From: Schleiferiaceae bacterium
GTDB lineage: Bacteria > Bacteroidota > Bacteroidia > Flavobacteriales > Schleiferiaceae
Direction of reading: 5' to 3'
Length of the DNA: 64,000 nucleotides
Assembly: GCA_028357285.1 (NCBI GenBank)
Contig: JAOMWM010000001.1
Span: 186,001-250,000 of the forward strand
Below the pieces are notes generated by a model. That model was not told where the DNA came from. It worked only from the letters and a program-made list of their open reading frames with translations, and did not search any database. The translations under genes and the position numbers were made by a program. This document shows, one piece after another, positions 1 through 64,000 of the stretch; within the stretch, counting starts at the first letter, position 1, and each line of letters opens with the position of its first letter.

Positions 1-1609
1 TGACTAATTTCTCATAGTGCCCGTTGTTCGGTGCAACCACGACCACTGGCATGTTTTCATCAATTAATGCAATAGGTCCGTGCTTCATTTCCGCCGCTGG
101 ATAACCCTCCGCGTGGATGTAAGAAATCTCTTTCAACTTCAACGCGCCTTCCAGAGCAATAGGGAAATTCACACCGCGTCCCAAATAAAGTGCATTCGAC
201 GCATCTTTATACAATGCTGCTATTTCTTCGATGTGTTCTTTTGATTCGAGCACCTTCTCCACTTTCTTAGGAATGACGCTAAGTTCATTAATCAAATCAC
301 GGTATTCAGAAGTGGAAAATTCTCCGCGCATTTTACCCAGCTCAAGAGCCATCATCGTTAGCACAGTTACCTGAGAGGTGAACGCTTTAGTGGATGCAAC
401 GCCTATTTCTGGACCCGCATGAGTGTAGGCTCCTGCATGGGTTTCGCGTGAAATCGTGGATCCTGGAACATTACAAATTCCAAAAACCATAGCTCCAGCT
501 GCTTTGGCCATTTTAATAGCGGCTAACGTATCGGCAGTTTCCCCACTTTGTGAAATAGCTATGACAATATCGTTTTTACGGATGATGGGGTTTCGGTAGC
601 GGAATTCTGAACCATATTCTACCTCAACTGGAATTCTAGCATACTCTTCAAATAAGTATTCTGCGACTAAGGCGCTGTGCCAGGATGTACCACAAGCAGT
701 CATGATAATGCGGTCTGCATTTCTAAATTTATCAGCATATTCCTCGAGCCCCGACATTTTAATCATGCCTTGTTCAGGTAATAGACGACCACGGAAGGTA
801 TCGTAGATTGCACGAGGCTGTTCGTAAATCTCCTTCATCATGAAGTAGTCATAACCACCTTTTTCGATGCTTTCGAGATTCATTTGAAGCGCATGAATGG
901 TAGGATCTACCGACTCATCACTTTCAATCATTCGAATAGTAACCTCGCCTTCTGCTGTGAGACAAGCCATCTCACCATCTTCTAGATAAATAGCGTCCTT
1001 AGTGTACTCTAAAAATGGGGTGGCGTCTGAACCTATAAATTTCTCGTTCACACCTAAGCCTATAACCAACGGAGAGCCTAATTTTGCTACAACGATTTCC
1101 TCTGGACGATTCTTGTCATAGATACAAATGGCATATGCACCTATAATCTGTGTCAATGCTAGGCGAACAGCTTTACGTAGTTCACAACCTTCTTCTTTTT
1201 GAACGTATTCAATAAAGTTTACGAGAACTTCAGTATCTGTTTCACTATGGAAAGTATACCCCTTGCTTTTAAGTAAATCTTTTAAGCTCTGGTAGTTCTC
1301 GATAATTCCGTTGTGTACTAGTACGAGATTACCAGAATTACTTACATGTGGATGGGCGTTTTCATCTGAAGGCTGACCGTGTGTGGCCCAGCGTGTATGT
1401 GCAATGCCCGTAGAACCAGAGGTGTCGTTGGCAAGCGCATGCTCTTCCATTGCTACAACCATTCCCTGCTTTTTATAAACAGCGATCTCACCATCTTGTG
1501 CTAAGGCTACGCCTGAACTATCATATCCGCGGTACTCAAGACGTTTGAGACCGTTCACGAGAATAGGGAACGCTTTTCTGTCCCCGATGTATCCTACAAT
1601 ACCACACAT
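1..1609 (-). CDS. glmS: Glutamine--fructose-6-phosphate aminotransferase, 3'-truncated by window edge
   Basis: Makes glucosamine-6-phosphate from fructose-6-phosphate and glutamine, the first step towards UDP-GlcNAc for peptidoglycan and lipid A. Translation from the ATG at 1609 begins MCGIVGYIGDRKAF, so Cys2 is the N-terminal nucleophile of the class II glutamine amidotransferase domain. The second half carries the SIS-domain motif SQSGETADT preceded by SEFRYR, typical of the isomerase domain. About 536 codons are present; the family is usually near 610, so the last ~75 residues lie left of the window (the frame is still open at base 2, reading NNGHYEKLV). The neighbours (DUF4270 lipoprotein, glycogen-synthase-like gene, panC/panD) match an arrangement I know from Flavobacteriales. 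The three minus-strand genes probably form one transcript ending in glmS; 46 bases separate it from the DUF4270 stop. Confidence 0.95.
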   Translation of the reverse strand, partial: MCGIVGYIGDRKAFPILVNGLKRLEYRGYDSSGVALAQDGEIAVYKKQGMVVAMEEHALANDTSGSTGIAHTRWATHGQPSDENAHPHVSNSGNLVLVHNGIIENYQSLKDLLKSKGYTFHSETDTEVLVNFIEYVQKEEGCELRKAVRLALTQIIGAYAICIYDKNRPEEIVVAKLGSPLVIGLGVNEKFIGSDATPFLEYTKDAIYLEDGEMACLTAEGEVTIRMIESDESVDPTIHALQMNLESIEKGGYDYFMMKEIYEQPRAIYDTFRGRLLPEQGMIKMSGLEEYADKFRNADRIIMTACGTSWHSALVAEYLFEEYARIPVEVEYGSEFRYRNPIIRKNDIVIAISQSGETADTLAAIKMAKAAGAMVFGICNVPGSTISRETHAGAYTHAGPEIGVASTKAFTSQVTVLTMMALELGKMRGEFSTSEYRDLINELSVIPKKVEKVLESKEHIEEIAALYKDASNALYLGRGVNFPIALEGALKLKEISYIHAEGYPAAEMKHGPIALIDENMPVVVVAPNNGHYEKLV

Positions 1610-1655
1610 AGTGCCGTCAGTTTAAAAGTTTGGTAGGGCTAAAATACGTGTTTTA

Positions 1656-2996
1656 CTACTCTGATTTCGTGTAGTAGACATTAAATTCCACCGGAATGGT
1701 TGGATGTAGACCTCCACCTAAAACAACGCGTGCTGCACTAGAATTAGAACTTGCTGGGGTTAGTATCACCGGCAAGATTTCTTCCTTTTCATTCACAAAG
1801 TCATGAACCATTCTAGTCACATTGAAACGGTAACGGAATTCACGTAAATCGGCACGATTGATTGCTCCACCAGCGGGGTTAATGGGGCTAGTATAATCTT
1901 TAATAAGTGCCTGCGCAGAGTCTTGATCCTGAAGAATCAAAAGAGTATTCGGAAGGGTGTACGGTGATGCTGTACCTTGTAAAACATGGGTAATAATCTC
2001 CGCGCGATTAATACTGTACCCTTTACCTATAAGCGTATCTAAACCAGGGAATTCAAGCACCGTGCGTGCTCCACCTGCGCCTTGCACATACGTAAGCACT
2101 TCACCGTTTAGGGTGTCTTGTATATCGATAGCAAAATCGGCCGATGTAAAATCGTTTTCGTAGGTATTAAAGGAAAGTCCTGGATCACCAAAGTTTTGAC
2201 CAAAGGTCATTGTAAAAAGCTTTGGTACAGTGTCTTGTGAACCGGTGTGATAGAAAAGTTGAATTAAACTACCGGAGGCTGTGAGGTTGAAAAAGGACAA
2301 GGCACTAGTTCCCGTTCCAGCATCTCTAAAATGCAAACCAGGAACTGCTTCCACGAAGCTTTCATTGTCGATTAAAAAGTCCTCGCCAGCAATGGAAGGG
2401 TCGAAGATATTTTCTTGGAAGAAAGCACGGTCAAGATCAAAAGTAAGGTAACCCACACTAGTATCGATACCATCATATACAGGAACAGTAGGATCAATCA
2501 TTAACGTCGTATCCATGATAGACAAACCTATAACAGGCATGTTGTTACTGTAGTAGTTAATGGTATCTGTCATTGCCTCAATCACGGGTAAAACCTGTAA
2601 ATGAATAGAGTCGCCGCGGACGCCGTACGTATTTTGGTAAGCCAATCGGACTTTTACAGAATCACATATCGTGCTATCACCAAAATCCGGAGATAGTTTT
2701 GAAAGCAAAAGGCGTGAAGTAAAGGCTGCATTTAGTTTTCCAAAGATGGGATCGTTCAGATTACCTAGAGCAACCGCGCCAGGATTTTTAGTGGTAATAC
2801 TATCCCAATTGGTTGTATATGAAACCACGTCATAGGTCAATTTCTCTCCCAATTCAGGGCGATCCTCAACAAATTTTCCAGCACCAATTTCGCCGTTGCT
2901 TTTTTCACAACTGCTGCTTAACAGGGCCAGCCCAACGAAGGCTAGGAATCCTAAAAGGGACTTATTCAACGTCTTCTTCAACAAGTAACGATTCAT
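1656..2996 (-). CDS. DUF4270 family lipoprotein
   Basis: Secreted lipoprotein of the Bacteroidota family DUF4270, whose function is unknown. I place the start at the ATG at 2996 (MNRYLLKKTLNKSL), because this gives a short basic n-region, a hydrophobic stretch and a lipobox ALLSSSC, with Cys about 30 residues in. The open frame continues upstream to 3101, but that extra part has no signal-peptide character and lies inside the preceding gene. With this start the gene still overlaps the glycogen-synthase-like gene by 35 bases, which suggests translational coupling. The mature protein is acidic and rich in beta-strand-like segments, with the D-S-I and T-L-x-F patterns seen in the family. The association with glmS/panC is conserved in flavobacteria, but no biochemical role follows from that. 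Confidence 0.82.
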   Translation of the reverse strand: MNRYLLKKTLNKSLLGFLAFVGLALLSSSCEKSNGEIGAGKFVEDRPELGEKLTYDVVSYTTNWDSITTKNPGAVALGNLNDPIFGKLNAAFTSRLLLSKLSPDFGDSTICDSVKVRLAYQNTYGVRGDSIHLQVLPVIEAMTDTINYYSNNMPVIGLSIMDTTLMIDPTVPVYDGIDTSVGYLTFDLDRAFFQENIFDPSIAGEDFLIDNESFVEAVPGLHFRDAGTGTSALSFFNLTASGSLIQLFYHTGSQDTVPKLFTMTFGQNFGDPGLSFNTYENDFTSADFAIDIQDTLNGEVLTYVQGAGGARTVLEFPGLDTLIGKGYSINRAEIITHVLQGTASPYTLPNTLLILQDQDSAQALIKDYTSPINPAGGAINRADLREFRYRFNVTRMVHDFVNEKEEILPVILTPASSNSSAARVVLGGGLHPTIPVEFNVYYTKSE

Positions 2997-3780
2997 ACAC
3001 TTTGATAGCTTCTGACGGATCTTCAGGGAAGTTTTTTCCGTCGACACAAGGGATGTCATTTGCCTTACAGAATTCTTCAACGTGTCCTGTATTTTCTTCA
3101 CCTAAAATCACTACATCTGCGTATTTTGCGGCCAAAAGCTGTAAATCCTCACAGGTAGGTGCCTCCAAACCTTCGCAAAGCGCTGAATCTATTTCATCAA
3201 ACTCCATTCCTGCTTTTAGCTTTGGACCTAAAGTCCCGTCAAAGCCATTGTCATAGGCAGAGAAGACAATTTTTGCATCCTTGAAAATAGGATTGTCCGC
3301 TTGGAACAAGCGCAAGTACATAGGAACTAAAGCCGACATCCAGCCGTGAACGTGAATCACATCAGGCTTCCAACCTAATTTCTCTACAGTATCAATGGCA
3401 CCTTTCGAGAAGAAGAGCGTGCGCTCGTCGTTGTCTTCAAACTGCTTTCCGTCTGCATCTGCATACGTGAACTTACGTTTAAAGTACTCCTCATTATCAA
3501 TGAAATATACTTGCATGCGCGCTCCAGGAACAGAGGCTACCTTGATGATCAATGGCATATCCATATCGTTGATCACAACGTTCATACCGCTCAAGCGAAT
3601 CACCTCATGTAACTGGTGTCTACGCTCGTTTATCACGCCGAAGCGAGGCATAAAAACGCGCACCTGATGACCACTGTCGTTCGTCTTCTTAGCTAGAGCT
3701 AGAGTCGTACTTGAAATGGTGTTTTCAGGTAAATAAGGATGGATTTCTTGTGAAACGAATAATACGCGCTTGCTTTCCAT
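2962..3780 (-). CDS. Glycogen/starch synthase-like protein (N-terminal GT5 domain only)
   Basis: About 272 residues resembling the N-terminal Rossmann half of ADP-glucose-dependent glycogen synthase: it opens MESKRVLFVSQEIHPYLPE and contains INERRHQLHEVIRLSG and PDVIHVHGWMSALVP. Full-length GlgA is about 470-530 residues, so the C-terminal nucleotide-sugar-binding half is missing. This short form next to panC is common in Bacteroidota, so it is probably a stable family member rather than a local truncation. The frame extends to 3810, but a -7 promoter element (3808-3815) overlaps that first codon, so the ATG at 3780 is the likely start. Divergent from panC across 92 bases. Without the second GT domain, a catalytic role as a glycogen synthase is doubtful. 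Confidence 0.8.
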   Translation of the reverse strand: MESKRVLFVSQEIHPYLPENTISSTTLALAKKTNDSGHQVRVFMPRFGVINERRHQLHEVIRLSGMNVVINDMDMPLIIKVASVPGARMQVYFIDNEEYFKRKFTYADADGKQFEDNDERTLFFSKGAIDTVEKLGWKPDVIHVHGWMSALVPMYLRLFQADNPIFKDAKIVFSAYDNGFDGTLGPKLKAGMEFDEIDSALCEGLEAPTCEDLQLLAAKYADVVILGEENTGHVEEFCKANDIPCVDGKNFPEDPSEAIKVYESLLVEEDVE

Positions 3781-3807
3781 AGGAGAAAGTATATTTAAAA
3801 TAGGGTG

Positions 3808-3839
3808 CAAAGATACCTATTTTCGCCCTTTATATCAAA
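3808..3839 (-). promoter_or_regulatory. Bacteroidota-type promoter for the glycogen-synthase-like/DUF4270/glmS genes
   Basis: On the minus strand TATCTTTG (3815-3808) matches the -7 consensus TAnnTTTG exactly, and TTTG (3839-3836) lies 20 bases upstream as a -33 element. The predicted transcript starts near 3802, downstream of the 3810 frame start, which supports the start at 3780. Confidence 0.6.
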
Positions 3840-3847
3840 GAATGGCC

Positions 3848-3855
3848 TAGATTTG
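3848..3855 (+). promoter_or_regulatory. Putative -7 element for panC operon
   Basis: TAGATTTG matches TAnnTTTG and lies 17 bases before the panC ATG. No clear -33 TTTG is visible at the right distance, so this rests on the -7 element alone. Confidence 0.4.
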
Positions 3856-3872
3856 GAGCCCTTTTAACACTT

Positions 3873-4718
3873 ATGGAACACATTCATAGCATTGAGGAGT
3901 TAGCGCGCTGGAAATCTAAAGAGCGTAAAAAAAAGTTGGGCTTTGTTCCTACGATGGGCGCATTGCACGATGGACACCTCAGTTTGGTGCGTCTGAGTCA
4001 GTCGAAGAGTGACCAGACAATAGTCAGTATTTATGTGAATCCCACACAATTCAATAGAACCGAAGACCTCGCTGCCTATCCAAACACACTTGAAGCGGAC
4101 CTCGGCGCTTTGGAAGCACTGGGCTGTGACGCTGTTTTTTTACCGAATGCGCAAATGCTTTATCCAGACGGAATGAAGTCAAGGAGTTTTAATTTTGAAG
4201 GACTGGACCGCTACATGGAAGGTGCTGGGCGTCCGGGGCATTTTGAAGGCATGGCGACGGTCGTTACCCGATTCTTCGAATTAATTGAACCCGATTTTGC
4301 AATATTTGGTGAAAAGGACTTCCAGCAATTAAGCATTATCCGACAAGTAATAGCGAAGGAGGAATGGCCCGTCGAAATCGTACCGGCGGCTATCTCAAGG
4401 GAAGCCGATGGGCTTGCAATGAGCAGCCGAAACATGCGGCTTTTGTCACACGAACGCGAAGATGCTGCACAAATTTTCGCGGTACTCAGCAGTGCTGTGA
4501 CTAAACTAAACCCAAGAGAAACGACCCCGAAAGCCTTCGAAAAGAGGTGTGCCGCTGCCCTGAATGCAATACCTTCCATTCAGGTGGAATATGTGAGCTG
4601 CTGCGATGCTGCTAGCCTTCAACAGGTGAAAGAATTTAACCCCGCTCGTCCAACACGAGTGTTTGCTGCAGTGCAATGTGGAAAAGTTCGACTCATTGAT
4701 AACCTTCCTCTTTTTTAA
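3873..4718 (+). CDS. panC: Pantothenate synthetase
   Basis: Condenses D-pantoate with beta-alanine using ATP to form pantothenate, the vitamin B5 precursor of coenzyme A; cytoplasmic. The ATP-binding signature [13 protein letters not shown] is near residue 26. Other family motifs are [19 protein letters not shown] and MSSRN. The 281 residues match the usual length. The start ATG at 3873 gives a typical N-terminus ([13 protein letters not shown]). panD follows after 14 bases, so the enzyme and the source of its beta-alanine substrate are made from one transcript. A -7 promoter element lies just upstream. Confidence 0.96.
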
Positions 4719-4732
4719 ACTACTTTTGCCGC

Positions 4733-5083
4733 ATGCAAATAGAGGTTGTAAAAAGTAAAATTCATCGGGTTCATGTCACTGGAGCGGAGCTGGATTATAT
4801 CGGTTCTATTACCCTAGATACGGAACTCATGGACGCCGCTGGAATTCTTCCTGGAGAGCGCGTTTATATCGTGAACATCAATAACGGTGAACGTTTCGAC
4901 ACATATACCATCGCAGGTTCTCCCGGCGCAGGCGAAGTAACTTTAAACGGCCCTGCAGCTCGTCGAGTTCAAAAAGGCGATATCATCATTATCATTGCTT
5001 ACGCACAAATGAGTCCAGAAGAAGCTAAATCTTTCAAACCGAGCATCGTTTTCCCGAACGAGACTACGAATCGCCTCGTTTAA
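4733..5083 (+). CDS. panD: Aspartate 1-decarboxylase
   Basis: Pyruvoyl-dependent enzyme that converts aspartate to beta-alanine for pantothenate synthesis. The proenzyme self-cleaves between Gly and Ser in the motif YIGSITLD (about residue 24), the serine becoming the pyruvoyl group; that motif is intact. The later segment [16 protein letters not shown] is also typical. Length 116 residues, as expected. It sits 14 bases after panC, and its stop shares one base with the ATG of the next membrane-protein gene, which indicates an operon. Confidence 0.96.
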
Positions 5084-6057
5084 TGGCGGGTTGGGTAAAA
5101 AAGACTGTGCAATATGTACTCTTTTTGAGTATTGGAATTGCCTTGCTCTACCTGACCTTTAAAAATGTCAATCCTGTAGACCTTGGAAACAACCTTAAAG
5201 AAGTACCGTTGAGCGGACTTCTCTTAGTTACTTGTATAGGGTTTGTAGCTATTGTTTTTCGCGGTTTGCGCTGGGTGCAAATGCTGCAAAGTTTAGGCTA
5301 CCAGGTGCACGGCATGCGCGCGATCGCTGCAGTTGCCTTTAGTTACCTAGTGAACTTAGTCACTCCTCGCGTTGGGGAGGTAGCCCGTTGTACCGCACTC
5401 AACAGAACAGATAAAGTCCCTATCGATAAACTCGTGGGCACAGTAGTCTTAGAACGCGTTGTCGACACACTTTTATTTGCTATCGTCACGTTGAGTACCG
5501 TCGTTATTTCAGGTGATGAATTGAGAGATTTCATGGCGCAAAGTGGCGCTCAGATTCCAGAGCTTTCTCTAACCGGCACAATAAGTATCGCAACCGTATT
5601 CGTTGCCATTCTTGCCTTAGTGGTGTTGACTCGAAAAGCTTGGATGCAATGGACCGTGGCGCAAAAAGTTACAGAATTTGCAACAGGAATGATTACTGGC
5701 TTGCGCAGCTTAAAATCAGTTAATAATAAACCCCTTTTTTGGTTTTACTCTGTTGGAATTTGGACCTGTTACGTTGTGACTATAGCCATCGGCTTCAACA
5801 TTGTCGAGGGAGTTCAAGGTATCGGTGCCGAACAAGCATTTTTTGTGAGTGTAGCAGCGGGTTTAGGGTTTGTAATTCCCGTACCGGGAGGGATCGGCGC
5901 ATACCATTATTTAGTCTCTAAAGCGCTTGTTGTGCTGGGGCTCTCCCCATTTATCGGCACATCGTTCGCTACCCTTATTCACAGTTCTCAAAGTTTAATG
6001 TTTGTCTTTACCGGCGCCTTAGGCTTTGTTTTTCTCTATTTTGCAGGAAGAAAATAA
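5083..6057 (+). CDS. Lysylphosphatidylglycerol synthase-type transmembrane (flippase-like) protein
   Basis: Integral inner-membrane protein of 324 residues belonging to the LPG_synthase_TM/UPF0104 family, the membrane part of MprF-like proteins without the aminoacyl-transferase domain. About eight hydrophobic segments are visible, starting with a helix at residues 10-28. Family-like motifs include VNLVTPRVGEVAR (about residue 90), VGTVVLERVVD and PVPGGIGAYHYLV near the C-terminus. Such proteins are thought to move lipids or lipid-linked compounds across the membrane; the substrate here cannot be read from sequence. The start overlaps the panD stop by one base, and radA follows after 9 bases. 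Confidence 0.82.
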   Translation: MAGWVKKTVQYVLFLSIGIALLYLTFKNVNPVDLGNNLKEVPLSGLLLVTCIGFVAIVFRGLRWVQMLQSLGYQVHGMRAIAAVAFSYLVNLVTPRVGEVARCTALNRTDKVPIDKLVGTVVLERVVDTLLFAIVTLSTVVISGDELRDFMAQSGAQIPELSLTGTISIATVFVAILALVVLTRKAWMQWTVAQKVTEFATGMITGLRSLKSVNNKPLFWFYSVGIWTCYVVTIAIGFNIVEGVQGIGAEQAFFVSVAAGLGFVIPVPGGIGAYHYLVSKALVVLGLSPFIGTSFATLIHSSQSLMFVFTGALGFVFLYFAGRK

Positions 6058-6066
6058 GTCTTCCTC

Positions 6067-7422
6067 ATGGCAAAGCAAAAAAGCATTTTTAATTGTACCC
6101 AGTGCGGCACCCAACACAGCAAGTGGATGGGACAATGCCAGGGCTGCAAGGAGTGGAACACACTCGTTGAGGAGGTCGAGATAAAGAGTAAGCCGGATCC
6201 ACGTGCTTGGAGCGGTGAGCAAGCTGCCGCAAAACCTATACGTATTGAAGACGTCGAGCATACGAGTGTGCAACGTTTCCCCGTACAAGATTTTGAATTT
6301 TCACGAGTGTTAGGCGGTGGTATTGTACCCGGTTCTGTAACGCTACTAGGTGGTGAACCGGGAATAGGAAAAAGTACACTTTTACTCCAATTGGCCCTAA
6401 GTTTTAGTGGCACCGTAGCCTACGTATCAGGAGAAGAGAGCCCATCACAAATAAAATTACGTGGCGAGCGCATTGGTAAAGCGGTAAGTGAATTGTATTT
6501 ACTCAGTGAGACTAAGACAGATGCGATTTTCAACCACTTAAAATCGGTCCGACCCCATCTCGTGATTGTGGATTCCATTCAAACACTGCACGTTCCCCAC
6601 GTCGAAAGCACACCGGGCTCTGTGGCACAGATTCGTGAGAGTGCGGCCAGTTTCATTCGTTATGCTAAAGAGACAGGTACACCAGTGCTACTCATAGGTC
6701 ACATTAATAAAGAGGGCAGTATTGCTGGACCTAAGATTCTCGAGCATATGGTGGATGTTGTGCTCCAATTTGAAGGCGATCCTAACCTACTTTACCGTAT
6801 TCTTCGTGCACACAAGAACCGATTCGGCTCTACCCATGAAATAGGTCTTTACACTATGGAACAAGGCGGGCTCTACGGTGTCGAAAATCCAAGCGAATTG
6901 CTCGTGACAAAACAACACGAGGGTCTAAGCGGAAATGCAGTGGCAGTAATGGTAGAAGGCGTTCGTCCCATGTTAATAGAATTACAAGCGCTTTGTTCTA
7001 CGGCCGTTTACGGAACTCCGCAACGCTCGACAACTGGATTTGATACACGAAGGCTCAATATGTTACTTGCGGTCTTGGAGAAGCGATGCGGCTTCAGATT
7101 GGGTCAAAAAGATGTCTTCCTAAACGTTACCGGTGGATTGAAAGTAGATGATCCTGGGCTAGATCTAGCGGTGATTGCGGCAATCTTAAGTTCAAACGGT
7201 GACGCACCTATTACAGGAAAAGTCTGTTTTGCAGGTGAGGTTGGGTTGACCGGCGAAGTACGCCCCATCACACGTGTGGAGCAACGCATTAAAGAGGCGG
7301 AGAAATTGGGCTTTGAGACCATTTACATCAGTGGACACCACCAGATAGAAAAATCCCACTACGACATTGCCATAGTGGGATTAAAGAAAATCGAAGAACT
7401 GGTTCAAGCCCAGTTCCTGTAA
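6067..7422 (+). CDS. radA: DNA repair protein RadA
   Basis: RecA-like, Lon-related protein that processes branched recombination intermediates. Domains in order: N-terminal zinc ribbon with CTQCGTQHSKWMGQCQGC (about residues 10-27), RecA-like ATPase with Walker A GGEPGIGKST (about 97-106) and Walker B-like LVIVDSIQ, the RadA-specific KNRFG motif (about residue 257), and a C-terminal Lon-protease-like domain (DPGLDLAVIAAILSS, GEVGLTGEVRPI). The length of 451 residues is standard. Last gene of the plus-strand run that starts with panC; it meets the OmpA-family gene tail-to-tail with 3 bases between. Confidence 0.96.
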   Translation: MAKQKSIFNCTQCGTQHSKWMGQCQGCKEWNTLVEEVEIKSKPDPRAWSGEQAAAKPIRIEDVEHTSVQRFPVQDFEFSRVLGGGIVPGSVTLLGGEPGIGKSTLLLQLALSFSGTVAYVSGEESPSQIKLRGERIGKAVSELYLLSETKTDAIFNHLKSVRPHLVIVDSIQTLHVPHVESTPGSVAQIRESAASFIRYAKETGTPVLLIGHINKEGSIAGPKILEHMVDVVLQFEGDPNLLYRILRAHKNRFGSTHEIGLYTMEQGGLYGVENPSELLVTKQHEGLSGNAVAVMVEGVRPMLIELQALCSTAVYGTPQRSTTGFDTRRLNMLLAVLEKRCGFRLGQKDVFLNVTGGLKVDDPGLDLAVIAAILSSNGDAPITGKVCFAGEVGLTGEVRPITRVEQRIKEAEKLGFETIYISGHHQIEKSHYDIAIVGLKKIEELVQAQFL

Positions 7423-7425
7423 GTT

Positions 7426-8385
7426 TTAATTTCCGCCTTCCAGTAGATTGGCTAATTCCGTTAAGTCCGGTGTCAATATAATTTCCGTTCGGCGATTGAT
7501 CGCTTTATTTTCAGGGGTATCATTTTCCACTAATGGGATGAATTCGCCGCGGCCTGCCGCCGTTATACGTTCCGGGTTTAAACCTTGATTCGTAGTCAAT
7601 ATTTTAACAACGTTGGTAGCACGCATCACGCTCAAATCCCAGTTATCGCGAACTTGACTCTGACCTCGATACGGATCGTTGTCTGTATGTCCTTCTACCA
7701 ATACACTGATATCGTTATTTTCTGCGAGAACACGAGCCAAATTTTCTAAGGCAACTTGTCCCTTTGGTGCCACATCCCAAGAACCGGGAGCGAATAACAA
7801 ACTGTTTTCTAGACTCACATAAACCTTTCCATCGCGCATGTTAACTGTTAAACCCTTACCAGTGAAACCCAGAAGTGCATCTGCAACTTTTTGACGAACA
7901 AAAGCGACCGTACTGTCCTTACGACGAATAACGCTTTCCAGTTCATTCACTCTACGCTGTCCTTTCTCGAGGAGTAACCTTTCAGTATTCAAACTATCCT
8001 CTTTCGCCTGAAGACGATTTTGAAGACTGCTCAACTGATCCATGAGTGATTTATTCTCACGTGCACTTGCGGCGATCAATGAACTGTTGTTGTCGAGCAA
8101 ATAGTCGTACTGTTTTGACAAACGATCGTATTTGGTTTGAAGTACACGCAGTTCGTCAAATTTCGTAGTAGTATCCGCTACCAACGTTTTATTATCACGA
8201 CGCGCATTTGTTAAAGTGCGTTGAAGTTCTGTATTCTCTGCTGCGCGGGTTTCACTTTTCTGACGCAATTGGTCCGCTTCATTGTTCAACAGGTCGTATT
8301 TATCCTGCAAAGCTTTGTGCACCTTAGTGCTGACACAAGAAGTTCCTAAGAACCCTACAAGCGCAAGAATGAGTAGCTTTTTCAT
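7426..8385 (-). CDS. OmpA-family lipoprotein with coiled coil
   Basis: Outer-membrane lipoprotein expected to tether the envelope to peptidoglycan. The signal peptide MKKLLILALVGFLGTSC ends in a lipobox. A long heptad-rich coiled coil spans about residues 25-160 (many Q, L, D, R). The OmpA C-terminal domain begins about residue 185 with the pattern VLVEGHTDNDPY followed by LSVMRATNVVKIL and GRGEFIPL, including the Asp and Arg residues that bind meso-diaminopimelate. A four-base gap separates its start from the upstream coiled-coil gene (8389-9276), so the two are co-transcribed and probably act together at the envelope. Confidence 0.88.
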   Translation of the reverse strand: MKKLLILALVGFLGTSCVSTKVHKALQDKYDLLNNEADQLRQKSETRAAENTELQRTLTNARRDNKTLVADTTTKFDELRVLQTKYDRLSKQYDYLLDNNSSLIAASARENKSLMDQLSSLQNRLQAKEDSLNTERLLLEKGQRRVNELESVIRRKDSTVAFVRQKVADALLGFTGKGLTVNMRDGKVYVSLENSLLFAPGSWDVAPKGQVALENLARVLAENNDISVLVEGHTDNDPYRGQSQVRDNWDLSVMRATNVVKILTTNQGLNPERITAAGRGEFIPLVENDTPENKAINRRTEIILTPDLTELANLLEGGN

Positions 8386-8388
8386 AGT

Positions 8389-9276
8389 TTATTTTAATTC
8401 AACAGCAACGGTACCCACTAGGTAGGAATCGGTCATAAGAGCAAGCGTATAGATGCCTGGATTCAAATCTACAGGCGCGTCAATAGCACGTTTCGCATCG
8501 ATACATACTTCGATTGCTTCGCCTTGGAAGTTAACCACTGCTTTTCCATTAAAGCCCGATTGCTCGCCGCCTACCAATGCTTGATTTTGTTCTGGCGCAT
8601 CTACAGGTTTACCGTTTTCACCAATCCATTTCACATAAAGTGTTTCTTCGCCTTTCGCTGCAATTCTGTTTTTCGCTAACGTAATGCATGCTGTAATACC
8701 GTCCGCTTTTTTCGCGCGACGTGTTCTGCGCATTTTGCCGTTTCCTGCTATACGGAATGCTTCTGTTGTAGAAGTAGCGATGACCAATTGCTTTCCTTTT
8801 GCAACCGTTTCTGTAAGTCCCGTATTTGCGTTGCGCAAAGAATTATTTGCATCCACAGCTGTATTCAGACTATCTGCAACCATTTGCTCACGTAAACGCA
8901 AGGCTTCATAAGCAGTGTTTGTGCTATCAAGCTTTCCAACAAGAGTCGCATTTGCTCTCTTCATTGCACCAAGACGACTGCGATAGCCGGTTAAAGACTT
9001 TTTATTTTGAACATTTACAGCATTGATGCTATCAATGATCCCGCCCAAACGAGTCATTTCGTATTGAACAAACGCATTCAAGCTATCGTTTTGACCAACC
9101 TGAGCTTCAAGATCTTCTTTCATATCCGCCAATTCCATGGTCAAAGCTTGCTTCTCGAGTGCAATCTCGTGCTTCTCTTCACTGCGTAAATAAAGCAATA
9201 CACCTAATACGATCACGGCCAATGCCATGATAACTAATACCGGTCCTAATTTGCTCTTGTTGTTTCCTGTGCTCAT
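8389..9276 (-). CDS. Membrane-anchored coiled-coil protein of unknown function
   Basis: 295 residues. An N-terminal membrane helix (about residues 12-29, VLVIMALAVIVLGVLLYLR) has no cleavage site, so the protein is probably anchored in the inner membrane with its body in the periplasm. Residues 35-165 look like a coiled coil. The C-terminal 120 residues form a small domain with a charged RRTRRAKK patch and an ITACITLAKN strand. I cannot assign a family with certainty; similar proteins sit beside OmpA-family genes in Bacteroidota. Four bases upstream of the OmpA-family lipoprotein gene, it probably works with it in envelope organisation or stress. Confidence 0.65.
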   Translation of the reverse strand: MSTGNNKSKLGPVLVIMALAVIVLGVLLYLRSEEKHEIALEKQALTMELADMKEDLEAQVGQNDSLNAFVQYEMTRLGGIIDSINAVNVQNKKSLTGYRSRLGAMKRANATLVGKLDSTNTAYEALRLREQMVADSLNTAVDANNSLRNANTGLTETVAKGKQLVIATSTTEAFRIAGNGKMRRTRRAKKADGITACITLAKNRIAAKGEETLYVKWIGENGKPVDAPEQNQALVGGEQSGFNGKAVVNFQGEAIEVCIDAKRAIDAPVDLNPGIYTLALMTDSYLVGTVAVELK

Positions 9277-9330
9277 GTGTGTGAAGTATTATCTTATTAA
9301 GTAACGAAGCTAACGATAAGCCGCTTTCCA

Positions 9331-10041
9331 ATGTTTTCCAATGGGTTAAGTTTTTTAACAAGGGCCGTATTCCCTCAAAGATGCCTACAGTGCAACGTCG
9401 TGTTGTCCATCCTAGAGCAAAGCCTGTGCCAATTCTGTTTGTGCAGCGCTCCACGACTAGATTCCATTGCTGCGCAACGCACGATGCTGCTCTCGAGCAC
9501 CTTGCCAACAAGGAAAATCACCTCCTTTCGTGCGGCACTTTATTTCACAGGGCCCGTTCAAATCTATTGCTACGGCCTCAAATATGGGGGGAACTATTCT
9601 TTGGGGGTGGTGCTTGGTAAACACTTCCTTGCACCGCTGATAGTATCCACGCTCGCGGGCCAGCGCCGGCCAGTGGTGGTTGCTGCCATGCCGGTGCACA
9701 TGCTAAGACGTTTGGGGCGCGGCTACAATCAAAGCGAAGCGCTGGCCCGTGGCGCACTGCAAGGTGCTCGAGCGGCTGGAGTTGAAGTATGCTTTGAAGA
9801 GCTTCTCGAGAAGACTGCCCACCGCAAAAGCCAAATTAATTTTGATCCATTTCAACGGTGGAACAATACCAAAGGAGCGCTCAGGACGACCAAAAAAAAG
9901 CGCGTCCCAAAGGACGCGCTTATCTTTATCATAGACGATACTGTTACAACAGGTTCGTCTTTATTGCGAGCAGCAGAGGCGGTACTTCACGACTATCCAA
10001 AGATAGAAGTACACTTACTTGCACTAGCGCAAGAACTTTAG
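9331..10041 (+). CDS. comF: ComF family protein (phosphoribosyltransferase-like)
   Basis: ComF-type protein linked in other bacteria to DNA uptake during natural transformation. The N-terminus carries a zinc-ribbon pattern, CLQCNVV then CQFC (about residues 18-36). The C-terminal half is a type I PRTase fold with the PRPP-binding motif FIIDDTVTTGSS (about residues 203-214) and the ComF-typical motif RGYNQSEALA. Length 236 residues is normal. The ATG at 9331 is the first in frame. It converges on the 1100-residue T9SS gene with their stop codons overlapping by 4 bases. Whether the organism is competent cannot be judged from this window. Confidence 0.9.
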   Translation: MFSNGLSFLTRAVFPQRCLQCNVVLSILEQSLCQFCLCSAPRLDSIAAQRTMLLSSTLPTRKITSFRAALYFTGPVQIYCYGLKYGGNYSLGVVLGKHFLAPLIVSTLAGQRRPVVVAAMPVHMLRRLGRGYNQSEALARGALQGARAAGVEVCFEELLEKTAHRKSQINFDPFQRWNNTKGALRTTKKKRVPKDALIFIIDDTVTTGSSLLRAAEAVLHDYPKIEVHLLALAQEL

Positions 10042-13000
10042 TGACGTACAACCACTGTTTTCTGCAATAAGCCTTTTGGCGTTTCAATCTCGATGACATA
10101 GGTGCCGCTCGCGGCCGCACTTAAATCATACGTTTTTTCAAAACCGCCGGCTTGCGCATCAAACGCGTCCACACTAATCACTTGACCTAAATAGTTCACG
10201 ATACGAACAGCTACTGGAGCGGCCTGATCAAGTGAACCGTTAATAGATATTAAACCCTGGGTTGGATTCGGATATACTACTAACGCGCTCAAATCTGAAT
10301 GCTCTTCGAGGCCAATACCTTGAATGGATACAAAGATTTGCTGGCTCGTAGTATCACAGTCACCATAAAGTTTCAATACCGCAGTATACTGGCCATTGGC
10401 AGAATAGGTATGTGATTGCGAAGTACCCGTACCCGAACCGTTAGTTCCATCGCCAAAGTTGATGAAATAGGACGTGTAGCCCGATGCACCTGCCCAAGTA
10501 AAGGTAATGTCTGCAAATGTCGTACTGATCGAATCAATATTGTAGTTCGGGTTGCCCACATTAATGGCAGAGCAACTATCTGTAGTAAACTGATAATTCA
10601 TGCGCAATGAGGTATCCCCAGCGGCACACACTTCAGCAACATCGAAGTTGTAAGTAGTCACAGGCTGTAAACCAGTCATTGAGGCCATTGCGGAAGTCGA
10701 AGTTCCCATCATGGTGTTCGTAGATCCTAGTGCAGTGTAATGGAATACAAATGATCCTGTTCCGCCTGTCCATGAAATGTCTGCAAAAGTACTTCCCATG
10801 TTTGCTACACCTAAATTGGATGGAGTTGGACATGAAGGAGTTACACAGTTTGACATTACCGTATCAACAGCACCTACATTGAAGTTACCAGAAGAGACAC
10901 TTACATTTTGCGTACCTGAAGCATTTGAAAGTGTATAATAAACCTCTGAAGGGTACGAACCTTGTGCGCCATTGACTACTGCAATTTCAGTTCCAGTACA
11001 AACATCAAAGTCGACGATCAAACTATCTCCCGTGGTAAAAGCGGTACCAAACGTTTGCCCGTAAACACCATTGTAATATAAATCAACGGTAGCACCATTC
11101 CATCCATCGCCATAGGTGTCATACATACTCATTGTATACGAACACAAATCTGTTGAATCACAGCTGTTGGTGCAAAATGGGATAGGTCCTAGTGTATCTG
11201 AGGAGCCATTGCCTCCACAATCCGCGATAAGAATAATATCGTAGCATGTATTCGAGGAAAGACCTGTTACAGTGAAGCTAGAGTTGGTCGTAGAATCCGT
11301 AAATGAAACCATGGACCCTGTAGCTTGAACGAAACCTTGTGGACCCCACTCGTAGATGAACGTCCCTGTATTTCCGTTCGGGTCAAAAGAGAAGTACGCA
11401 TCATTTTTACCGGCTGTGTAAATCAAATCTTTAGGGTTCGGACAAAGGGTATTACAGCTCGCTTGGAAGGTTGCCATTTGCGTACCCAGAGTTGTAGAAG
11501 AGCTATTCGTGTAGGTGGCGATGGTTGCACCTCCACTAACAACATTTAAACCTATTTCACTTGGGTAGCTTCCCGCATCACTTACTTCGATAGTGTAAGA
11601 ACCGCCAGTACAGACACTTATAGTTTCGGTATAACTCGATCCCGTAAGGAATGCTGTTCCTAGCTCAAATTCAACACCGCCTTGTGCATTGATCACCTCA
11701 ACGAGTGCGCCATTCCATCCGTCCCCGTAGGAATCTGTCAATTCAATAGTGAAAGTACACATGTTCGAAGGTGAACAGGTCATGGTTTTGAAGGTTGCAG
11801 GGCCGAATCCAGAAGAAACGGAACTGTCCGCACACATTTGCACCACGTAAACATCATAGGTTGTATTGCTATCTAAGCCCGTTAGCCATGCTGGCGAGCC
11901 ACTTACTGCAACTGAAGTTCCAGTTCCTTGTACAAATCCAGGAGGGCCGTATTCTAAATACGTTTGAATACCATTCGAAGTGTATGAGATTTGCGCGCTG
12001 TCTTGCAGCACTGTACCTACAGAAATAGCAGACGGAGGCAAACAATCCGGTGCGTTAGTAATGCTAATGTCTTCTATGTAGACCGCGCTGTAGGTAGTTG
12101 AATCACTACTCACGATCGCAATGTGATCGTCGGTCATGTTGTAGCCCGTAGAAGCGTCAAAGTATATGGTGAATTGATTCCAGTTTCCGCCGTTAGGCAC
12201 GAAAACGGTATCTATGATGTCCAGAGAATTCAGCGACGACGTGTTGCTCACGGTTCCAATATAAATCGAGTTACCACCCGACCATGATGTGTTTGCGGCA
12301 TAGAATTCCATTTGCTTGGTACCGCTATCTAACCCAATAATAGCTGGACTAACGAGCGCTTCGTAGTCTGTGTCGAAACTGTTGTAGAGGTAGTAATAGT
12401 TGGTTCCACTCCTGGCGCTAACGCTCCATGTTGCGTCGTCAATGTAGCCGTAACCGGCTGCACCAGACTCTTCTAAATAATACCAACACGACGGGGCGTT
12501 GGGATTGCTAAATCCACCTGTAGAATCATTATCAAATCCTTCATATACTGGAGTGCTTAGGGCCGTACAAAGTGTTTTCACCGTGTATGGGCCAACGGTT
12601 AGGCTATATCCATTACCCGCTGCACTACAATTGGTTTCTATGGAAAATTCATATGTGGTGTTTGGTGATAATCCGCTCACAGTTACGAAAGTATCCGTAA
12701 CTGAAACAGACGTAGGAACATTGCTTGACCCAGCAATACCGTAATCTACTGTAAAAAGTGTATCCGCACTTGTCCAGCTTAATGTCGCTGTGGTGTCAGA
12801 TGCGGTTAAGCTCGCAAATACAGGGGCAGGACAGGCCGGCGGTGTGGTAATGGTGGCTGTATAATCATGTACTTCACCATATGTAAAGCTTGAACAACTT
12901 TGAGTTGCTGTGATTGCCGCGGTGTAGTTTGAACGAACACGTAGTCTATAAGAACCTAAGCTTACCGTTGAAGGAATAGTGATTGAACCCGTTGTGCTGC

Positions 13001-13340
13001 TCCATGCGTTCGTAGGACTTGACCAAAGGTGCTCGCCACTATCGTCAAAATCACCATCGTCATTGAAATCAATCCAAACCGCGAAATACTGCGTAGACCA
13101 GTTAGAGGTAAACGAAACGCTCGTAGGCGCTGTCTGTTGAATAAAAACAGTATCTGACGTCTGAACATTGTAGTAGCTCGATGTACATCCAGTTCCTGTG
13201 TCCTGGAACGTACCGATGAATACATCTTCAATATCATCTCCATAGGTACAACCTGTGGTGTATGATGGAGTACAGTAGGTTTGTGCTTGTAAGCCCAATG
13301 CTGCAGTACCCAAAAGGATAGAGAGTAAAAGTTTTTTCAC
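10038..13340 (-). CDS. Large secreted adhesin-like protein with GEVED, Fn3, PKD and T9SS sorting domains
   Basis: 1100-residue secreted, probably cell-surface protein. The signal peptide MKKLLLSILLGTAALGLQA is followed by a GEVED-type domain (YGDDIEDV near residue 34, ending with FTYGEVHDYTA near 155). Then come a fibronectin-III-like repeat (about 170-255), a cleaved-adhesin/MAM-like beta-sandwich (YEGFDNDSTGGFSNP, about 265-430), another Fn3, two copies of a DSYGDGWNGA-type repeat (about 530 and 740), a further Fn3 and a PKD-like domain (about 960-1010, FGDGTNGSGTG). The last 80 residues are a type A sorting domain (VVYPNPTQGLISING to the C-terminus) that directs export by the type IX system. 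No catalytic residues are recognisable; adhesion is an inference from the domain make-up. Confidence 0.85.
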   Translation of the reverse strand: MKKLLLSILLGTAALGLQAQTYCTPSYTTGCTYGDDIEDVFIGTFQDTGTGCTSSYYNVQTSDTVFIQQTAPTSVSFTSNWSTQYFAVWIDFNDDGDFDDSGEHLWSSPTNAWSSTTGSITIPSTVSLGSYRLRVRSNYTAAITATQSCSSFTYGEVHDYTATITTPPACPAPVFASLTASDTTATLSWTSADTLFTVDYGIAGSSNVPTSVSVTDTFVTVSGLSPNTTYEFSIETNCSAAGNGYSLTVGPYTVKTLCTALSTPVYEGFDNDSTGGFSNPNAPSCWYYLEESGAAGYGYIDDATWSVSARSGTNYYYLYNSFDTDYEALVSPAIIGLDSGTKQMEFYAANTSWSGGNSIYIGTVSNTSSLNSLDIIDTVFVPNGGNWNQFTIYFDASTGYNMTDDHIAIVSSDSTTYSAVYIEDISITNAPDCLPPSAISVGTVLQDSAQISYTSNGIQTYLEYGPPGFVQGTGTSVAVSGSPAWLTGLDSNTTYDVYVVQMCADSSVSSGFGPATFKTMTCSPSNMCTFTIELTDSYGDGWNGALVEVINAQGGVEFELGTAFLTGSSYTETISVCTGGSYTIEVSDAGSYPSEIGLNVVSGGATIATYTNSSSTTLGTQMATFQASCNTLCPNPKDLIYTAGKNDAYFSFDPNGNTGTFIYEWGPQGFVQATGSMVSFTDSTTNSSFTVTGLSSNTCYDIILIADCGGNGSSDTLGPIPFCTNSCDSTDLCSYTMSMYDTYGDGWNGATVDLYYNGVYGQTFGTAFTTGDSLIVDFDVCTGTEIAVVNGAQGSYPSEVYYTLSNASGTQNVSVSSGNFNVGAVDTVMSNCVTPSCPTPSNLGVANMGSTFADISWTGGTGSFVFHYTALGSTNTMMGTSTSAMASMTGLQPVTTYNFDVAEVCAAGDTSLRMNYQFTTDSCSAINVGNPNYNIDSISTTFADITFTWAGASGYTSYFINFGDGTNGSGTGTSQSHTYSANGQYTAVLKLYGDCDTTSQQIFVSIQGIGLEEHSDLSALVVYPNPTQGLISINGSLDQAAPVAVRIVNYLGQVISVDAFDAQAGGFEKTYDLSAAASGTYVIEIETPKGLLQKTVVVRH

Positions 13341-13493
13341 AACTGTGACGTTTAAATTAACAGGTGAAATTTAGTCAATTTCTATTTGTACCCCACCATC
13401 TACGGGGTGTAAAAGTGGAATGTTGAGAATAACTGATTCAAAGCAACGTTTTGATGAGGGTAGTTTGGCTGGAATTGGCCAATTTTGTTTTCT

Positions 13494-14576
13494 ATGAGAC
13501 CATTGATCTATTTTCTGGCCGTATTCGCACTGCTCACGGGATGTGCTGTGCAGAGTAAGCCGCAAGGTGGACCTCGCGACGAAACGCCGCCCAACATAGT
13601 TTCGCAATCGCCTGAAATGGGCGCATTACAGTTCAACGGTTCTGAAGCCACAGTCGTTTTTGACGAATACATTCAAGCCCGTGACCTTCGCAATACCATG
13701 GTTGCAACTCCACCTTTGGAGGGGCTTGAAGCGGAAATTAAAGGTAAACGGCTCTTCATCCGATGGGAGGAACAAGAATTGCGTACGCAGACGACGTATC
13801 GCATCACCTTTGGAGATGCCATTGGGGATTTAAATGAAAACAATACATACTCCAATTTAGAATTGGTTTGGAGTACCGGGGATTATGTGGACAGTTTACA
13901 ACTCAACCTCAGCATTACTCCTCAGTCTAAAGTACCCTATGAATCGCTCAAGGTTTGGCTTGTCGATTCGCATACAGATAGCGTTACTTCGCCATTATTT
14001 AGCTTAATTCCGACAAAAGAAGGCCTCGTTTCATTTAACTATATGCCATTGGATTCATTTGATGTACTGGTCTTTGAAGATTTCAATTTTGATGGAAAAT
14101 GGAGTGCTGAAAACGAGCCGTTCGGATTTCGTAAAAATCTTTACTCACGCGTTGATACGACTGTATTTGACCTGCCCTACTATAACTCTGTTTTCGAGAC
14201 TCCCGCACTGGATACTACTCATTTTACGGACTCGATAGTTAACGTAATCGATACAGCAAAACCAGAAAACTTAGGTCAATTAACGCTTATCGTACCGTCC
14301 ACCGATACGACTGTTTTGGGTTGGCTCACTCACGAAAGCGGCTATGTTCAATCGTTTACTTTTGCCCCCAACCGCGGCATCTCTGATACCACCTTTATCG
14401 ACCTAGGAAGTCAATTGCCTGGAAAATACACCTTCAGCGGTTTTTCTGACGTTAATAGCGATTCCGTTTGGACGCCTGCGTCATGGTACGGTGCTAAAAT
14501 TGCAGAGCCCATTCTTAAGGAACAATCCTTCGAACTCAAGGCCAATTGGGACCTCGAACAACCCCTGTCGTTATGA
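13494..14576 (+). CDS. Ig-like domain lipoprotein
   Basis: About 360-residue lipoprotein of the Bacteroidota 'Ig-like domain-containing' (Big_5/SbsA-like) family. I choose the ATG at 13494 (MRPLIYFLAVFALLTGC), which gives a compact signal peptide with lipobox LLTGC; a TTG at 13485 is also in frame. After the Cys come the hallmark features of the family: PQGGPRDETPPNIV, then an Ig-like domain with VVFDEYIQ and TYRITFGDAI (about residues 45-130). Family members are often near 500 residues, so this one is rather short. Its stop overlaps the ATG of the next gene (ATGA), indicating coupling. The function is unknown; an envelope role is likely. Confidence 0.75.
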   Translation: MRPLIYFLAVFALLTGCAVQSKPQGGPRDETPPNIVSQSPEMGALQFNGSEATVVFDEYIQARDLRNTMVATPPLEGLEAEIKGKRLFIRWEEQELRTQTTYRITFGDAIGDLNENNTYSNLELVWSTGDYVDSLQLNLSITPQSKVPYESLKVWLVDSHTDSVTSPLFSLIPTKEGLVSFNYMPLDSFDVLVFEDFNFDGKWSAENEPFGFRKNLYSRVDTTVFDLPYYNSVFETPALDTTHFTDSIVNVIDTAKPENLGQLTLIVPSTDTTVLGWLTHESGYVQSFTFAPNRGISDTTFIDLGSQLPGKYTFSGFSDVNSDSVWTPASWYGAKIAEPILKEQSFELKANWDLEQPLSL

Positions 14577-15832
14577 TGATTCGTTTGCCTAAGCTCTTGA
14601 TGGTTTTCGCCTGCTGTTTTTGGGTAATTTCTGCGCAGTCGCAATCCTACATTTCGAGACTTTGGAACACGAAAAAATACGAGGCCATTACCGAATATTC
14701 TGCCAAAGGAGCGACGCTCAGTGGACAGGATAATGCATTCGTAGGAAGGGCATTTATGGCTTTAGACCCGCCTCAACCGATGCGCGCATTATCCCATTAT
14801 GATCTTGCTATTGCCAAGCGTTGGCAGCGAGAAGATCTGTACTTCTTTCGATCAGAGGCGAATTATGCCGTTAAAAAATACGATGCAGCGCTGGCGGATC
14901 TCGAAGTGTGCCTTCAGATGCGTCCTAACTATCAAAAGTATTTATTGTCTAAAGCAGGGATAGCCTACGAAAAGGGCGATAAAGAATTGGCCTATAAGAC
15001 CTATTACACGCTTAGTGAGCTCTATGACAAACAGACCCCTTATTTCATGCTCGTAGTCATTAATATCGAGCGGGAAAAATACATCAAAGCGCAAGAACAG
15101 ATTGAAGACAACCTGCTTCGATTTGAGCGCGGTAAGGAATTTTGGACATTCACTTCAGAACAAGAGGTGGAACTAGAATGGCGCATTTTTAAAGATTACC
15201 CAAAAGCGTTGAAAGCTCAGGATGCATTGCTCTCCTTCAAGCCCGACCACGCACCCTACCTCATCAATAGACTATTGCTGCTCAGGGTCACCCAAAACGA
15301 TACACTTGCAGCAATCGCGGAAACCGATTTTCAGAAGCGCTACAACACCAACGCCATTCCATTAGAATACTACAAAAAAGGCTCTTTCAAGGTAAACGAG
15401 CGCATCTCAGTAAACGGTGTGATTGAGGATTTTAGGTATTTCCGACCAAGGCTTTTCGAGGGAAAAAAATACAGCCGATTCTATGTTAGTGATAACGGCA
15501 GAGTGGTAGGTGAGCATTGGGCCAGTCTTCAAACATCACCCGCGGACAGCACACAAAAACTTTGGCAATTCTACAATGGCGTAGCAACCCGTTATACCCG
15601 GGCTTCGGATACTTCGTATGTGGGTTTTTCCAGCCTTTTCGAGCTTCAGGACAGTGCATTTACCTTTCAACCCTCAGGAGAAATCCGCATAGGTATGGAT
15701 ACCTTAGAGCAGCAACTCTTAATGGATTCACTACCCCAAGTGCCGCTTCCTAAAGATACCGTGCCCAGCGGAGGGGACATACCGCTATTTCCAGCGCGTC
15801 AGGATTCTAGCGGGGTTCGAGAAGCGCTTTAA
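14573..15832 (+). CDS. Exported TPR-like protein of unknown function
   Basis: About 419 residues. The start ATG at 14573 overlaps the preceding stop as ATGA and yields the signal peptide MMIRLPKLLMVFACCFWVISAQS, whereas the longer frame from 14546 does not improve it. The middle (about residues 50-260) consists of alternating helices with TPR-like features (PMRALSHYDLAI, YDAALADLEVCLQMRP, KEKGDKELAYKTYY-like pattern), while the last 120 residues look beta-rich (RFYVSDNGRVVGEHW). I do not recognise a named family. Co-translated with the Ig-like lipoprotein, so both probably act in the envelope. It overlaps the convergent SCO gene by 26 bases. Confidence 0.7.
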   Translation: MMIRLPKLLMVFACCFWVISAQSQSYISRLWNTKKYEAITEYSAKGATLSGQDNAFVGRAFMALDPPQPMRALSHYDLAIAKRWQREDLYFFRSEANYAVKKYDAALADLEVCLQMRPNYQKYLLSKAGIAYEKGDKELAYKTYYTLSELYDKQTPYFMLVVINIEREKYIKAQEQIEDNLLRFERGKEFWTFTSEQEVELEWRIFKDYPKALKAQDALLSFKPDHAPYLINRLLLLRVTQNDTLAAIAETDFQKRYNTNAIPLEYYKKGSFKVNERISVNGVIEDFRYFRPRLFEGKKYSRFYVSDNGRVVGEHWASLQTSPADSTQKLWQFYNGVATRYTRASDTSYVGFSSLFELQDSAFTFQPSGEIRIGMDTLEQQLLMDSLPQVPLPKDTVPSGGDIPLFPARQDSSGVREAL

Positions 15833-16478
15833 TGTCTTCAATGATTCGTTCCGCTTCGTTGGTACCGTCGTAAAAGCCACGGATGCGTTTTTTTTCATCC
15901 ACCAGAATGACGTTTTCAGTATGTATGAAATCGTGTTCATCGAAACTGGTTCCTGGCTCCATAACCGCAAAATACTCGCGGCGCGCCATACGGTACAGTT
16001 CTTCCTTTTCACCGGTCAATAAATGCCATTTTCCTTTGATGGCACCCACGCGATCGCTGTATGCGCGCATGACTTCAACGGTATCAATTTCCGGCATGAC
16101 CGTGTGGCTCACGAGGTTCACTCGCGGCTCTTCTTTAAAAACTTCCTGTACTTGCTGAAATGTTTTTCCCATATCAATACAGATGGTGGGGCAAGTAGTA
16201 AAGAAAAAATCGGCAACATAAATTTTGCCTTGAAGCAACGAGGAGTCTACGGGATTACCCCATTGATCGACCAATTCAAAGTCGCCGATGCGGTGGCCGC
16301 GTCCTTTACGCTCCAAATCATCGTCCACCACAGCTGGATTCAAGTCCGACGGATTGTAGATCGGCAAGACCCTTTTGGGCTGTAAAACCACATAGGAAGC
16401 AATGGAACCTCCAACAAATACTACAAAGAGAACGGCGATTTTTAACCATTCTGACGGGCTGAGCTTTATCTTTATCAT
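15807..16478 (-). CDS. SCO1/SenC family copper-binding thioredoxin-like protein
   Basis: Membrane-anchored periplasmic thioredoxin-fold protein that helps deliver copper to the CuA centre of cytochrome c oxidase. An N-terminal anchor (WLKIAVLFVVFVGGSIASYVV) is followed by the metal-binding motif FFFTTCPTIC, with both cysteines present, and the distal conserved His in DFIHTENVILVD. The 223-residue length is typical. The frame opens at a TTG (16487), but this codon lies in a -7 promoter element, so I use the ATG at 16478. Divergent from a c-type cytochrome gene 23 bases away, which fits a respiratory role. Confidence 0.9.
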   Translation of the reverse strand: MIKIKLSPSEWLKIAVLFVVFVGGSIASYVVLQPKRVLPIYNPSDLNPAVVDDDLERKGRGHRIGDFELVDQWGNPVDSSLLQGKIYVADFFFTTCPTICIDMGKTFQQVQEVFKEEPRVNLVSHTVMPEIDTVEVMRAYSDRVGAIKGKWHLLTGEKEELYRMARREYFAVMEPGTSFDEHDFIHTENVILVDEKKRIRGFYDGTNEAERIIEDIKALLEPR

Positions 16479-16484
16479 AGAATT

Positions 16485-16492
16485 CAAAAGTA
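16485..16492 (-). promoter_or_regulatory. Putative -7 element for the SCO gene
   Basis: TACTTTTG on the minus strand matches TAnnTTTG. It ends 7 bases before the ATG at 16478, implying a very short 5' leader. No clear -33 element was found. Confidence 0.4.
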
Positions 16493-16501
16493 CATCACGG
16501 C

Positions 16502-16906
16502 ATGAAGCTTTTCCACACCTTTAGTCACGCTATTTTGGCGCTTTTCATTGCAGGTATAACCACAGCATGCGGTGGTGGTTCAGAACCGTATACGCCGGAA
16601 GCCCCAGTATTGAAGATTCCTTCAAAAAAAGGGCAAACAGCGGGGACCGAAATTCCATCAGATATGAAAAGTCTTTTGGCGAAAAATACGTGTTTAGGAT
16701 GTCATAAAATGGACTCAAAATTAGTGGGACCCTCTTTCTTAGCCATCGCGCAACGCGGATACACTGAAAAAGAGCTGGTGCAGTTGATTAAAGAACCGGT
16801 ACCGGAAAATTGGTCCGATTACCCTCCAATGGCCCCGATGGCATGGGTCGAAAAGGAACAACTCGAAGCAATGGCTGCGTGGATCACTTCATTACCACAA
16901 GAATAA
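16502..16906 (+). CDS. Monohaem c-type cytochrome lipoprotein
   Basis: 134-residue periplasmic electron carrier. The signal peptide ends in a lipobox-like ITTAC followed by a short GGGSEPY linker. The haem-binding motif NTCLGCHKMD (about residues 64-73) is the start of a class I cytochrome c domain of about 75 residues. A likely axial methionine is in the segment PPMAPM, and the family's C-terminal helix ends AAWITSLPQ. Divergent partner of the SCO gene, consistent with a terminal-oxidase-related function. The ABC-F gene begins 10 bases downstream, so the two may share a transcript. Confidence 0.88.
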   Translation: MKLFHTFSHAILALFIAGITTACGGGSEPYTPEAPVLKIPSKKGQTAGTEIPSDMKSLLAKNTCLGCHKMDSKLVGPSFLAIAQRGYTEKELVQLIKEPVPENWSDYPPMAPMAWVEKEQLEAMAAWITSLPQE

Positions 16907-16916
16907 TTATTACCCC

Positions 16917-18791
16917 TTGGATATAAAAAACCTGCTTTCCGTTCATAAGATCAGTAAGTCTTATGGCATCAAAACTTTATATAAAGACATCACCTTCGGC
17001 ATTCATGAAGGTGAAAAAGTTGCTATCGTCGCTAAAAATGGCGCGGGAAAAACAACGCTCATGCGAACGTTGATGGATCCAGCCACAGCGGATACGGGCG
17101 AAGTGGTCTTTCGCAACGGGGTAAAGCTGCGCTACCTGGAACAGCAGCCCAACTTTGAAAAAGGGCTTACAGTGCGCCAAGTGCTGTACAACAGTGAGCA
17201 CGCCGGTCTCGAGGCATTACGTCAATACGAAAAAGTCATTGAATCGGGCGGAGACGGCGATGCCATGCAACGGGCACTGGACCAGGTGGAAGCGACTGAC
17301 GGGTGGAATGTAGAAGGCCGGATTCAAGAAATGCACGGAAAGATGAATCTACCCGATATGGATCGGGTGATTGATTCCTTTTCTGGAGGGGAGGTGAAAC
17401 GACTTGCGTTGGCCCAATTATTTATTGAAGAGCCCGATCTCATCTTGATGGACGAGCCCACCAACCATTTAGATCTCGACATCATCGAATGGCTCGAAGA
17501 ATACCTCATTCAGTACCGGGGGGCATTACTAATGATTACGCACGACCGGTATTTTTTGGAACGCGTTTGTGGCACCATTTTCGAACTGGAGAACAAGCAG
17601 TTTTATAAATACGAAGGGAACTACAGCTACTACCTCGAGCAGAAAGAGGTGCGCGAGGCGAATGAAGCGGCAAATTTGCACAAAGCGAAGCAGTTGTTTA
17701 AAAAGGAATTGGACTGGATGCGTAAAACGCCGAGCGCGCGAACGGGAAAGTCGAAAGACCGTATTGACCGATTCAAAGACATCAAAAAGGTGGCAAAACA
17801 GCGTATTGATGATAGCGAAGTTTCGTTGGAAATCAACAGCCAGCGTCTTGGTGGAAAGATTTTGGAGCTGCATAAATTGGGCAAAAGCTACCCGAATCGT
17901 CTGCTGCTAGAAAACTTTAGTTACGTCTTTAAAAAAGGAGAGCGTGCAGGGATTGTAGGGCCTAACGGATGTGGAAAATCTACCCTGCTAAAGATGATCA
18001 TGGGACTTGAAACGCCCGATAAAGGGAAAATCATTACCGGAGAAACCGTAGTTTTTGGCCACTATACCCAAGACGGCATTATAGATAAAGGTGACCTGAA
18101 GGTGATTGAAGTCGTTCAAGAGATTGGCGAGTACATCACTTTGAAAAAGGGTCAGAAACTCACCGCATCGCAGCTTTGTGAGCGCTTTCTCTTTGACGGA
18201 CACCAGCAATACAGCTATGTTAGTACACTTAGTGGTGGGGAAAAGAGAAGGCTGTTTCTGTTGACCATTTTAATGAAGAATCCCAACTTCCTCATTCTAG
18301 ATGAGCCGACCAATGATCTAGATATTCTCACACTTCAAGCCTTAGAGGAATTTTTGGATGACTTCCCGGGCTGCTTGCTTGTCGTGAGTCACGACCGATA
18401 CTTCTTAGACAAATTATGTGATCACCTCTTCGTGTTCGAGGGCGGCGGTCGAATCAAAGATTTCAACGGCCATTATTACGAATGGAGAGAAGAGCAGAAA
18501 CGTATCGATACTATACGTGTTGCGCAAGAGAAAGCAGCGGTAACGGCACTTGAAGAAGTGCCAAAAGAAAAGGTGAAGCTGAGCTTCAAAGAACGTTTGG
18601 AATGGGAATCTTTGCCCGAAGAGATTGCGGCGCTAGAAGCAAAACGCGATGCGTTGAATGCGATATTTGAAGGTACAGACCAAGACCCTGAAGAGGTGGC
18701 ACGAGCAGCAACAGAAGTTAAAGCGGTGCTAGCAGCATTGGATGAGAAAGAAATGCGCTGGTTGGAGTTGGCGGAATTTGCCGACGAATAA
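16917..18791 (+). CDS. ABC-F family ATPase (Uup-like)
   Basis: Soluble ABC protein with two nucleotide-binding domains and no membrane part; ABC-F proteins act on the ribosome or, for Uup, in DNA transactions. First NBD: Walker A AKNGAGKTT (about residue 40), signature FSGGEVKRL and Walker B LILMDEPTNHLDLD. An ABC-F linker rich in K/R (residues 245-300) follows. Second NBD: GPNGCGKST, LSGGEKRRL, LILDEPTNDLDI. A C-terminal coiled-coil (about 540-624) of the Uup type closes the protein. The start is a TTG at 16917, 10 bases after the cytochrome stop; the next in-frame ATG is too far inside the first NBD. Length 624 is normal for this subgroup. Confidence 0.92.
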   Translation: MDIKNLLSVHKISKSYGIKTLYKDITFGIHEGEKVAIVAKNGAGKTTLMRTLMDPATADTGEVVFRNGVKLRYLEQQPNFEKGLTVRQVLYNSEHAGLEALRQYEKVIESGGDGDAMQRALDQVEATDGWNVEGRIQEMHGKMNLPDMDRVIDSFSGGEVKRLALAQLFIEEPDLILMDEPTNHLDLDIIEWLEEYLIQYRGALLMITHDRYFLERVCGTIFELENKQFYKYEGNYSYYLEQKEVREANEAANLHKAKQLFKKELDWMRKTPSARTGKSKDRIDRFKDIKKVAKQRIDDSEVSLEINSQRLGGKILELHKLGKSYPNRLLLENFSYVFKKGERAGIVGPNGCGKSTLLKMIMGLETPDKGKIITGETVVFGHYTQDGIIDKGDLKVIEVVQEIGEYITLKKGQKLTASQLCERFLFDGHQQYSYVSTLSGGEKRRLFLLTILMKNPNFLILDEPTNDLDILTLQALEEFLDDFPGCLLVVSHDRYFLDKLCDHLFVFEGGGRIKDFNGHYYEWREEQKRIDTIRVAQEKAAVTALEEVPKEKVKLSFKERLEWESLPEEIAALEAKRDALNAIFEGTDQDPEEVARAATEVKAVLAALDEKEMRWLELAEFADE

Positions 18792-18831
18792 CTAACTTTA
18801 GAACCGTTCCTAACCCACTAATTTCACACCA

Positions 18832-19524
18832 TTGACCGATTCTAACGCCATACTTCAACTCCGCAATATCACACGTGACTTTAAAATGGGCGCGCAAATC
18901 GTGCATGTCCTCAAAGGCATTGACCTCGATATTTTTAAAAACCAGTACGTGGCACTTATGGGGCCTTCGGGATCTGGAAAGTCTACGTTAATGAATTTAT
19001 TGGGTTGTCTAGATACACCTACTGAAGGTTCGTATATATTGAATGGATCGGATGTTAGCGCACTTGACGATAATGCACTCGCAGAAATCAGAAATAATGA
19101 AATTGGTTTCGTATTCCAAACGTTCAATCTTCTGCCACGTTCTACTGCGCTAGAAAACGTAGCGCTACCATTAGTATATGCTGGCTGGGGAAAAGAGGCG
19201 CGTCTCGCACGCGCTAGCGAGGTTTTAGAACAAGTCGGCTTAGGCGATCGGATGGACCACAAACCGAACCAACTTTCCGGTGGTCAGCGTCAACGCGTAG
19301 CGGTAGCAAGGGCATTGGTCAATAAACCTGCACTTATTTTAGCAGATGAGCCCACTGGAAATTTAGATTCAAAAACCTCCGTGGAGATCATGAAGCTTTT
19401 CGACGATATCCAGGCAGCGGGTAATACCGTAGTCATTGTAACGCACGAAGAAGACATCGCCCAACATGCCAAACGCGTCATTCGCTTGGTGGATGGAAAT
19501 ATAGATTCAGACCTTTCTAAATAA
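18832..19524 (+). CDS. ABC transporter ATP-binding protein (LolD/MacB type)
   Basis: 230-residue ATPase subunit with Walker [10 protein letters not shown] (about residues 43-51), the Q-loop [10 protein letters not shown], signature [15 protein letters not shown], Walker [14 protein letters not shown] and switch His in VIVTHEED. The pattern [11 protein letters not shown] and the overall length place it with LolD/MacB/FtsE-like ATPases that power lipoprotein release or type VII-fold (mechanotransmission) transporters. No permease gene is adjacent, so its partner must be encoded elsewhere. The start codon is TTG at 18832. The peptidase gene begins 6 bases after the stop. Confidence 0.9.
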
Positions 19525-19530
19525 CATACA

Positions 19531-21699
19531 ATGAAAAGATTTGCACTCCTTTTTCTGGTAGCATTCACTGCCCTTTCTGGCTACGCTCAAACAACTTTAA
19601 CCCTCGAGGATGCCGTATTAAACGGCAGAAAATATTACCCACAAGGGCTCATTATGCCGCAGTGGATACCAGGCACGGGCGCTTATTCACACGTTACAGA
19701 CGGCTACCAGAGCATTGTGGTGGTGGACGCAAAATCAGGCGAAGAAACCGGACGCATCACCGCCGGAGAAATCAATGAAACCCTTGAAGGCGTTGAAGTT
19801 TTCGGTAGACGGCCTAATTCAGACCGCACCGAAGTAAGCATTCGTGGCACATGGATGTTGAATTGGCTGGATAAAAATACCTTGTATTTCACTGAAGAAG
19901 GAACGCTCTACACCTATGCTATCGCAAACAAAACCATCACGACCCGGTATACCATGGCTGCCGGGAGTGGCAATCTTCACCTAAGTTCCCAATTAAACGC
20001 TGCATACACTGTAGGCAATAACGTATTCGTAAACTGGATGGGCGATGAGAGCACCGTTCAAGTAACCAAACATGAGGATCCTGATGTCGTCGCTGGCCAA
20101 GCCATTGCGCGCAGCGAATTCGGAATTACTGAAGGCTTATTCTGGAATAAGGCAGGGGACGCCGTAGCCTTTTATGAAAAAAATGAAAGTGCCGTGGCCA
20201 ATTATCCTTTGCTCGACATTTCTACTACCCCCGGTTCTTTAAATGAAATTAAATACCCGATGGCAGGTCAAGGCTCCGAATATGCGCGCGTTGGGGTGTA
20301 TCACAAAGGGAAAAAATCACCCATCTACCTGGATACCGACGGCGTTGAGCACGACCAATACCTCACTAACCTGAGTTGGTCACCGGACGGTAAGACCATT
20401 CTTTTGGCCATCGTCAACCGAGCACAAAACCACTACGATGTAGTCGCTTTCAATGCGAAAAACGGAAAAAGAGGTGCTACACTTTTGAGTGTGAGTAATG
20501 ACAAATGGGCGGAACCGGAGCATCCCGCTTATTGGGTCAGCAACAAGGAATTCATATGGCTTTCCGAGCGTGACGGTTACATGAACCTCTACTTGCATAC
20601 GACTAAAGGAGAATTGGTTCAACAATTGACCTCAAATGACTTTGAAGCTACCGGAATTCTGGGTCGCGATAAAAGTGGCGACATCCTCTTTACCGCCTCA
20701 GGCGAAGACCCTCGTGAATCCCACCTTTTCAGCGTGAGTCTTAAGGGAAAACAGCACCAATTGACGACGGAAAGCGGAACACATAGCCCAACCGTACAAG
20801 AGGGCGGCTCGTATTTTATTGACAGTTACAGCAGCATCGATGTCCCTTCGAAAACTGAATTAAGAAGCATGGCAGGAAAGGTCTTGCGTGAACTGACTTC
20901 TGCAAGCGATCCTTTCGAGGGCACGAACATTCACAAGCCCATTCTGAGCAGTATTACAGGCCCTGACGGATCAACCCTTTACACCCGAACCTATTTGCCT
21001 TTTGATTTCGATCCTTCGAAAAAGTACCCCGTGCTTGTTTACGTCTATGGCGGACCGCATGCACAAATGGTAACGAACCGTTGGAACGGAGGTGGCCCGT
21101 TTTGGATGAACGAATTTGCGAATCGTGGGTACATTGTGTTTACTCTCGATAACCGCGGTTCTGCGCATCGCGGGACAGATTTCGAACAACAGATTCACCG
21201 CCAGTTGGGCACTGTTGAAATGGAAGACCAGTTGGCCGGTGTAGCCTACCTAAAATCTCTACCCTATGTCGACGGAAATCGCATGGCCGTGCACGGCTGG
21301 AGCTACGGTGGGTTCATGACTACCTCACTAATGTTACGTCAGCCGGGCACCTTTAAAGCAGGTGTTGCCGGTGGCCCAGTGACCGATTGGAAATACTACG
21401 AAGTGATGTACGGCGAGCGCTACATGGACCGCCCAGAGGAGAATGAAGACGGCTATACAGAAAACCGTTTGCACAACTACGTGAGTAACCTTCAAGGCGA
21501 CCTCCTACTCATCCACGGAACCGTGGACGATGTCGTGGTCATGCAACATAACCTTAGCTTGGTGAAATCCTTCATAGACGCCGGTATCCAAATGGATTTC
21601 TTCCCCTACCCGATGCACCCACACAATGTGCGTGGAAAGGATAGACTGCACTTGATGACTAAGGTGTTGAACTACGTTGAGGACAACTTGCAGGAGTAG
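19531..21699 (+). CDS. S9 family peptidase (dipeptidyl-peptidase IV-like)
   Basis: Exported serine peptidase of 722 residues that removes dipeptides (Xaa-Pro) from peptides outside the cytoplasm. The signal peptide MKRFALLFLVAFTALSGYAQ is clear. Residues about 40-460 form the DPP IV beta-propeller (NLSWSPDGKTILLAIV, IWLSERDGYMNLYL), and the alpha/beta-hydrolase domain follows with the nucleophile elbow GWSYGGF (Ser about 595), the Asp in HGTVDDVV and the His in HPHNVRG. All three catalytic residues are present. With the S46 peptidase gene 650 bases away it suggests a periplasmic peptide-scavenging capacity. Confidence 0.92.
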   Translation: MKRFALLFLVAFTALSGYAQTTLTLEDAVLNGRKYYPQGLIMPQWIPGTGAYSHVTDGYQSIVVVDAKSGEETGRITAGEINETLEGVEVFGRRPNSDRTEVSIRGTWMLNWLDKNTLYFTEEGTLYTYAIANKTITTRYTMAAGSGNLHLSSQLNAAYTVGNNVFVNWMGDESTVQVTKHEDPDVVAGQAIARSEFGITEGLFWNKAGDAVAFYEKNESAVANYPLLDISTTPGSLNEIKYPMAGQGSEYARVGVYHKGKKSPIYLDTDGVEHDQYLTNLSWSPDGKTILLAIVNRAQNHYDVVAFNAKNGKRGATLLSVSNDKWAEPEHPAYWVSNKEFIWLSERDGYMNLYLHTTKGELVQQLTSNDFEATGILGRDKSGDILFTASGEDPRESHLFSVSLKGKQHQLTTESGTHSPTVQEGGSYFIDSYSSIDVPSKTELRSMAGKVLRELTSASDPFEGTNIHKPILSSITGPDGSTLYTRTYLPFDFDPSKKYPVLVYVYGGPHAQMVTNRWNGGGPFWMNEFANRGYIVFTLDNRGSAHRGTDFEQQIHRQLGTVEMEDQLAGVAYLKSLPYVDGNRMAVHGWSYGGFMTTSLMLRQPGTFKAGVAGGPVTDWKYYEVMYGERYMDRPEENEDGYTENRLHNYVSNLQGDLLLIHGTVDDVVVMQHNLSLVKSFIDAGIQMDFFPYPMHPHNVRGKDRLHLMTKVLNYVEDNLQE

Positions 21700-21709
21700 G
21701 CATTTGAGG

Positions 21710-22018
21710 ATGAAGAACATTATCAAATTCCTTCCTTGGCTCAATGTTGGAATGAATCTTATCGCGTACTTCCCCCTCACCTTGTACATTATCATCACCG
21801 ATGGCGGTGCGTTCGGGTTCGGCTATTTGGCTTTGCCCTTTTCCGGCTTAATGAATTTGGGAGGAATTTCGGCGATTATTCAAATAGTTCGAAAATCAAA
21901 CCGACGATCCTACGCCATCATCAATGGCATTTTCGGCTTAGCAGGAATAGTGTTAATGTTCCTGCTATTTATACAATGGTGGACCGCTGTTTTGGAGAAG
22001 ATAAGTACTATGGGGTAG
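21710..22018 (+). CDS. Small three-helix membrane protein of unknown function
   Basis: About 102 residues from the ATG at 21710 (MKNIIKFLPWLNVGMNLIAY); the longer frame from 21677 would overlap the peptidase gene and adds only charged residues. Three hydrophobic segments are visible, about residues 10-32, 40-60 and 70-95, with a short basic loop RKSNRRSYA between the second and third. No recognisable family. It lies 10 bases after the peptidase stop, so may be co-transcribed with it. It is convergent with the Kazal-type gene with 2 bases between them. Confidence 0.55.
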   Translation: MKNIIKFLPWLNVGMNLIAYFPLTLYIIITDGGAFGFGYLALPFSGLMNLGGISAIIQIVRKSNRRSYAIINGIFGLAGIVLMFLLFIQWWTAVLEKISTMG

Positions 22019-22020
22019 CG

Positions 22021-22251
22021 CTACTCTGGCGGACAGTTGATAAAATCATCTTGACCAAAACCATCGCACATCGCCTGGCAAGCATTGGAATAACGTAAGA
22101 TCTTACCATTGCCTTGTATACAAACGGGGTTGTACTCCATCGTACAAATGCAGTTTGGGTTTGACGGCGCCACATTCTCGACGGGCTGCCAGCTCGAGCA
22201 TCCATTTAATCCAAGGGCAACCACTGCCAGAGTTAGGATTCGTTTCATCAT
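22021..22251 (-). CDS. Kazal-type domain lipoprotein
   Basis: 76-residue lipoprotein: the signal peptide MMKRILTLAVVALGLNGC ends in a lipobox, then a short linker leads to a Kazal-like domain (about residues 33-75). The spacing C-x-C-x6-PVC, then Y-x-N-x-C-x3-C and a last Cys before PPE gives the six-cysteine Kazal pattern (CICTMEYNPVC, YSNACQAMC, INCP). Kazal domains inhibit serine proteases by inserting a reactive loop. The gene lies between two secreted peptidase genes (S9 and S46), so an inhibitor or protective role is plausible but unproven; bacterial members have few characterised targets. Confidence 0.72.
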   Translation of the reverse strand: MMKRILTLAVVALGLNGCSSWQPVENVAPSNPNCICTMEYNPVCIQGNGKILRYSNACQAMCDGFGQDDFINCPPE

Positions 22252-22259
22252 TTCTATAT

Positions 22260-22267
22260 CAAATCTA
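22260..22267 (-). promoter_or_regulatory. Putative -7 element for the Kazal gene
   Basis: TAGATTTG on the minus strand matches TAnnTTTG, 8-11 bases before the two possible ATG codons (22251, 22248), implying a very short leader. No good -33 at standard spacing. Confidence 0.4.
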
Positions 22268-22297
22268 AAACCCTATTTGGGACAAATTTTGTGCCAA

Positions 22298-22331
22298 TAA
22301 AAAGCCCGCGGACCTCCGGTCCGCGGGCTTT
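22298..22331 (-). terminator. Rho-independent terminator after the S46 peptidase gene
   Basis: A perfect 14-base stem (AAAGCCCGCGGACC / GGTCCGCGGGCTTT, 22301-22331) with a three-base loop, followed on the minus strand by a T-rich tract. It lies 23 bases after the S46 stop at 22354. Confidence 0.9.
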
Positions 22332-22353
22332 AACATTTTGCTAAAACGGCGTA

Positions 22354-24528
22354 TTACTTGCGGCGCTTTCTACGTTTCTTCTTTCCTTGTACCACAGTCA
22401 TCTCATCTACTAAATGACCGGCACCTGCATATTTATCAATGATAAACAAGGTGTAGCGGATATCAACAGAAATACAACGTTGCAGCTGGTCTTCGAAGAA
22501 GATATCACCTGACATCGCCTCCCAGTTTCCGTCAAATGCTGTTCCGATCAATTCACCGTCACCGTTAATTACGGGAGAGCCTGAATTACCGCCGGTGATG
22601 TCGTTATTCGAGATGAAGTTTACTACCAAATCCCCATTCTCATCAGCGTAACGGCCATAGTCCTTAGCATTGTACAATTCCTTCAAACGCGCAGGCACGA
22701 TAAATTCATCATTACTCGGATCTTCTTTCTGCATAACGCCATCTAGTGTTGTTATATAGTCGTAGTGAACGGCATCTTGAGGATCGTAAGAACCCACTAC
22801 ACCCCATGTCATACGCGGGGTAGAATTGGCATCTGGTGCAAATGTTTTCTCAGGCATAGCTTGACGCAGCCCATCCGTAAATAGACGGTAGCCCTTTTCC
22901 ATTTTTTCGCTTACCTCCGCATTGCCTTGTTGATTACCGAAGTACGTCATAATGAAACTTGAAGCGACTTTACCACCCATATCTGCTTTAAGTGCATCAG
23001 CGTCCATAGTTTCCATCCAAGATTTTAGCGCATCCATTGATGCATAAATGGAGTTATCGTAAACCTCAGTAGCAAGTACTGTAACGTCACCTCCCATGCT
23101 ATCGCGCACTTCAGTAAAGATGCTCGGCTGCTGATCGGCTGGGACGTTTTCCATCCACATACCCCACACTTTAGCAGCTAAAGCACGGTCAACATCCGCT
23201 TGGTATTCTGCGAAGTGGTCTTTAGCATAAGCCAGCGCTGCTGCTTTATCTGCTTCAAGATCTTCTGAGCTCGAAAGTGCACTTAACATGCGTCCTAAGC
23301 GGAACGCATACAGTGGTAAAGAAGCACCACGTATTCCGGCTTCCATTAAATAAACACCGCCTTTTACAGTGGCGTCCGTTGCAGCATACGCTTCATTCAA
23401 TAGATCCAATGCACCTGTATATTCGGCACGCGATGGGTCTGCTTGAGCCCACTCCATATAACGTGCCTCGATGGCTTCTTTTTTCTCTTTTACACGGTTT
23501 TTCTTGAGCTGTTCTGTTTGACCGATGAAGTATTTCCAATAGTTCGCTGTAGAAGCATAGTTAGAGGCCAATGCAATACGCACCGCATCATCCGCATCCA
23601 TCGCCTTTTTCATGATGGCCAATTTTTGCTCGCGAATCTCAACCACCGTTGGGTTGTAAAGATTGATGGCTTGCTCAATACCGGTAGAAGTAAGGAATCT
23701 ATCTGTAGAACCTGGGAAGCCAAATACCATACTGAAGTCTCCTTCTTTCACACCGTTCAAACTTACCGGTAAATGGTGCTTCGGAGTCAAGGCTACATTA
23801 TCTGCACTTGCATCAGAAGGATTGCCTTCTGCATCTGCATAAATACGGAACATTGAAAAATCGCCTGTATGACGCGGCCACATCCAGTTGTCTGTGTCGC
23901 CACCGTATTTACCCACGCTACTTGGCGGAGCACCTACAAGACGAACGTCTTTATACGTGTTAAAGACAAAAAGGTAGTATTCATTATTGTGAAAGAAGCT
24001 GCGGACATACCCATTGTGAACGGTACCTTCCGTTGCTTCTTTAGTCAATGCATCACCCACTTCCTTTGCTTTTGCAGCGCGCTCCGCTTCTGACATATCA
24101 TCCGTGAGTTCGGCCATAACTTTATCAGTTACGTCCTCCATACGTACTAAAATAGCCGCTGTCAAACCTGGATTAGTGCGCTCCTCTTCGCGAGTCATCG
24201 CCCAGAAACCATCCGTTAAGTAGTCGTTTTCAACTGTCGAATGCGAACGTATGGCATCGTAACCACAGTGGTGGTTGGTCAGCATCAATCCCTGATCAGA
24301 GATGATCTCACCCGTACAAAAACCACCCAAAGAAACGATGGCGTCTTTTACAGATGCATTATTAATATCGTACAATTCTTCTGCGGTCAAATTCAAACCA
24401 TTTGCTTGCATCTCCGCCATGTTCAGGCGCTTGATCAGCATAGGCAACCACATCCCTTCGTGTGCCGTAGAAACTACAGAACTCAGGACCAAGGCTAGGG
24501 TTAGTAGACCCGAAATAAATCTTTTCAT
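22354..24528 (-). CDS. S46 family dipeptidyl peptidase (DPP7-like)
   Basis: Periplasmic serine exopeptidase of 724 residues that releases N-terminal dipeptides. The signal peptide is MKRFISGLLTLALVLSSVVSTA. The chymotrypsin-fold catalytic His is in LTNHHCGYDAI (about residue 90) and the nucleophile Ser in GGNSGSPVI near residue 648. Eighteen residues after that Ser comes the S1-pocket position: here FDGNWE, a glycine, which in the family marks DPP7 (hydrophobic P1) rather than DPP11, where an arginine selects acidic residues. It ends with a basic tail KKKRRKRRK. A strong terminator follows. Together with the DPP IV-like gene it points to growth on protein. Confidence 0.92.
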   Translation of the reverse strand: MKRFISGLLTLALVLSSVVSTAHEGMWLPMLIKRLNMAEMQANGLNLTAEELYDINNASVKDAIVSLGGFCTGEIISDQGLMLTNHHCGYDAIRSHSTVENDYLTDGFWAMTREEERTNPGLTAAILVRMEDVTDKVMAELTDDMSEAERAAKAKEVGDALTKEATEGTVHNGYVRSFFHNNEYYLFVFNTYKDVRLVGAPPSSVGKYGGDTDNWMWPRHTGDFSMFRIYADAEGNPSDASADNVALTPKHHLPVSLNGVKEGDFSMVFGFPGSTDRFLTSTGIEQAINLYNPTVVEIREQKLAIMKKAMDADDAVRIALASNYASTANYWKYFIGQTEQLKKNRVKEKKEAIEARYMEWAQADPSRAEYTGALDLLNEAYAATDATVKGGVYLMEAGIRGASLPLYAFRLGRMLSALSSSEDLEADKAAALAYAKDHFAEYQADVDRALAAKVWGMWMENVPADQQPSIFTEVRDSMGGDVTVLATEVYDNSIYASMDALKSWMETMDADALKADMGGKVASSFIMTYFGNQQGNAEVSEKMEKGYRLFTDGLRQAMPEKTFAPDANSTPRMTWGVVGSYDPQDAVHYDYITTLDGVMQKEDPSNDEFIVPARLKELYNAKDYGRYADENGDLVVNFISNNDITGGNSGSPVINGDGELIGTAFDGNWEAMSGDIFFEDQLQRCISVDIRYTLFIIDKYAGAGHLVDEMTVVQGKKKRRKRRK

Positions 24529-24553
24529 GCGTTGTTATTTCTGTTTGTAAATC

Positions 24554-24584
24554 AAAAAGAGCGCTGCCCTTGCAGGCAGCGCTC
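24554..24584 (-). terminator. Rho-independent terminator after odhB
   Basis: Ten-base stem GAGCGCTGCC / GGCAGCGCTC (24559-24584) with a six-base loop, followed on the minus strand by five T. It lies 26 bases after the odhB stop, just before the S46 gene start. Confidence 0.88.
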
Positions 24585-24609
24585 CCAAATATATGAATTT
24601 AAGGCCTCG

Positions 24610-25803
24610 TTATAAGCCTAAAGCTTTACGAACATTACCTTCCATCAATACCTCTGCTGGATTTTCTAGCGCTTCTTTTATAGCTACTAAAGTACCCACA
24701 CTTTCACGACCATCAATCACGCGGTGGTCGTAGCTCAATGCAACGTACATCATGGGACGTATGACTACTTCGCCATCGACCGCAACTGGACGTTGTATGA
24801 TATTGTGCATTCCTAAAATTGCGCTTTGAGGAGGATTAATGATTGGCGTAGAAAGCATGGAACCAAACACGCCACCGTTAGTGATGGTAAAAGTTCCACC
24901 CGTCATTTCGTCTACCGTAATCTTACCGTCGCGCACTTTCGTTGCAAGACGGCCAATTTCACTTTCTACCCCTGCAAAATCTAACGTTTCTGCGTTACGA
25001 ACGACAGGCACCATCAATCCCTTAGGACCACTGACTGCTACGCTAATATCCACATAATCAAAGCTCACAAGCTCGTTACCGTCAATCATGCTATTAGTAG
25101 AGGGGTACATTTTAAGTGCACGAGTCGTAGCAAGTGTGAAGAAGCTCATAAAGCCTAATTTAACACCGTGCTTTTCGAAGAACTCATTCTTGTATTCGTT
25201 ACGTAAGTCAAAAATCGGCTTCATATCTACCTCGTTAAAGGTGGTAAGCATCGCCGTTTCGTTTTTTACAGTAACTAATCTACTGGCCAATTTGCGACGA
25301 AGGCTGCTCATCTTTTTGCGCGTATGTGCACGCTCACCTTTATCGGATGAACCCATAGACGCTACAGCATCAATAACGTCTGCTTTGGTAATACGTCCAT
25401 CTTTGCCCGTTCCTTTCGACAATGACGCACCTGTTTCGGACATCATTTTCTTAGCGGCAGGGGAAGCTGTTCCTGTAGCATAAGTCGTTGCTGCCGGCGC
25501 TGCTGGTGCAGCCACAGGCTCTGGGTTTGGTGCTGATGCCGCCGGGGCTGCGCTGCCCTCTGGACGTGCGGCGCTGGTATCGATCAAACAAACGACTTGA
25601 CCCACCTCAACGGTGTCGCCTTCTTCTGCTTTTAAGGTGATAATTCCACCTTCTTCTGCAGGTAATTCAAGCGTTGCTTTGTCAGAGTCGACCTCTGCAA
25701 TGGCTTGATCTTTTTCTACATAGTCGCCATCGCTTACCAACCAGGTTGCGATTTCAACTTCAGTAATGGATTCGCCTGGTGAAGGCACTTTCATTTCTAA
25801 CAT
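24610..25803 (-). CDS. odhB: Dihydrolipoyllysine-residue succinyltransferase, E2 of 2-oxoglutarate dehydrogenase
   Basis: TCA-cycle enzyme core that transfers the succinyl group to CoA. Domains in order: an N-terminal lipoyl domain with the lipoylated Lys in [13 protein letters not shown] (about residue 43), an Ala/Pro-rich flexible linker (about 78-110), a peripheral subunit-binding domain ([12 protein letters not shown]...DGRITKADV, about 113-150) and the catalytic acyltransferase domain with the active-site motif [11 protein letters not shown] near the C-terminus (His and Asp present). Length 397 matches the family. It follows sucA by 11 bases, so E1 and E2 are made from one transcript; the E3 gene is not in this window. 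Confidence 0.95.
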
Positions 25804-25814
25804 ATCTGATAGAC

Positions 25815-28541
25815 TTAAATGCTAAATACTCGTTCTATAGTTTCTCTTTGGCGCTGCAAAGCCACTTTATTTGATCCGCTTGCTGTCGCAGCGCTTGGCG
25901 CAGGACTTACTAACGTTAAAGGCTGGTGCATCTGCCACAACATGTAGGTCCATGCCCCCATATTCGCTGGTTCTTCTTGCGCCCAAACATGCATCGCTGC
26001 GTTTGGGTATTTTGCTACTTCCTGCTTTATGGCAAGATCATCAAGCGGGTACAATTGTTCTATTCTAATAATGGCCACATGATCAGCACCTTGTGCTTCA
26101 CGCTCGTCCGCAAGTTCGTAGTAGAGTTTTCCTGAACAGAAGACCACTTTCGTTACTTTTTCTGGGGCTACTGTAGTATCCGACAATATGGGTTGGAATG
26201 TACCGTGGGCCAATTCTTCCATAGTACTTTGCGCTTTAGGTAAACGCAACAAGCTCTTTGGCGACATTACTATTAGCGGACGTCTAAACTGACGTTTATG
26301 TTGACGTCGTAGCAAATGATAAAAATTTGCTGGAGTCGTACAATTCGCAACAGTCATATTTTCTTGCGCACACATCTGTAAGAAGCGTTCAAGCCGCGCA
26401 GAACTGTGTTCAGCACCTTGTCCTTCATAACCGTGAGGAAGCAGCAAAACTAATCCGTTCTGAACTTTCCATTTGTCCTCTGCTGCGGTAAGGAATTGAT
26501 CAATCATGATCTGGGCGCCGTTGGCGAAATCACCGAATTGGGCCTCCCAAATAGTCAAGGTATCCGGCGATGCCATGGCATATCCGTAATCAAAACCCAT
26601 CACTGCATATTCACTCAATAATGAATTGTAGATGGCAAAACGGCCTTCTTTTCCTGGATATTCGTTGAGTAGATTCACTTCTTCTTCGCTGTCCTCCACC
26701 TTTAAAATGGCATGTCGGTGCGAGAACGTTCCGCGTTCTACATCTTCTCCAGAAATTCGAATGTTATAATCTTCTGCCAGAAGGGAGCCGTAAGCGAGTA
26801 ACTCGCCCATACCCCAGTCAATAGAGTTGCGTTCAAAAACTTGAGCGGCACGATCACCCATCAAGCGAACAGTTTTCTTTAAGAACTTCTTACCCTCTGG
26901 TAAAGTCGTGATATATTTTGCAATATCCTTGAGCTTGTCTAACTCGAACGTCGTATCCACCGGATGCAACATTTCACCAGGCTCTGCGCCCGGATAATTT
27001 ATCCACTCTTTCTCCATAAAAGGAGTGATGACATTGCGTTTTATTTTTTTCGCTTCATCAAAGTCAACCTCCAGCATAGATTTGAACTCTTGCTGCAACT
27101 CTTTTACCATAGCCTGTGTAGCAACACCATCACTCATCAAACGTTGCGCGTAAATCTCACGCGGGTTTGGGTGTTTAGATATTGCTTTATACAATAAAGG
27201 CTGCGTAAATCGAGGTTCATCGCCTTCGTTGTGCCCGTATTTCCGGTAACACAATAGGTCAATAAAAATATCGCGCTGAAAACGCTGTCGATATTCGATA
27301 GCCAGACGAATCGCATGGACTAATGCTTCGGGATCATCCCCGTTAACATGCAAGACCGGAGCTAAAATGACTTTCGCAACATCCGTACAATATGTAGAGG
27401 AACGTGCATCAAGGTAATTTGTGGTAAAGCCTACCTGGTTATTGATAACGATATGTAATGTTCCGCCTGTGCTGTAACCGGCCAACTTTTCCATTTGAAC
27501 CGTTTCGTATACTACACCCTGAGCCGCAACTGCAGCATCTCCGTGTATAAGAATAGGCAATACCTTCCCTGACTCCATACCGAAGTCGTTGTTGATTTTT
27601 GCACGAGCAATGCCCTCCACAACTGGATCAACAGCTTCAAGATGCGACGGGTTAGGAGCAATATTCATTACTACCTCCTTGCCATCCACTGTGGTATGAA
27701 CGGTAGTGTGACCTAAGTGATACTTAACATCACCATCGATGGTAACATCATCGAAAGCCTTACCTTCAAATTCTGAAAATATCTGTTTTCGTGGTTTTCC
27801 AAAAACGTTTGTCAGCACATTCAAGCGACCACGGTGTGCCATCCCTAAAACGAATTCTTTAACGCCGTGACGCGCACCATGATTTACAACTTCATCTAGC
27901 CCCGGAATTAATGCTTCTGCCCCTTCTATCGAAAAGCGTTTCTGTCCCACAAATTTTGTGTTCAAGAAGGACTCAAAACTAACAGCTTGATTGAGTTTAT
28001 GGAGAATATGCTTTTTCTCTTCAATGGAGAGCTTGGGCTGATTATCGTCTTTATGGATCCAATTTTTAATCCATGTGCGGCGCTCAGGATCGCGAATATA
28101 GTTGTACTCTACCCCTGTACTTTGGCAGTAAATTGCTTCTAAATGCGCAATGATTTCACGCAACTTCGTAGCCCCCGGTAGCCCCAATTCTGTAGCAGCA
28201 TTAAATGGAGTGTCGAGATCATCTTTACTTAATCCAAAGTTTTTGATTTCTAAAGTAGGCTCATAACTACGACGCATACGAACAGGGTTCGTTTTAGTGA
28301 ACAGATGTCCACGAGAGCGGTAGCCTTGAATTAAATTCAAAACGTGAAACTCCTTAATCACCTCTTCGGGCACACCCGTGCCTTGAAGGTCTTCTTCAGA
28401 ATAGATTTCTTTCGCAAAATCATATCCTTGGAAGAACGCTCGCCAGCTCGGCTCGATACCGTCCGGATTTTTGAGGTAGCGCTCGTATTGATCATCGATC
28501 AATTGGGCGTGAACACTTCCTAAAAATGAAAATCTATCCAT
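25815..28541 (-). CDS. sucA: 2-oxoglutarate dehydrogenase E1 component
   Basis: Thiamine-diphosphate enzyme that decarboxylates 2-oxoglutarate and passes succinyl to the lipoyl group of E2. 908 residues, close to the usual 930. The N-terminal peptide has the family signature ([21 protein letters not shown]). Family motifs include [18 protein letters not shown], the TPP-binding segment [15 protein letters not shown], the substrate-loop region [16 protein letters not shown] and [20 protein letters not shown]. It is the first gene of the sucA-odhB operon. A -7 promoter element sits 23 bases upstream of the ATG. Confidence 0.96.
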
Positions 28542-28563
28542 GCAGATCTATTGGATTTACAGT

Positions 28564-28571
28564 CAAAAGTA
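28564..28571 (-). promoter_or_regulatory. Putative -7 element for sucA-odhB
   Basis: TACTTTTG on the minus strand matches TAnnTTTG and lies 23 bases before the sucA ATG. No TTTG at the expected -33 distance. Confidence 0.45.
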
Positions 28572-28652
28572 CAACACAAAACGCGGTATATAGATTGGAA
28601 ATTCGCAATATTCCCAACGGCCCCAGCGATTCAGTAAGACACAAACAATACG

Positions 28653-28683
28653 TCCAAAAAAAAGCCCCTAAAAAAGGGGCCTT
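28653..28683 (-). terminator. Rho-independent terminator after the DUF2795 gene
   Basis: Five-base GC stem GCCCC / GGGGC (28664-28680) with a T-rich loop, followed on the minus strand by eight T. It begins four bases after the DUF2795 stop. Confidence 0.8.
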
Positions 28684-28686
28684 TAA

Positions 28687-28911
28687 TTAATATTCTTCTT
28701 CGTTCCAGAGGAAATCTTCTTCGGACGGATAATCCGGCCAAATCTCCTCGATACCCTCGTAGGTTTCTTCTTCTTCTTCTTCAATAGCCTGTAGGTTCTC
28801 TACTACCTCCAACGGTGCTCCCGTGCGGATGGCATAATCAATAAGCTCGTCACGAGTTGCCGGCCACGGCGCGTCACTCAAATACGATGCAAGTTCTAAG
28901 GTCCAGTACAT
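28687..28911 (-). CDS. DUF2795 domain small acidic protein
   Basis: 74-residue cytoplasmic protein that begins MYWTLELASYLSDAPWPAT and contains TRDELIDYAIRTGAPLEVV, a widely conserved Bacteroidota sequence assigned to DUF2795. The C-terminal half is extremely acidic (a run of Glu, then IWPDYPSEEDF). Its function is unknown. The gene stands alone between its own promoter and terminator, so it is transcribed independently. Strong conservation across the phylum suggests a housekeeping role. Confidence 0.88.
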   Translation of the reverse strand: MYWTLELASYLSDAPWPATRDELIDYAIRTGAPLEVVENLQAIEEEEEETYEGIEEIWPDYPSEEDFLWNEEEY

Positions 28912-28947
28912 AAGTCTTAAACAACTATTAATGTATTAACATTCGTG

Positions 28948-28977
28948 CAAAAGTAGTTTTTCTGCTGACTTATGCAA
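28948..28977 (-). promoter_or_regulatory. Bacteroidota-type promoter for the DUF2795 gene
   Basis: On the minus strand TTG (28977-28975), 19 bases, then TACTTTTG (28955-28948): a good match to the -33/-7 consensus with the -7 exact. The leader to the ATG at 28911 is about 30 bases. Confidence 0.65.
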
Positions 28978-29001
28978 CACCTTTAGAAAAAATGTAAGTG
29001 C

Positions 29002-29544
29002 TTAATACTTAGGAGTCCAAATTCTGTCCGGTGCACCGTTGGAAAAATCTATCCAGCGCGCCATGACAAATAGGAAATCTGAAAGCCGATTAACGAGCGT
29101 GATGATTTCTACTGCCACCTTTGCTTCATCATTTAATGCCACAACCCTGCGTTCTGCTCGGCGACAAACGGTGCGCGCGACATGACAATGGGCACTTTGG
29201 GCGTGTGCACCCGGTAAAATGAAACTCTTGAGTTCAGGTAGGATCTCATTCCATTGGTCTATTTGACGTTCCAATTGACCTACTAAATCCTCGTTGAACT
29301 TTGGCATAGGAAAATCAGGGGTTCCTTCTACTGCGAGATGAGATCCCATTGCGAAAAGTTCGCTTTGAATGGCTTGGGCATAAGGAAACAAATCGGAAGG
29401 GAGCGTTGCTGCCAATACACCTAAAAGACTGTTCAACTCATCAAATGTACCGTAGGCTTCTAAACGCAATTCTGCTTTCGAAACGCGGCTTCCGCTCAAC
29501 AGCGATGTCTGACCATGATCGCCAGTTTTAGTGTAAATTTTCAT
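29002..29544 (-). CDS. Cob(I)yrinic acid a,c-diamide adenosyltransferase, PduO type
   Basis: Transfers the adenosyl group of ATP to cob(I)alamin to form coenzyme B12. The 180-residue protein has the PduO N-terminal signature MKIYTKTGDHGQTSLLSG with the ATP-binding loop, the segment YGTFDELNSLLG, and the conserved RTVCRRAERRVV and NRLSDFLFVMAR helices. Three bases separate it from the upstream PurF-like gene, so the two are co-transcribed. No other cobalamin genes are visible; the enzyme may serve salvage of imported corrinoids for a B12-dependent mutase encoded elsewhere. Confidence 0.92.
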   Translation of the reverse strand: MKIYTKTGDHGQTSLLSGSRVSKAELRLEAYGTFDELNSLLGVLAATLPSDLFPYAQAIQSELFAMGSHLAVEGTPDFPMPKFNEDLVGQLERQIDQWNEILPELKSFILPGAHAQSAHCHVARTVCRRAERRVVALNDEAKVAVEIITLVNRLSDFLFVMARWIDFSNGAPDRIWTPKY

Positions 29545-29547
29545 GTT

Positions 29548-31443
29548 TTAGTAGGCTCGTTCTGTACGACCTTCAACGTAATACATGAAGCTCTTGTTCA
29601 CTACGCGGTTTCCGCCCGGTGTCGGATAATCGCCAGTAAAGTACCAATCACCAGGATGATTAGGACAACTCAAATGTAAATCTTCAATGGTTTGATACAG
29701 CACAGTAACCTTTGCTCTGACCTCAGGTGGTGTCAATAATTCCGCAATCTTATCACTGATCTCTTGCGGTTCAAACGGCTCATAGATCTCTTTAACGAAA
29801 TTCTGTACTTCGTGGTCGGCCAGATGGGATTGAGCCTTGCATTTTTGATAGACCGTTTGAATCACATCTTCTTGACCGCGTTCTTTTAGTAGAACAATTG
29901 CAGCTCTGAAGGCTACAAAATCTCCCATACGTGCCATATCAATACCGTAGCAATCGGGATAACGGATTTGAGGAGCTGAAGAGGCAATGACGATGTGCTT
30001 CGGGCTTAATCGATCGAAAATGCGAAGAATACTTTGCTTCAAAGTCGTTCCACGTACAATACTGTCATCAATCGCGACCAAATGATCTGTAGGTTTTACC
30101 GAACCGTGAGTAATGTCGTACACATGGCTGACCAATTCATCTCTTGAACTATCCTCCGTAATAAATGTGCGCAGTTTCACATCCTTCCACGCCACCTTTT
30201 CAACCCGTGGGCGTAGATTTAGGATCGCTTTAAGCTGCTCGTTCGTTGGATTTTCTAATCCGGTAATACGGTCGTATTTCAAGGCATTAAAATGATCTTC
30301 CATTCCTTTAACCATCCCGTAAAAGCTCACCTCAGCGGTGTTTGGTATAAAGGAAAATACCGTGTCTTCTACTTCTCCGTCGACGACATCGACAATCCTT
30401 GGGATGAGTCTACGGCCCAATTCTAGACGCTCGTTATAAATATCTTTGTCATTACCGCGAGAAAAATAAATGCGCTCAAAAGAACACGCTTTAAATTCTG
30501 TTGGCGTTTTAATCTCATCAATTGATACCTCACCATGATGCTTCACGATAAGTGCATTCCCTGGGGGTAATTCTGTGATTTGCTCAGATGTTAAATTCAT
30601 CGCCGTCTGTATCACAGGACGTTCTGATGCTACAACAACTATTTCGTCATCGTAATAATAGTAAGCCGGTCGAATTCCAGCCGGATCGCGCAATACAAAG
30701 GAATCACCGTGTCCGGTCATTCCAGCCATTGCGTAGCCACCATCCCATTTTTTTGAGGCGCGGCGTAGGATATCTGCCAGGTCTAATCGGTTCGCGATTT
30801 CTGCAGTGGCCTCTTTCTTAGAATAGCCCTCTGCCTTGAGTTCGTAGTATAAATCGTCGTTGGCCTCATCCAGGAAGTGACCAATTTTTTCCATGATTGT
30901 GACCGTATCCGCCTTCTCTTTCGGATGTTGACCCAATTCGACCAATTCATTGAAGAGTTCATCAACATTTGTCATGTTGAAGTTTCCCGCAACAATCAAA
31001 TTCCGAGTCGGCCAGTTGTTCTGTCTCAAGAACGGGTGGCATGCCTCAATGGTGTTTCCTCCATAGGTTCCATAGCGCAAGTGGCCTAAAAACACTTCCC
31101 CTGTAAAGGGCAGGTTTTCTTTCAACCACGGGACATCAGAAAGACGCGATGCATCACCCGCAATACCTTCGGCAATACGCTTTTGTACTTTACCGAAGAT
31201 GTCCCCAATGCTGTTAGTGTCCACCGAACGGTAACGCGAAATGTACCGTGTACCAGGTGCCATATTCAACTTTATGTTCGCAAGACCCGCACCGTCTTGT
31301 CCACGGTTGCGTTGCTTCTCCATGAGGAGGTACATCTTGTTCAGGCCGTAAAATGCCGTTCCGTATTTTTCAACGTAGTATTCGAGAGGCTTTCTCAGGC
31401 GAACGAATGCTATGCCACACTCGTGTTTGATGGGATCACTCAT
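29548..31443 (-). CDS. Long amidophosphoribosyltransferase-like protein (PurF paralogue type)
   Basis: 631-residue protein with a class II glutamine amidotransferase domain and a PRTase domain, as in PurF, which makes phosphoribosylamine from PRPP and glutamine in purine synthesis. The candidate nucleophile is Cys9 in MSDPIKHECGIAF, so a short propeptide would have to be removed. The glutaminase motif RNRGQDGAG is present (about residue 45), and the PRPP-binding loop reads VAIDDSIVRGTTLKQS. Typical PurF is about 470-510 residues; this longer form is a known Bacteroidota type that can coexist with an ordinary PurF. Whether it is the main enzyme cannot be told here. It is the upstream gene of a pair with the cobalamin adenosyltransferase. 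Confidence 0.8.
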   Translation of the reverse strand: MSDPIKHECGIAFVRLRKPLEYYVEKYGTAFYGLNKMYLLMEKQRNRGQDGAGLANIKLNMAPGTRYISRYRSVDTNSIGDIFGKVQKRIAEGIAGDASRLSDVPWLKENLPFTGEVFLGHLRYGTYGGNTIEACHPFLRQNNWPTRNLIVAGNFNMTNVDELFNELVELGQHPKEKADTVTIMEKIGHFLDEANDDLYYELKAEGYSKKEATAEIANRLDLADILRRASKKWDGGYAMAGMTGHGDSFVLRDPAGIRPAYYYYDDEIVVVASERPVIQTAMNLTSEQITELPPGNALIVKHHGEVSIDEIKTPTEFKACSFERIYFSRGNDKDIYNERLELGRRLIPRIVDVVDGEVEDTVFSFIPNTAEVSFYGMVKGMEDHFNALKYDRITGLENPTNEQLKAILNLRPRVEKVAWKDVKLRTFITEDSSRDELVSHVYDITHGSVKPTDHLVAIDDSIVRGTTLKQSILRIFDRLSPKHIVIASSAPQIRYPDCYGIDMARMGDFVAFRAAIVLLKERGQEDVIQTVYQKCKAQSHLADHEVQNFVKEIYEPFEPQEISDKIAELLTPPEVRAKVTVLYQTIEDLHLSCPNHPGDWYFTGDYPTPGGNRVVNKSFMYYVEGRTERAY

Positions 31444-31501
31444 AGGAGGTGTTAATGTGAGTCAAAATTACCGAAATTCTCGCAGGTGTACCAAGGATTT
31501 T

Positions 31502-32533
31502 CTAGGGGAGTAAGTGAGATAAATCCATTCCTAACCATTCCAGAGCAGCACCATGTAGCAGCTTTCCTTTACGCTCCTCGCTCCAAGGCATTCCGTTGAT
31601 GAGTTTACCGGGTTGTAATTCGCCCAGTGGGAAAGGATAATCGGTCCCCAATGCGACCCTGTTTTCACCCACAAGACCCACTATATATTCGAGCATCTTA
31701 GGATCATGCACTAACGAATCGAGCCAAAATTTACCCATGTACTCTTTTGGGGCAATGGGGTTATCTATGGCACAAAGGTCTGGGCGCACATCAAAGCCGT
31801 GTTGTACACGAGCGAGCGTGGCAGGGAACGATCCACCGCCGTGCGCAAAAGCAACACGCAGCTTTGGAAGGCGCTCAAAAACACCACCGAAAATCATCGA
31901 ACAAATGGCCAGCGAACTTTCAGCCGGCATTCCGACCAGCCAGGGCAACCAATACTTTGTCATTTTCTCCTTTGCCATCATGTCCCACGGGTGGACAAAA
32001 ATGGCCATATCTAAATCTTGACACGCCTCAAAAATGGGGAACAACTCCGGAGCGTCGAGGTTCCATGCGTTGATGTGTGTTCCAATCTGAATTCCTTTTA
32101 GCCCAATTTCTTTGCACCGACGCAGTTCTTTAATGGCAAGGTCTGGTGCTTGCATTGGCAAAGTCCCTAGACCAACAAAACGGGTAGGGTAACGGTCGCA
32201 TATTTCCGCTATGTGATCATTTAAAAACTGGGCCACATCAAGCGTGTCTTGCGGCTTCGCCCAATAACTAAACATCACGGGAACTGTCGACAATACCTGC
32301 ACATCCACATGGTGGTGACCGCATTCTTTCATGCGCGCCTCAGGGCTCCAACAATTGTCCTCAACCTCGCGAAAAAACTCGCCATCTTTCATCATTCGAG
32401 CACTACAGCTCTTGTGATGATCGAGCGTTATAAATCCTCCATAGCCGAACTTCTCTCTAAAATTCGGGATGTGTTCGGGCAGGATATGCGTATGGATATC
32501 AACCGTAAAATTTCTTGATGTAACCTCACACAT
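31502..32533 (-). CDS. 2-amino-3-carboxymuconate-6-semialdehyde decarboxylase (ACMSD), amidohydrolase family
   Basis: Zinc-dependent, non-hydrolytic amidohydrolase that decarboxylates the ring-opened product of 3-hydroxyanthranilate. The metal motif HxH is in VDIHTHILPEH (about residues 12-22). Other matches are VFVHPWDMM-like (IFVHPWDMM), FAHGGGSFPATLAR with a metal-binding His, and GTDYPFPLGE with the catalytic Asp near residue 294. Length 343 agrees with the family. Its start lies 3 bases after the stop of the 3-hydroxyanthranilate dioxygenase gene, which makes the substrate, so assignment by context and motifs agree. Confidence 0.92.
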   Translation of the reverse strand: MCEVTSRNFTVDIHTHILPEHIPNFREKFGYGGFITLDHHKSCSARMMKDGEFFREVEDNCWSPEARMKECGHHHVDVQVLSTVPVMFSYWAKPQDTLDVAQFLNDHIAEICDRYPTRFVGLGTLPMQAPDLAIKELRRCKEIGLKGIQIGTHINAWNLDAPELFPIFEACQDLDMAIFVHPWDMMAKEKMTKYWLPWLVGMPAESSLAICSMIFGGVFERLPKLRVAFAHGGGSFPATLARVQHGFDVRPDLCAIDNPIAPKEYMGKFWLDSLVHDPKMLEYIVGLVGENRVALGTDYPFPLGELQPGKLINGMPWSEERKGKLLHGAALEWLGMDLSHLLP

Positions 32534-32536
32534 AGC

Positions 32537-33067
32537 CTAAACGAATCTGGGGTCAACCTCCATTACGTGCCCGCAATCCTTGCAGGTACGGTTTGATTCG
32601 TTGCCATAATATTCGCGGAAATGCGGAAGAAAGTCTTTTTCAACATCTTTCAATTCGAAATAGGTTTCGTGTAATTTTCCGTTGCATTCATCACAAAACC
32701 ACATTAAACCGTCCGTGAATCCACGACCCTCGCGAATGCGTTCGATCACCAGACCGATACTGCCTTCATGACGTATAGGACTGTGTGGCGTTTTCGCCGG
32801 AACGGTCATCATATCGCCTGGACCCAAATGCAGTTCATGCGCCTGACCATCGACTTGTACTATAACCGTGATGTTGCCTTCTAATTGGTAGAAAAACTCC
32901 TCCGTTTCATTGTAATGGTAATCTTTTCGAGCGTTTGGCCCTGCAACTACCATGACGATGTAGTCGTCCGATTCCGGGGTCAAATTCTTATTCGCCACTG
33001 GGGGCTTAAGAAGGTCTCTATTTTCATCCAGCCACTGCTGAAAATTGAAGGGTTTTGGTACTGCCAT
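32537..33067 (-). CDS. 3-Hydroxyanthranilate 3,4-dioxygenase
   Basis: Iron-dependent cupin enzyme that opens the ring of 3-hydroxyanthranilate, a tryptophan breakdown product. The metal ligands of the cupin lie in KDYHYNETEEFFYQLEG (His and Glu) and in PAKTPHSPIRH (second His). The bacterial form also has a rubredoxin-like site with two CxxC pairs, here FCDEC and CKDC near the C-terminus, both intact. Length 176 is standard for the bacterial enzyme. First gene of a two-gene minus-strand operon with ACMSD; divergent from the semialdehyde dehydrogenase gene. Confidence 0.94.
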   Translation of the reverse strand: MAVPKPFNFQQWLDENRDLLKPPVANKNLTPESDDYIVMVVAGPNARKDYHYNETEEFFYQLEGNITVIVQVDGQAHELHLGPGDMMTVPAKTPHSPIRHEGSIGLVIERIREGRGFTDGLMWFCDECNGKLHETYFELKDVEKDFLPHFREYYGNESNRTCKDCGHVMEVDPRFV

Positions 33068-33159
33068 TTGAGTTTGCTTTGGGACCTCAATTTATGAAAT
33101 TCAAAACCGATTTCATCCTGCCTCGCCCTTCCTTATATTCGTACGGACAGATCACAGCT

Positions 33160-34599
33160 ATGGATTTACAGAATTACATTGGAGGAAAGTTCCTTGAACC
33201 CCTTCACAAACAATACCTTACTAATACTAATCCTGCTACGGGAGAAGCCTATGGACGCATACCTAGGTCCGGCGAAAATGATGTAACGCTCGCCACAAAG
33301 GCGGCACGCGACGCATTTCCTCACTGGAGCACATTGCCTGCAGCGGAGCGAAGTGCGTGGATGTTGAAGGTTGCGGATGAGATTGAGCGACGCTTGCCGG
33401 AATTAGCCCTTGCGGAATCTATTGATAATGGGAAACCGCTTTCCCTAGCCACTGCTGTAGATATTCCTCGCGCTCGGGATAATTTTAAGTTTTACGCTAC
33501 TGCGATTCTTCACGATGCCTATGAAACGCACGATATGGGAACCCATGGCTTCAACTATACCCTGCGTCAACCCGTAGGTGTCGCAGGGTGTATTTCCCCG
33601 TGGAATTTACCCCTCTATTTATTTACCTGGAAAATTGCCCCAGCCCTAGCTGCAGGCAATACGGTTGTTGCAAAACCGTCAGAAGTGACCCCAGCAACGG
33701 CTTTTTTATTGTGTAAGATTTTAGACGATATTGACTTTCCTTCAGGTGTTCTAAACATCGTTCACGGATTAGGTGCAGAAGTTGGAGCAGCCATTGTTGC
33801 CCATCAAGACATCCCCATCATTTCTTTCACTGGAGGAACACAAACCGGCAAGGCCATTAGTGCTGTTGCCGCTCCGATGTTTAAAAAATTGAGTCTTGAG
33901 CTCGGAGGAAAAAACGCAAATATTATTTTCGAAGATTGTGATTTTGACGAAGCGGTTAAAACCAGTGTTCGCGCGGCATTCGCCAACCAGGGTCAGATCT
34001 GTTTGTGTGGATCACGCATCTATATCCAACGCAGCATCTACGAAAAATTCAAAGAAGCTTTTGTGGCTCGTGTCAAAGGCCTTACTGTTGGTGACCCCCT
34101 CGAAGAAAGTACCAGAACAGGTGCAGTAGTGAGCAAAGCGCATTTTGAAAAAGTACTTTCACATATTGCCGTTGCTATAGATGAAGGCGGTACGCTACTT
34201 ACCGGTGGAAACCCGGTCCAATTAGAGGGTCGTTGTAAAAACGGCTACTTCATAGCACCGACCGTTTTCGAAAACCTGGACGCAACTTGCCGCACCAATC
34301 AAGAGGAGATCTTTGGACCTGTCGTTACCCTCACTCCTTTCGATACTGAAGAGGAAGCGCTTGCTATGGCCAACAGCACGGCCTACGGTTTGGCTGCCAC
34401 GGTTTGGACGTCGAACCTCCAGGTCGCACATCGAATGGCCGCTCGCCTGCACGCTGGCATTATTTGGGTGAACTGCTGGCTACTGCGTGATCTTCGCACA
34501 CCTTTCGGGGGTGTAAAGCAAAGCGGTGTAGGCCGGGAAGGCGGTTTCGAAGCACTCCGATTCTTTACTGAACCAAAAAACATTTGCATTAAACTATGA
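33160..34599 (+). CDS. 2-Aminomuconic/2-hydroxymuconic semialdehyde dehydrogenase
   Basis: NAD-dependent aldehyde dehydrogenase that in this setting would oxidise 2-aminomuconate semialdehyde made by ACMSD. From the ATG at 33160 the protein is 479 residues and starts MDLQNYIGGKFLEPL, a normal ALDH beginning; the frame upstream to 33055 would overlap the divergent dioxygenase gene. Catalytic Cys lies in NQGQICLCGSR, the general base Glu in LSLELGGKNANI, and the nucleotide-binding loop in FTGGTQTGKAI. PWNLPLYLFTWKIAPAL and the final FGGVKQSGVGREGG are typical. Overlaps the decarboxylase gene by 4 bases (ATGA). Confidence 0.9.
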   Translation: MDLQNYIGGKFLEPLHKQYLTNTNPATGEAYGRIPRSGENDVTLATKAARDAFPHWSTLPAAERSAWMLKVADEIERRLPELALAESIDNGKPLSLATAVDIPRARDNFKFYATAILHDAYETHDMGTHGFNYTLRQPVGVAGCISPWNLPLYLFTWKIAPALAAGNTVVAKPSEVTPATAFLLCKILDDIDFPSGVLNIVHGLGAEVGAAIVAHQDIPIISFTGGTQTGKAISAVAAPMFKKLSLELGGKNANIIFEDCDFDEAVKTSVRAAFANQGQICLCGSRIYIQRSIYEKFKEAFVARVKGLTVGDPLEESTRTGAVVSKAHFEKVLSHIAVAIDEGGTLLTGGNPVQLEGRCKNGYFIAPTVFENLDATCRTNQEEIFGPVVTLTPFDTEEEALAMANSTAYGLAATVWTSNLQVAHRMAARLHAGIIWVNCWLLRDLRTPFGGVKQSGVGREGGFEALRFFTEPKNICIKL

Positions 34600-35360
34600 T
34601 TCCTCATAACCAATGGGCAAAAGCCCTTCACCAAAGTGCGCGTACGCAAAAACCCCGTGACCAATTCTCTACACAACACAACTACACGCTCGATGACGCT
34701 TATAGCATTCAGCACGCCCTTATTCAGGAGCGTGTAGGCGAAGGCCACAGCATAGTCGGTGTAAAAATGGGATTTACCTCCGTCGCTAAAATGAAGCAAA
34801 TGGGGGTCGAGGACATGATTATTGGCCAATTAACGGATGATATGCAAATCACCAGAAATACGCCTTTAGTGCGTTCTAAATGCATACACCCTCGGGCCGA
34901 ACCTGAAATCGCCTTTCGCCTTTCACAAGACATTACCTCACCACTGAGCGTTGATGAAGCATTAACTGTTGTAGACGGCGTTGCTTCGGCCATTGAAGTC
35001 ATCGATTCACGTTACGAAAACTTCAAATTTTCCCTAGAAGATGTCGTCGCGGACAATTGCAGCTCCTGCGGATTCGCGCTAGGACCTTGGTGTGAAGTCC
35101 CATTAGGCCTTAACGGTTTAGACATGATACAGACTTTCAATAATACGATAGTTGCGGAAGGAACAAGCGATGCAATCCTAGACAATCCATTTGAAGCACT
35201 GGCGGCAGCTACACGATTAGCACACCGATACGGTTTACCGCTGAAAAAAGGGATGATTGTTTTAGCCGGTGCGGCTACAGCTGCTCACTTTATAGGTGCA
35301 TCCGAAAATGTGGCAGTTACAGTCGATGGACTAGGTTCAGCACACTTCGAAGTGGTGTAA
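34596..35360 (+). CDS. 4-Oxalocrotonate decarboxylase/2-keto-4-pentenoate hydratase family protein
   Basis: 254-residue enzyme of the fumarylacetoacetase-related hydratase/decarboxylase family. The Mg-binding acidic residues are in HPRAEPEIAFRL and in ASAIEVIDSRYENF, and the motif VGVKMGFTS is typical. The order of genes (ring dioxygenase, ACMSD, semialdehyde dehydrogenase, this) matches the 2-aminomuconate branch of tryptophan breakdown, in which 2-oxo-3-hexenedioate (oxalocrotonate) is decarboxylated; hydratase activity cannot be excluded by sequence alone. A 2-aminomuconate deaminase, hydratase, aldolase, kynureninase and kynurenine monooxygenase are not in the window. Confidence 0.82.
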   Translation: MIPHNQWAKALHQSARTQKPRDQFSTQHNYTLDDAYSIQHALIQERVGEGHSIVGVKMGFTSVAKMKQMGVEDMIIGQLTDDMQITRNTPLVRSKCIHPRAEPEIAFRLSQDITSPLSVDEALTVVDGVASAIEVIDSRYENFKFSLEDVVADNCSSCGFALGPWCEVPLGLNGLDMIQTFNNTIVAEGTSDAILDNPFEALAAATRLAHRYGLPLKKGMIVLAGAATAAHFIGASENVAVTVDGLGSAHFEVV

Positions 35361-35396
35361 AAAAGAACGAGCCACACCGGGGTACGGAGTGGCTCG
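35359..35396 (-). terminator. Terminator hairpin between convergent genes
   Basis: Eight-base outer stem CGAGCCAC / GTGGCTCG (35368-35396) with an inner CCG/CGG stem and a GGGTA loop. On the minus strand it is followed by TTCTTTTTT, so it suits the barrel gene that ends at 35500, although it lies about 100 bases past that stop. It may also slow plus-strand read-through from the decarboxylase gene. Confidence 0.6.
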
Positions 35397-35499
35397 CTGA
35401 ACAAAACCATGTCGCATCTTAATGAATTACTCGCTTACACTCAATTGGGATGCGTTTAATTTTAATACAAAAGCTATGCCAAAAGTTTTATGGACTAAA

Positions 35500-36093
35500 T
35501 TAAAGTTTAGCTGAAAGACTCAACAACAACTGTGAACGGTTATAGCTTAAAGGAATCCCGTTCCAATCACCAGTGTGATTCTTGAAGTTACTGTAGTACA
35601 GCAAATCAATCCCTAATTTCCAAAGGTCAACCCCGATACCTACATTGTATCCAGCCGACGACGGCTCGAATGTGGATGTGAATGCATTGTCTGCGAGATA
35701 GTGTTGATAGTGCACCCCAGCCTCTGCACGTGCAAACTTTAACAGACGTAATCCAGCGCTAGTTTCAAGCTGAAGAAGGTTATGATCAAAACTTTCATAC
35801 ATCAAAACACCGTCATTCGTACCCGAAAGAAACTTTGAATTCTTAACATATAGTGCACTGGCCCCTATGTAAAATTGATCCCCAATAAACTGACGGCCGA
35901 AAAATCCCAAATGATAGCCGTCATCACTTGCAGCACCTTCAAAAATGGATTGCGTAGTAGAAAGTGCCTCATTCAGCCCAATACCGGCCATATCAAAATT
36001 CAAACCTGTACGCAAACCCCAACGACTTTGAGCGTTAGCGCTCATCACAATGAAGGTCAGAAGAGGTACTATTAGATATTTTATTTTCATCAC
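35500..36093 (-). CDS. Predicted outer-membrane beta-barrel protein
   Basis: 197 residues with the signal peptide MMKIKYLIVPLLTFIVMSANAQ. The rest alternates short amphipathic strands with turns (WGLRTGLNFDMAG, YHLGFFGRQFIGDQFYIGASALYV, LQLETSAGLRLLKF, AGYNVGIGVDLWKLGIDLLYYS) and ends in LLLSLSAKL, a pattern typical of small eight-stranded barrels such as PorT-like/OmpW-like proteins of Bacteroidota. I cannot name the family. It follows the 36115-37440 membrane-protein gene by 21 bases on the same strand, so the two are probably co-transcribed. Confidence 0.68.
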   Translation of the reverse strand: MMKIKYLIVPLLTFIVMSANAQSRWGLRTGLNFDMAGIGLNEALSTTQSIFEGAASDDGYHLGFFGRQFIGDQFYIGASALYVKNSKFLSGTNDGVLMYESFDHNLLQLETSAGLRLLKFARAEAGVHYQHYLADNAFTSTFEPSSAGYNVGIGVDLWKLGIDLLYYSNFKNHTGDWNGIPLSYNRSQLLLSLSAKL

Positions 36094-36114
36094 TAGGTCA
36101 TTTGAATACTAAAA

Positions 36115-37440
36115 TTACAGCAATCGTGCCAAAGCACTTTCCAGTCTGGGATTCAGAACATAAAGCACTTGCCGTTTATCCTCAACAGACCGCTCACGAA
36201 GCAATACCTCTTGACCCAGCTGTCTTATCGCTGCGGCATTCAACTCCTTGATAAATTCACTTCTTTTTCTTCTCTGAACCTCCCAAGAAACCTCATGCAA
36301 GCCTAGGAGCTCATTGAAGTCCTCCGTACTTAATATCCCATTCGAACTACGCTCTAAGACCTCCCATTGCATCGTATCGAAAATAGCGCTCCGCCTCTTT
36401 AAATAACGTCTTCTTAAAAAGACCGTAGCAAGTATTCCTAGAAGCGAAATCAACCCAAACGACGCGAAAAGTAAACTTTGATAACCCCCATTGTCTTCAA
36501 TGTATAGTGGCTGAATTGATTTAGCCGCTGGCATCCGATGCTCCATATATTCGAAGTAGTAGCCCAATTCCAATTTGTCAGAATGATTCGGAATTAATAA
36601 ACCGTCTTGAAATTCATAAGCGCATGCAAATCCAAGGGGAGCATTTTTCATAGAAAGATTTGCGCCGTTATTCATCGTGATATCCGCAACTTCATTCCCA
36701 GCCGGATATAGCCAAAACGTTTTTGATCCTGTCATAAGCATACACGTACTATCAGACAACGGATGTATCATATACCGGATTTCATCATTAAACTCTTCAT
36801 TTACTAGACCATAATTCTTCCATGTTCGGTTTTTAAATTCAAACCCATAAACATTTCCTGCAAATAGTATGAAGAGTACATCGTTTACCTTGTCATAGGT
36901 TGTGGTCTGAAAACGTCTTAAACCAAGGTCCGGTATTGTGATGGCAAAGGGCGCTCTACTATATAAGCTCCATTCCTTGCGTACATCACTAAAGAAGGTC
37001 AGTAGATTATTCTGTATCCAAAACCCATATCCGCCAAAAGAATAGACCGTGTCTTTTCGAATGAATTGGTAACTGTCAAAATTATACCCATGATGGTAGG
37101 TCTCATCTAATCTCGTAACTACCCCAGCAGCTGTGTCTAGCTCAAAAACTTTCCCGGTTCCGGGAAAGACCGCTTTTAAAGCACCATGTGTAGAAAATAA
37201 GTGACCATTTATGTTCAGTTCATTCTGATACATGTCGTACGCAAGCGTATATTGTGGAAGTGTATCTATGTGATTCTCATAAAACACAATATTTTCACCT
37301 GTAACTACCGATACGCGTTGAATAGCATTATCTCTAGGTAGTTTCCAAGAAACATAACCATTCGAATACGCTGAATTACAGAACATTAAGCTAATTAATA
37401 GCGCTATACTAATTTTAAGTGAAATACGTTTTATATACAT
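36115..37440 (-). CDS. Unrecognised exported one-pass membrane protein with cytoplasmic tail
   Basis: About 441 residues from the ATG at 37440 (MYIKRISLKISIALLISLMF); the frame reaches to 37482, but a -7 promoter element at 37461-37468 rules that start out. After the signal sequence comes a large extracytoplasmic region (about residues 25-325) of repeated strands such as YSFGGYGFWIQ and RRFQTTTYDKVNDVLFILF, like a propeller or kelch fold. A single membrane helix follows (about 335-357, LLFASFGLISLLGILATVFL). The C-terminal ~85 residues are basic and cytoplasmic (SAIFDTMQWEVLERSSNG, QRRKRSEFIKELNAA). The layout resembles a one-component sensor or signal-relay protein, but no known output domain is visible. 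Confidence 0.6.
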   Translation of the reverse strand: MYIKRISLKISIALLISLMFCNSAYSNGYVSWKLPRDNAIQRVSVVTGENIVFYENHIDTLPQYTLAYDMYQNELNINGHLFSTHGALKAVFPGTGKVFELDTAAGVVTRLDETYHHGYNFDSYQFIRKDTVYSFGGYGFWIQNNLLTFFSDVRKEWSLYSRAPFAITIPDLGLRRFQTTTYDKVNDVLFILFAGNVYGFEFKNRTWKNYGLVNEEFNDEIRYMIHPLSDSTCMLMTGSKTFWLYPAGNEVADITMNNGANLSMKNAPLGFACAYEFQDGLLIPNHSDKLELGYYFEYMEHRMPAAKSIQPLYIEDNGGYQSLLFASFGLISLLGILATVFLRRRYLKRRSAIFDTMQWEVLERSSNGILSTEDFNELLGLHEVSWEVQRRKRSEFIKELNAAAIRQLGQEVLLRERSVEDKRQVLYVLNPRLESALARLL

Positions 37441-37460
37441 GTTACACATACGTTTAAACG

Positions 37461-37468
37461 CAAATATA
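37461..37468 (-). promoter_or_regulatory. Putative -7 element for the 36115-37440 gene
   Basis: TATATTTG on the minus strand matches TAnnTTTG and lies 21 bases before the ATG at 37440; it decides the start of that gene. No well-spaced -33 seen. Confidence 0.5.
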
Positions 37469-37568
37469 GGATAGAACTTCAAGTTTCACTGCATATTTGT
37501 ATCAACCAATAAAAACAAGCCACTTTAGAAGTCAATTAAAGAAGCTGAACCAATAAACCTTAAGTCAA

Positions 37569-37598
37569 CCCGATCCATTCACTGGATCGGGTTTTTTT
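37569..37598 (+). terminator. Orphan plus-strand Rho-independent terminator
   Basis: Nine-base stem CCCGATCCA / TGGATCGGG (37569-37591) with a five-base loop, followed directly by seven T on the plus strand. No plus-strand gene lies upstream for over 2 kb (the last ends at 35360), so it may end a short RNA starting after about 37485. Confidence 0.75.
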
Positions 37599-37787
37599 AT
37601 GCTCACAAGTCCCGATTCTCAGATTATCACCAACAAAAATCAACAGACCACTAAATTCATGGGGGTCATGGGTCAAAACACGAAATATCAACACAAGTAC
37701 CCATCTATTTTAGGGGGTTGAATAATTATTTATATGGTTATTTTATCATTTGCACTTATAATTAAGGGGTGTTTTGAATAAATGACA

Positions 37788-37795
37788 TATTTTTG
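37788..37795 (+). promoter_or_regulatory. Putative -7 element for P-II/amtB
   Basis: TATTTTTG matches TAnnTTTG, 18 bases before the P-II ATG. A clear -33 at 17-21 bases was not found; nitrogen-responsive control elsewhere in the gap is possible. Confidence 0.45.
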
Positions 37796-37813
37796 CATTA
37801 AACGATCATCAGA

Positions 37814-38152
37814 ATGAAAAAAATAGACGCAATAATTAGGAAATCGAAATTTCACGAGGTCCGTCAGGCACTTCATGATGTTAATGTGTATTTCTTCAGT
37901 TACTGGGACGTTACTGGTGTAGGTCATGAAAAGAAGGAACATCTCTATCGAGGAGTTGCCTATAGCTCATCCGATATACAAAGACGTTATCTAAGCATCA
38001 TTGTAAATGACGATTTCGTAGAAAAAACCTTGCATGCCATTCTTGAAGCTGCAAAGACTGGAGAGGTAGGCGACGGGAAAATATTCGTAACACCGGTGGA
38101 AGAAGCGTATCGCATTCGTACTGGTGAAAGTGGCGGTCTTACTCTGAAATAA
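37814..38152 (+). CDS. P-II family nitrogen regulator
   Basis: 112-residue trimeric signalling protein that senses 2-oxoglutarate and ATP/ADP and regulates ammonium uptake. The start MKKIDAIIRKSKFHEV is typical. The T-loop carries LYRGVAY with the Tyr equivalent to the Tyr51 uridylylation site; the loop region otherwise differs from the proteobacterial GlnB form, as is usual in Bacteroidota. The C-terminal GDGKIFVTPVEEAYRIRTGE is the B/C-loop nucleotide-binding part. It lies 13 bases upstream of amtB, so it is a GlnK-like partner that blocks the channel when nitrogen is ample. Confidence 0.94.
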   Translation: MKKIDAIIRKSKFHEVRQALHDVNVYFFSYWDVTGVGHEKKEHLYRGVAYSSSDIQRRYLSIIVNDDFVEKTLHAILEAAKTGEVGDGKIFVTPVEEAYRIRTGESGGLTLK

Positions 38153-38165
38153 TAACATACAGCAA

Positions 38166-39416
38166 ATGGACACTACACTAACGCTTACGGTTAATAATCT
38201 ATGGATGATGATCTGTACGGCTCTCGTGTTTTTTATGCACTTGGGTTTTAGTCTGCTGGAAATTGGACTCACCAGACAGAAAAACACAGTCAACATTCTA
38301 TTCAAAAACTTCTTCATCATCTGCATTGGATTGGTCCTGTATGCGCTCATCGGATTCAACCTCATGTATCCGTCATCGTTCTGGCATGGGATAGTACCAA
38401 ATTACTTTGTCGGCCTTTTTGGCCTGGAAAGCCCGCAAAACGCAGAAGGACTAGATTTAACTTACAATACAGGCTATACGTATTGGACCGATTTCTTATT
38501 TCAAGGCATGTTCGCTGCAACTGCCGCTACTATCGTATCCGGCGCGGTCGCAGAACGTGCAAAACTAGGATCGTTTTTTGCCTTTTCCGTGCTTTATGTG
38601 GGACTCGCATACCCGATTGTAGGTTCGTGGAAGTGGGGCGGTGGATTTTTAAATCAATGGGGATTCTATGATTTCGCAGGTTCAACATTAGTTCACTCCG
38701 TCGGGGGTTGGGCTGCGCTCGTATATATTACCAAATTAGGTGCTCGAATTGGCAAGTTTGAAAAAGACGGAAGCGCGCGTGCAATTCCAGGACACAATCT
38801 GCCATTTGCGGCAGCAGGCGTTCTTATATTATGGCTTGGATGGTTTGGATTCAATGGTGGATCCGTACTCAGCGCAGATCCGGCGTTGACTTCCCTAGTG
38901 CTCACAACCACGTCCATCTCTGCAGCAGCCGGTGGTCTTGCAGCAGCAGGCTTCGTGCATGTTGTTTACAAAAATTTTGATTTAACCATGTTCATGAACG
39001 GCATACTCGGAGGACTCGTTAGTATTACCGCTGGGGCTGACCTTATGGGCATCACGGATGCCATTTTTATTGGAGCCATCGGGGGAATCGTTGTTGTACT
39101 TGCCGTGTCTTTGCTTGATAAATTGAAACTAGATGACCCGGTGGGTGCGGTAGCCGTTCATTTGGGTACAGGCATCTGGGGAACGCTCGCCGTAGGTCTT
39201 TTCGGAAGTGCTGCTGGCACTCAACAATTCTTAGTTCAATTGGTCGGTGTGCTCCTTGTAGCAGCATTCTGCTTAACGTTCAGTTTCAGCTTTCTCAGCT
39301 TGATTAGTAAGCGTTGGGGCCTTCGAGTTGAGCGGGAAGAGGAACTCGACGGACTAGACCAAGCAGAGCACAGTGGTATGTCCGCCTATGCAGATTTCAG
39401 AATGAATCAACACTAA
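38166..39416 (+). CDS. amtB: Ammonium transporter
   Basis: Inner-membrane Amt/Mep channel of 416 residues with about eleven helices. The family signature region DFAGSTLVHSVGGWAALV holds the first pore His (about residue 180), and the second is in VGAVAVHLGTGIWGTLAVGLF (about 328), giving the twin-His pore. ILWLGWFGFNGGS is also conserved. The start (MDTTLTLTVNNLWMM) lacks a cleaved signal peptide, as for many Amt proteins. Operon with P-II; a bidirectional terminator follows 50 bases after the stop. Confidence 0.95.
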   Translation: MDTTLTLTVNNLWMMICTALVFFMHLGFSLLEIGLTRQKNTVNILFKNFFIICIGLVLYALIGFNLMYPSSFWHGIVPNYFVGLFGLESPQNAEGLDLTYNTGYTYWTDFLFQGMFAATAATIVSGAVAERAKLGSFFAFSVLYVGLAYPIVGSWKWGGGFLNQWGFYDFAGSTLVHSVGGWAALVYITKLGARIGKFEKDGSARAIPGHNLPFAAAGVLILWLGWFGFNGGSVLSADPALTSLVLTTTSISAAAGGLAAAGFVHVVYKNFDLTMFMNGILGGLVSITAGADLMGITDAIFIGAIGGIVVVLAVSLLDKLKLDDPVGAVAVHLGTGIWGTLAVGLFGSAAGTQQFLVQLVGVLLVAAFCLTFSFSFLSLISKRWGLRVEREEELDGLDQAEHSGMSAYADFRMNQH

Positions 39417-39465
39417 ACCAGTCGCACCCAATTATAAACAGCGTCCTTTAGCACCTATCTAAAGC

Positions 39466-39497
39466 AAAAAAACCAGCCCTTGAGGGCTGGTTTTTAG
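39466..39497. terminator. Bidirectional terminator between amtB and the DUF6992-like gene
   Basis: Stem ACCAGCCC / GGGCTGGT (39472-39491) with loop TTGA, flanked by an A-run on the left and five T on the right, so it can stop both convergent transcripts (amtB, plus; 39499-40086, minus). Confidence 0.88.
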
Positions 39498-39498
39498 T

Positions 39499-40086
39499 TT
39501 AATCCAATGCAATTTTAAGTCCTACTCCGCCACCTGTAGTACTCCATGAGACTTTTTCGAATGCTGGAAGTTTCTTACCATGATTATGATGGATATAATA
39601 CGCCACTGCATCAAATACTAGTAAAAACGAGCCTTGAAGTATTAGGCTATTACCGTAGCCTTTGAAAAGATTTTCTTGGTCCAATTGGTTCGGGGCCACT
39701 TCTCGCATCCAAATTCCTGCTGCAATGTATCCAACGTCTAAAACGTCATTAAATAAAAAAATCGATTTTATCTTTTTCTGCGCCTTCAGCAGTTCTTCTC
39801 TGGTCATAGGCTGTCCACCGCGACGCGCCTTTATGTACCCAGGCAATGCCAGTCCAATATTCACTGTATTCCACATCACATTCATTTCATGGAACCGCTT
39901 GGACGACTCATCATCACTATAAAAATATCCCGCACCGCTGATCGCGAAGTTTGCCAAGGCATAGGAACCTAGGCCGAGCATGAGATGCTCATTGATAGAG
40001 TTGAATTCCTTTTGGAAATTGGTCACCTGGCCAAATATGCTTTGGGAAAGCAGCAACCCTGCAAATAGTAGTTTTTTTTTCATCAT
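39499..40086 (-). CDS. Conserved Bacteroidota membrane-associated protein (possibly DUF6992)
   Basis: 195 residues with the signal peptide MMKKKLLFAGLLLSQSIFGQ. Then come a hydrophobic segment (HLMLGLGSYALANFAISGAGYF), the segment FHEMNVMWNTVNIGLALPGY and two more hydrophobic stretches (NDVLDVGYIAAGIWM, LILQGSFLLVFDAVAYYI). The motif MN-x2-WN-x-VN is what I associate with DUF6992, without being able to confirm it. Function unknown. The gene is convergent with amtB and precedes tRNA-Ala on the same strand. Confidence 0.6.
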   Translation of the reverse strand: MMKKKLLFAGLLLSQSIFGQVTNFQKEFNSINEHLMLGLGSYALANFAISGAGYFYSDDESSKRFHEMNVMWNTVNIGLALPGYIKARRGGQPMTREELLKAQKKIKSIFLFNDVLDVGYIAAGIWMREVAPNQLDQENLFKGYGNSLILQGSFLLVFDAVAYYIHHNHGKKLPAFEKVSWSTTGGGVGLKIALD

Positions 40087-40125
40087 ACTAATTCAACAAT
40101 ATAAAGTGATGCACGGTTCGTCTTA

Positions 40126-40160
40126 AAATAAAAAAGCACTCCCGTTTGGAAGTGCTTTTT
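40126..40160 (-). terminator. Terminator after tRNA-Ala
   Basis: Stem AAAAAGCACT / AGTGCTTTTT (40131-40160) with a ten-base loop, immediately 3' of the tRNA on the minus strand and followed by further T residues. Confidence 0.75.
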
Positions 40161-40163
40161 AAG

Positions 40164-40237
40164 TGGAGAAGATGGGATTCGAACCCACGACCTCTTGACT
40201 GCCAGTCAAACGCTCTAGCCAACTGAGCTACATCCCC
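40164..40237 (-). tRNA. tRNA-Ala(GGC)
   Basis: 74-base minus-strand cloverleaf: acceptor GGGGATG, D-arm with AGCTCAGTTGGC, anticodon loop CTGGCAG closed by TTTGA/TCAAG (anticodon GGC), and T-arm with GGGTTCGAATCCC. The acceptor stem has G3:U70, the identity element for alanyl-tRNA synthetase, and a U6:U67 mismatch. The CCA end is not encoded. It marks the left edge of the accessory island, which lies on its 5' side. Confidence 0.9.
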
Positions 40238-40246
40238 AACGAGGCG

Positions 40247-40254
40247 CAAATATA
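40247..40254 (-). promoter_or_regulatory. Putative -7 element for tRNA-Ala
   Basis: TATATTTG on the minus strand matches TAnnTTTG, ending 9 bases before the tRNA 5' end, a normal distance for a short tRNA leader. Confidence 0.5.
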
Positions 40255-40323
40255 GGTTAAGAGAAGGAGATTATTATCTAACTACATCCTACTATTCTTA
40301 TATTAGGTTTCAAATTATACCTA

Positions 40324-40662
40324 ATGAATAAGCGACTTCTATTAGCAACCTTTCTATTCCTGTTAGGGTTGGGGCTTAATGCCCAAACTGTATATTCTGT
40401 TAAGTATGAATCACAGGCAGATGTTAAGGTCTATGTGGTAGAGTATGAGTCCCAAGCCGACCTACTGGTCTTCAAAGAGGACTATTCGTCTCGTGCTAAG
40501 GGGAACGAAGGGAATTGGTTTTTCGTGGATTACCAATCACAGGCAGATAAGAGTATCTACTTTGTCAAATACGAATCACAAGCCGACTTAAAAATCTACT
40601 TTGTTGAATACGAGTCAAGAACGGGTTGGCGGAATAAGGAGAAAGTTCATTTAATGTATTAA
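40324..40662 (+). CDS. DUF6150-type repeat protein, exported
   Basis: 112 residues with signal peptide MNKRLLLATFLFLLGLGLNAQ. The mature part is built of about six imperfect 12-16-residue repeats of the form V-Y-x-V-x-Y-E-S-Q-A-D-x-K (for example VEYESQADLLVF, VKYESQADLKIYF), matching what I know as DUF6150. The repeats probably form stacked strands. Function unknown. It is the only plus-strand gene of the island, and its stop lies 8 bases from the recombinase-tail repeat A. A divergent relative, gene 45133-45534, closes the island on the other side. Confidence 0.7.
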   Translation: MNKRLLLATFLFLLGLGLNAQTVYSVKYESQADVKVYVVEYESQADLLVFKEDYSSRAKGNEGNWFFVDYQSQADKSIYFVKYESQADLKIYFVEYESRTGWRNKEKVHLMY

Positions 40663-40669
40663 TTCAGAA

Positions 40670-40712
40670 TTAGGGCAAGTCCTCAACATCCCGCTTGCTT
40701 ACTTCAAGGCTC
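40670..40712 (-). repeat. Recombinase-tail repeat A (shortest copy)
   Basis: On the minus strand reads L-I-T-S-L-E-V-S-K-R-D-V-E-D-L-P-stop, aligning with the last codons of repeats B-E (GLKVEQLDVEDLPEL-stop). The catalytic Tyr and His are absent. It has lost the final E-L. Confidence 0.65.
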
Positions 40713-40728
40713 GTAATTAAGAAAGATA

Positions 40729-40857
40729 TTAGAATATGAGGTTTCCTAGTATTAAACCAAGTATTGATGAAATAAAACCCCAAAAGAGCTTTTCAGTCAT
40801 AGTCGCATCATCTTTCCAGCGCAATGCGTAATCTTTAAATGGGAATCTAAATTTCAT
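40729..40857 (-). CDS. 42-residue predicted membrane microprotein
   Basis: Reading frame starting at the ATG at 40857: MKFRFPFKDYALRWKDDA then a hydrophobic helix (KLFWGFISSILGLILGNLIF, about residues 23-42) ending at the stop 40729-40731. It starts seven bases after the stop of the upstream paralogue gene (40865-41353). The junction (stop, CACACCT, ATGAAA) is almost the same as between genes 43354-43842 and 42852-43346, where a full-length paralogue follows. This shared junction and the good helix support it being expressed; no relative is known to me. Confidence 0.5.
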   Translation of the reverse strand: MKFRFPFKDYALRWKDDATMTEKLFWGFISSILGLILGNLIF

Positions 40858-40864
40858 AGGTGTG

Positions 40865-41353
40865 TTACTGATTAGAAGCCTTGATAGCTTCATTCAACTT
40901 ATCTGCAACTTTGTAGAATTCCTTATCTCTTTTTCTGAGACACCCTTCTGGTGATGAAGCAATCCTTGAAAATGCTTTATACGAGACTGCACAAAGGCCT
41001 GCTCCTATCGCCCCGCTGCCTATTGCGTCAAACAGTACTCTCTCTACAAGCCCTATATACATACCCGTACCAACTAATACCACACCTCCGACGGAACCAG
41101 CCCAAGCACCACCTACAAAATTCAAGGTGTTATTACCAAGACGTAGGTTATTATTCTTGTGCATACGGATTAATCTATTCCCTCTGCGAAAATTCCACCT
41201 TCCAGCTTTATTTAGTAGGGTTAAAACACCAATCTGTTCCATTGACAATTCTTCTCCATTCTGAGTGAAGGTTCCATTATCGTATTCAATAAGGTCTTGG
41301 CTGAAAGCAGCGATTGATATCAGTACTGCTGCAATTGTAGTAAGGAGTTTCAT
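40865..41353 (-). CDS. Island paralogue 1: exported protein with conserved ends and variable core
   Basis: 162 residues. The signal peptide MKLLTTIAAVLISIAAFSQ is shared, almost base for base, with genes 42207, 42852 and 43354. Compared with gene 43354-43842 the first ~60 residues (NGTFTQNGEELSMEQIGV, LLNKAGRWNFRRGNR) and the last ~45 (SYKAFSRIASSPEGCLRK, VADKLNEAIKAS) are nearly the same, but the middle (about 70-110), which holds one or two hydrophobic stretches, differs. It is probably a periplasmic or membrane-bound protein; no named family is recognised. Second gene of a cargo block with 41372-41914 upstream, ended by repeat A. Confidence 0.65.
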   Translation of the reverse strand: MKLLTTIAAVLISIAAFSQDLIEYDNGTFTQNGEELSMEQIGVLTLLNKAGRWNFRRGNRLIRMHKNNNLRLGNNTLNFVGGAWAGSVGGVVLVGTGMYIGLVERVLFDAIGSGAIGAGLCAVSYKAFSRIASSPEGCLRKRDKEFYKVADKLNEAIKASNQ

Positions 41354-41371
41354 TGGTGTATTAGTTTAGGA

Positions 41372-41914
41372 CTAAGTGTACAAAGGGCGTCGGCTAGATC
41401 GTTGGATCGATTTAAAAGCAAACACCGCAAAAGCAAGTAAATCCTCATCAATATGTGAACCGTGATAATCTATTTGAATTTTAGGTTTTGATATAAAACC
41501 TCCTCGCACCGTGATTGAAAATATAGTTTCATTATCCGTTGTGCGAATAAGGTTATAATATTCAACATTCCCTGGACGATTTGACAAAATTTCAGGTTCT
41601 TTTAAGTAATACGAATCTATAGAATTAACGGGATTGTATACATATCCACCCCAAAACCAGGGAGGTACAATAACGCTATTGATGACGTTTTTCGGTATAC
41701 CCCAATTCCAGTTGATTTCACCACATAAACGTTCATCTTTAATAAGGTTGGACTTGGTGCCAAACAGGTCCAATAGTTCCATCATCCCTTTTTTATCATC
41801 ATACTCGTAACTAATCGCATCACGATACCATTTAACGTGATTAGCTCTAAGTATTGCTGTATCGCCATTAAGTATTCTAAACCCTGTGGTATAGTTCTCA
41901 ATTCGTAAAATCAT
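41372..41914 (-). CDS. Unrecognised soluble protein in island cassette
   Basis: 180 residues without signal peptide or membrane helix, starting MILRIENYTTGFRILNGDT. It is rich in aromatic residues and charged beta-strand-like segments (AISYEYDDKKGMMELLDLF, VIVPPWFWGGYVYNP, ETIFSITVRGGFISKP) and ends with a basic helix FAFKSIQRSSRRPLYT. I recognise no family. It lies 18 bases upstream of island paralogue 1 and downstream of repeat B; unlike the paralogues, it is predicted to stay in the cytoplasm. The lack of nearby relatives suggests an independent origin as cassette cargo. Confidence 0.55.
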   Translation of the reverse strand: MILRIENYTTGFRILNGDTAILRANHVKWYRDAISYEYDDKKGMMELLDLFGTKSNLIKDERLCGEINWNWGIPKNVINSVIVPPWFWGGYVYNPVNSIDSYYLKEPEILSNRPGNVEYYNLIRTTDNETIFSITVRGGFISKPKIQIDYHGSHIDEDLLAFAVFAFKSIQRSSRRPLYT

Positions 41915-41983
41915 TGAATAAGTCTATTATATCTAAAGAGGTGCATTGATTTCTACCTACTCGTAAGATGACCATTGCTTAAA

Positions 41984-42192
41984 ACCTCCGTCATAAGATA
42001 TAATCTCTGGTACCGACACTTTTGCAGTTGTAGCCCTTAAAAATTAACTCATCTCCGATTATACGTTTCGTTTCTGAGAAATATTCACAACTCTGGCAAG
42101 TCCTCAACATCCAACTGCTCCACTTTTAATCCTCGCAGGTAGGTGAGTGATACTTTCATATCGCTATGTCCCATTACCTGCTGTAGCTTGAG
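41984..42192 (-). repeat. Recombinase-tail repeat B, with 3' extension
   Basis: The tail (42085-42192) reads L-K-L-Q-Q-V-M-G-H-S-D-M-K-V-S, then LTYLRGLKVEQLDVEDLPEL and a stop: the last 35 codons of a tyrosine recombinase with the box-II His (GHS) and nucleophile Tyr (LTYLRG). An in-frame stop lies just upstream, so no longer protein can be made. About 100 bases after the tail stop (41984-42085) align with the same region in repeat D. Confidence 0.85.
41991..42110 (-). CDS. Possible 39-residue frame overlapping repeat B
   Basis: ATG at 42110 lies inside the recombinase tail but in another frame; the frame runs past the tail stop to 41991: MLRTCQSCEYFSETKR then IIGDELIFKGYNCKS. It has a CxxC pair and a third Cys, like a small zinc-binding protein. 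The start (M-L/R-R-T-C-Q-S-C/Y-E) is kept in repeats C and E but the frame stops early there and in D. It may be the relic of a gene that followed the recombinase. Weak call. Confidence 0.25.
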   Translation of the reverse strand: MLRTCQSCEYFSETKRIIGDELIFKGYNCKSVGTRDYIL

Positions 42193-42206
42193 TAGTTATA
42201 TCGGTT

Positions 42207-42713
42207 TTAATATCCGAGCAGTTTGTATTTAGCTTCTATCTTTTTATTCAACTTCTCTACTAATTTCTCACATAGTTTGTCAACTTTTTTTTGACACCTG
42301 TCCTTTGTAGAATGGACATAAGCCAAATGAGGAAAATAAGCAGTCGCTGATGCGAGACCAACTGTTATAACTCCAAACCCTACTGCACCTACCATATCCC
42401 CGCTGTCTGCAGAGATAAGAGAAAGAAGTCCAAATAATCCAGTTCCAAGAGCCGCAACAGGAGTTTCTATGATAGATAGCGATAGCATACCAACACGCCT
42501 AAATTTATTTTCGCAATTTCTTATTTGTTTTTTTACTCCATTCAAACGCACTTGGTAGAATGGAACTTGGTATTGATTCATTAAACCTTCCACTTTGTCT
42601 AAAGAAATTTCTTTTCCATATCTAAAGAAAACACCTTCATTGTAATCAACATAGTCTTGGCTAAAAGCAAAGATTGATATCAATACTGCTGCAATTGTAG
42701 TTAGTAGTTTCAT
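42207..42713 (-). CDS. Island paralogue 2: exported protein, divergent core
   Basis: 168 residues with the shared signal peptide MKLLTTIAAVLISIFAFSQ and the shared first mature residues (DYVDYNEGVFFRYGKE). The rest differs from the other paralogues: a helical stretch (MNQYQVPFYQVRLNGVKKQ), two hydrophobic segments (about residues 75-100 and 108-130, LGTGLFGLLSLISADSG, VGAVGFGVITVGLASATAYF) and a basic, Cys-containing C-terminal helix (CQKKVDKLCEKLVEKLNKK). Its stop lies 15 bases before repeat B. Unknown function; probably membrane-associated in the envelope. Confidence 0.62.
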   Translation of the reverse strand: MKLLTTIAAVLISIFAFSQDYVDYNEGVFFRYGKEISLDKVEGLMNQYQVPFYQVRLNGVKKQIRNCENKFRRVGMLSLSIIETPVAALGTGLFGLLSLISADSGDMVGAVGFGVITVGLASATAYFPHLAYVHSTKDRCQKKVDKLCEKLVEKLNKKIEAKYKLLGY

Positions 42714-42774
42714 AGGTGTATCGGTTTGTATTAAAAATATAAAATCCCTAATAAATCATTGTTTCATTCTGGCT

Positions 42775-42880
42775 TCATAACTCTGGCAAGTCCTCCGCAT
42801 CCAATTGTTTCGCTTCTAATCCTCTCAAGTAAGTAAGGGACGCTTTGAGAGCTATTGACCCATCACCTTCTGAAGCTTCT
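42775..42880 (-). repeat. Recombinase-tail repeat C (with internal deletion)
   Basis: Reads K-L-Q-K-V-M-G-Q then, after a small deletion and frameshift that removes the GHSDM box, K-A-S-L-T-Y-L-R-G-L-E-A-K-Q-L-D-A-E-D-L-P-E-L-stop. The catalytic Tyr is kept, the box-II His is lost. Its first part also forms the C-terminus of gene 42852-43346. Confidence 0.8.
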
Positions 42881-43346
42881 TAATTCCTTGCTGATTAATA
42901 GCCTCATTTAATTTATCCGCTACCTTTTGAAATTGCTTGTCGGCTCGTTTAATAAATTTTTCATTACTTAAAAACGACCTTGACATTATCACCCCCCCAG
43001 CAACAACAAAAGAACTACCTGTCAATACTGTTGAAAATTGGTCAGGAGCCGATGCAGGACCAGATTCACTAGCTATAAGCACTATTAAAGGACCAAACAA
43101 TACTACAGAAGCGCCACCTAAAAATAGAGGGACTCTTGAAACAGGATATTTCACTGTATTAAAAGATGCAATACCGTTACTTAAATTTTGTCCTCCAGTG
43201 CGATATTGTCTCGTTAGTCTTTTCATATCCCTCATTTCAATTGTTTCTTCATTAAGAAAAAAAGACTGATTTTCATATTTAATATAGCTCTGACTGAAAG
43301 CAGAGATTGATATCAGTACGGCTGCAATTGTAGTAAGTAGTTTCAT
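42852..43346 (-). CDS. Island paralogue 3, ending inside repeat C
   Basis: 164 residues from the ATG at 43346 (MKLLTTIAAVLISISAFSQ); the longer frame to 43382 would overlap the gene upstream. The N-terminus (SYIKYENQSFFLNEE) and the helix KRADKQFQKVADKLNEAI are shared with paralogues 1 and 4; the centre is unlike them, with two hydrophobic segments (about 75-95, 105-125). The last residues IKKLQKVMGQ come from the recombinase-tail repeat C and align with LKLQQVMGH of repeat B, so the present stop codon arose inside the relic. Seven bases follow the stop of paralogue 4 to this ATG. Confidence 0.65.
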   Translation of the reverse strand: MKLLTTIAAVLISISAFSQSYIKYENQSFFLNEETIEMRDMKRLTRQYRTGGQNLSNGIASFNTVKYPVSRVPLFLGGASVVLFGPLIVLIASESGPASAPDQFSTVLTGSSFVVAGGVIMSRSFLSNEKFIKRADKQFQKVADKLNEAINQQGIKKLQKVMGQ

Positions 43347-43353
43347 AGGTGTA

Positions 43354-43842
43354 TTACTGCTTAGAAGCCTTGATAGCTTCATTCAACTTATCTGCAACTT
43401 TGGAGAATTCCTTATCTCTTTTTCTGAGACATCCTTCTGGTGATAAAGCAATCCTTGAAAATGCTTTGTAAGAGACTACGCTAAGACCTGCTCCTGGAGC
43501 TGCGTAGCCGAATGCTTCTAAGTTTACCTTTTCAAACCACCAGACATAATACCCAGATACCAAAACCAAAAAACCTCCGGATAAACCAGTTGCACTACCT
43601 ACCACGAAGCTCCCAGTGTTGTTCGCAATACGGTAGTTTTGATTCTTATGGAAACGGATAAATCTATTCCCTCTGCGAAAATTCCCCCTTCCAGCTTTAT
43701 TTAGTAGGGTTAAAACACCAATCTGTTCCATTGACAATTCTTCTCCATTCTGAGTGAAGGTTCCATTCTCGTATTTTATGTAGTCTTGACTGAAACCAGA
43801 GACTGATATCAGTACTGCTGCAATGGTAGTAAGTAGTTTCAT
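43354..43842 (-). CDS. Island paralogue 4: exported protein, sister of paralogue 1
   Basis: 162 residues from the ATG at 43842 (MKLLTTIAAVLISVSGFSQ). Very similar to gene 40865-41353 in the first ~60 residues (YENGTFTQNGEELSMEQIGV) and the last ~45 (SYKAFSRIALSPEGCLRK, KVADKLNEAIKASKQ), but with a different centre (GSATGLSGGFLVLVSGYY, WWFEKVNLEAFGYAAPG). The conserved DNA extends over the stop and the first bases of what follows. First gene of a two-gene cargo block between repeats D and C. No family recognised; an envelope location is inferred from the signal peptide. Confidence 0.65.
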   Translation of the reverse strand: MKLLTTIAAVLISVSGFSQDYIKYENGTFTQNGEELSMEQIGVLTLLNKAGRGNFRRGNRFIRFHKNQNYRIANNTGSFVVGSATGLSGGFLVLVSGYYVWWFEKVNLEAFGYAAPGAGLSVVSYKAFSRIALSPEGCLRKRDKEFSKVADKLNEAIKASKQ

Positions 43843-43885
43843 AGGTATAAGCGATTTTGTGTAGTAGGAAGGTAACAATTTGTAA

Positions 43886-44098
43886 TTCCTCCGTCATAAG
43901 ATATAATCTCACGTACAGACACATTTACTCTTGTATCCCTATAAGGTTAACTCAATTCCGCTTATAAGTTTCATTGCTGGGAAATATTTACAACTCTGGC
44001 GAATCCTCAACATCCAACTGCTTCAATTCTAATCCCTTTAAATAGGTAAGTGATACTTTCATGTAGCTCTTACCCGTTACCAGTTGTAGAGAGCTTAC
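43886..44098 (-). repeat. Recombinase-tail repeat D, with 3' extension
   Basis: The tail (43988-44090) reads L-Q-L-V-T-G-K-S-Y-M-K-V-S-L-T-Y-L-K-G then LELKQLDVEDSPEL and a stop. The Tyr is kept, the box-II His is replaced by Lys. The 100 bases after the stop (43886-43988) align with the extension of repeat B, both ending at the segment CCTCCGTCATAAGATATAAT. The stretch from 44099 to 44197 holds nothing I can recognise. Confidence 0.82.
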
Positions 44099-44197
44099 AG
44101 ATCCTGTTTGTTAGCAACTAATAGTTGCTCAAAATACATGGAGATATGAATAACAGCCTTGGTTTTAAACTGATTACATAGTCGGTGTTTCATCCAT

Positions 44198-44224
44198 AAA
44201 AAAGCCCCTTCCGAAGAAGAGGCT
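44198..44224 (-). terminator. Rho-independent terminator after the 44297-44920 gene
   Basis: Nine-pair stem (44203-44224) closed on the minus strand by the stable C(TTCG)G tetraloop and followed by six T. It lies 73 bases after the barrel-like gene. Confidence 0.85.
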
Positions 44225-44296
44225 CTATAATCTAAAGTCGTTTGTATTTACTTATTTCCAGTGAATGAAAATGTAAAAGTTTTATTCAGCAGTTAT

Positions 44297-44920
44297 TTAA
44301 AACCCCCACCCAGCGGTCAACTGAAGGTTAGGGTACCAACCACCTGAGTTTGCTATCTGAAAATCAAGTGCTCTTGAGTTAGCGTCCATGGTTAGCCCAT
44401 TTGTATACACTACGCCCCCTCCGCTTTTAATAAGACCAATATCAACTCCTAGACGAACGCCTTTGACAGGACGAAGTCCATAACCGAAACCGGTGAAAGT
44501 GAATACTCCGCCGTCATGCCAATGATAGCTATTTCCATCAGGGTCATCAAAACGCGCATTTAAAGACTGAACTCCAATACCGGCAACAACTCTAATTGCC
44601 TGCAATGTCTCTATAGGACGATAACTAATGTTTACTCCTGACCAACTACTTGCATCCCCAAAAGTACCAGTATAGGTAACACCGTTTATATCAACACCGT
44701 TATCAATTGGGACTTGTTCACCATAGTGAACAGAAACTGTGGTTTTCTTTGAAAGCTGGTGGTCAAATTGAAACCCAACCGATTGATAAGGACCACCGGT
44801 ATTAATACTAAATGAATTCTTGGCGTATGCCCTGTCTTTTTTCCAAAAGGAAAAGTTGTCTTGAGCCGAAGCTGCCGTGCAAAACGCAAAGGCCATGCAA
44901 GTGATAAATAGTTTTTTCAT
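44297..44920 (-). CDS. Predicted outer-membrane barrel-like protein (island cargo)
   Basis: 207 residues with the signal peptide MKKLFITCMAFAFCTAASAQ. The mature part alternates short strands typical of small outer-membrane barrels (SFSINTGGPYQSVGFQFDH, KTTVSVHYGEQ, SGVNISYRPI, IRVVAGIGVQSLNARF, VFTFTGFGYGLRP, GVRLGVDIGLI) and ends in NLQLTAGWGF with the terminal Phe usual for barrel insertion. No named family. It differs from the paralogue family in signal sequence and fold. It has its own terminator and lies between repeats E and D. Confidence 0.62.
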   Translation of the reverse strand: MKKLFITCMAFAFCTAASAQDNFSFWKKDRAYAKNSFSINTGGPYQSVGFQFDHQLSKKTTVSVHYGEQVPIDNGVDINGVTYTGTFGDASSWSGVNISYRPIETLQAIRVVAGIGVQSLNARFDDPDGNSYHWHDGGVFTFTGFGYGLRPVKGVRLGVDIGLIKSGGGVVYTNGLTMDANSRALDFQIANSGGWYPNLQLTAGWGF

Positions 44921-45012
44921 AATAATTATTAGTTAATTAGTCCATTTGGTTATGAAATTATCTAATCGGAATTTAATGAATCTACAGTAGTTTCTTGTTT
45001 CATTTTGCCCAT

Positions 45013-45094
45013 TCACAACTCTGGCAAGTCCTCAACATCCAACTGCTCCACTTTTAATCCTCGCAGGTAGGTAAGGCATACTTTCATATCGCTG
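45013..45094 (-). repeat. Recombinase-tail repeat E
   Basis: Reads S-D-M-K-V-C then LTYLRGLKVEQLDVEDLPEL and a stop, with the Tyr kept. Over about 75 bases it differs from repeat B at only about four positions, so these two copies are the most alike. It is truncated before the GHS box and lies right of the barrel gene. Confidence 0.85.
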
Positions 45095-45132
45095 GCAAAT
45101 CCTTTCAAAATATGTGTAATGCGGTCTTCTAT

Positions 45133-45534
45133 TTAATCCGATTTTAAAGAGAGCGTATCCGTTTCTTGGTCGCGTCTTTTTCTTTTTCGCCGTTTATTTA
45201 ATTTAGTTTTATAAAGCGCATTGGTATTAATTTTTGACTCGTCGTCCGTAAAGAAAACTTTGATATCTGCGAAGGCAGCTTTATCCACTATGTAAATATT
45301 CATCCAATCATCATTCCTTTCTAAACGTTGTTCGGTAAGACTCCAATAGCCGTTCATGTTTTGTGCATGGTGTGCAGATTTCGCTCGGCAAACAATGACA
45401 TCTGCGTTCCATTCAAAAGATGTAAAAAAGACGGTAAAATCTGCGTCCCACTCGCCTTCTACCACATTTATTATTTGGGCGCTGACACTGGATTGGAAAG
45501 TGATTAGCAGCGCAAGTATCCTCAGCTTATTCAT
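45133..45534 (-). CDS. DUF6150-like exported protein
   Basis: 133 residues with the signal peptide MNKLRILALLITFQSSVSAQ. The mature part repeats a strand pattern related to that of gene 40324-40662: EGEWDADFTVFF, EWNADVIVCRA, MNIYIVDKAAFADIKVFF, with an AD-x-x-V core. The middle AHHAQNMNGYWSLTE resembles the GNWFFVDYQ segment of the other gene. The C-terminus is highly basic (KLNKRRKRKRR) and then acidic. Unknown function. It is the right-most cargo of the island, followed on the minus strand by repeat E, and diverges from the CotH-type gene. Confidence 0.62.
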   Translation of the reverse strand: MNKLRILALLITFQSSVSAQIINVVEGEWDADFTVFFTSFEWNADVIVCRAKSAHHAQNMNGYWSLTEQRLERNDDWMNIYIVDKAAFADIKVFFTDDESKINTNALYKTKLNKRRKRKRRDQETDTLSLKSD

Positions 45535-45657
45535 TTGGCTTGGTTTTTTTCTAAGATAATTAATGCCGACTAATCTCTAATACCACTTAATTACCTACTC
45601 AAGAAACACAAAACTGCCATAAACGACTTAACTTCGTGGCGGATAGTTAACTGAATA

Positions 45658-48600
45658 TTGAAGACGTCAATAAAACAAATCTTGGCCCTTGGGCTCATTT
45701 TCTATGCCGCCACTTCCCATGGGCAGCTTGCGGTAAATGAATTTGCTAGCAAGCGCGGTTTTACCGACGAAAATGGGGATGATGTGGATTGGATTGAGGT
45801 ATTCAACTACTCCAGTGATTCAGTGTTTCTCGCGGATTATTTTCTCAGCGATAACCCGGATAACCTCGATAAATGGCAATTTCCAAACACCTATCTAGGC
45901 AGCCAAGAGCTTATTACGATATGTGCATCGGGTAGGGAAGATGCAAAATTTCCCAACCATTGGGAGGCGCTGGTTTTAGCTGACGAAATTTGGAAGTATT
46001 GGAACGGATCGAGCCCCCCTACCAACTACAATGATTGGAACCAATTGGGCTTTAACGATCAGAGTTGGAATTCAGGACAAGGAGGAATTGGTTACGGGGA
46101 TAATGACGATAATACTACCATTGCCGCTACGCCTTCCATCCTCATGCGTAAAGAATTTCAGATCGTCGATATTCAAGACATAACGCACCTCTTGTTTCAT
46201 GCAGATTACGACGATGGGTTCATCGCCTATTTGAACGGAGTAGAAATCATGCGTTCGGATAATTTCGCTAGCGCCACTCCTGCTTATAATGAATTCACAG
46301 CCTACGATAAGGAGGCCGTGATGTATACCGGTGGAATTCCTGAAAGTGCATTTTTTGATACGGAATCGGTCCAGGATTTACTTCAATCGGGGACTAACGT
46401 TCTGGCCGTACGCGTTCACAACGCCAGTGCGAATTCCTCCGACATGAGCAGTAATTTCTATTTATCCGCCGGAATCGCATCTGCGAATTTCAGCTACCAA
46501 AGCCTACCCAGCTGGATACAAACGCCATTGATTTTACCCCATGCGGATTTCAAACTATCACACGGCGAAACCATTTGCATCAGCGATTCCAACGAAGCGC
46601 TAATGGACAGCGTTTACATCCCCTACGATATCTCTCGCTCCATAAGCAAGGGGCGCTTGCCTGACGGAACTGGGAATTGGTGCTACTTCAATGCCCCTTC
46701 TCCAAACCAGTCTAACAGTCAAAACACCTGTTATTCCGGAATCACCGAAACCCCAACACTTGATCTTGCCTCTGGATGGTATTCTTCAGCGCAACAGGTG
46801 ACTATTACTACGCCCAACAATACCACATCCTACTACACCACTAACGGTGATGTTCCAGATCAAAACGATACGGAGGTCAATGGCCCCATATACATTTATG
46901 GCACCAGCGTGTTGAGCGTACGAACGTTCAGTGATATTGGTCAAAAGCTACCCAGTGCAGTGGTTGACCGAACCTACATCATTGATGAAGACAATCATGG
47001 ACTTCCAGTGGTTTCCATTATAACTACGGAAAATCATTTGTGGGACTGGAATAGCGGGATCTATGTTATGGGTCCAAACGCAAGCGCTAACTACCCCTAT
47101 TTTGGAAGTAATTTTTGGGAGCCGTGGTCGAGAAAATCACGGATGGAATTCTTCGACAGCTCCAAAACGAAACAATTCGATGCCGTTTTCGATCTAGAAA
47201 TTCATGGCGGTTGGTCCAGAGCTGAACCGCAAAAGTCATTTCGTATAGATGCGAAATCGAAGTATACTGGGGATATCGAATATTCGTTGATTGAACGAAA
47301 ACCAGAAATTACAAGCTTCAATAATTTCAATCTAAGAAACGGTGGGCAGCACAGCCTGTTTGATCGCATTCAAGATGCCGTCATGAGCCGACTATCTGAA
47401 GGCACAAACATTGACCGTATGGGGTATCAAGCTTGCATCGTGTATCTAAACGGTGCTTATTGGGGCTTATATGGCATTCGTGAAAAGTTTGACGAGCACT
47501 ATGTAGAAAGTAATCATGGGGTTGATAAGGATGAAATCCAATTATTAAATCGAGAAGGCGCGCTTGTTGGTGACGCCAGCCACTTCTTAGAATCGCACCA
47601 AATCATTACCAGTATTAGCACATCTACGCCCAACTTCGTGGAGGTTCTGAGCGGTCGTTTTGATTTAGATAATTACATCGACTACTTCGTCTTTGAAACC
47701 TACATCCAAAACCGGGATTGGATGGGTATCGATTGGGAACTCAATAACATTAAACTTTGGCGACAAGATACGCTCGGTGCCACTTGGCGCTATATGATGT
47801 ACGATACTGACTTTGCATTCGGGCTCTACGGTGGGAACATCTATCAAAACTATATCGACAAAGCACGCAACCCGAGTTACCCCAACCAACATTCTCAAAT
47901 CTTCGATCACATCTTAGATAACGCGGATTTTAAGTGCCGATTCACGAACCGCTACAATGATCTCATCAACACGACGTTCCAGACGGGTCATTTTAATGCA
48001 GTAACGGACGAGCTGAAATCGGAATTGGCACCGGCCATACCAGATCATGTAGCAAATTGGAGTAATCAAATGGGCCCGTATTCCTATACCGATTGGCTGA
48101 ATGCAGTAAACGGTATAAAAAGCTACAACAGCGGACGGATCGCTACGGCACGTCAACATTTGAATCAAAGCCTCTCACTTCAAGGTCAACATACTGTGGA
48201 TTTGGATGCCTTCCCTATCGCTGCTGGTCACATCAAGCTCAATAGCATCGTGCCAGAATTGCCTTGGGACGGTGTATACCACGGTGCATGTCCTGTAACA
48301 GCTCAGGCAATTCCAAGCCGAGGTTTTCTGTTCTCACATTGGTACTCTACAGCAACGGCCTACAATAATGTATTGCAAGATTCCATAGAAGTTGCAGTTG
48401 CAGCGAATACGACATTAGTTGCGCATTTTGATACTTGTAAAAATGTGGTGGACGCTACGATTCAGCTGTCAGAAAAGATGCTCAAAGCTGCCGTCTCGAT
48501 TGCTGTGACGAATCCTTCTTACGTATGGTTTTACAATGGAACCCCGGTATCTACGGACAGTGTTATTTACAATCCGTTAGATGGAAATTACCAACTCACG

Positions 48601-48909
48601 GTTCGTTTTGATTCGTGTGAAATCCAATCCGAAACGTTCATCGTGAATCAAGGAAACTACGACATTCATTTGTTCCCGAATCCGGCGGTCGATGCCCTTA
48701 CGGTCCAATTCTTAATGGGTCAACAAGAAAACATGACTCTAGGAATTTACAACACTGCTGGCCAATTGGTTTGGGAGACCAAATATTCCCATTTCCTGGG
48801 CCAATTCAACACCACCATCGACGTTTCCACCTTCGCCCGTGATCTCTATATTCTACGTATAACAACACCTTCGCTTACGTATGCAGGGAAATTTATATTG
48901 ATAGATTAG
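45658..48909 (+). CDS. CotH kinase/lamin-tail protein with T9SS sorting domain
   Basis: 1083-residue secreted protein. Start codon TTG at 45658, giving the signal peptide MKTSIKQILALGLIFYAATSHGQ. Domains in order: lamin-tail domain (LAVNEFASKRGFTDENG, WIEVFNYSSDSVFL, about 25-110), a beta-sandwich (about 110-280), a chitobiase-type C-terminal/Ig-like segment (ASGWYSSAQQVTITTPNNTT, about 365-435), the CotH protein-kinase-like domain (about 445-800, LPVVSIITTENHLWD, EIHGGWSRAEPQKSFRI, NFNLRNGGQHSLFDRIQD, WRYMMYDTDFAFGL), a repeat region, and a type A sorting domain at the end (HLFPNPAVDALTVQF). CotH proteins of spore-formers phosphorylate coat proteins; the role in Bacteroidota is unknown. Confidence 0.85.
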   Translation: MKTSIKQILALGLIFYAATSHGQLAVNEFASKRGFTDENGDDVDWIEVFNYSSDSVFLADYFLSDNPDNLDKWQFPNTYLGSQELITICASGREDAKFPNHWEALVLADEIWKYWNGSSPPTNYNDWNQLGFNDQSWNSGQGGIGYGDNDDNTTIAATPSILMRKEFQIVDIQDITHLLFHADYDDGFIAYLNGVEIMRSDNFASATPAYNEFTAYDKEAVMYTGGIPESAFFDTESVQDLLQSGTNVLAVRVHNASANSSDMSSNFYLSAGIASANFSYQSLPSWIQTPLILPHADFKLSHGETICISDSNEALMDSVYIPYDISRSISKGRLPDGTGNWCYFNAPSPNQSNSQNTCYSGITETPTLDLASGWYSSAQQVTITTPNNTTSYYTTNGDVPDQNDTEVNGPIYIYGTSVLSVRTFSDIGQKLPSAVVDRTYIIDEDNHGLPVVSIITTENHLWDWNSGIYVMGPNASANYPYFGSNFWEPWSRKSRMEFFDSSKTKQFDAVFDLEIHGGWSRAEPQKSFRIDAKSKYTGDIEYSLIERKPEITSFNNFNLRNGGQHSLFDRIQDAVMSRLSEGTNIDRMGYQACIVYLNGAYWGLYGIREKFDEHYVESNHGVDKDEIQLLNREGALVGDASHFLESHQIITSISTSTPNFVEVLSGRFDLDNYIDYFVFETYIQNRDWMGIDWELNNIKLWRQDTLGATWRYMMYDTDFAFGLYGGNIYQNYIDKARNPSYPNQHSQIFDHILDNADFKCRFTNRYNDLINTTFQTGHFNAVTDELKSELAPAIPDHVANWSNQMGPYSYTDWLNAVNGIKSYNSGRIATARQHLNQSLSLQGQHTVDLDAFPIAAGHIKLNSIVPELPWDGVYHGACPVTAQAIPSRGFLFSHWYSTATAYNNVLQDSIEVAVAANTTLVAHFDTCKNVVDATIQLSEKMLKAAVSIAVTNPSYVWFYNGTPVSTDSVIYNPLDGNYQLTVRFDSCEIQSETFIVNQGNYDIHLFPNPAVDALTVQFLMGQQENMTLGIYNTAGQLVWETKYSHFLGQFNTTIDVSTFARDLYILRITTPSLTYAGKFILID

Positions 48910-48917
48910 GAAAAGTC

Positions 48918-50258
48918 TTAACGCACCAGCGTCACCCTGACCTTCTTCTTTTTCAATCTTTGGTTATTTGTGCGTTCAATCACCCGATGGGCAATGGTGC
49001 GTTTTACTGCGACAAAAGCACAATTCTGCTGGAGTTCTATAATTCCCAATTCATCCTTCGTTAGTCCACCAGTTTTAAAGAACATTCCAGCAATATCGCC
49101 TTTAGAAATTTTGTCTTGTCGTCCTCCAGTAATGTACAACGTACTCCAAGCATCGACGTCTTTGATTTTTGCTGCACGAAGCGCTTCTATAGATTCAGTT
49201 TCAGGATTGGCGGATTTAATAAAGTCAGGTAGACGTTTACCCTCAGTGTGGAGCACATAAGCTGCACCCTCTGCATTCATACGTGCTGTCCGTCCGTTGC
49301 GGTGCGTGAATTCGTTGGAATGGTACGGAAGCTCGAAATGGATGATGAATTTAATCTCTGGAATATCGAGGCCGCGGGCAGCGAGATCAGTGGCCAAAAG
49401 TAATTGGCATGTACCGTTGCGAAACTTTACCAAAGCGCGTTCGCGATCAATCTGTTCTAGTCCGCCATAAAAACATTCGTGTTCAATCGCATTGTCAAAA
49501 AGAAAATCACTGACTTCGTGCAGCGACTCCTTGAAGTTGCAAAAAATAATACCCGGCTGTCCTTTTAATGCATCTACCGCTGAGCGTAGGGTATCCAATT
49601 GTTTCCCTATGGGCGATGCAATGGTCTTGACTGTTAACTGAGGACGGTGCTGGTTCAAATAATCGATCGTTAATGGGTCGTTTAAACCTAAAAACTTTGG
49701 AATTGCCACCGCGTCTGTTGCTGACGTTAGAACACGTTGTTCTACTGCTCCTAAACTCCGAACAATCTCAGACATCTCGCGCTCAAAGCCCACTTCAAGC
49801 GACTTATCAAATTCATCTAATACCAGCGTTTTGACGCGTGTTAAATCGATATCATCACGACGAAAGCGATCAGCAATACGGCCCGGTGTTCCAATCAATA
49901 GCGCCGGTCGGTGTTTCAGGTCCGCTTTATCCAGAGCACCTGAACGGCCACCGTAAACAGCATTAATTTTAAAACCAGAACCCAATTTTCGCGCAACTTG
50001 CTCAATCTGCATGGCAAGCTCACGGGATGGCACCAAAACAAGTGCTTGAACTTCTGAGATATTTGGATCTAATCGCTCAATAATGGGTAATAAAAAAGCC
50101 AATGTTTTTCCACTTCCTGTAGGCGATAAAACGGCGACATCATTTCCTGCGTAAATGGCCTTTCTAGCCTCTGTCTGCATCGGGTTTAAAGTAGAAATAT
50201 CGAATTTTTCAAGGAAGCTTTTAAGTACTTCTTTGCGTTTAGGTTGCTCTGCTTTCAT
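48918..50258 (-). CDS. DEAD-box RNA helicase, DbpA-like
   Basis: About 446 residues. Two RecA-like domains with the Q-motif region TLNPMQTEARKAI, Walker A SPTGSGKT, motif II as LVLDEFDKSL (DEFD instead of DEAD), motif III TSATD, and motif VI HRNGRTARM. The C-terminal ~75 residues form a DbpA-type RNA-binding domain (ISKGDIAGMFFKTGGLTKDELG, VAVKRTIAHRVIERTNNQRLK), which in E. coli directs the helicase to 23S rRNA during large-subunit assembly. Start: the TTG at 50264 is in frame, but the ATG six bases on (50258) gives a cleaner MKAEQPKRKEVLKSF. It follows the DUF1456 gene directly. Confidence 0.85.
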   Translation of the reverse strand: MKAEQPKRKEVLKSFLEKFDISTLNPMQTEARKAIYAGNDVAVLSPTGSGKTLAFLLPIIERLDPNISEVQALVLVPSRELAMQIEQVARKLGSGFKINAVYGGRSGALDKADLKHRPALLIGTPGRIADRFRRDDIDLTRVKTLVLDEFDKSLEVGFEREMSEIVRSLGAVEQRVLTSATDAVAIPKFLGLNDPLTIDYLNQHRPQLTVKTIASPIGKQLDTLRSAVDALKGQPGIIFCNFKESLHEVSDFLFDNAIEHECFYGGLEQIDRERALVKFRNGTCQLLLATDLAARGLDIPEIKFIIHFELPYHSNEFTHRNGRTARMNAEGAAYVLHTEGKRLPDFIKSANPETESIEALRAAKIKDVDAWSTLYITGGRQDKISKGDIAGMFFKTGGLTKDELGIIELQQNCAFVAVKRTIAHRVIERTNNQRLKKKKVRVTLVR

Positions 50259-50264
50259 CTGCAA

Positions 50265-50741
50265 TTATTTTGGATGGCTCAATGAAGACTTGTACTTCAA
50301 CTGAAGTCCCATTAGGAAGTTACGCAAATACTGTCCTTTTACGTAGCGGAAAGATTTATGCGAAGGTTTTCTAAAAAACGCACTCAGCTCATGGGGACTC
50401 AACTTGCGATCTACCAAAGCGAAAATCTCTAGCATATCTTCAGATCGCATATTGAATGCGATTTTTAACTTTCGCAAAATGGTATTATTGCTCATTTCGT
50501 CTTCCGGTGCTGGCGGCGGTCCGTCTTGCGCACCTCTACGTTCAATAATAATACCGTTTAAAAAAATGGCCAATTCGCGATCGGTCATCATTATAAATCT
50601 GTCCTCTTCTTCCTTGCCAGCCCAACCTTTATACTGTGATTCGCTCACTTCAAAACCTGTAGAGGCAAAAAGTGTAACGACATGATCGTAGTGGTAGCCA
50701 AACAAATACCGCAGGCGTCTGTAAATATCATTATTGATCAT
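50265..50741 (-). CDS. DUF1456 (YehS-like) protein
   Basis: 158-residue cytoplasmic protein made of two related halves (MINNDIYRRLRYLFGYHYDH and NNTILRKLKIAFNMRSEDM), each about 65 residues with ending ...LSAFFRK/FLNGII..., the layout of DUF1456/YehS. Function unknown. It sits between two DEAD-box helicase genes on the same strand, with its stop 6 bases before the ATG of the DbpA-like gene, so co-transcription with that helicase and a link to RNA metabolism are plausible inferences. Confidence 0.88.
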   Translation of the reverse strand: MINNDIYRRLRYLFGYHYDHVVTLFASTGFEVSESQYKGWAGKEEEDRFIMMTDRELAIFLNGIIIERRGAQDGPPPAPEDEMSNNTILRKLKIAFNMRSEDMLEIFALVDRKLSPHELSAFFRKPSHKSFRYVKGQYLRNFLMGLQLKYKSSLSHPK

Positions 50742-50787
50742 AAAAATGCCCTCGAATATAGAGTTGGCTTAGATTTTGGTCTGCTGC

Positions 50788-52185
50788 TTATTCTTTTACC
50801 TCCGGCATAGCCGATCCTGCAGATTTTCCTTTTTTTGGATTGGGTAGCGCATCATAAATAAGTCGATACTCCGTTGGTTCGCGCTTTTTCTTTTCGCGCT
50901 TAGGTTGATCGCCATCCTTCTTATTACGAGGCGGTTTACGGTCCGATTTTCCATCTTTTGCATTACGCGATTTCTCTTGCTTAGGACCACGGTCATTTTT
51001 GCCGCCGCCTTTTGAGCCGGATTTACCGCGGCTCTGACCCCTCCACGAAGGACCCTCGCCTAATTCCGAAGGAGGTTGATCTTTCTCTAATTCACGGTCA
51101 ATGAGCTGCTCAATCTTTGAGAATTTGAACATATCGTCAGCACACACCAACGTCACCGCCATTCCTTCAGTTTTTGCACGCGCTGTACGTCCTATACGGT
51201 GTACATAATCTTCCGCATCGCCAGGTACATCATAATTAATCACTAAATCAATTCCTTTGATGTCAATCCCTCTAGACATAACGTCCGTTGCAACCATAAT
51301 ACGGGTCTTTCCGCTGCGGAAATCGCGCAATGCTTCTTCGCGTGCATCTTGCTCGTAATCGGACGATATGCCCTGACATGCGTAGCCCTTTTGTAATAAC
51401 GTTCGAGACAATTTCTCCACCTTTTTCTTCGTCGAACAGAAAATGATGATGGCCTGAAAATCGTCTTTATCGCCCAATATATGACGAACTAGAGCCACCT
51501 TCTGCTCTTCGTGCGCGAGGTAGACCTTCTGAGTTACACCATCCGCCGGCTTCGAAATAGCAACACTGATTTCTTCGGGTTCACTTAAGATTTCTTTCGC
51601 CAATTTGCGAATCTTCGAAGCCATAGTTGCAGAGAACATTAAACTCTGGCGCTTCGCTGGTAAGGCGTCGATTATTTTGATGATGTCATCGTAGAAACCA
51701 ATGTCCAGCATCCGGTCTGCCTCATCGAGTATCAAATGCTTAACCGTATCGAATTTCACGTAGCCGCGTGCCATATGGGCCATTAATCGGCCCGGAGTTG
51801 CCACAATGATATCGGCACCGCCTTTGAGGGCATCCGCTTCTGCTTCCCAGCTTACACCATCGCCACCACCGTAAACGGGGTAACAAGATGCATTCGTGAA
51901 ATAGGCAATCCCTTGAATCTGCTGGTCAATTTGAATGGCTAATTCACGTGTGGGACACAAAATGAGTACCTGTACGCCGTCGCTTGGCGCATCAGCAATC
52001 TGGTTTAATGTAGGTAATACGAAAGCTGCCGTTTTTCCCGTTCCTGTCTGCGCACAGCCGATCAGGTCTTTTCCATCTAATATGGTCGGTATAGCTTTTA
52101 TCTGAATCTCTGTTGCCTCTTCAAAGTTCATGTAGAACAAGGCATCGAGTATGGTTTCGTTTAATTTAAATTCTGAAAATTTCAT
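50788..52185 (-). CDS. DEAD-box RNA helicase (RhlE-like)
   Basis: 465 residues. All core motifs are classical: Q-motif FEEATEIQIKAIP, Walker A CAQTGTGKTAAF, DEAD in LILDEADRMLD, SAT in MFSATMAS, and HRIGRTARA. A C-terminal extension of about 85 residues is strongly basic with R/K/G-rich, low-complexity stretches (RGQSRGKSGSKGGGKNDRG), as in RhlE-type helicases that act on rRNA and mRNA decay. The ATG at 52185 is the first in frame. YceI lies 4 bases upstream, so dxs, yceI and this gene may be one transcript. Confidence 0.92.
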   Translation of the reverse strand: MKFSEFKLNETILDALFYMNFEEATEIQIKAIPTILDGKDLIGCAQTGTGKTAAFVLPTLNQIADAPSDGVQVLILCPTRELAIQIDQQIQGIAYFTNASCYPVYGGGDGVSWEAEADALKGGADIIVATPGRLMAHMARGYVKFDTVKHLILDEADRMLDIGFYDDIIKIIDALPAKRQSLMFSATMASKIRKLAKEILSEPEEISVAISKPADGVTQKVYLAHEEQKVALVRHILGDKDDFQAIIIFCSTKKKVEKLSRTLLQKGYACQGISSDYEQDAREEALRDFRSGKTRIMVATDVMSRGIDIKGIDLVINYDVPGDAEDYVHRIGRTARAKTEGMAVTLVCADDMFKFSKIEQLIDRELEKDQPPSELGEGPSWRGQSRGKSGSKGGGKNDRGPKQEKSRNAKDGKSDRKPPRNKKDGDQPKREKKKREPTEYRLIYDALPNPKKGKSAGSAMPEVKE

Positions 52186-52189
52186 TCAA

Positions 52190-52729
52190 TTAGTTTAGGC
52201 TTAAATACGCCACCAGTTCCATTGTATTGGAAATAGCTAAGGACGAAGGGCCAGTGCCCACCGACCATTGCGTGCGGTCGATCGTAAAGGTCGCAACCCA
52301 TTCACTGTTTGTACGTTGAACGACGCGAACACTTATAGGATGTGTTTCGTCTCGCAAGGTAAGGCCTCCTTGCATGTCGTAGGTGGTTTCGTCACCTATT
52401 TTCCCCACAAAATCAATTTTATCCGCTGTAAAACAAATAGTTGGGTACTGGTTTATGTCAAGATACTCTTGCTTTTCTTTAACGTTTTTATCCCGTGCAG
52501 CGATTGACGTTTTAAAGGTATTCGCTGGAAGGCATGCTTCGAAAGAAGTCAACATACCCGAATTCATAAAAGCTTGACCTTGAACTTCTGAAAAACTTCC
52601 CTTCACCGTACTGAATATAAACTCCTTTATCTCAAAAGAAACGGTTCCGGTCAGCTGCCTCTCAACCGGTTGCGAAACCAGTGCCGACGAATAAACAAAA
52701 AGTGCCGCGAGTAGTAACGTTCGTATCAT
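52190..52729 (-). CDS. YceI family protein
   Basis: Exported lipocalin-like protein; family members bind polyisoprenoids in the periplasm. The start ATG at 52729 (MIRTLLLAALFVYSSALVSQ) follows the dxs stop after one base (TAAGATG), which is better than the upstream frame to 52753 inside dxs. Length 179. Family features are LTGTVSFEIKEFIFSTVKGSF, AARDKNVKEKQEYLDINQYP and GGLTLRDETHPISV. Adjacent dxs makes isoprenoid precursors, so an isoprenoid-binding role would fit, though proximity is only suggestive. Confidence 0.86.
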   Translation of the reverse strand: MIRTLLLAALFVYSSALVSQPVERQLTGTVSFEIKEFIFSTVKGSFSEVQGQAFMNSGMLTSFEACLPANTFKTSIAARDKNVKEKQEYLDINQYPTICFTADKIDFVGKIGDETTYDMQGGLTLRDETHPISVRVVQRTNSEWVATFTIDRTQWSVGTGPSSLAISNTMELVAYLSLN

Positions 52730-52730
52730 C

Positions 52731-54302
52731 TTAGAGGAAATTATTAAAACCATGCTCCCTTAACATCTGAAGACGGGGTCCATGTTCGATAAATTCCAAA
52801 GGAAGTTTATGTGTGATGCATTTTCCGGGGTGGTCTAATTCTGCCATGAGTGCGCTCACCGCACCGGCTAATCCGCCCAATCCTGTACTTTCTTCAAAAA
52901 TGTGTATTTCATCAAAATCGGACAAAATCGCACCAAAATCATCAAAAAACGGCCAGTTTTGCGCCAAATGCAGGTGGTTTTCACCTTTTTTAATTAAATC
53001 CGAAAGTACACCCGTACTTATTAAAAGGCTCGATTCATCTGATTGTTGCAACCATTCATGGGTATGAAAATCCATCGGCGTTCCTCCTTCTGTTCGCGCT
53101 TTCGGGTAACGAATAAATAGTGGCCCATCTAAAGGTCGTGCTGCAGCCTCTAAAAGCATTCCTTGTAACTCATTGCCGTTTCGCGGACTCCATACCGTCA
53201 CCCCAGGAATGTTCATCAAAAAATCCCCGTCGAATACACCGTGATGCGTGGGGCCGTCCGATCCTACCAGACCTGCGCGATCGACCAGAAATACCACAAG
53301 CAATTGCTGCAAGGCAATGTCGTGAATGATTTGGTCAAAAGCCCGTTGTAAAAATGTACTGTAGATATGCACCCATGGTCGTCCTCCGGCAGCAGCGATA
53401 CCCGCCGCAGTAGTCACCGTATGTGCTTCGTTGATTCCTGTATCAATCAGTCGGTCTGAAAAGCGTTCGCGCAATGGGGCAAAACCACTGCCTGCAAACA
53501 TGGCCGGACTGAGTATTTGAATATTTGAATTTGACTCGAAAATTGTATCCATGGTTTCTGCAGCCCACCACTGAAAAGTCGTCCCGGGTTTGTAGGACCT
53601 AGGCGGACTCAAGTCCGGGCGCTTCGTCTTAATGTGGAGGGCCTGCGGGCCCGGCTGTGCCAATACCTGCTGCAGTGCATCCACTAGGGCCCGCACATCA
53701 TTCCCCTGCTCGAGGAAGGTGTAATGCCAACCTAAGGATTGCATGTAGGTACCATAGGATTGTTCGTTGTGTAAAGCACCAACCGTTGGGTCAATACTAC
53801 CCTCATTATCATTGATAATAACTAGTGCATCTGCACCCAAAGTACCTAAGTGGTTAAGCGCCTCAAAGCTTTGACCGCCGGTAAGAGAACCGTCGCCTAT
53901 CACTGCTACACGATGTCTCGTTCTATTTGCGATCTGGTCCGCAAGACAAACGCCTGTTAGTGCCGAAATACTAGTAGATGCATGACCCGCTCCAAAGAAA
54001 TCGTATGAGCTTTCAGCACGACTCAAAAAACCAGATATACCGCCCGGTTTGCGCATGTTTGCTAATTCGTTTAATCGACCCGTGAGCGCTTTGTGCACGT
54101 AAGCTTGGTGTCCTACGTCCCATACCAACACGTCTTCTGGCGTGTTTAAAACGTAATGTAAAGCCACCGTCAATTCAGCAACAGCAAGGGAACTTTCGAG
54201 GTGTGGAATCTTATCCGTGACCGCAGCGACGACCTGCTCTACCAAGGAATTGGTAAAGTCTTCTAGTTGCGGTGGTTCTAATGCACGGAGTTCTGCGATC
54301 AT
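52731..54302 (-). CDS. dxs: 1-Deoxy-D-xylulose-5-phosphate synthase, compact form
   Basis: Thiamine-diphosphate enzyme for the first step of the MEP isoprenoid pathway. Conserved parts: SLAVAELTVALHYVLNTPED, WDVGHQAYVHKALTGR, the TPP-binding motif GDGSLTGGQSFEALN with NDNEGSIDPTVGAL, and the catalytic Glu segment TGINEAHTVTTAAGIA. At 523 residues it is shorter than the usual 580-640; the linker after the TPP motif is reduced, and the usual DGHD motif reads GND (about residue 205), so it is a divergent form. First gene before yceI. A -7 element lies only 5 bases upstream of the ATG. Confidence 0.85.
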   Translation of the reverse strand: MIAELRALEPPQLEDFTNSLVEQVVAAVTDKIPHLESSLAVAELTVALHYVLNTPEDVLVWDVGHQAYVHKALTGRLNELANMRKPGGISGFLSRAESSYDFFGAGHASTSISALTGVCLADQIANRTRHRVAVIGDGSLTGGQSFEALNHLGTLGADALVIINDNEGSIDPTVGALHNEQSYGTYMQSLGWHYTFLEQGNDVRALVDALQQVLAQPGPQALHIKTKRPDLSPPRSYKPGTTFQWWAAETMDTIFESNSNIQILSPAMFAGSGFAPLRERFSDRLIDTGINEAHTVTTAAGIAAAGGRPWVHIYSTFLQRAFDQIIHDIALQQLLVVFLVDRAGLVGSDGPTHHGVFDGDFLMNIPGVTVWSPRNGNELQGMLLEAAARPLDGPLFIRYPKARTEGGTPMDFHTHEWLQQSDESSLLISTGVLSDLIKKGENHLHLAQNWPFFDDFGAILSDFDEIHIFEESTGLGGLAGAVSALMAELDHPGKCITHKLPLEFIEHGPRLQMLREHGFNNFL

Positions 54303-54306
54303 GGCT

Positions 54307-54314
54307 CAAAATTA
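54307..54314 (-). promoter_or_regulatory. Putative -7 element for dxs
   Basis: TAATTTTG on the minus strand matches TAnnTTTG and ends 5 bases from the dxs ATG. If used, the mRNA would be leaderless or nearly so. No -33 element is visible: that position lies inside the terminator stem. Confidence 0.35.
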
Positions 54315-54323
54315 GCGCAAATA

Positions 54324-54355
54324 AAAACCCGCGGCGCGCTGCGCCGCGGGTTTTT
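54324..54355. terminator. Terminator after the RND efflux operon
   Basis: Ten-base GC stem CCCGCGGCGC / GCGCCGCGGG (54328-54350) with a 3-base loop, flanked by A5 and T5, so active in both directions. It lies 29 bases after the RND permease stop on the minus strand. Confidence 0.9.
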
Positions 54356-54383
54356 CACTTTAACGGTTTATATGGTCATTTAT

Positions 54384-57300
54384 TTAAGCGAACCACCGCG
54401 CCATTGTGCGCTGAATGCGTTCAAATAAATAATACATCACCGGTACAATTACTAAGGTGAGGAAGGTTGCGAAAGTCAAACCGAAGATGACGGTCCAGGA
54501 CATTGGCCCCCAGAAGACTACGTTATCACCACCAAAGAAAATGTGCGGATTATTTTCACTGAACAGGGTGTAGAAGTTGATGTTCATACCCGTCGCCAAA
54601 GGAATCAAACCCAAAATAGTTGTGATTGCTGTAAGCAGTACCGGACGCAAACGCGTACGTCCTGCTTCTACGATGGTCTCAACCAGCTCAGGAACGGGCA
54701 ACAAAGCTTTCTCATCCAAGCCTAATTCTACTCGCTTACGCGCAGTCAGTTGCTTGATAAAGTCAATCAAGACAATGGCATTGTTAACCACAATTCCCGC
54801 AAGCGATATAATACCAATCATAGTCATCATGATGACAAATTCCATGCGGAAGATGACCAAACCTAGCAATACTCCAATCAACGAGAAAACTACCGTAACA
54901 AGGATAATGAAAGGTGTAGATGCCGAATTAAATTGGCTTACCAGGATTAAGAAAATCAAGAAGACTGCCATCAATAACGCTCCAGAAAGAAAGCTCAATT
55001 CTTTGGCTTGCTCTTCCTGTTCGCCTGTAAAGTCTACATTCATACCAGAAGGTAAGGTGTAATTAGCCATCGCTGCTTTAATCGCATCAACCGTTTCCGT
55101 TGGGTTTGCTCCTTCTAGTACATTCGACTGAATAGAGATTACACGTTTCAAATTCTTACGCTTCACCGAAGAGAACGTCGATGTTTTCTTCGCCTTTGCC
55201 ACTGCTGAAATAGGCACTTGCTTAATTCGACCCGATGCTTGATCACGGAATGTGATTTTCTGATTCATCAAATCTTCCACATTATATCTGTACGCATTAC
55301 TCATACGAATATTAATGGGGTAGTCGTCTTCACCGTCTTTGAATCGGCTTACTTCTTTACCGAACAATGCTGTACGCATGGCATCGCCAATTTGTGCTGA
55401 ACTTAAGCCTAAGGCACGCGCTTTTACGCGGTCCACTTCGATAGGCATTTCCGGTTTACCCGTCTCTACATCGAGCTTCAACTCCTCTATACCTGCGATG
55501 CGTTTCGCGTCGATAAACGCACGAATTTCATCGGCCGTTTCGACCAATTCAAAGTAATTATCACCACTGATCTCAATGTTAACCGGTGGGCCCGTTGGAG
55601 GACCATTACTGTCCTTATCTACAGATACAATCACACCAGGGTAATCACTTAAAGTCTCACGAATCTTATTCAAAACATCCGCGGAATTCACACGATTCCC
55701 CTCAAGATCTATACGATCTGCGAACTTGTGGAACTGAACAGTAATTTTCGCTTTGTTTGGTGTTTGCGCCATCGAAGGACCGGCATTAGGGTCTGAAGTC
55801 CCTTCACCAACCTGAGCAATAACAGATTCAACCATGTAATTCTGAGCTTCACCGTTATCGTCCGTGTATCCATACGACTGCACAATGGCCATTACTTCTT
55901 TTTCCAATTCCAACGTCACTGCGTTCGTCTCTTCTATATCAGTACCTATGGGCATCTGGATGTATACCATGGCCTGGTTCGGCATGTTTTCCGGGAAGAA
56001 CAAAGTCTTCGGCGGGAATGCGCCTAGTAATACCCCTGAGAAGATGAGGAGCACGACAGTACCACTAAAGAAGAAGATTGGTTTCTTACCGCTCAAAGCA
56101 TAAGCCAACGTCTTTTTAAAGCCGTTCTCTAGCGCAGGTAAAGCAGTGCCCTGGAACCATTTGGTTGCGGGAATGACGAAATAGGCATAGATAAGTGCAA
56201 AGCCTCCACTATAAATAAATAAGTTACCGAATGCCATTTTACCGGCTCCATAAGCAATCCCTACACCGATAACGATCGCTATGATCGAGCGAATAGTGAG
56301 TTTTCTCTTATTCAATGGCGCCTCCTCAACTTTCATCAACGCCGCCGTCAATCCTGGATTTATGACCAATGCCACAAAGAGTGAAGATGACAATACCGTG
56401 ATCAAGGTCAGCGGCAAATACTTCATGAATTCACCAAAGAGCCCAGGCCAGAAAGCCAGTGGTAAGAACGCTGCGAGCGTCGTTGCGGTAGAGGCAATGA
56501 TCGGCAGAGCTACCTCACCGGCACCCAGTTTCGCCGCAGTAATGCGATCGTAACCTTCGTCCATAAATCGGTAAATGTTCTCTACGACCACAATTCCATT
56601 ATCAACAAGCATTCCCAATGCCAATACCAATGCGAAAAGCACGATGGTGTTTAGGGAAATACCCAAAGCATTTAGAATGACGAAACTCATCAACATCGAC
56701 ATAGGAATTGCAATCCCAACGAACATCGCGTTGCGAAGTCCTAAGAAGAACATCAATACTAATACGACTAACAGCATACCGAAAATGATGGAATTCTCAA
56801 GATCTGCCACCTGTGTTTTCGTTTGCTCCGAAGTATCGTTTGTTACTGAAATATTCAGATTGTCCGGGAAGTACCCGTCTTGCGCATCAGCCAGCAAACC
56901 TGCAATTTTTTCACTCACAATAATCTGGTTTTCACCAGAACGCTTGAAGACATCCAGCATCACCACCGAAGCGCCGTATTGACGAGCGTAGGATTGACGT
57001 TCAACTTCATCGAATTCAATCTCTGCAACATCTCCTAAACGGACCAATTGCATTTTTTCACTCTTGATAATCACATTTCGCAATTCATCCAAATCGCGAA
57101 TCTCACCAACCACGCGAACGTTTCGGCGGTAACCATCTACAAGAAGGTTACCCCCAGAGATGGTCATGTTTTCGTTTTGAATCGCACCGGCGATATCGCG
57201 GAAGCCCAGCTGCATGCTTTCGAGCTTTTTACTGTCCACTAAAACGCGTACTTCTTTCGCGTCAATACCGCGGATGTCCACCTTTGAAATCTCGGTCAAT

Positions 57301-57836
57301 TCTTCGACTTTTTCTTCGAGGTATTCACCATATTCCTTCAATTGGTCCAATGAAAATTCACCCGACATATTGATGTTCATGATGGGCATTAATTCAGAGA
57401 AGTTCAATTCAAAAACGTTCGGATCTGCGGGCAAATCTGTAGGGAAGTCTGGCTGACCCATAGCCGCATCGACTTTATCTTTTACTTTACGCAGCGCTTC
57501 ATCCGGGGTCACATCAAAATTGAATTTGACCTGAATGGTAGAATACCCTTCTACCGAAGTAGAGTTGATTTTATCCACGCCTGAAATCCCATTGATTTCT
57601 TTTTCTAGTGGACGTGTGATGAGTTTCTCAATATCCAACGGAGAGTTTCCTGGATACGGCGTCCCCACATAGATCTCTGGGGTTACAATTTCCGGAAAGG
57701 CCTCTGAAGGCATCGATGTATAACTTTTAATGCCTGCGATAAAAATGATCGCAGTAAGCACAAAGACAGTCATCGTGTTCTTCACCGAAAAGGTGGAGGG
57801 ACCGAACTGTTTAATGAGACTTTTCTTTTCTTCCAT
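54384..57836 (-). CDS. RND efflux transporter permease subunit
   Basis: Proton-driven inner-membrane pump of 1150 residues. The N-terminal helix (TMTVFVLTAIIFIAGIKSY) and the pore-domain repeats are typical of the hydrophobe/amphiphile class. The TM4 proton-relay motif reads LGMLVDNGIVVVENIYRF: the first Asp is kept, the second, which is Asp in AcrB, is Asn. The protein is about 100 residues longer than AcrB: around residues 505-575 are extra hydrophobic segments (IRSIIAIVIGVGIAYGAG, LFIYSGGFALIYAYFVIP) before the second half. Last gene of the TetR-TolC-MFP-RND operon. Confidence 0.92.
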   Translation of the reverse strand: MEEKKSLIKQFGPSTFSVKNTMTVFVLTAIIFIAGIKSYTSMPSEAFPEIVTPEIYVGTPYPGNSPLDIEKLITRPLEKEINGISGVDKINSTSVEGYSTIQVKFNFDVTPDEALRKVKDKVDAAMGQPDFPTDLPADPNVFELNFSELMPIMNINMSGEFSLDQLKEYGEYLEEKVEELTEISKVDIRGIDAKEVRVLVDSKKLESMQLGFRDIAGAIQNENMTISGGNLLVDGYRRNVRVVGEIRDLDELRNVIIKSEKMQLVRLGDVAEIEFDEVERQSYARQYGASVVMLDVFKRSGENQIIVSEKIAGLLADAQDGYFPDNLNISVTNDTSEQTKTQVADLENSIIFGMLLVVLVLMFFLGLRNAMFVGIAIPMSMLMSFVILNALGISLNTIVLFALVLALGMLVDNGIVVVENIYRFMDEGYDRITAAKLGAGEVALPIIASTATTLAAFLPLAFWPGLFGEFMKYLPLTLITVLSSSLFVALVINPGLTAALMKVEEAPLNKRKLTIRSIIAIVIGVGIAYGAGKMAFGNLFIYSGGFALIYAYFVIPATKWFQGTALPALENGFKKTLAYALSGKKPIFFFSGTVVLLIFSGVLLGAFPPKTLFFPENMPNQAMVYIQMPIGTDIEETNAVTLELEKEVMAIVQSYGYTDDNGEAQNYMVESVIAQVGEGTSDPNAGPSMAQTPNKAKITVQFHKFADRIDLEGNRVNSADVLNKIRETLSDYPGVIVSVDKDSNGPPTGPPVNIEISGDNYFELVETADEIRAFIDAKRIAGIEELKLDVETGKPEMPIEVDRVKARALGLSSAQIGDAMRTALFGKEVSRFKDGEDDYPINIRMSNAYRYNVEDLMNQKITFRDQASGRIKQVPISAVAKAKKTSTFSSVKRKNLKRVISIQSNVLEGANPTETVDAIKAAMANYTLPSGMNVDFTGEQEEQAKELSFLSGALLMAVFLIFLILVSQFNSASTPFIILVTVVFSLIGVLLGLVIFRMEFVIMMTMIGIISLAGIVVNNAIVLIDFIKQLTARKRVELGLDEKALLPVPELVETIVEAGRTRLRPVLLTAITTILGLIPLATGMNINFYTLFSENNPHIFFGGDNVVFWGPMSWTVIFGLTFATFLTLVIVPVMYYLFERIQRTMARWFA

Positions 57837-57856
57837 GCTAGTGTAGCCTGTTTAGA

Positions 57857-58993
57857 TTATCCTATAACAACGTTCTGGCCGGTACGAACGCTACGCGATC
57901 CCTTGTCCACAACTACGGTTCCTGCTTCGAGTCCCGTTAAAATTTCTGTTTTACCTTCAAAAGTTAAGCCCGTGCTTACCCAAGTTTTAACCACTTCGTA
58001 ATGTGTACCTCCTTCAACTACGTTCAACGTGTAGATGAAATCATTGCCTTCAACGTCTTGCTGAACTAGGCTTGCAGGTACGGTTAACGCTGCTGCGTTG
58101 CTATAATCTTGAAGCGCTACATGTACCATTTGGTTTGGCTTGGCACCCTCACTTACCGGAAGGCTTACGTTGATGGAGAACGTACGGTTACCTTCCTGTA
58201 TGAATTGACCTACCTGAAGTACCTGAGCGGCTACCTCATAGTCCATAGAAGTGAAAGCAACATTTGCTGCTGTTCCCACACGAACACGATTCGCATACGA
58301 CTCTGGAACGTCCGCTTTGACATATACCCCTGAGGTATTTACTAAGCGCATTGACGGCATTTGAGGACCTGCCAATTCCCCTTCTTTTGCAAAAATGTTA
58401 TCGATTGCCCCTGCGAAGGGCGCTCGAATTTCACTTAGTGCGATTTGCTCTTTTAGAGTGGTTACCTTTTGAACCAAACCGTCGAAGTTGTTCTTAGTCT
58501 GTAAATATTGAATCTCTGAACCGATTTGTTCGTTGATCCAAAGTTGCTCTTGCTTCTCGAAAACTGTTTTTGCAAGCGCCAATCCATTTTCTACTTCTTT
58601 TAAAGACGACTTTAGAAGGTCTGTATCCAGCGTCATTAATAATTGGCCCTTTTCAACGCGCTGTCCATTGCGCACGTATATCTTCTCAACTTTCCCGCTG
58701 GCAGTTGGGTATAGATTGATGCTCTTATCCGCCACTACAATACCGAAGACATCGAAATAATGAACGAAAGTCGATGGGTTTACTTCGATCGACGTTACGC
58801 GGTCGTAACGCTCGACAGTGTCTAACGCAACCAATTTTTCATCAATGGCAGCAATTTCTGCATCCACTGTCGCCCGTGCATCAACAAGGCTGTCTTTCTT
58901 TGCCATGAGCTCCTCCATGGTACCTACAGATTGTTCTGGTGCACCACACGATGCGAGAACTACGCTTCCTAATATGAATCCTAATTTTTTCAT
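57857..58993 (-). CDS. RND efflux periplasmic adaptor (membrane fusion) lipoprotein
   Basis: 378 residues linking the inner-membrane pump to the outer-membrane channel. The signal sequence MKKLGFILGSVVLASC ends in a lipobox. Then a short coiled-coil, and the lipoyl/barrel-sandwich parts VYPTASGKVEKIYVRNGQRV-like (ASGKVEKIYVRNGQRVEKG) and SEIRAPFAGAIDNIFAKEGE, with a helical hairpin between (about residues 120-180), followed by the beta-barrel and membrane-proximal domains. It lies between the TolC (9 bases) and RND (20 bases) genes. Confidence 0.92.
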   Translation of the reverse strand: MKKLGFILGSVVLASCGAPEQSVGTMEELMAKKDSLVDARATVDAEIAAIDEKLVALDTVERYDRVTSIEVNPSTFVHYFDVFGIVVADKSINLYPTASGKVEKIYVRNGQRVEKGQLLMTLDTDLLKSSLKEVENGLALAKTVFEKQEQLWINEQIGSEIQYLQTKNNFDGLVQKVTTLKEQIALSEIRAPFAGAIDNIFAKEGELAGPQMPSMRLVNTSGVYVKADVPESYANRVRVGTAANVAFTSMDYEVAAQVLQVGQFIQEGNRTFSINVSLPVSEGAKPNQMVHVALQDYSNAAALTVPASLVQQDVEGNDFIYTLNVVEGGTHYEVVKTWVSTGLTFEGKTEILTGLEAGTVVVDKGSRSVRTGQNVVIG

Positions 58994-59002
58994 GTTCCGG
59001 TA

Positions 59003-60331
59003 TTATTGCTTTTGCTGTTTTGTCATTAAATATTCTAGTTCGGACTTTTTGTCCAATGCGTTCTGTGCAGCCATAAACATAGACTGCAGCGCATCCTGGT
59101 ATTGGGTTTCAGTTTGTGTCAATTCCATAGAAGAAGCTAACCCCGCGTCGTATTCTTTTCGTCGCTGATCACGAATGCGTTTCGCTAATGCCACGTTTTC
59201 TTTTTGTGCTAAAAAATTGGCAATACCCTGATGGAATTCGTTCACCAAAGCCCCGTGTTGCATAATCAAGCCTTCCTCCAATTGCTGTAGTCCAATCATT
59301 GCTTGATCGCGTTGAATTTTCGCCTCCTGCACCTGCGCTCGTCCATTTCCTGAAGAAAATAAAGGCACACTAATGCTTCCTGCAACCAAACTGCTTGGGA
59401 TATCAACTGACGCATCCCCAAAAATATTTGCTTCACTACTCATGTATTGAATATTATTCTGGTAACTCACTCCAATTGATGGCAAGTAAGCCAGCTGCTT
59501 GTTCAACAGTTGTAATTTCGCGCCTTCCACCTGATTTGACATACCTAGGTAGTCTACGGATTTTGTAGGATCAAACCCAATAGTCGTCAATGTGCTAGCT
59601 GCGGAGGCATTCACGACTAAATCTTCCATTTTATCCGCCAGAAGCAGCGCTTGCTGTACTGGATAACCCATCTGTAACTTCAGCAACATCTTAGCAACAT
59701 TTGCCTGACCCTCGCTGTAACGAAGGGCATTTTCAATGTTGTTATAGTTCAACATCATTTGATCTGCATCGGCTTTACTCACCAATCCCGCTTCATTCAT
59801 TTTCTTCATTTCTGAAGCGAGATCTGCTAAATAGTCTTTATTCGCCCTTAATACGGCAATACTCTCTTCACTAAGAAGAGCTAAATGGTAGGCTTTCGCC
59901 ACCTCACGCTTCAACTCAGCCTTACTCTGGTCCATACCTATTTCCGCACTTTCCCTCAGCACCTTAGCTGCCATTAACGCGACAACATACGAGCCGTCAA
60001 AAATCAATTGGTTCACCACCAATCCGCCTTGTGCTTGGTAATCTGTACCAAATACCAACTCATCTAACACGCCGTCTCCATCAAAATCAGTGACCAACGC
60101 ACCCAACTCTACGTTGTAAACGTACTGTCCACTGGCAGATGCTTGTGGCAGTCCAATGGCTAAATTTTGGAGATAAATCTGACGTGCACGTTTAATTTCT
60201 AATTCCGCGATTTGCAAACCGTATGCATGATCAAGGGCGTACTCTTGCGCCGAGGCTAGAGTGAATTTCTCTTGCGCTTGGCCAATGAAGGCGCTACAAA
60301 TCATGCTGAAAAGCACTACTGTTTTTCTCAT
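59003..60331 (-). CDS. TolC family outer-membrane efflux channel
   Basis: 442-residue protein with signal peptide MRKTVVLFSMICSAFIGQAQ. The mature part is dominated by long amphipathic helices rich in Ala, Gln and Glu (LASAQEYALDHAYGLQIAEL, EAGLVSKADADQMMLNYNNI, QLEEGLIMQHGALVNEF), with the TolC repeat pattern in both halves (..YDAGLASSMELTQTETQYQDA..). It forms the outer-membrane exit duct. Its ATG overlaps the last base of the TetR gene, so the regulator and pump are translated from one message. Confidence 0.92.
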   Translation of the reverse strand: MRKTVVLFSMICSAFIGQAQEKFTLASAQEYALDHAYGLQIAELEIKRARQIYLQNLAIGLPQASASGQYVYNVELGALVTDFDGDGVLDELVFGTDYQAQGGLVVNQLIFDGSYVVALMAAKVLRESAEIGMDQSKAELKREVAKAYHLALLSEESIAVLRANKDYLADLASEMKKMNEAGLVSKADADQMMLNYNNIENALRYSEGQANVAKMLLKLQMGYPVQQALLLADKMEDLVVNASAASTLTTIGFDPTKSVDYLGMSNQVEGAKLQLLNKQLAYLPSIGVSYQNNIQYMSSEANIFGDASVDIPSSLVAGSISVPLFSSGNGRAQVQEAKIQRDQAMIGLQQLEEGLIMQHGALVNEFHQGIANFLAQKENVALAKRIRDQRRKEYDAGLASSMELTQTETQYQDALQSMFMAAQNALDKKSELEYLMTKQQKQ

Positions 60332-60939
60332 TATTGTCTTACTGTTAATTGATTCAAATATTCTAGTCCATTGGCAGTTGCGATACCGCGAATGTGATAG
60401 CGCAAACTTGTCTTGCGCAATTGGTCCAATTTTATATGCTCGTTTGAAATCACACCCTCATGTACTGCCAAAACATGGCCATAGTATAACAGCGCGATGT
60501 GGTCAACATAAAGATCTTCCCGGTACAAGCCTTCCCGAATACCGCATTCCAAATTACGTTTTGTAACCGTGAAGACGATTTCCTCACGTTTGGCCTTCAT
60601 GCCGTTTGCAATAGATGGATAATAATGTTCCAATTGGTGCAATAAGCGGTCCTTATCGTCGCGCATGTGCACCTCAGCGAAACGCTCCATTGCAAAAAGT
60701 TGATCAATTGCATTCCCATCTGCACTGATAATGGCTTCTTCCAGTTCCGCTTTCATAAATGCTACGGCTTGCTCGAAGGCTTTCTCCAATAAATCCTCTT
60801 TGTTTTTTACGTGCTTGTATAATGTCTTTTTCGACATTCCACAACTGCTCGCAATCTGATCCATATTCACGCTCTTTATACCGAACTGCAGAAACAATTC
60901 GATGCTAGTGAACAATACGCGGGACAATTCAGATTCCAT
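60331..60939 (-). CDS. TetR/AcrR family transcriptional regulator
   Basis: 202-residue DNA-binding repressor. The N-terminal helix-turn-helix reads SVNMDQIASSCGMSKKTLY then KHVKNKEDLL (about residues 24-50). The rest is the all-helical ligand-binding domain, which has no recognisable ligand motif. As first gene of the operon with TolC, the adaptor and the RND pump, it most likely represses its own transcription and is released when a pump substrate binds; this is inference from gene order. No operator palindrome was identified in the upstream 195 bases. Confidence 0.9.
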   Translation of the reverse strand: MESELSRVLFTSIELFLQFGIKSVNMDQIASSCGMSKKTLYKHVKNKEDLLEKAFEQAVAFMKAELEEAIISADGNAIDQLFAMERFAEVHMRDDKDRLLHQLEHYYPSIANGMKAKREEIVFTVTKRNLECGIREGLYREDLYVDHIALLYYGHVLAVHEGVISNEHIKLDQLRKTSLRYHIRGIATANGLEYLNQLTVRQ

Positions 60940-61134
60940 TTAATTCGATCAGTTAGGTAGGGTGTTTACACGAGGATAACCCACGATGGAAACAAATGTT
61001 CTAAAAAATGTTTCCACTGTTTCCCCTTTCGAACAACTTTCGTGCCAAAGCCTATGTTTTTTTTGAAAAACGTGCGGCAATCGTAATGAAATATCACGCC
61101 GAAATAGCATCTTTGTTGTAAATAAAGTAGAATC

Positions 61135-62535
61135 ATGAGCATTAAACACCTCTTACAATCGCCGCCTATTGGCACCAACATCACCGTCAAAGGATGGGTT
61201 CGCGCTTTTCGCAGTAATCGTTTCGTTTCCATTAATGACGGATCGACACTAGCAAACCTTCAATGTGTTGTCGATTTTGAAAAAGAGGACGAAAGCGAAC
61301 TAAAGCGCATCACTACAGGATCGTGTCTTTCTATTTCTGGTCAGCTTGTAGAAAGCCAAGGAAAAGGACAAACGGTAGAAATCATTGTGGATTCGTTTGA
61401 GATTTTAGGCGACGCTCCTGTCGAAGACTATCCGCTCCAACCAAAAAAGCACAGCTTAGAATTCCTACGCGAGATCGCGCATTTACGACCACGTACAAAT
61501 ACCTTCAGCGCTGTATTCCGAGTACGCCACGCACTTTCATTTGCCATTCACAACTACTTTAACAAGGAAGGTTTTGTCAACTGGCACAGCCCCATCATCA
61601 CAGGATCTGATGCCGAAGGTGCGGGTGAGATGTTCCGAGTCAGTACCCTCCCTGCATCAGGAGGTGACCCTGCTGAAGATTTTTTCGGCAAGGAAACGCA
61701 TTTAACCGTCAGCGGTCAACTCGAGGGTGAACTAGGGGCATTGGCTTTAGGAAAGATTTACACTTTCGGACCGACTTTCAGAGCAGAGAACTCAAACACA
61801 ACTCGCCATTTAGCTGAATTTTGGATGGTCGAACCAGAAATGGCATTTCATGATTTAAACATGAATATGGACCTCGCTGAAGACTTTTTAAAATACTGTT
61901 TACGTTACATTCTGGACAACTGCCGTGAAGATTTGGCGTTCCTGGACAGTCGCTTTGCAGAGGAGCAAAAAGGGAAACCCCAAAATGAACGCGCGGAGCA
62001 AGGCCTCATTGAGAAATTAGAGTTTGTAGCGAATAATGATTTCGTTCGTCTTTCGTATACCGAGGCCATTGAAATCCTGAAAAACAGCAAGCCCAACAAA
62101 AAGAAGAAATTCAAATACCGCATTGAAGAATGGGGCGCAGATCTTCAAAGTGAGCACGAACGTTTCTTAGTAGAAAAACACTTCAAGGCACCTGTAGTTT
62201 TGTACGATTATCCAGCATCTATTAAGGCGTTTTACATGCGCTTAAACGAGGACGGTAAGACTGTACGAGCCATGGATATTCTTTTCCCTGGAATTGGGGA
62301 GATTGTTGGAGGCTCTCAACGCGAGGAACGCTACGATGTTCTTAAAGAAAAAGTCGCTGCTGTAGGAATCCCAGAAGAAGAACTCTGGTGGTATCTCGAA
62401 ACTCGAAAGTTCGGAACCTGTGTACACAGCGGTTTCGGACTAGGCTTTGAGCGCTTAGTCCAATTCTCAACAGGAATGGGCAACATTCGTGATGTCATTC
62501 CATTCCCTAGAACTCCGGGTAGCGCAAACTTCTAA
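61135..62535 (+). CDS. asnS: Asparagine--tRNA ligase
   Basis: Class IIb aminoacyl-tRNA synthetase that charges tRNA-Asn. N-terminal OB-fold anticodon-binding domain ([21 protein letters not shown], about residues 18-100), followed by the catalytic domain with motif 2 [21 protein letters not shown] and motif 3 [16 protein letters not shown] near the C-terminus. Features specific to AsnRS, such as [17 protein letters not shown], are present. Length 466 is standard. The ATG at 61135 follows a 195-base gap from the divergent TetR gene. rpoN begins 19 bases after the stop. Confidence 0.96.
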
Positions 62536-62554
62536 TACGATCCCCTCCTAACTT

Positions 62555-63997
62555 ATGCTAAAGCAAACTCTTGCACAAAAACTTCAACAGAAGCTGAGTC
62601 CACAACAGATTCAACTTATGAAGCTTGTGCAATTGCCCACACAAAGTTTAGAGGCACGAATCAAGCAAGAGATTGAGGAAAATCCCGCCTTACAGGAGGG
62701 AAAAGAAAAAACTGAAGACACTTTTGACAACGATGCTTCCGACGAACGCGAAGTACGTGACTCCATGGAGGAAATAAATTGGGACGATTATCTTGGAGAC
62801 GACGATACGCCCGATTATAGAACCAAAGCCAATAATTACAGCTCAGATGACGAGCTGTACGAAGCACCGGTCATAGTCAACGAGACCTTTCACGATAGTC
62901 TCATTTCACAATTGCGTCTGAGGGACTTAAATGCTGAGGAACTTGAATTGGCCACTTACCTTGTAGGCACGATTGATGATGACGGACTTTTGCGACGTGA
63001 ACTCATAGATATCGTTGACGATTTGGCCTTTTCGCAAGGAGTCTTTACCGAAGAAAAGGAACTGGAACGACTCTTGGAATTGATTCAAGATTTAGACCCT
63101 CCTGGGGTAGGTGGTCGCAATTTAAGGGAGTGCCTGATCCTCCAACTAGAACGCAAACGGCCTTCCTTTAAGGTGAATCTCGCACTCAGTATACTCGAAG
63201 ATCATTTCGACAGCTTCGTGAAACGCCACTATCAAAAATTGATGGATCGATTAGGCGTTAACGAGGATGAACTCCGCGACGCCATTGAAGAAGTTGGACG
63301 GTTAAATCCAAAACCGGGTGGCTCTTCTAATCTTAGTCGACCCACTGAAAATGTAATACCGGATTACAACTTAGAGATTGTTGACGAAGAGCTTCAACTT
63401 ACGCTGAACGGTCGAAATGCGCCCGAATTAAGCTTGAGCAACCAGTACCGTGAAATGCTTGAGCACTATAAAGCAAGCAAGGAAAAAAATAAAGCTGAGA
63501 AAGAGGCCGCCTTATTTGTGAAACAAAAATTGGACAGCGCAAAATGGTTTATCGATGCCATTGTACAGCGGCAACAAACCTTAATGCTCACGATGCAGTC
63601 CATTCTTAATTATCAACAGGATTATTTTCTTACGGGCGATGAGCGCAAGCTTCGTCCAATGATACTTAAGGACATTGCAGAAGAAATCGGCATGGACATT
63701 TCTACGGTCAGTCGTGTCGCCTCAAACAAATATATCCAGACGCCTTACGGCACATTTCTGATCAAACGGTTTTTCTCCGAATCCATGACCAATGCAGACG
63801 GTGAGGAAGTAAGTACTCGGGAAATCAAGAAAATTTTAGAGGATACAGTATCCGAAGAGAACAAACGAAAACCCATGACTGACGATGCGCTCGCAAAAAT
63901 CCTAAAAGAAAAAGGTTATCCTATTGCCCGTCGTACCGTTGCGAAATATAGAGAACAGCTAGATATTCCAGTAGCAAGAATGCGAAAAGAACTCTAA
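62555..63997 (+). CDS. rpoN: RNA polymerase sigma-54 factor
   Basis: Alternative sigma factor that binds -24/-12 promoters and needs an AAA+ activator. The N-terminal Gln/Leu-rich region I (KQTLAQKLQQKLSPQQIQLM) is followed by an acidic region II (about 50-110), the core-binding region and the DNA-binding domain with the RpoN box as ARRTVAKYRE (about residues 459-468) near the C-terminus. 480 residues is typical for Bacteroidota. It is complete: the stop is at 63995-63997, and the window's last three bases are ATG, which may start the next gene. Confidence 0.96.
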   Translation: MLKQTLAQKLQQKLSPQQIQLMKLVQLPTQSLEARIKQEIEENPALQEGKEKTEDTFDNDASDEREVRDSMEEINWDDYLGDDDTPDYRTKANNYSSDDELYEAPVIVNETFHDSLISQLRLRDLNAEELELATYLVGTIDDDGLLRRELIDIVDDLAFSQGVFTEEKELERLLELIQDLDPPGVGGRNLRECLILQLERKRPSFKVNLALSILEDHFDSFVKRHYQKLMDRLGVNEDELRDAIEEVGRLNPKPGGSSNLSRPTENVIPDYNLEIVDEELQLTLNGRNAPELSLSNQYREMLEHYKASKEKNKAEKEAALFVKQKLDSAKWFIDAIVQRQQTLMLTMQSILNYQQDYFLTGDERKLRPMILKDIAEEIGMDISTVSRVASNKYIQTPYGTFLIKRFFSESMTNADGEEVSTREIKKILEDTVSEENKRKPMTDDALAKILKEKGYPIARRTVAKYREQLDIPVARMRKEL

Positions 63998-64000
63998 ATG

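What the first reader, a model, noticed from the sequence alone, without database searches (positions are those of the whole stretch)
41984..44098. Repeats B and D share about 100 extra bases downstream of the recombinase stop
Seen: the bases after the tail stop in B (41984-42085) and D (43886-43988) align along their whole length, both ending at CCTCCGTCATAAGATATAAT next to unrelated cargo sequence. C and E keep only the first ~20 bases of that flank (the GTTTCATT segment). A shared downstream flank marks a longer ancestral unit: recombinase end plus noncoding/att segment. The sharp common ends would be candidate crossover points.
Basis: seen in the sequence. Interest (0 to 1): 0.5.

Follow-up and report, generated by a model that had tools for sequence, protein, structure and literature searches.

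The report
Cassette array made of recombinase tails
In a group of Flavobacteria-like bacteria, small mobile genes appear to be strung behind copies of the last two dozen codons of a DNA recombinase gene, which seem to serve both as the enzyme's own end and as its cutting site, giving an integron-like gene-swapping system built without integron parts.

Summary
In detail: the bases after tails B and D match at 82 of 103 columns, far above chance. The repeats are recombinase 3' ends, and B and D share a longer ancestral unit. But the flank is the leader of a recurrent small secreted-protein gene, not an att site. In D it runs on into that gene; in B its sharp end is the edge of an insertion of about 590 bp.

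The likely recombination boundary is inside the tail, roughly 70 nt before the stop. Related Flavobacteriales carry an intact tyrosine recombinase followed by orphan tails separated by small cassettes. The same cassettes recur in different orders or behind different recombinases, usually with homology starting near -70, upstream of the catalytic-tyrosine codon. Closely similar recombinases differ most in this tail.

I infer an integron-like system whose site is the recombinase's own 3' end: each insertion replaces the last ~24 codons, tyrosine included, and keeps the gene whole. It fails two integron tests (IntI model, folded attC). Breakpoints are not one fixed point, and activity is untested.

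The parts
40672..45093 (-). whole tail/cassette array, read on the minus strand from E to A
40672..40717 (-). remnant tail A (end of the recombinase tail), array end next to the convergent 112-aa ORF 40324-40662; the same end is found in G198 (96.6%) and G145 (91.7%)
42085..42195 (-). tail B with stop codon; 94% of 36 residues identical to the C-terminus of the genome's own recombinase
42775..42861 (-). tail C with stop codon (71% of 28 residues; frame damaged further upstream)
43988..44110 (-). tail D with stop codon (70% of 40 residues)
45013..45093 (-). tail E with stop codon (88% of 26 residues); homology to the recombinase ends at the predicted crossover region
42159..42165 (-). approximate predicted crossover region in tail B, 72-78 nt before the stop (corresponding places: D about 44062-44068, E 45087-45093); inferred from the left edges and breakpoints of relatives, not measured here
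41984..42085 (-). leader behind tail B (the flank of the finding)
43843..43988 (-). leader behind tail D, continuous up to the MKLLTT ORF start near 43842
41364..41983 (-). extra stretch (about 590 bp net) between leader B and the 162-aa ORF; holds the 180-aa ORF 41372-41914
40865..41353 (-). cargo ORF, 162 aa, MKLLTT family (no Pfam, NCBIfam, PHROG or PADLOC hit)
42207..42713 (-). cargo ORF, 168 aa, MKLLTT family; homologous cassette directly behind the intact recombinase in L014
42852..43382 (-). cargo ORF, 176 aa, MKLLTT family
43354..43878 (-). cargo ORF, 174 aa as listed (probable start near 43842), MKLLTT family
44297..44920 (-). cargo ORF, 207 aa, signal-like N-terminus; the same cassette sits directly behind the recombinase in G145 (L062/L159)
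45133..45534 (-). ORF of 133 aa, DUF6150 (Pfam PF19647, 36.8 bits, cut-off 27); homologous right flank 45084-45974 in G304, so probably the edge of the locus
40163..40237 (-). tRNA-Ala(ggc) on the left flank of the array

Best explanation
The window holds a gene-cassette array without its own recombinase gene. The repeat unit is the last ~23-40 codons of a tyrosine recombinase, full copies of which lie about 164 kb away on the same contig and on another contig. In relatives the intact recombinase gene heads the array. Inferred mechanism: the enzyme recombines at a short core inside its own gene, about 69-78 nt before the stop and upstream of the codon for its catalytic tyrosine. A circular cassette carries its own copy of the tail and usually one cargo gene. 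Inserting it at the core joins the cassette's tail in frame to the body of the recombinase, which stays functional with a new C-terminus and new tyrosine, and pushes the old tail downstream behind the cargo. Repetition gives recombinase, cargo, orphan tail, cargo, orphan tail. Shown by sequence: intact recombinases with downstream arrays, mostly tail-only orphans, the same cassettes in different order and behind different recombinases, breakpoints concentrated near -70, tails exchanged between otherwise similar recombinases, and tails that diverged mainly at synonymous sites. Inferred only: circular intermediates, catalysis by this enzyme, exact strand-exchange bases. The B/D flank is the leader of one recurrent cassette type; its sharp end in B comes from a later insertion.
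For: Own genome: intact recombinase in L014 followed by cargo, orphan tail, cargo. Tail bias: around 86 recombinase records (80 after removing six duplicates) orphan copies of the last 45 residues lie near 32 (29), copies of any one other 45-residue segment near 2-6 (1-5). 35 of 39 orphan tails lie downstream; 21 of 55 named recombinases with at least 2 kb downstream have one. Left edges: 11 of 39 at 69-75 nt before the stop. Of 47 left breakpoints within -140 to +20 of a tail stop in both loci, 18 lie at -77 to -68. Order swaps: L176 has the FG-GAP cassette before the 119-aa one, L168 after it, 89-91% identical; two other cassettes (140 aa and ~125 aa) are in opposite order in L161 and L175. 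Junctions: of 11 pairs shown, 6 have at most 10/28 matches left of -72 and 54-67 of 72 right of it. Same cassette, different recombinase: L189/L201 body 0.66, tail 0.94, downstream 0.91. Tail exchange: in 17 of 18 pairs with body identity of at least 0.90 the tail is less identical, although in distant pairs it is on average the more conserved part; 16 of 17 and 10 of 10 disjoint pairs in the repeat. 25 orphan tails versus own recombinase: pS 0.417, pN 0.064. Tyr codon kept in 33 of 40. The locus without tails in G304: window 40249-40661 and 45084-45974 match L116 1-413 and 899-1789.
Against: No excised circle, strain-level before/after pair or experiment. Left edges are not one point: 28 of 39 fall outside 69-75 (range 31-178), 29 of 47 breakpoints fall outside -77 to -68, and in the window's genus several tails start near -108 to -118. 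Two of 11 junction pairs (Y2, HTH) keep homology left of -72 and three were out of register and unreadable. The rise in tail divergence is not a clean step: control windows just upstream (-123 to -24 relative to the Tyr codon) are also raised, 12-13 of 17, while farther ones give 2-9; the rate is also 0.10 at -90 to -60. L189/L201 still differ at -64, -58 and -55. 34 of 55 recombinases with at least 2 kb downstream show no orphan tail. Pieces other than the tail do occur near L196, L144, L186 and, as single segments, L013, L139, L154 and L162. Orphan tails were found by protein similarity, and 14 of 39 were dropped for low identity before the pN/pS count, both of which favour a low pN. Window tails C and D are damaged.
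Confidence: 0.8

Rival explanations
1. The tails are relics of whole elements (recombinase plus cargo) that inserted one behind another and later lost most of the recombinase gene by deletion.
For: Some orphans are longer than the tail: G198 9363 (71 residues), G293 (66-codon open frame), L013 5503-5656 upstream of an intact copy, and L158, L180, L183 with homology beyond 150 nt. L186 has a second, 254-codon open copy, and L196 a non-tail piece.
Against: Random decay should leave N-terminal and middle pieces as often as tails: after removing duplicates tails lie near 29 of 80 recombinases, any one other segment near 1-5, many of them from L186 and L144. Unrelated cassettes share the same left edge. 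Cassettes swap order.
Confidence: 0.1
2. Tails exist for some older reason and are now merely repeats through which ordinary homologous recombination duplicates, deletes and reorders the genes.
For: Orphan tails are mostly 69-110 nt of similar sequence. Multiplication of the MKLLTT genes in the window genus is plain. Breakpoints scatter.
Against: It does not explain why the repeat is always this recombinase's end, why the recombinase usually heads the array, why left edges and breakpoints pile up near -70 in different families, or how unrelated cargo acquires a tail.
Confidence: 0.08
3. One reading: the 100-base flank is part of an att segment and its far end is a crossover point.
For: The flank is shared by B and D and by tails in G304 and G198.
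Against: It is continuous with the cargo gene in D, G304 and G198; the sharp end in B is an insertion edge; C, E and the tails displayed from other families lack it.
Confidence: 0.02

Closest known systems
Integrons (IntI, attI, attC; including CALIN clusters without IntI)
   Same: Tyrosine recombinase at the head of a tandem array of mostly single-gene cassettes of unknown function; the same cassettes in different order in different genomes; clusters without a recombinase (definition from passages of PMC8618304).
   Different: Recombinase far below the integron-integrase model cut-off; the site is coding sequence that shows no stable single-strand fold; it is the recombinase's own 3' end rather than a separate attI and attC; outside the window genus cargo is mostly antisense to the recombinase.
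Myxophage Mx8 (attP inside int, integration makes a new 3' end of int)
   Same: att inside the coding sequence; recombination gives int a new 3' end without inactivating it (passage of PMC6070905).
   Different: One phage and chromosomal attB sites; no arrays of cassettes carrying spare 3' ends in the passages read.
Archaeal suicidal integrases (SSV1, pTN3, pT26-2 types)
   Same: Recombination site inside the integrase gene (passages of PMC8371274).
   Different: [quoted passage not shown] here the exchange would keep the gene whole.
tRNA-3'-end repeat islands and tycheposons (Methylophilaceae, Prochlorococcus)
   Same: An additive island marked by repeated short 3' ends of a target gene; tycheposons with a tyrosine recombinase (passages of PMC10872708).
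   Different: The repeated 3' end is that of a tRNA gene, not of the recombinase itself.

Membership tests
Integron | integron integrase IntI (TIGR02249 above its cut-off) | tested here: not met
   46.6, 46.1, 23.4 and 17.8 bits for L014, L013, L132 and L190 against a cut-off of 265 (four recombinases tested)
Integron | attC sites that fold as a single-strand hairpin | tested here: not met
   12 folds of 6 tails on both strands, z-scores -1.15 to 1.69 against shuffles; no attC covariance model was run
Integron | separate attI next to the integrase gene | tested here: inconclusive
   not searched for as such; the insertion position maps inside the 3' end of the recombinase gene instead
Integron | tandem array of cassettes that change order between genomes | tested here: met
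Tyrosine recombinase superfamily | catalytic domain with R, R-H, H and Tyr | tested here: met
   PF00589 57.4 bits against 27.1; R210, R305-H306, H328 and Y337 invariant in nine aligned recombinases; the roles of these residues are assigned from general knowledge
Recombinase with att site inside its own gene (Mx8, suicidal integrases) | crossover within the integrase coding sequence | tested here: met
   by comparison of sequences only
Archaeal suicidal integrase | integration splits the gene | tested here: not met
   open recombinase genes stand directly before cassettes
Functional site-specific cassette system | circular cassette intermediates and recombination in vivo | not testable with these tools
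   no reads or cells

The most novel reading that the evidence does not exclude
A second, independently evolved gene-cassette capture system, widespread in Flavobacteriales, in which every cassette carries the end of the recombinase gene with its catalytic tyrosine. The first cassette therefore completes the enzyme, and cassette traffic continually renews the enzyme's C-terminus and filters out cassettes whose tail would kill it.
Probability: 0.6. Interest if true: 0.92.

Novelty: new variant of a known kind. Interest (0 to 1): 0.8.

Why it matters
To my knowledge (recalled) integrons are the only well-known platform that stockpiles and reorders single-gene cassettes. A platform of different descent, with the site merged into the recombinase gene, would show that cassette capture evolved more than once. 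It could explain part of the variable islands of Flavobacteriales and would give a testable self-renewing enzyme design. It also offers a search signal (tail-only recombinase repeats) for pools of small secreted proteins and lipoproteins without known function.

Tried and rejected
Looked for the flank as an att site: rejected, see the D alignment with G198 and G304. Looked for attC-like folding of tails: none. Looked for a defence role of the seven window ORFs: no PADLOC hit; no Pfam hit above its cut-off except DUF6150; NCBIfam was run on five of the seven and gave no hit; PHROGs on all seven gave only two weak unknown families for the 168-aa ORF. Viral contigs: 5 loci with distant relatives, best segments 26-37% identical, not followed further. 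Solved structures at E up to 1e-5: one, a XerC-like recombinase, 4a8e, 53.5 bits. A relative of the inserted 180-aa ORF occurs in 2 of 295 other genomes of the order, one of them on the G248 contig with a tail array; how the insert arose stays open. A short inverted repeat (AGCGATA-TGAAAG-TATCGCT) seen by eye in some copies near the predicted core was not tested and is not in all lineages. The all-against-all breakpoint listing was cut in its middle; the left-breakpoint list used here was printed whole. Literature: ten searches; as far as the listed titles and abstract starts show, none describes cassette arrays on recombinase 3' ends. The library lacks most subscription papers and holds no bioRxiv preprints. 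Passages of PMC8138268 on tyrosine recombinase classes were seen but the recombinase was not placed in its scheme.

Full report
What was claimed and what is there. The bases after the stop of tails B and D align over their whole length, 82 of 103 columns, score 61.5 against at most 12.5 in 500 shuffles and 12.0 in 1855 random window pieces. C and E do not share this flank beyond a short segment. The repeats are, on the minus strand, the end of a tyrosine recombinase gene: B 94%, C 71%, D 70% and E 88% identical over 26-40 residues to the C-terminus of a recombinase encoded on contig C34 of the same genome. A fifth remnant, A, lies at 40672-40717. The genome has two recombinases of this family, at C1:61857-62906 (about 164 kb from the array) and on C34, and a third, different one.

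The flank is a leader, not an att segment. Behind D it runs without a break through 38 more nucleotides into the start of an ORF beginning MKLLTT. The same leader and start follow tails in G304 (L094, 83.3% over 819 columns) and G198 (L046, 90.6% over 278 columns). Behind B the leader stops sharply because about 590 bp with a 180-aa ORF (41372-41914) lie between it and the 162-aa MKLLTT ORF; G304 has about 39 nt there. So the sharp common end is real in B only, and is the edge of an insertion.

The array is one of many. In the genus 11 of 25 genomes match the tail; in the order 27 of 296 genomes match the recombinase. A scan of a collection of 84,980 species genomes gave 199 stretches encoding a relative, of which the best 80 were kept; 75 of the 80 record titles name Bacteroidota members and 5 name other groups (L135, L156, L180, L182, L199), perhaps wrong bins. 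Around 86 recombinase records the last 45 residues recur as orphans near 32 and any one other 45-residue segment near 2-6. Six of the 86 are the same sequence under two ids. Without them it is 29 of 80 against 1-5 of 80, and 27 if L186 (a second, 254-codon open copy) is set aside. The other segments come from L186, L144 and L196 and, as single segments, from L013, L139, L154 and L162. After dropping the duplicates, L159 and L186, 39 orphan tails remained, 35 downstream and 4 upstream of the recombinase. All displayed ones are on its strand; one weak hit elsewhere is opposite (L166). Of 55 named recombinases with at least 2 kb of downstream sequence, 21 have an orphan tail downstream and 34 do not. 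Large arrays are L161 (five orphans), L190 of Flavobacteria bacterium MS024-3C (four, or five with a weak one), L175 (three or four) and L046 of G198 (six tails, no intact recombinase in the fetched stretch).

Cassettes move. Cargo between tails is usually one gene. The longest ORF looks signal-bearing in 44 of 53 closed cassettes, against 175 of 433 control ORFs, by a crude rule. It is mostly antisense to the recombinase outside the window genus (31 of 38) and mostly sense within it (12 of 15). The same cargo families occur in different arrays at different positions. In L176 an FG-GAP cassette stands next to the recombinase and a 119-aa lipoprotein-like cassette second. In L168 the 119-aa cassette stands next to the recombinase and the FG-GAP cassette third. 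They are 91.2% identical over 1451 and 89.4% over 567 columns. A 140-aa and a ~125-aa cassette are likewise in opposite order in L161 and L175. In the window's genus the 207-aa cassette follows tail E in the window and the recombinase itself in G145 (89.2% over 1102 columns). The 168-aa cassette follows tail C in the window and the recombinase in L014 (85.6% over 807 columns).

Where they break. Eleven pairs of homologous cassettes were aligned at the tail stop without gaps. In six (X, Z, LP, FG, OMBB, C168) matches left of -72 are 3-10 of 28 and right of it 54-67 of 72. In two (Y2, HTH) homology runs further left. Three (Y1, W1, W2) were out of register and say nothing. Among 47 left breakpoints that fell within -140 to +20 of a tail stop in both loci, 18 lie at -77 to -68 and 29 do not; the pairs are not independent. 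Left edges of orphan tails peak at 69-75 nt (11 of 39) but range from 31 to 178, and in the window genus an edge near -108 to -118 is common. The Tyr codon lies 54 nt before the stop in the typical copy, so it travels with the cassette.

The tail moves separately from the recombinase body. In distant pairs of recombinases the tail is on average the more conserved part. Among 18 pairs with body identity of at least 0.90 it is the less identical in 17 (mean 0.94 body, 0.87 tail), and the 80 nt behind the stop are unrelated (0.24-0.40) in 16 of the 17 pairs with data. In the repeat (17 pairs, 22 recombinases) it is 16 of 17, and 10 of 10 disjoint pairs. Upstream windows give 2-9 of 17, but the two nearest the tail give 13 and 12. 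In 15 pairs the difference rate is 0.04-0.07 over most of the body (0.10 at -90 to -60), 0.07-0.12 at -30 to -12 and 0.13-0.15 beyond, relative to the Tyr codon. Conversely L189 and L201 have bodies 0.66 identical, tails 0.94 and downstream 0.91; their last body differences lie at -64, -58 and -55 from the stop, so here the switch looks nearer the Tyr codon than -70. Orphan tails differ from their neighbour recombinase mainly at synonymous sites (pS 0.417, pN 0.064; 25 of 39 tails, the other 14 being under 72% identity), which a decaying pseudogene would not be expected to show. Detection by protein similarity and the identity filter both push pN down. The Tyr codon is kept in 33 of 40 orphans.

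Reading. I take the tail as the recombination site and the C-terminal coding end at once. A cassette inserted at the core of the recombinase gene completes that gene with its own tail and displaces the old tail. Steps shown by comparison: anatomy, cassette order changes, concentration of breakpoints, exchanged tails. Steps inferred: circles, catalysis by this enzyme, exact core. The window array would be the counterpart of a cluster lacking its recombinase: E is cut at the predicted core, and left and right flanks match G304, where no tail was found between them (L116).

Relation to known systems. It works like an integron but is not one by the tests made: integron-integrase model at most 46.6 bits against a cut-off of 265 in four recombinases, no stable fold of six tails on either strand. 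An att site inside int with exchange of the 3' end is known from phage Mx8 (passage of PMC6070905). Archaeal suicidal integrases carry the site in the gene but are split by integration, and the review calls them exclusive to archaea (passages of PMC8371274). An island marked by repeated tRNA 3' ends is described in Methylophilaceae (passages of PMC10872708). By titles and abstract starts none of the ten paper listings described the present combination; the library is incomplete. GInts (passages of PMC5385486) are defined by a four-gene operon and do not fit.

Noticed in passing
L132, L167, L182, L195 (cassettes); L013 1462-1896; L116 380-920 (G304:C152): A small lipoprotein-like family with an IEGKW motif is cassette cargo in four arrays; a similar ORF lies about 5 kb from the L013 recombinase, and the G304 locus without tails seems, by my own reading of the printed sequence only, to hold a member.
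   Followed up: partly
L130, L132, L139, L168, L172, L184 (left edges of orphan tails): CAAATATA, the complement of a TATATTTG box, precedes the left edge in 7 of 40 tails against a chance rate of 0.003; antisense cargo starts a few bases away in several, so the box may be its promoter (inference).
   Followed up: partly
window 40324-40662: 112-aa protein with repeated YESQAD units next to the array end; 10 of 25 genus genomes have a match at E 1e-5, some weak, and the DUF6150 ORF at the other end of the array is itself weakly similar (29%).
   Followed up: partly
window 41372-41914: 180-aa ORF without family hit, inserted between leader B and its gene; a distant relative lies on the G248 contig that carries a tail array.
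   Followed up: partly
G145:C88, G170:C40, G219:C1, G034:C25, G100:C99, G273:C34: These contigs start within about 120 bp of one end of the match to this recombinase gene, as if assemblies break at these arrays.
   Followed up: no
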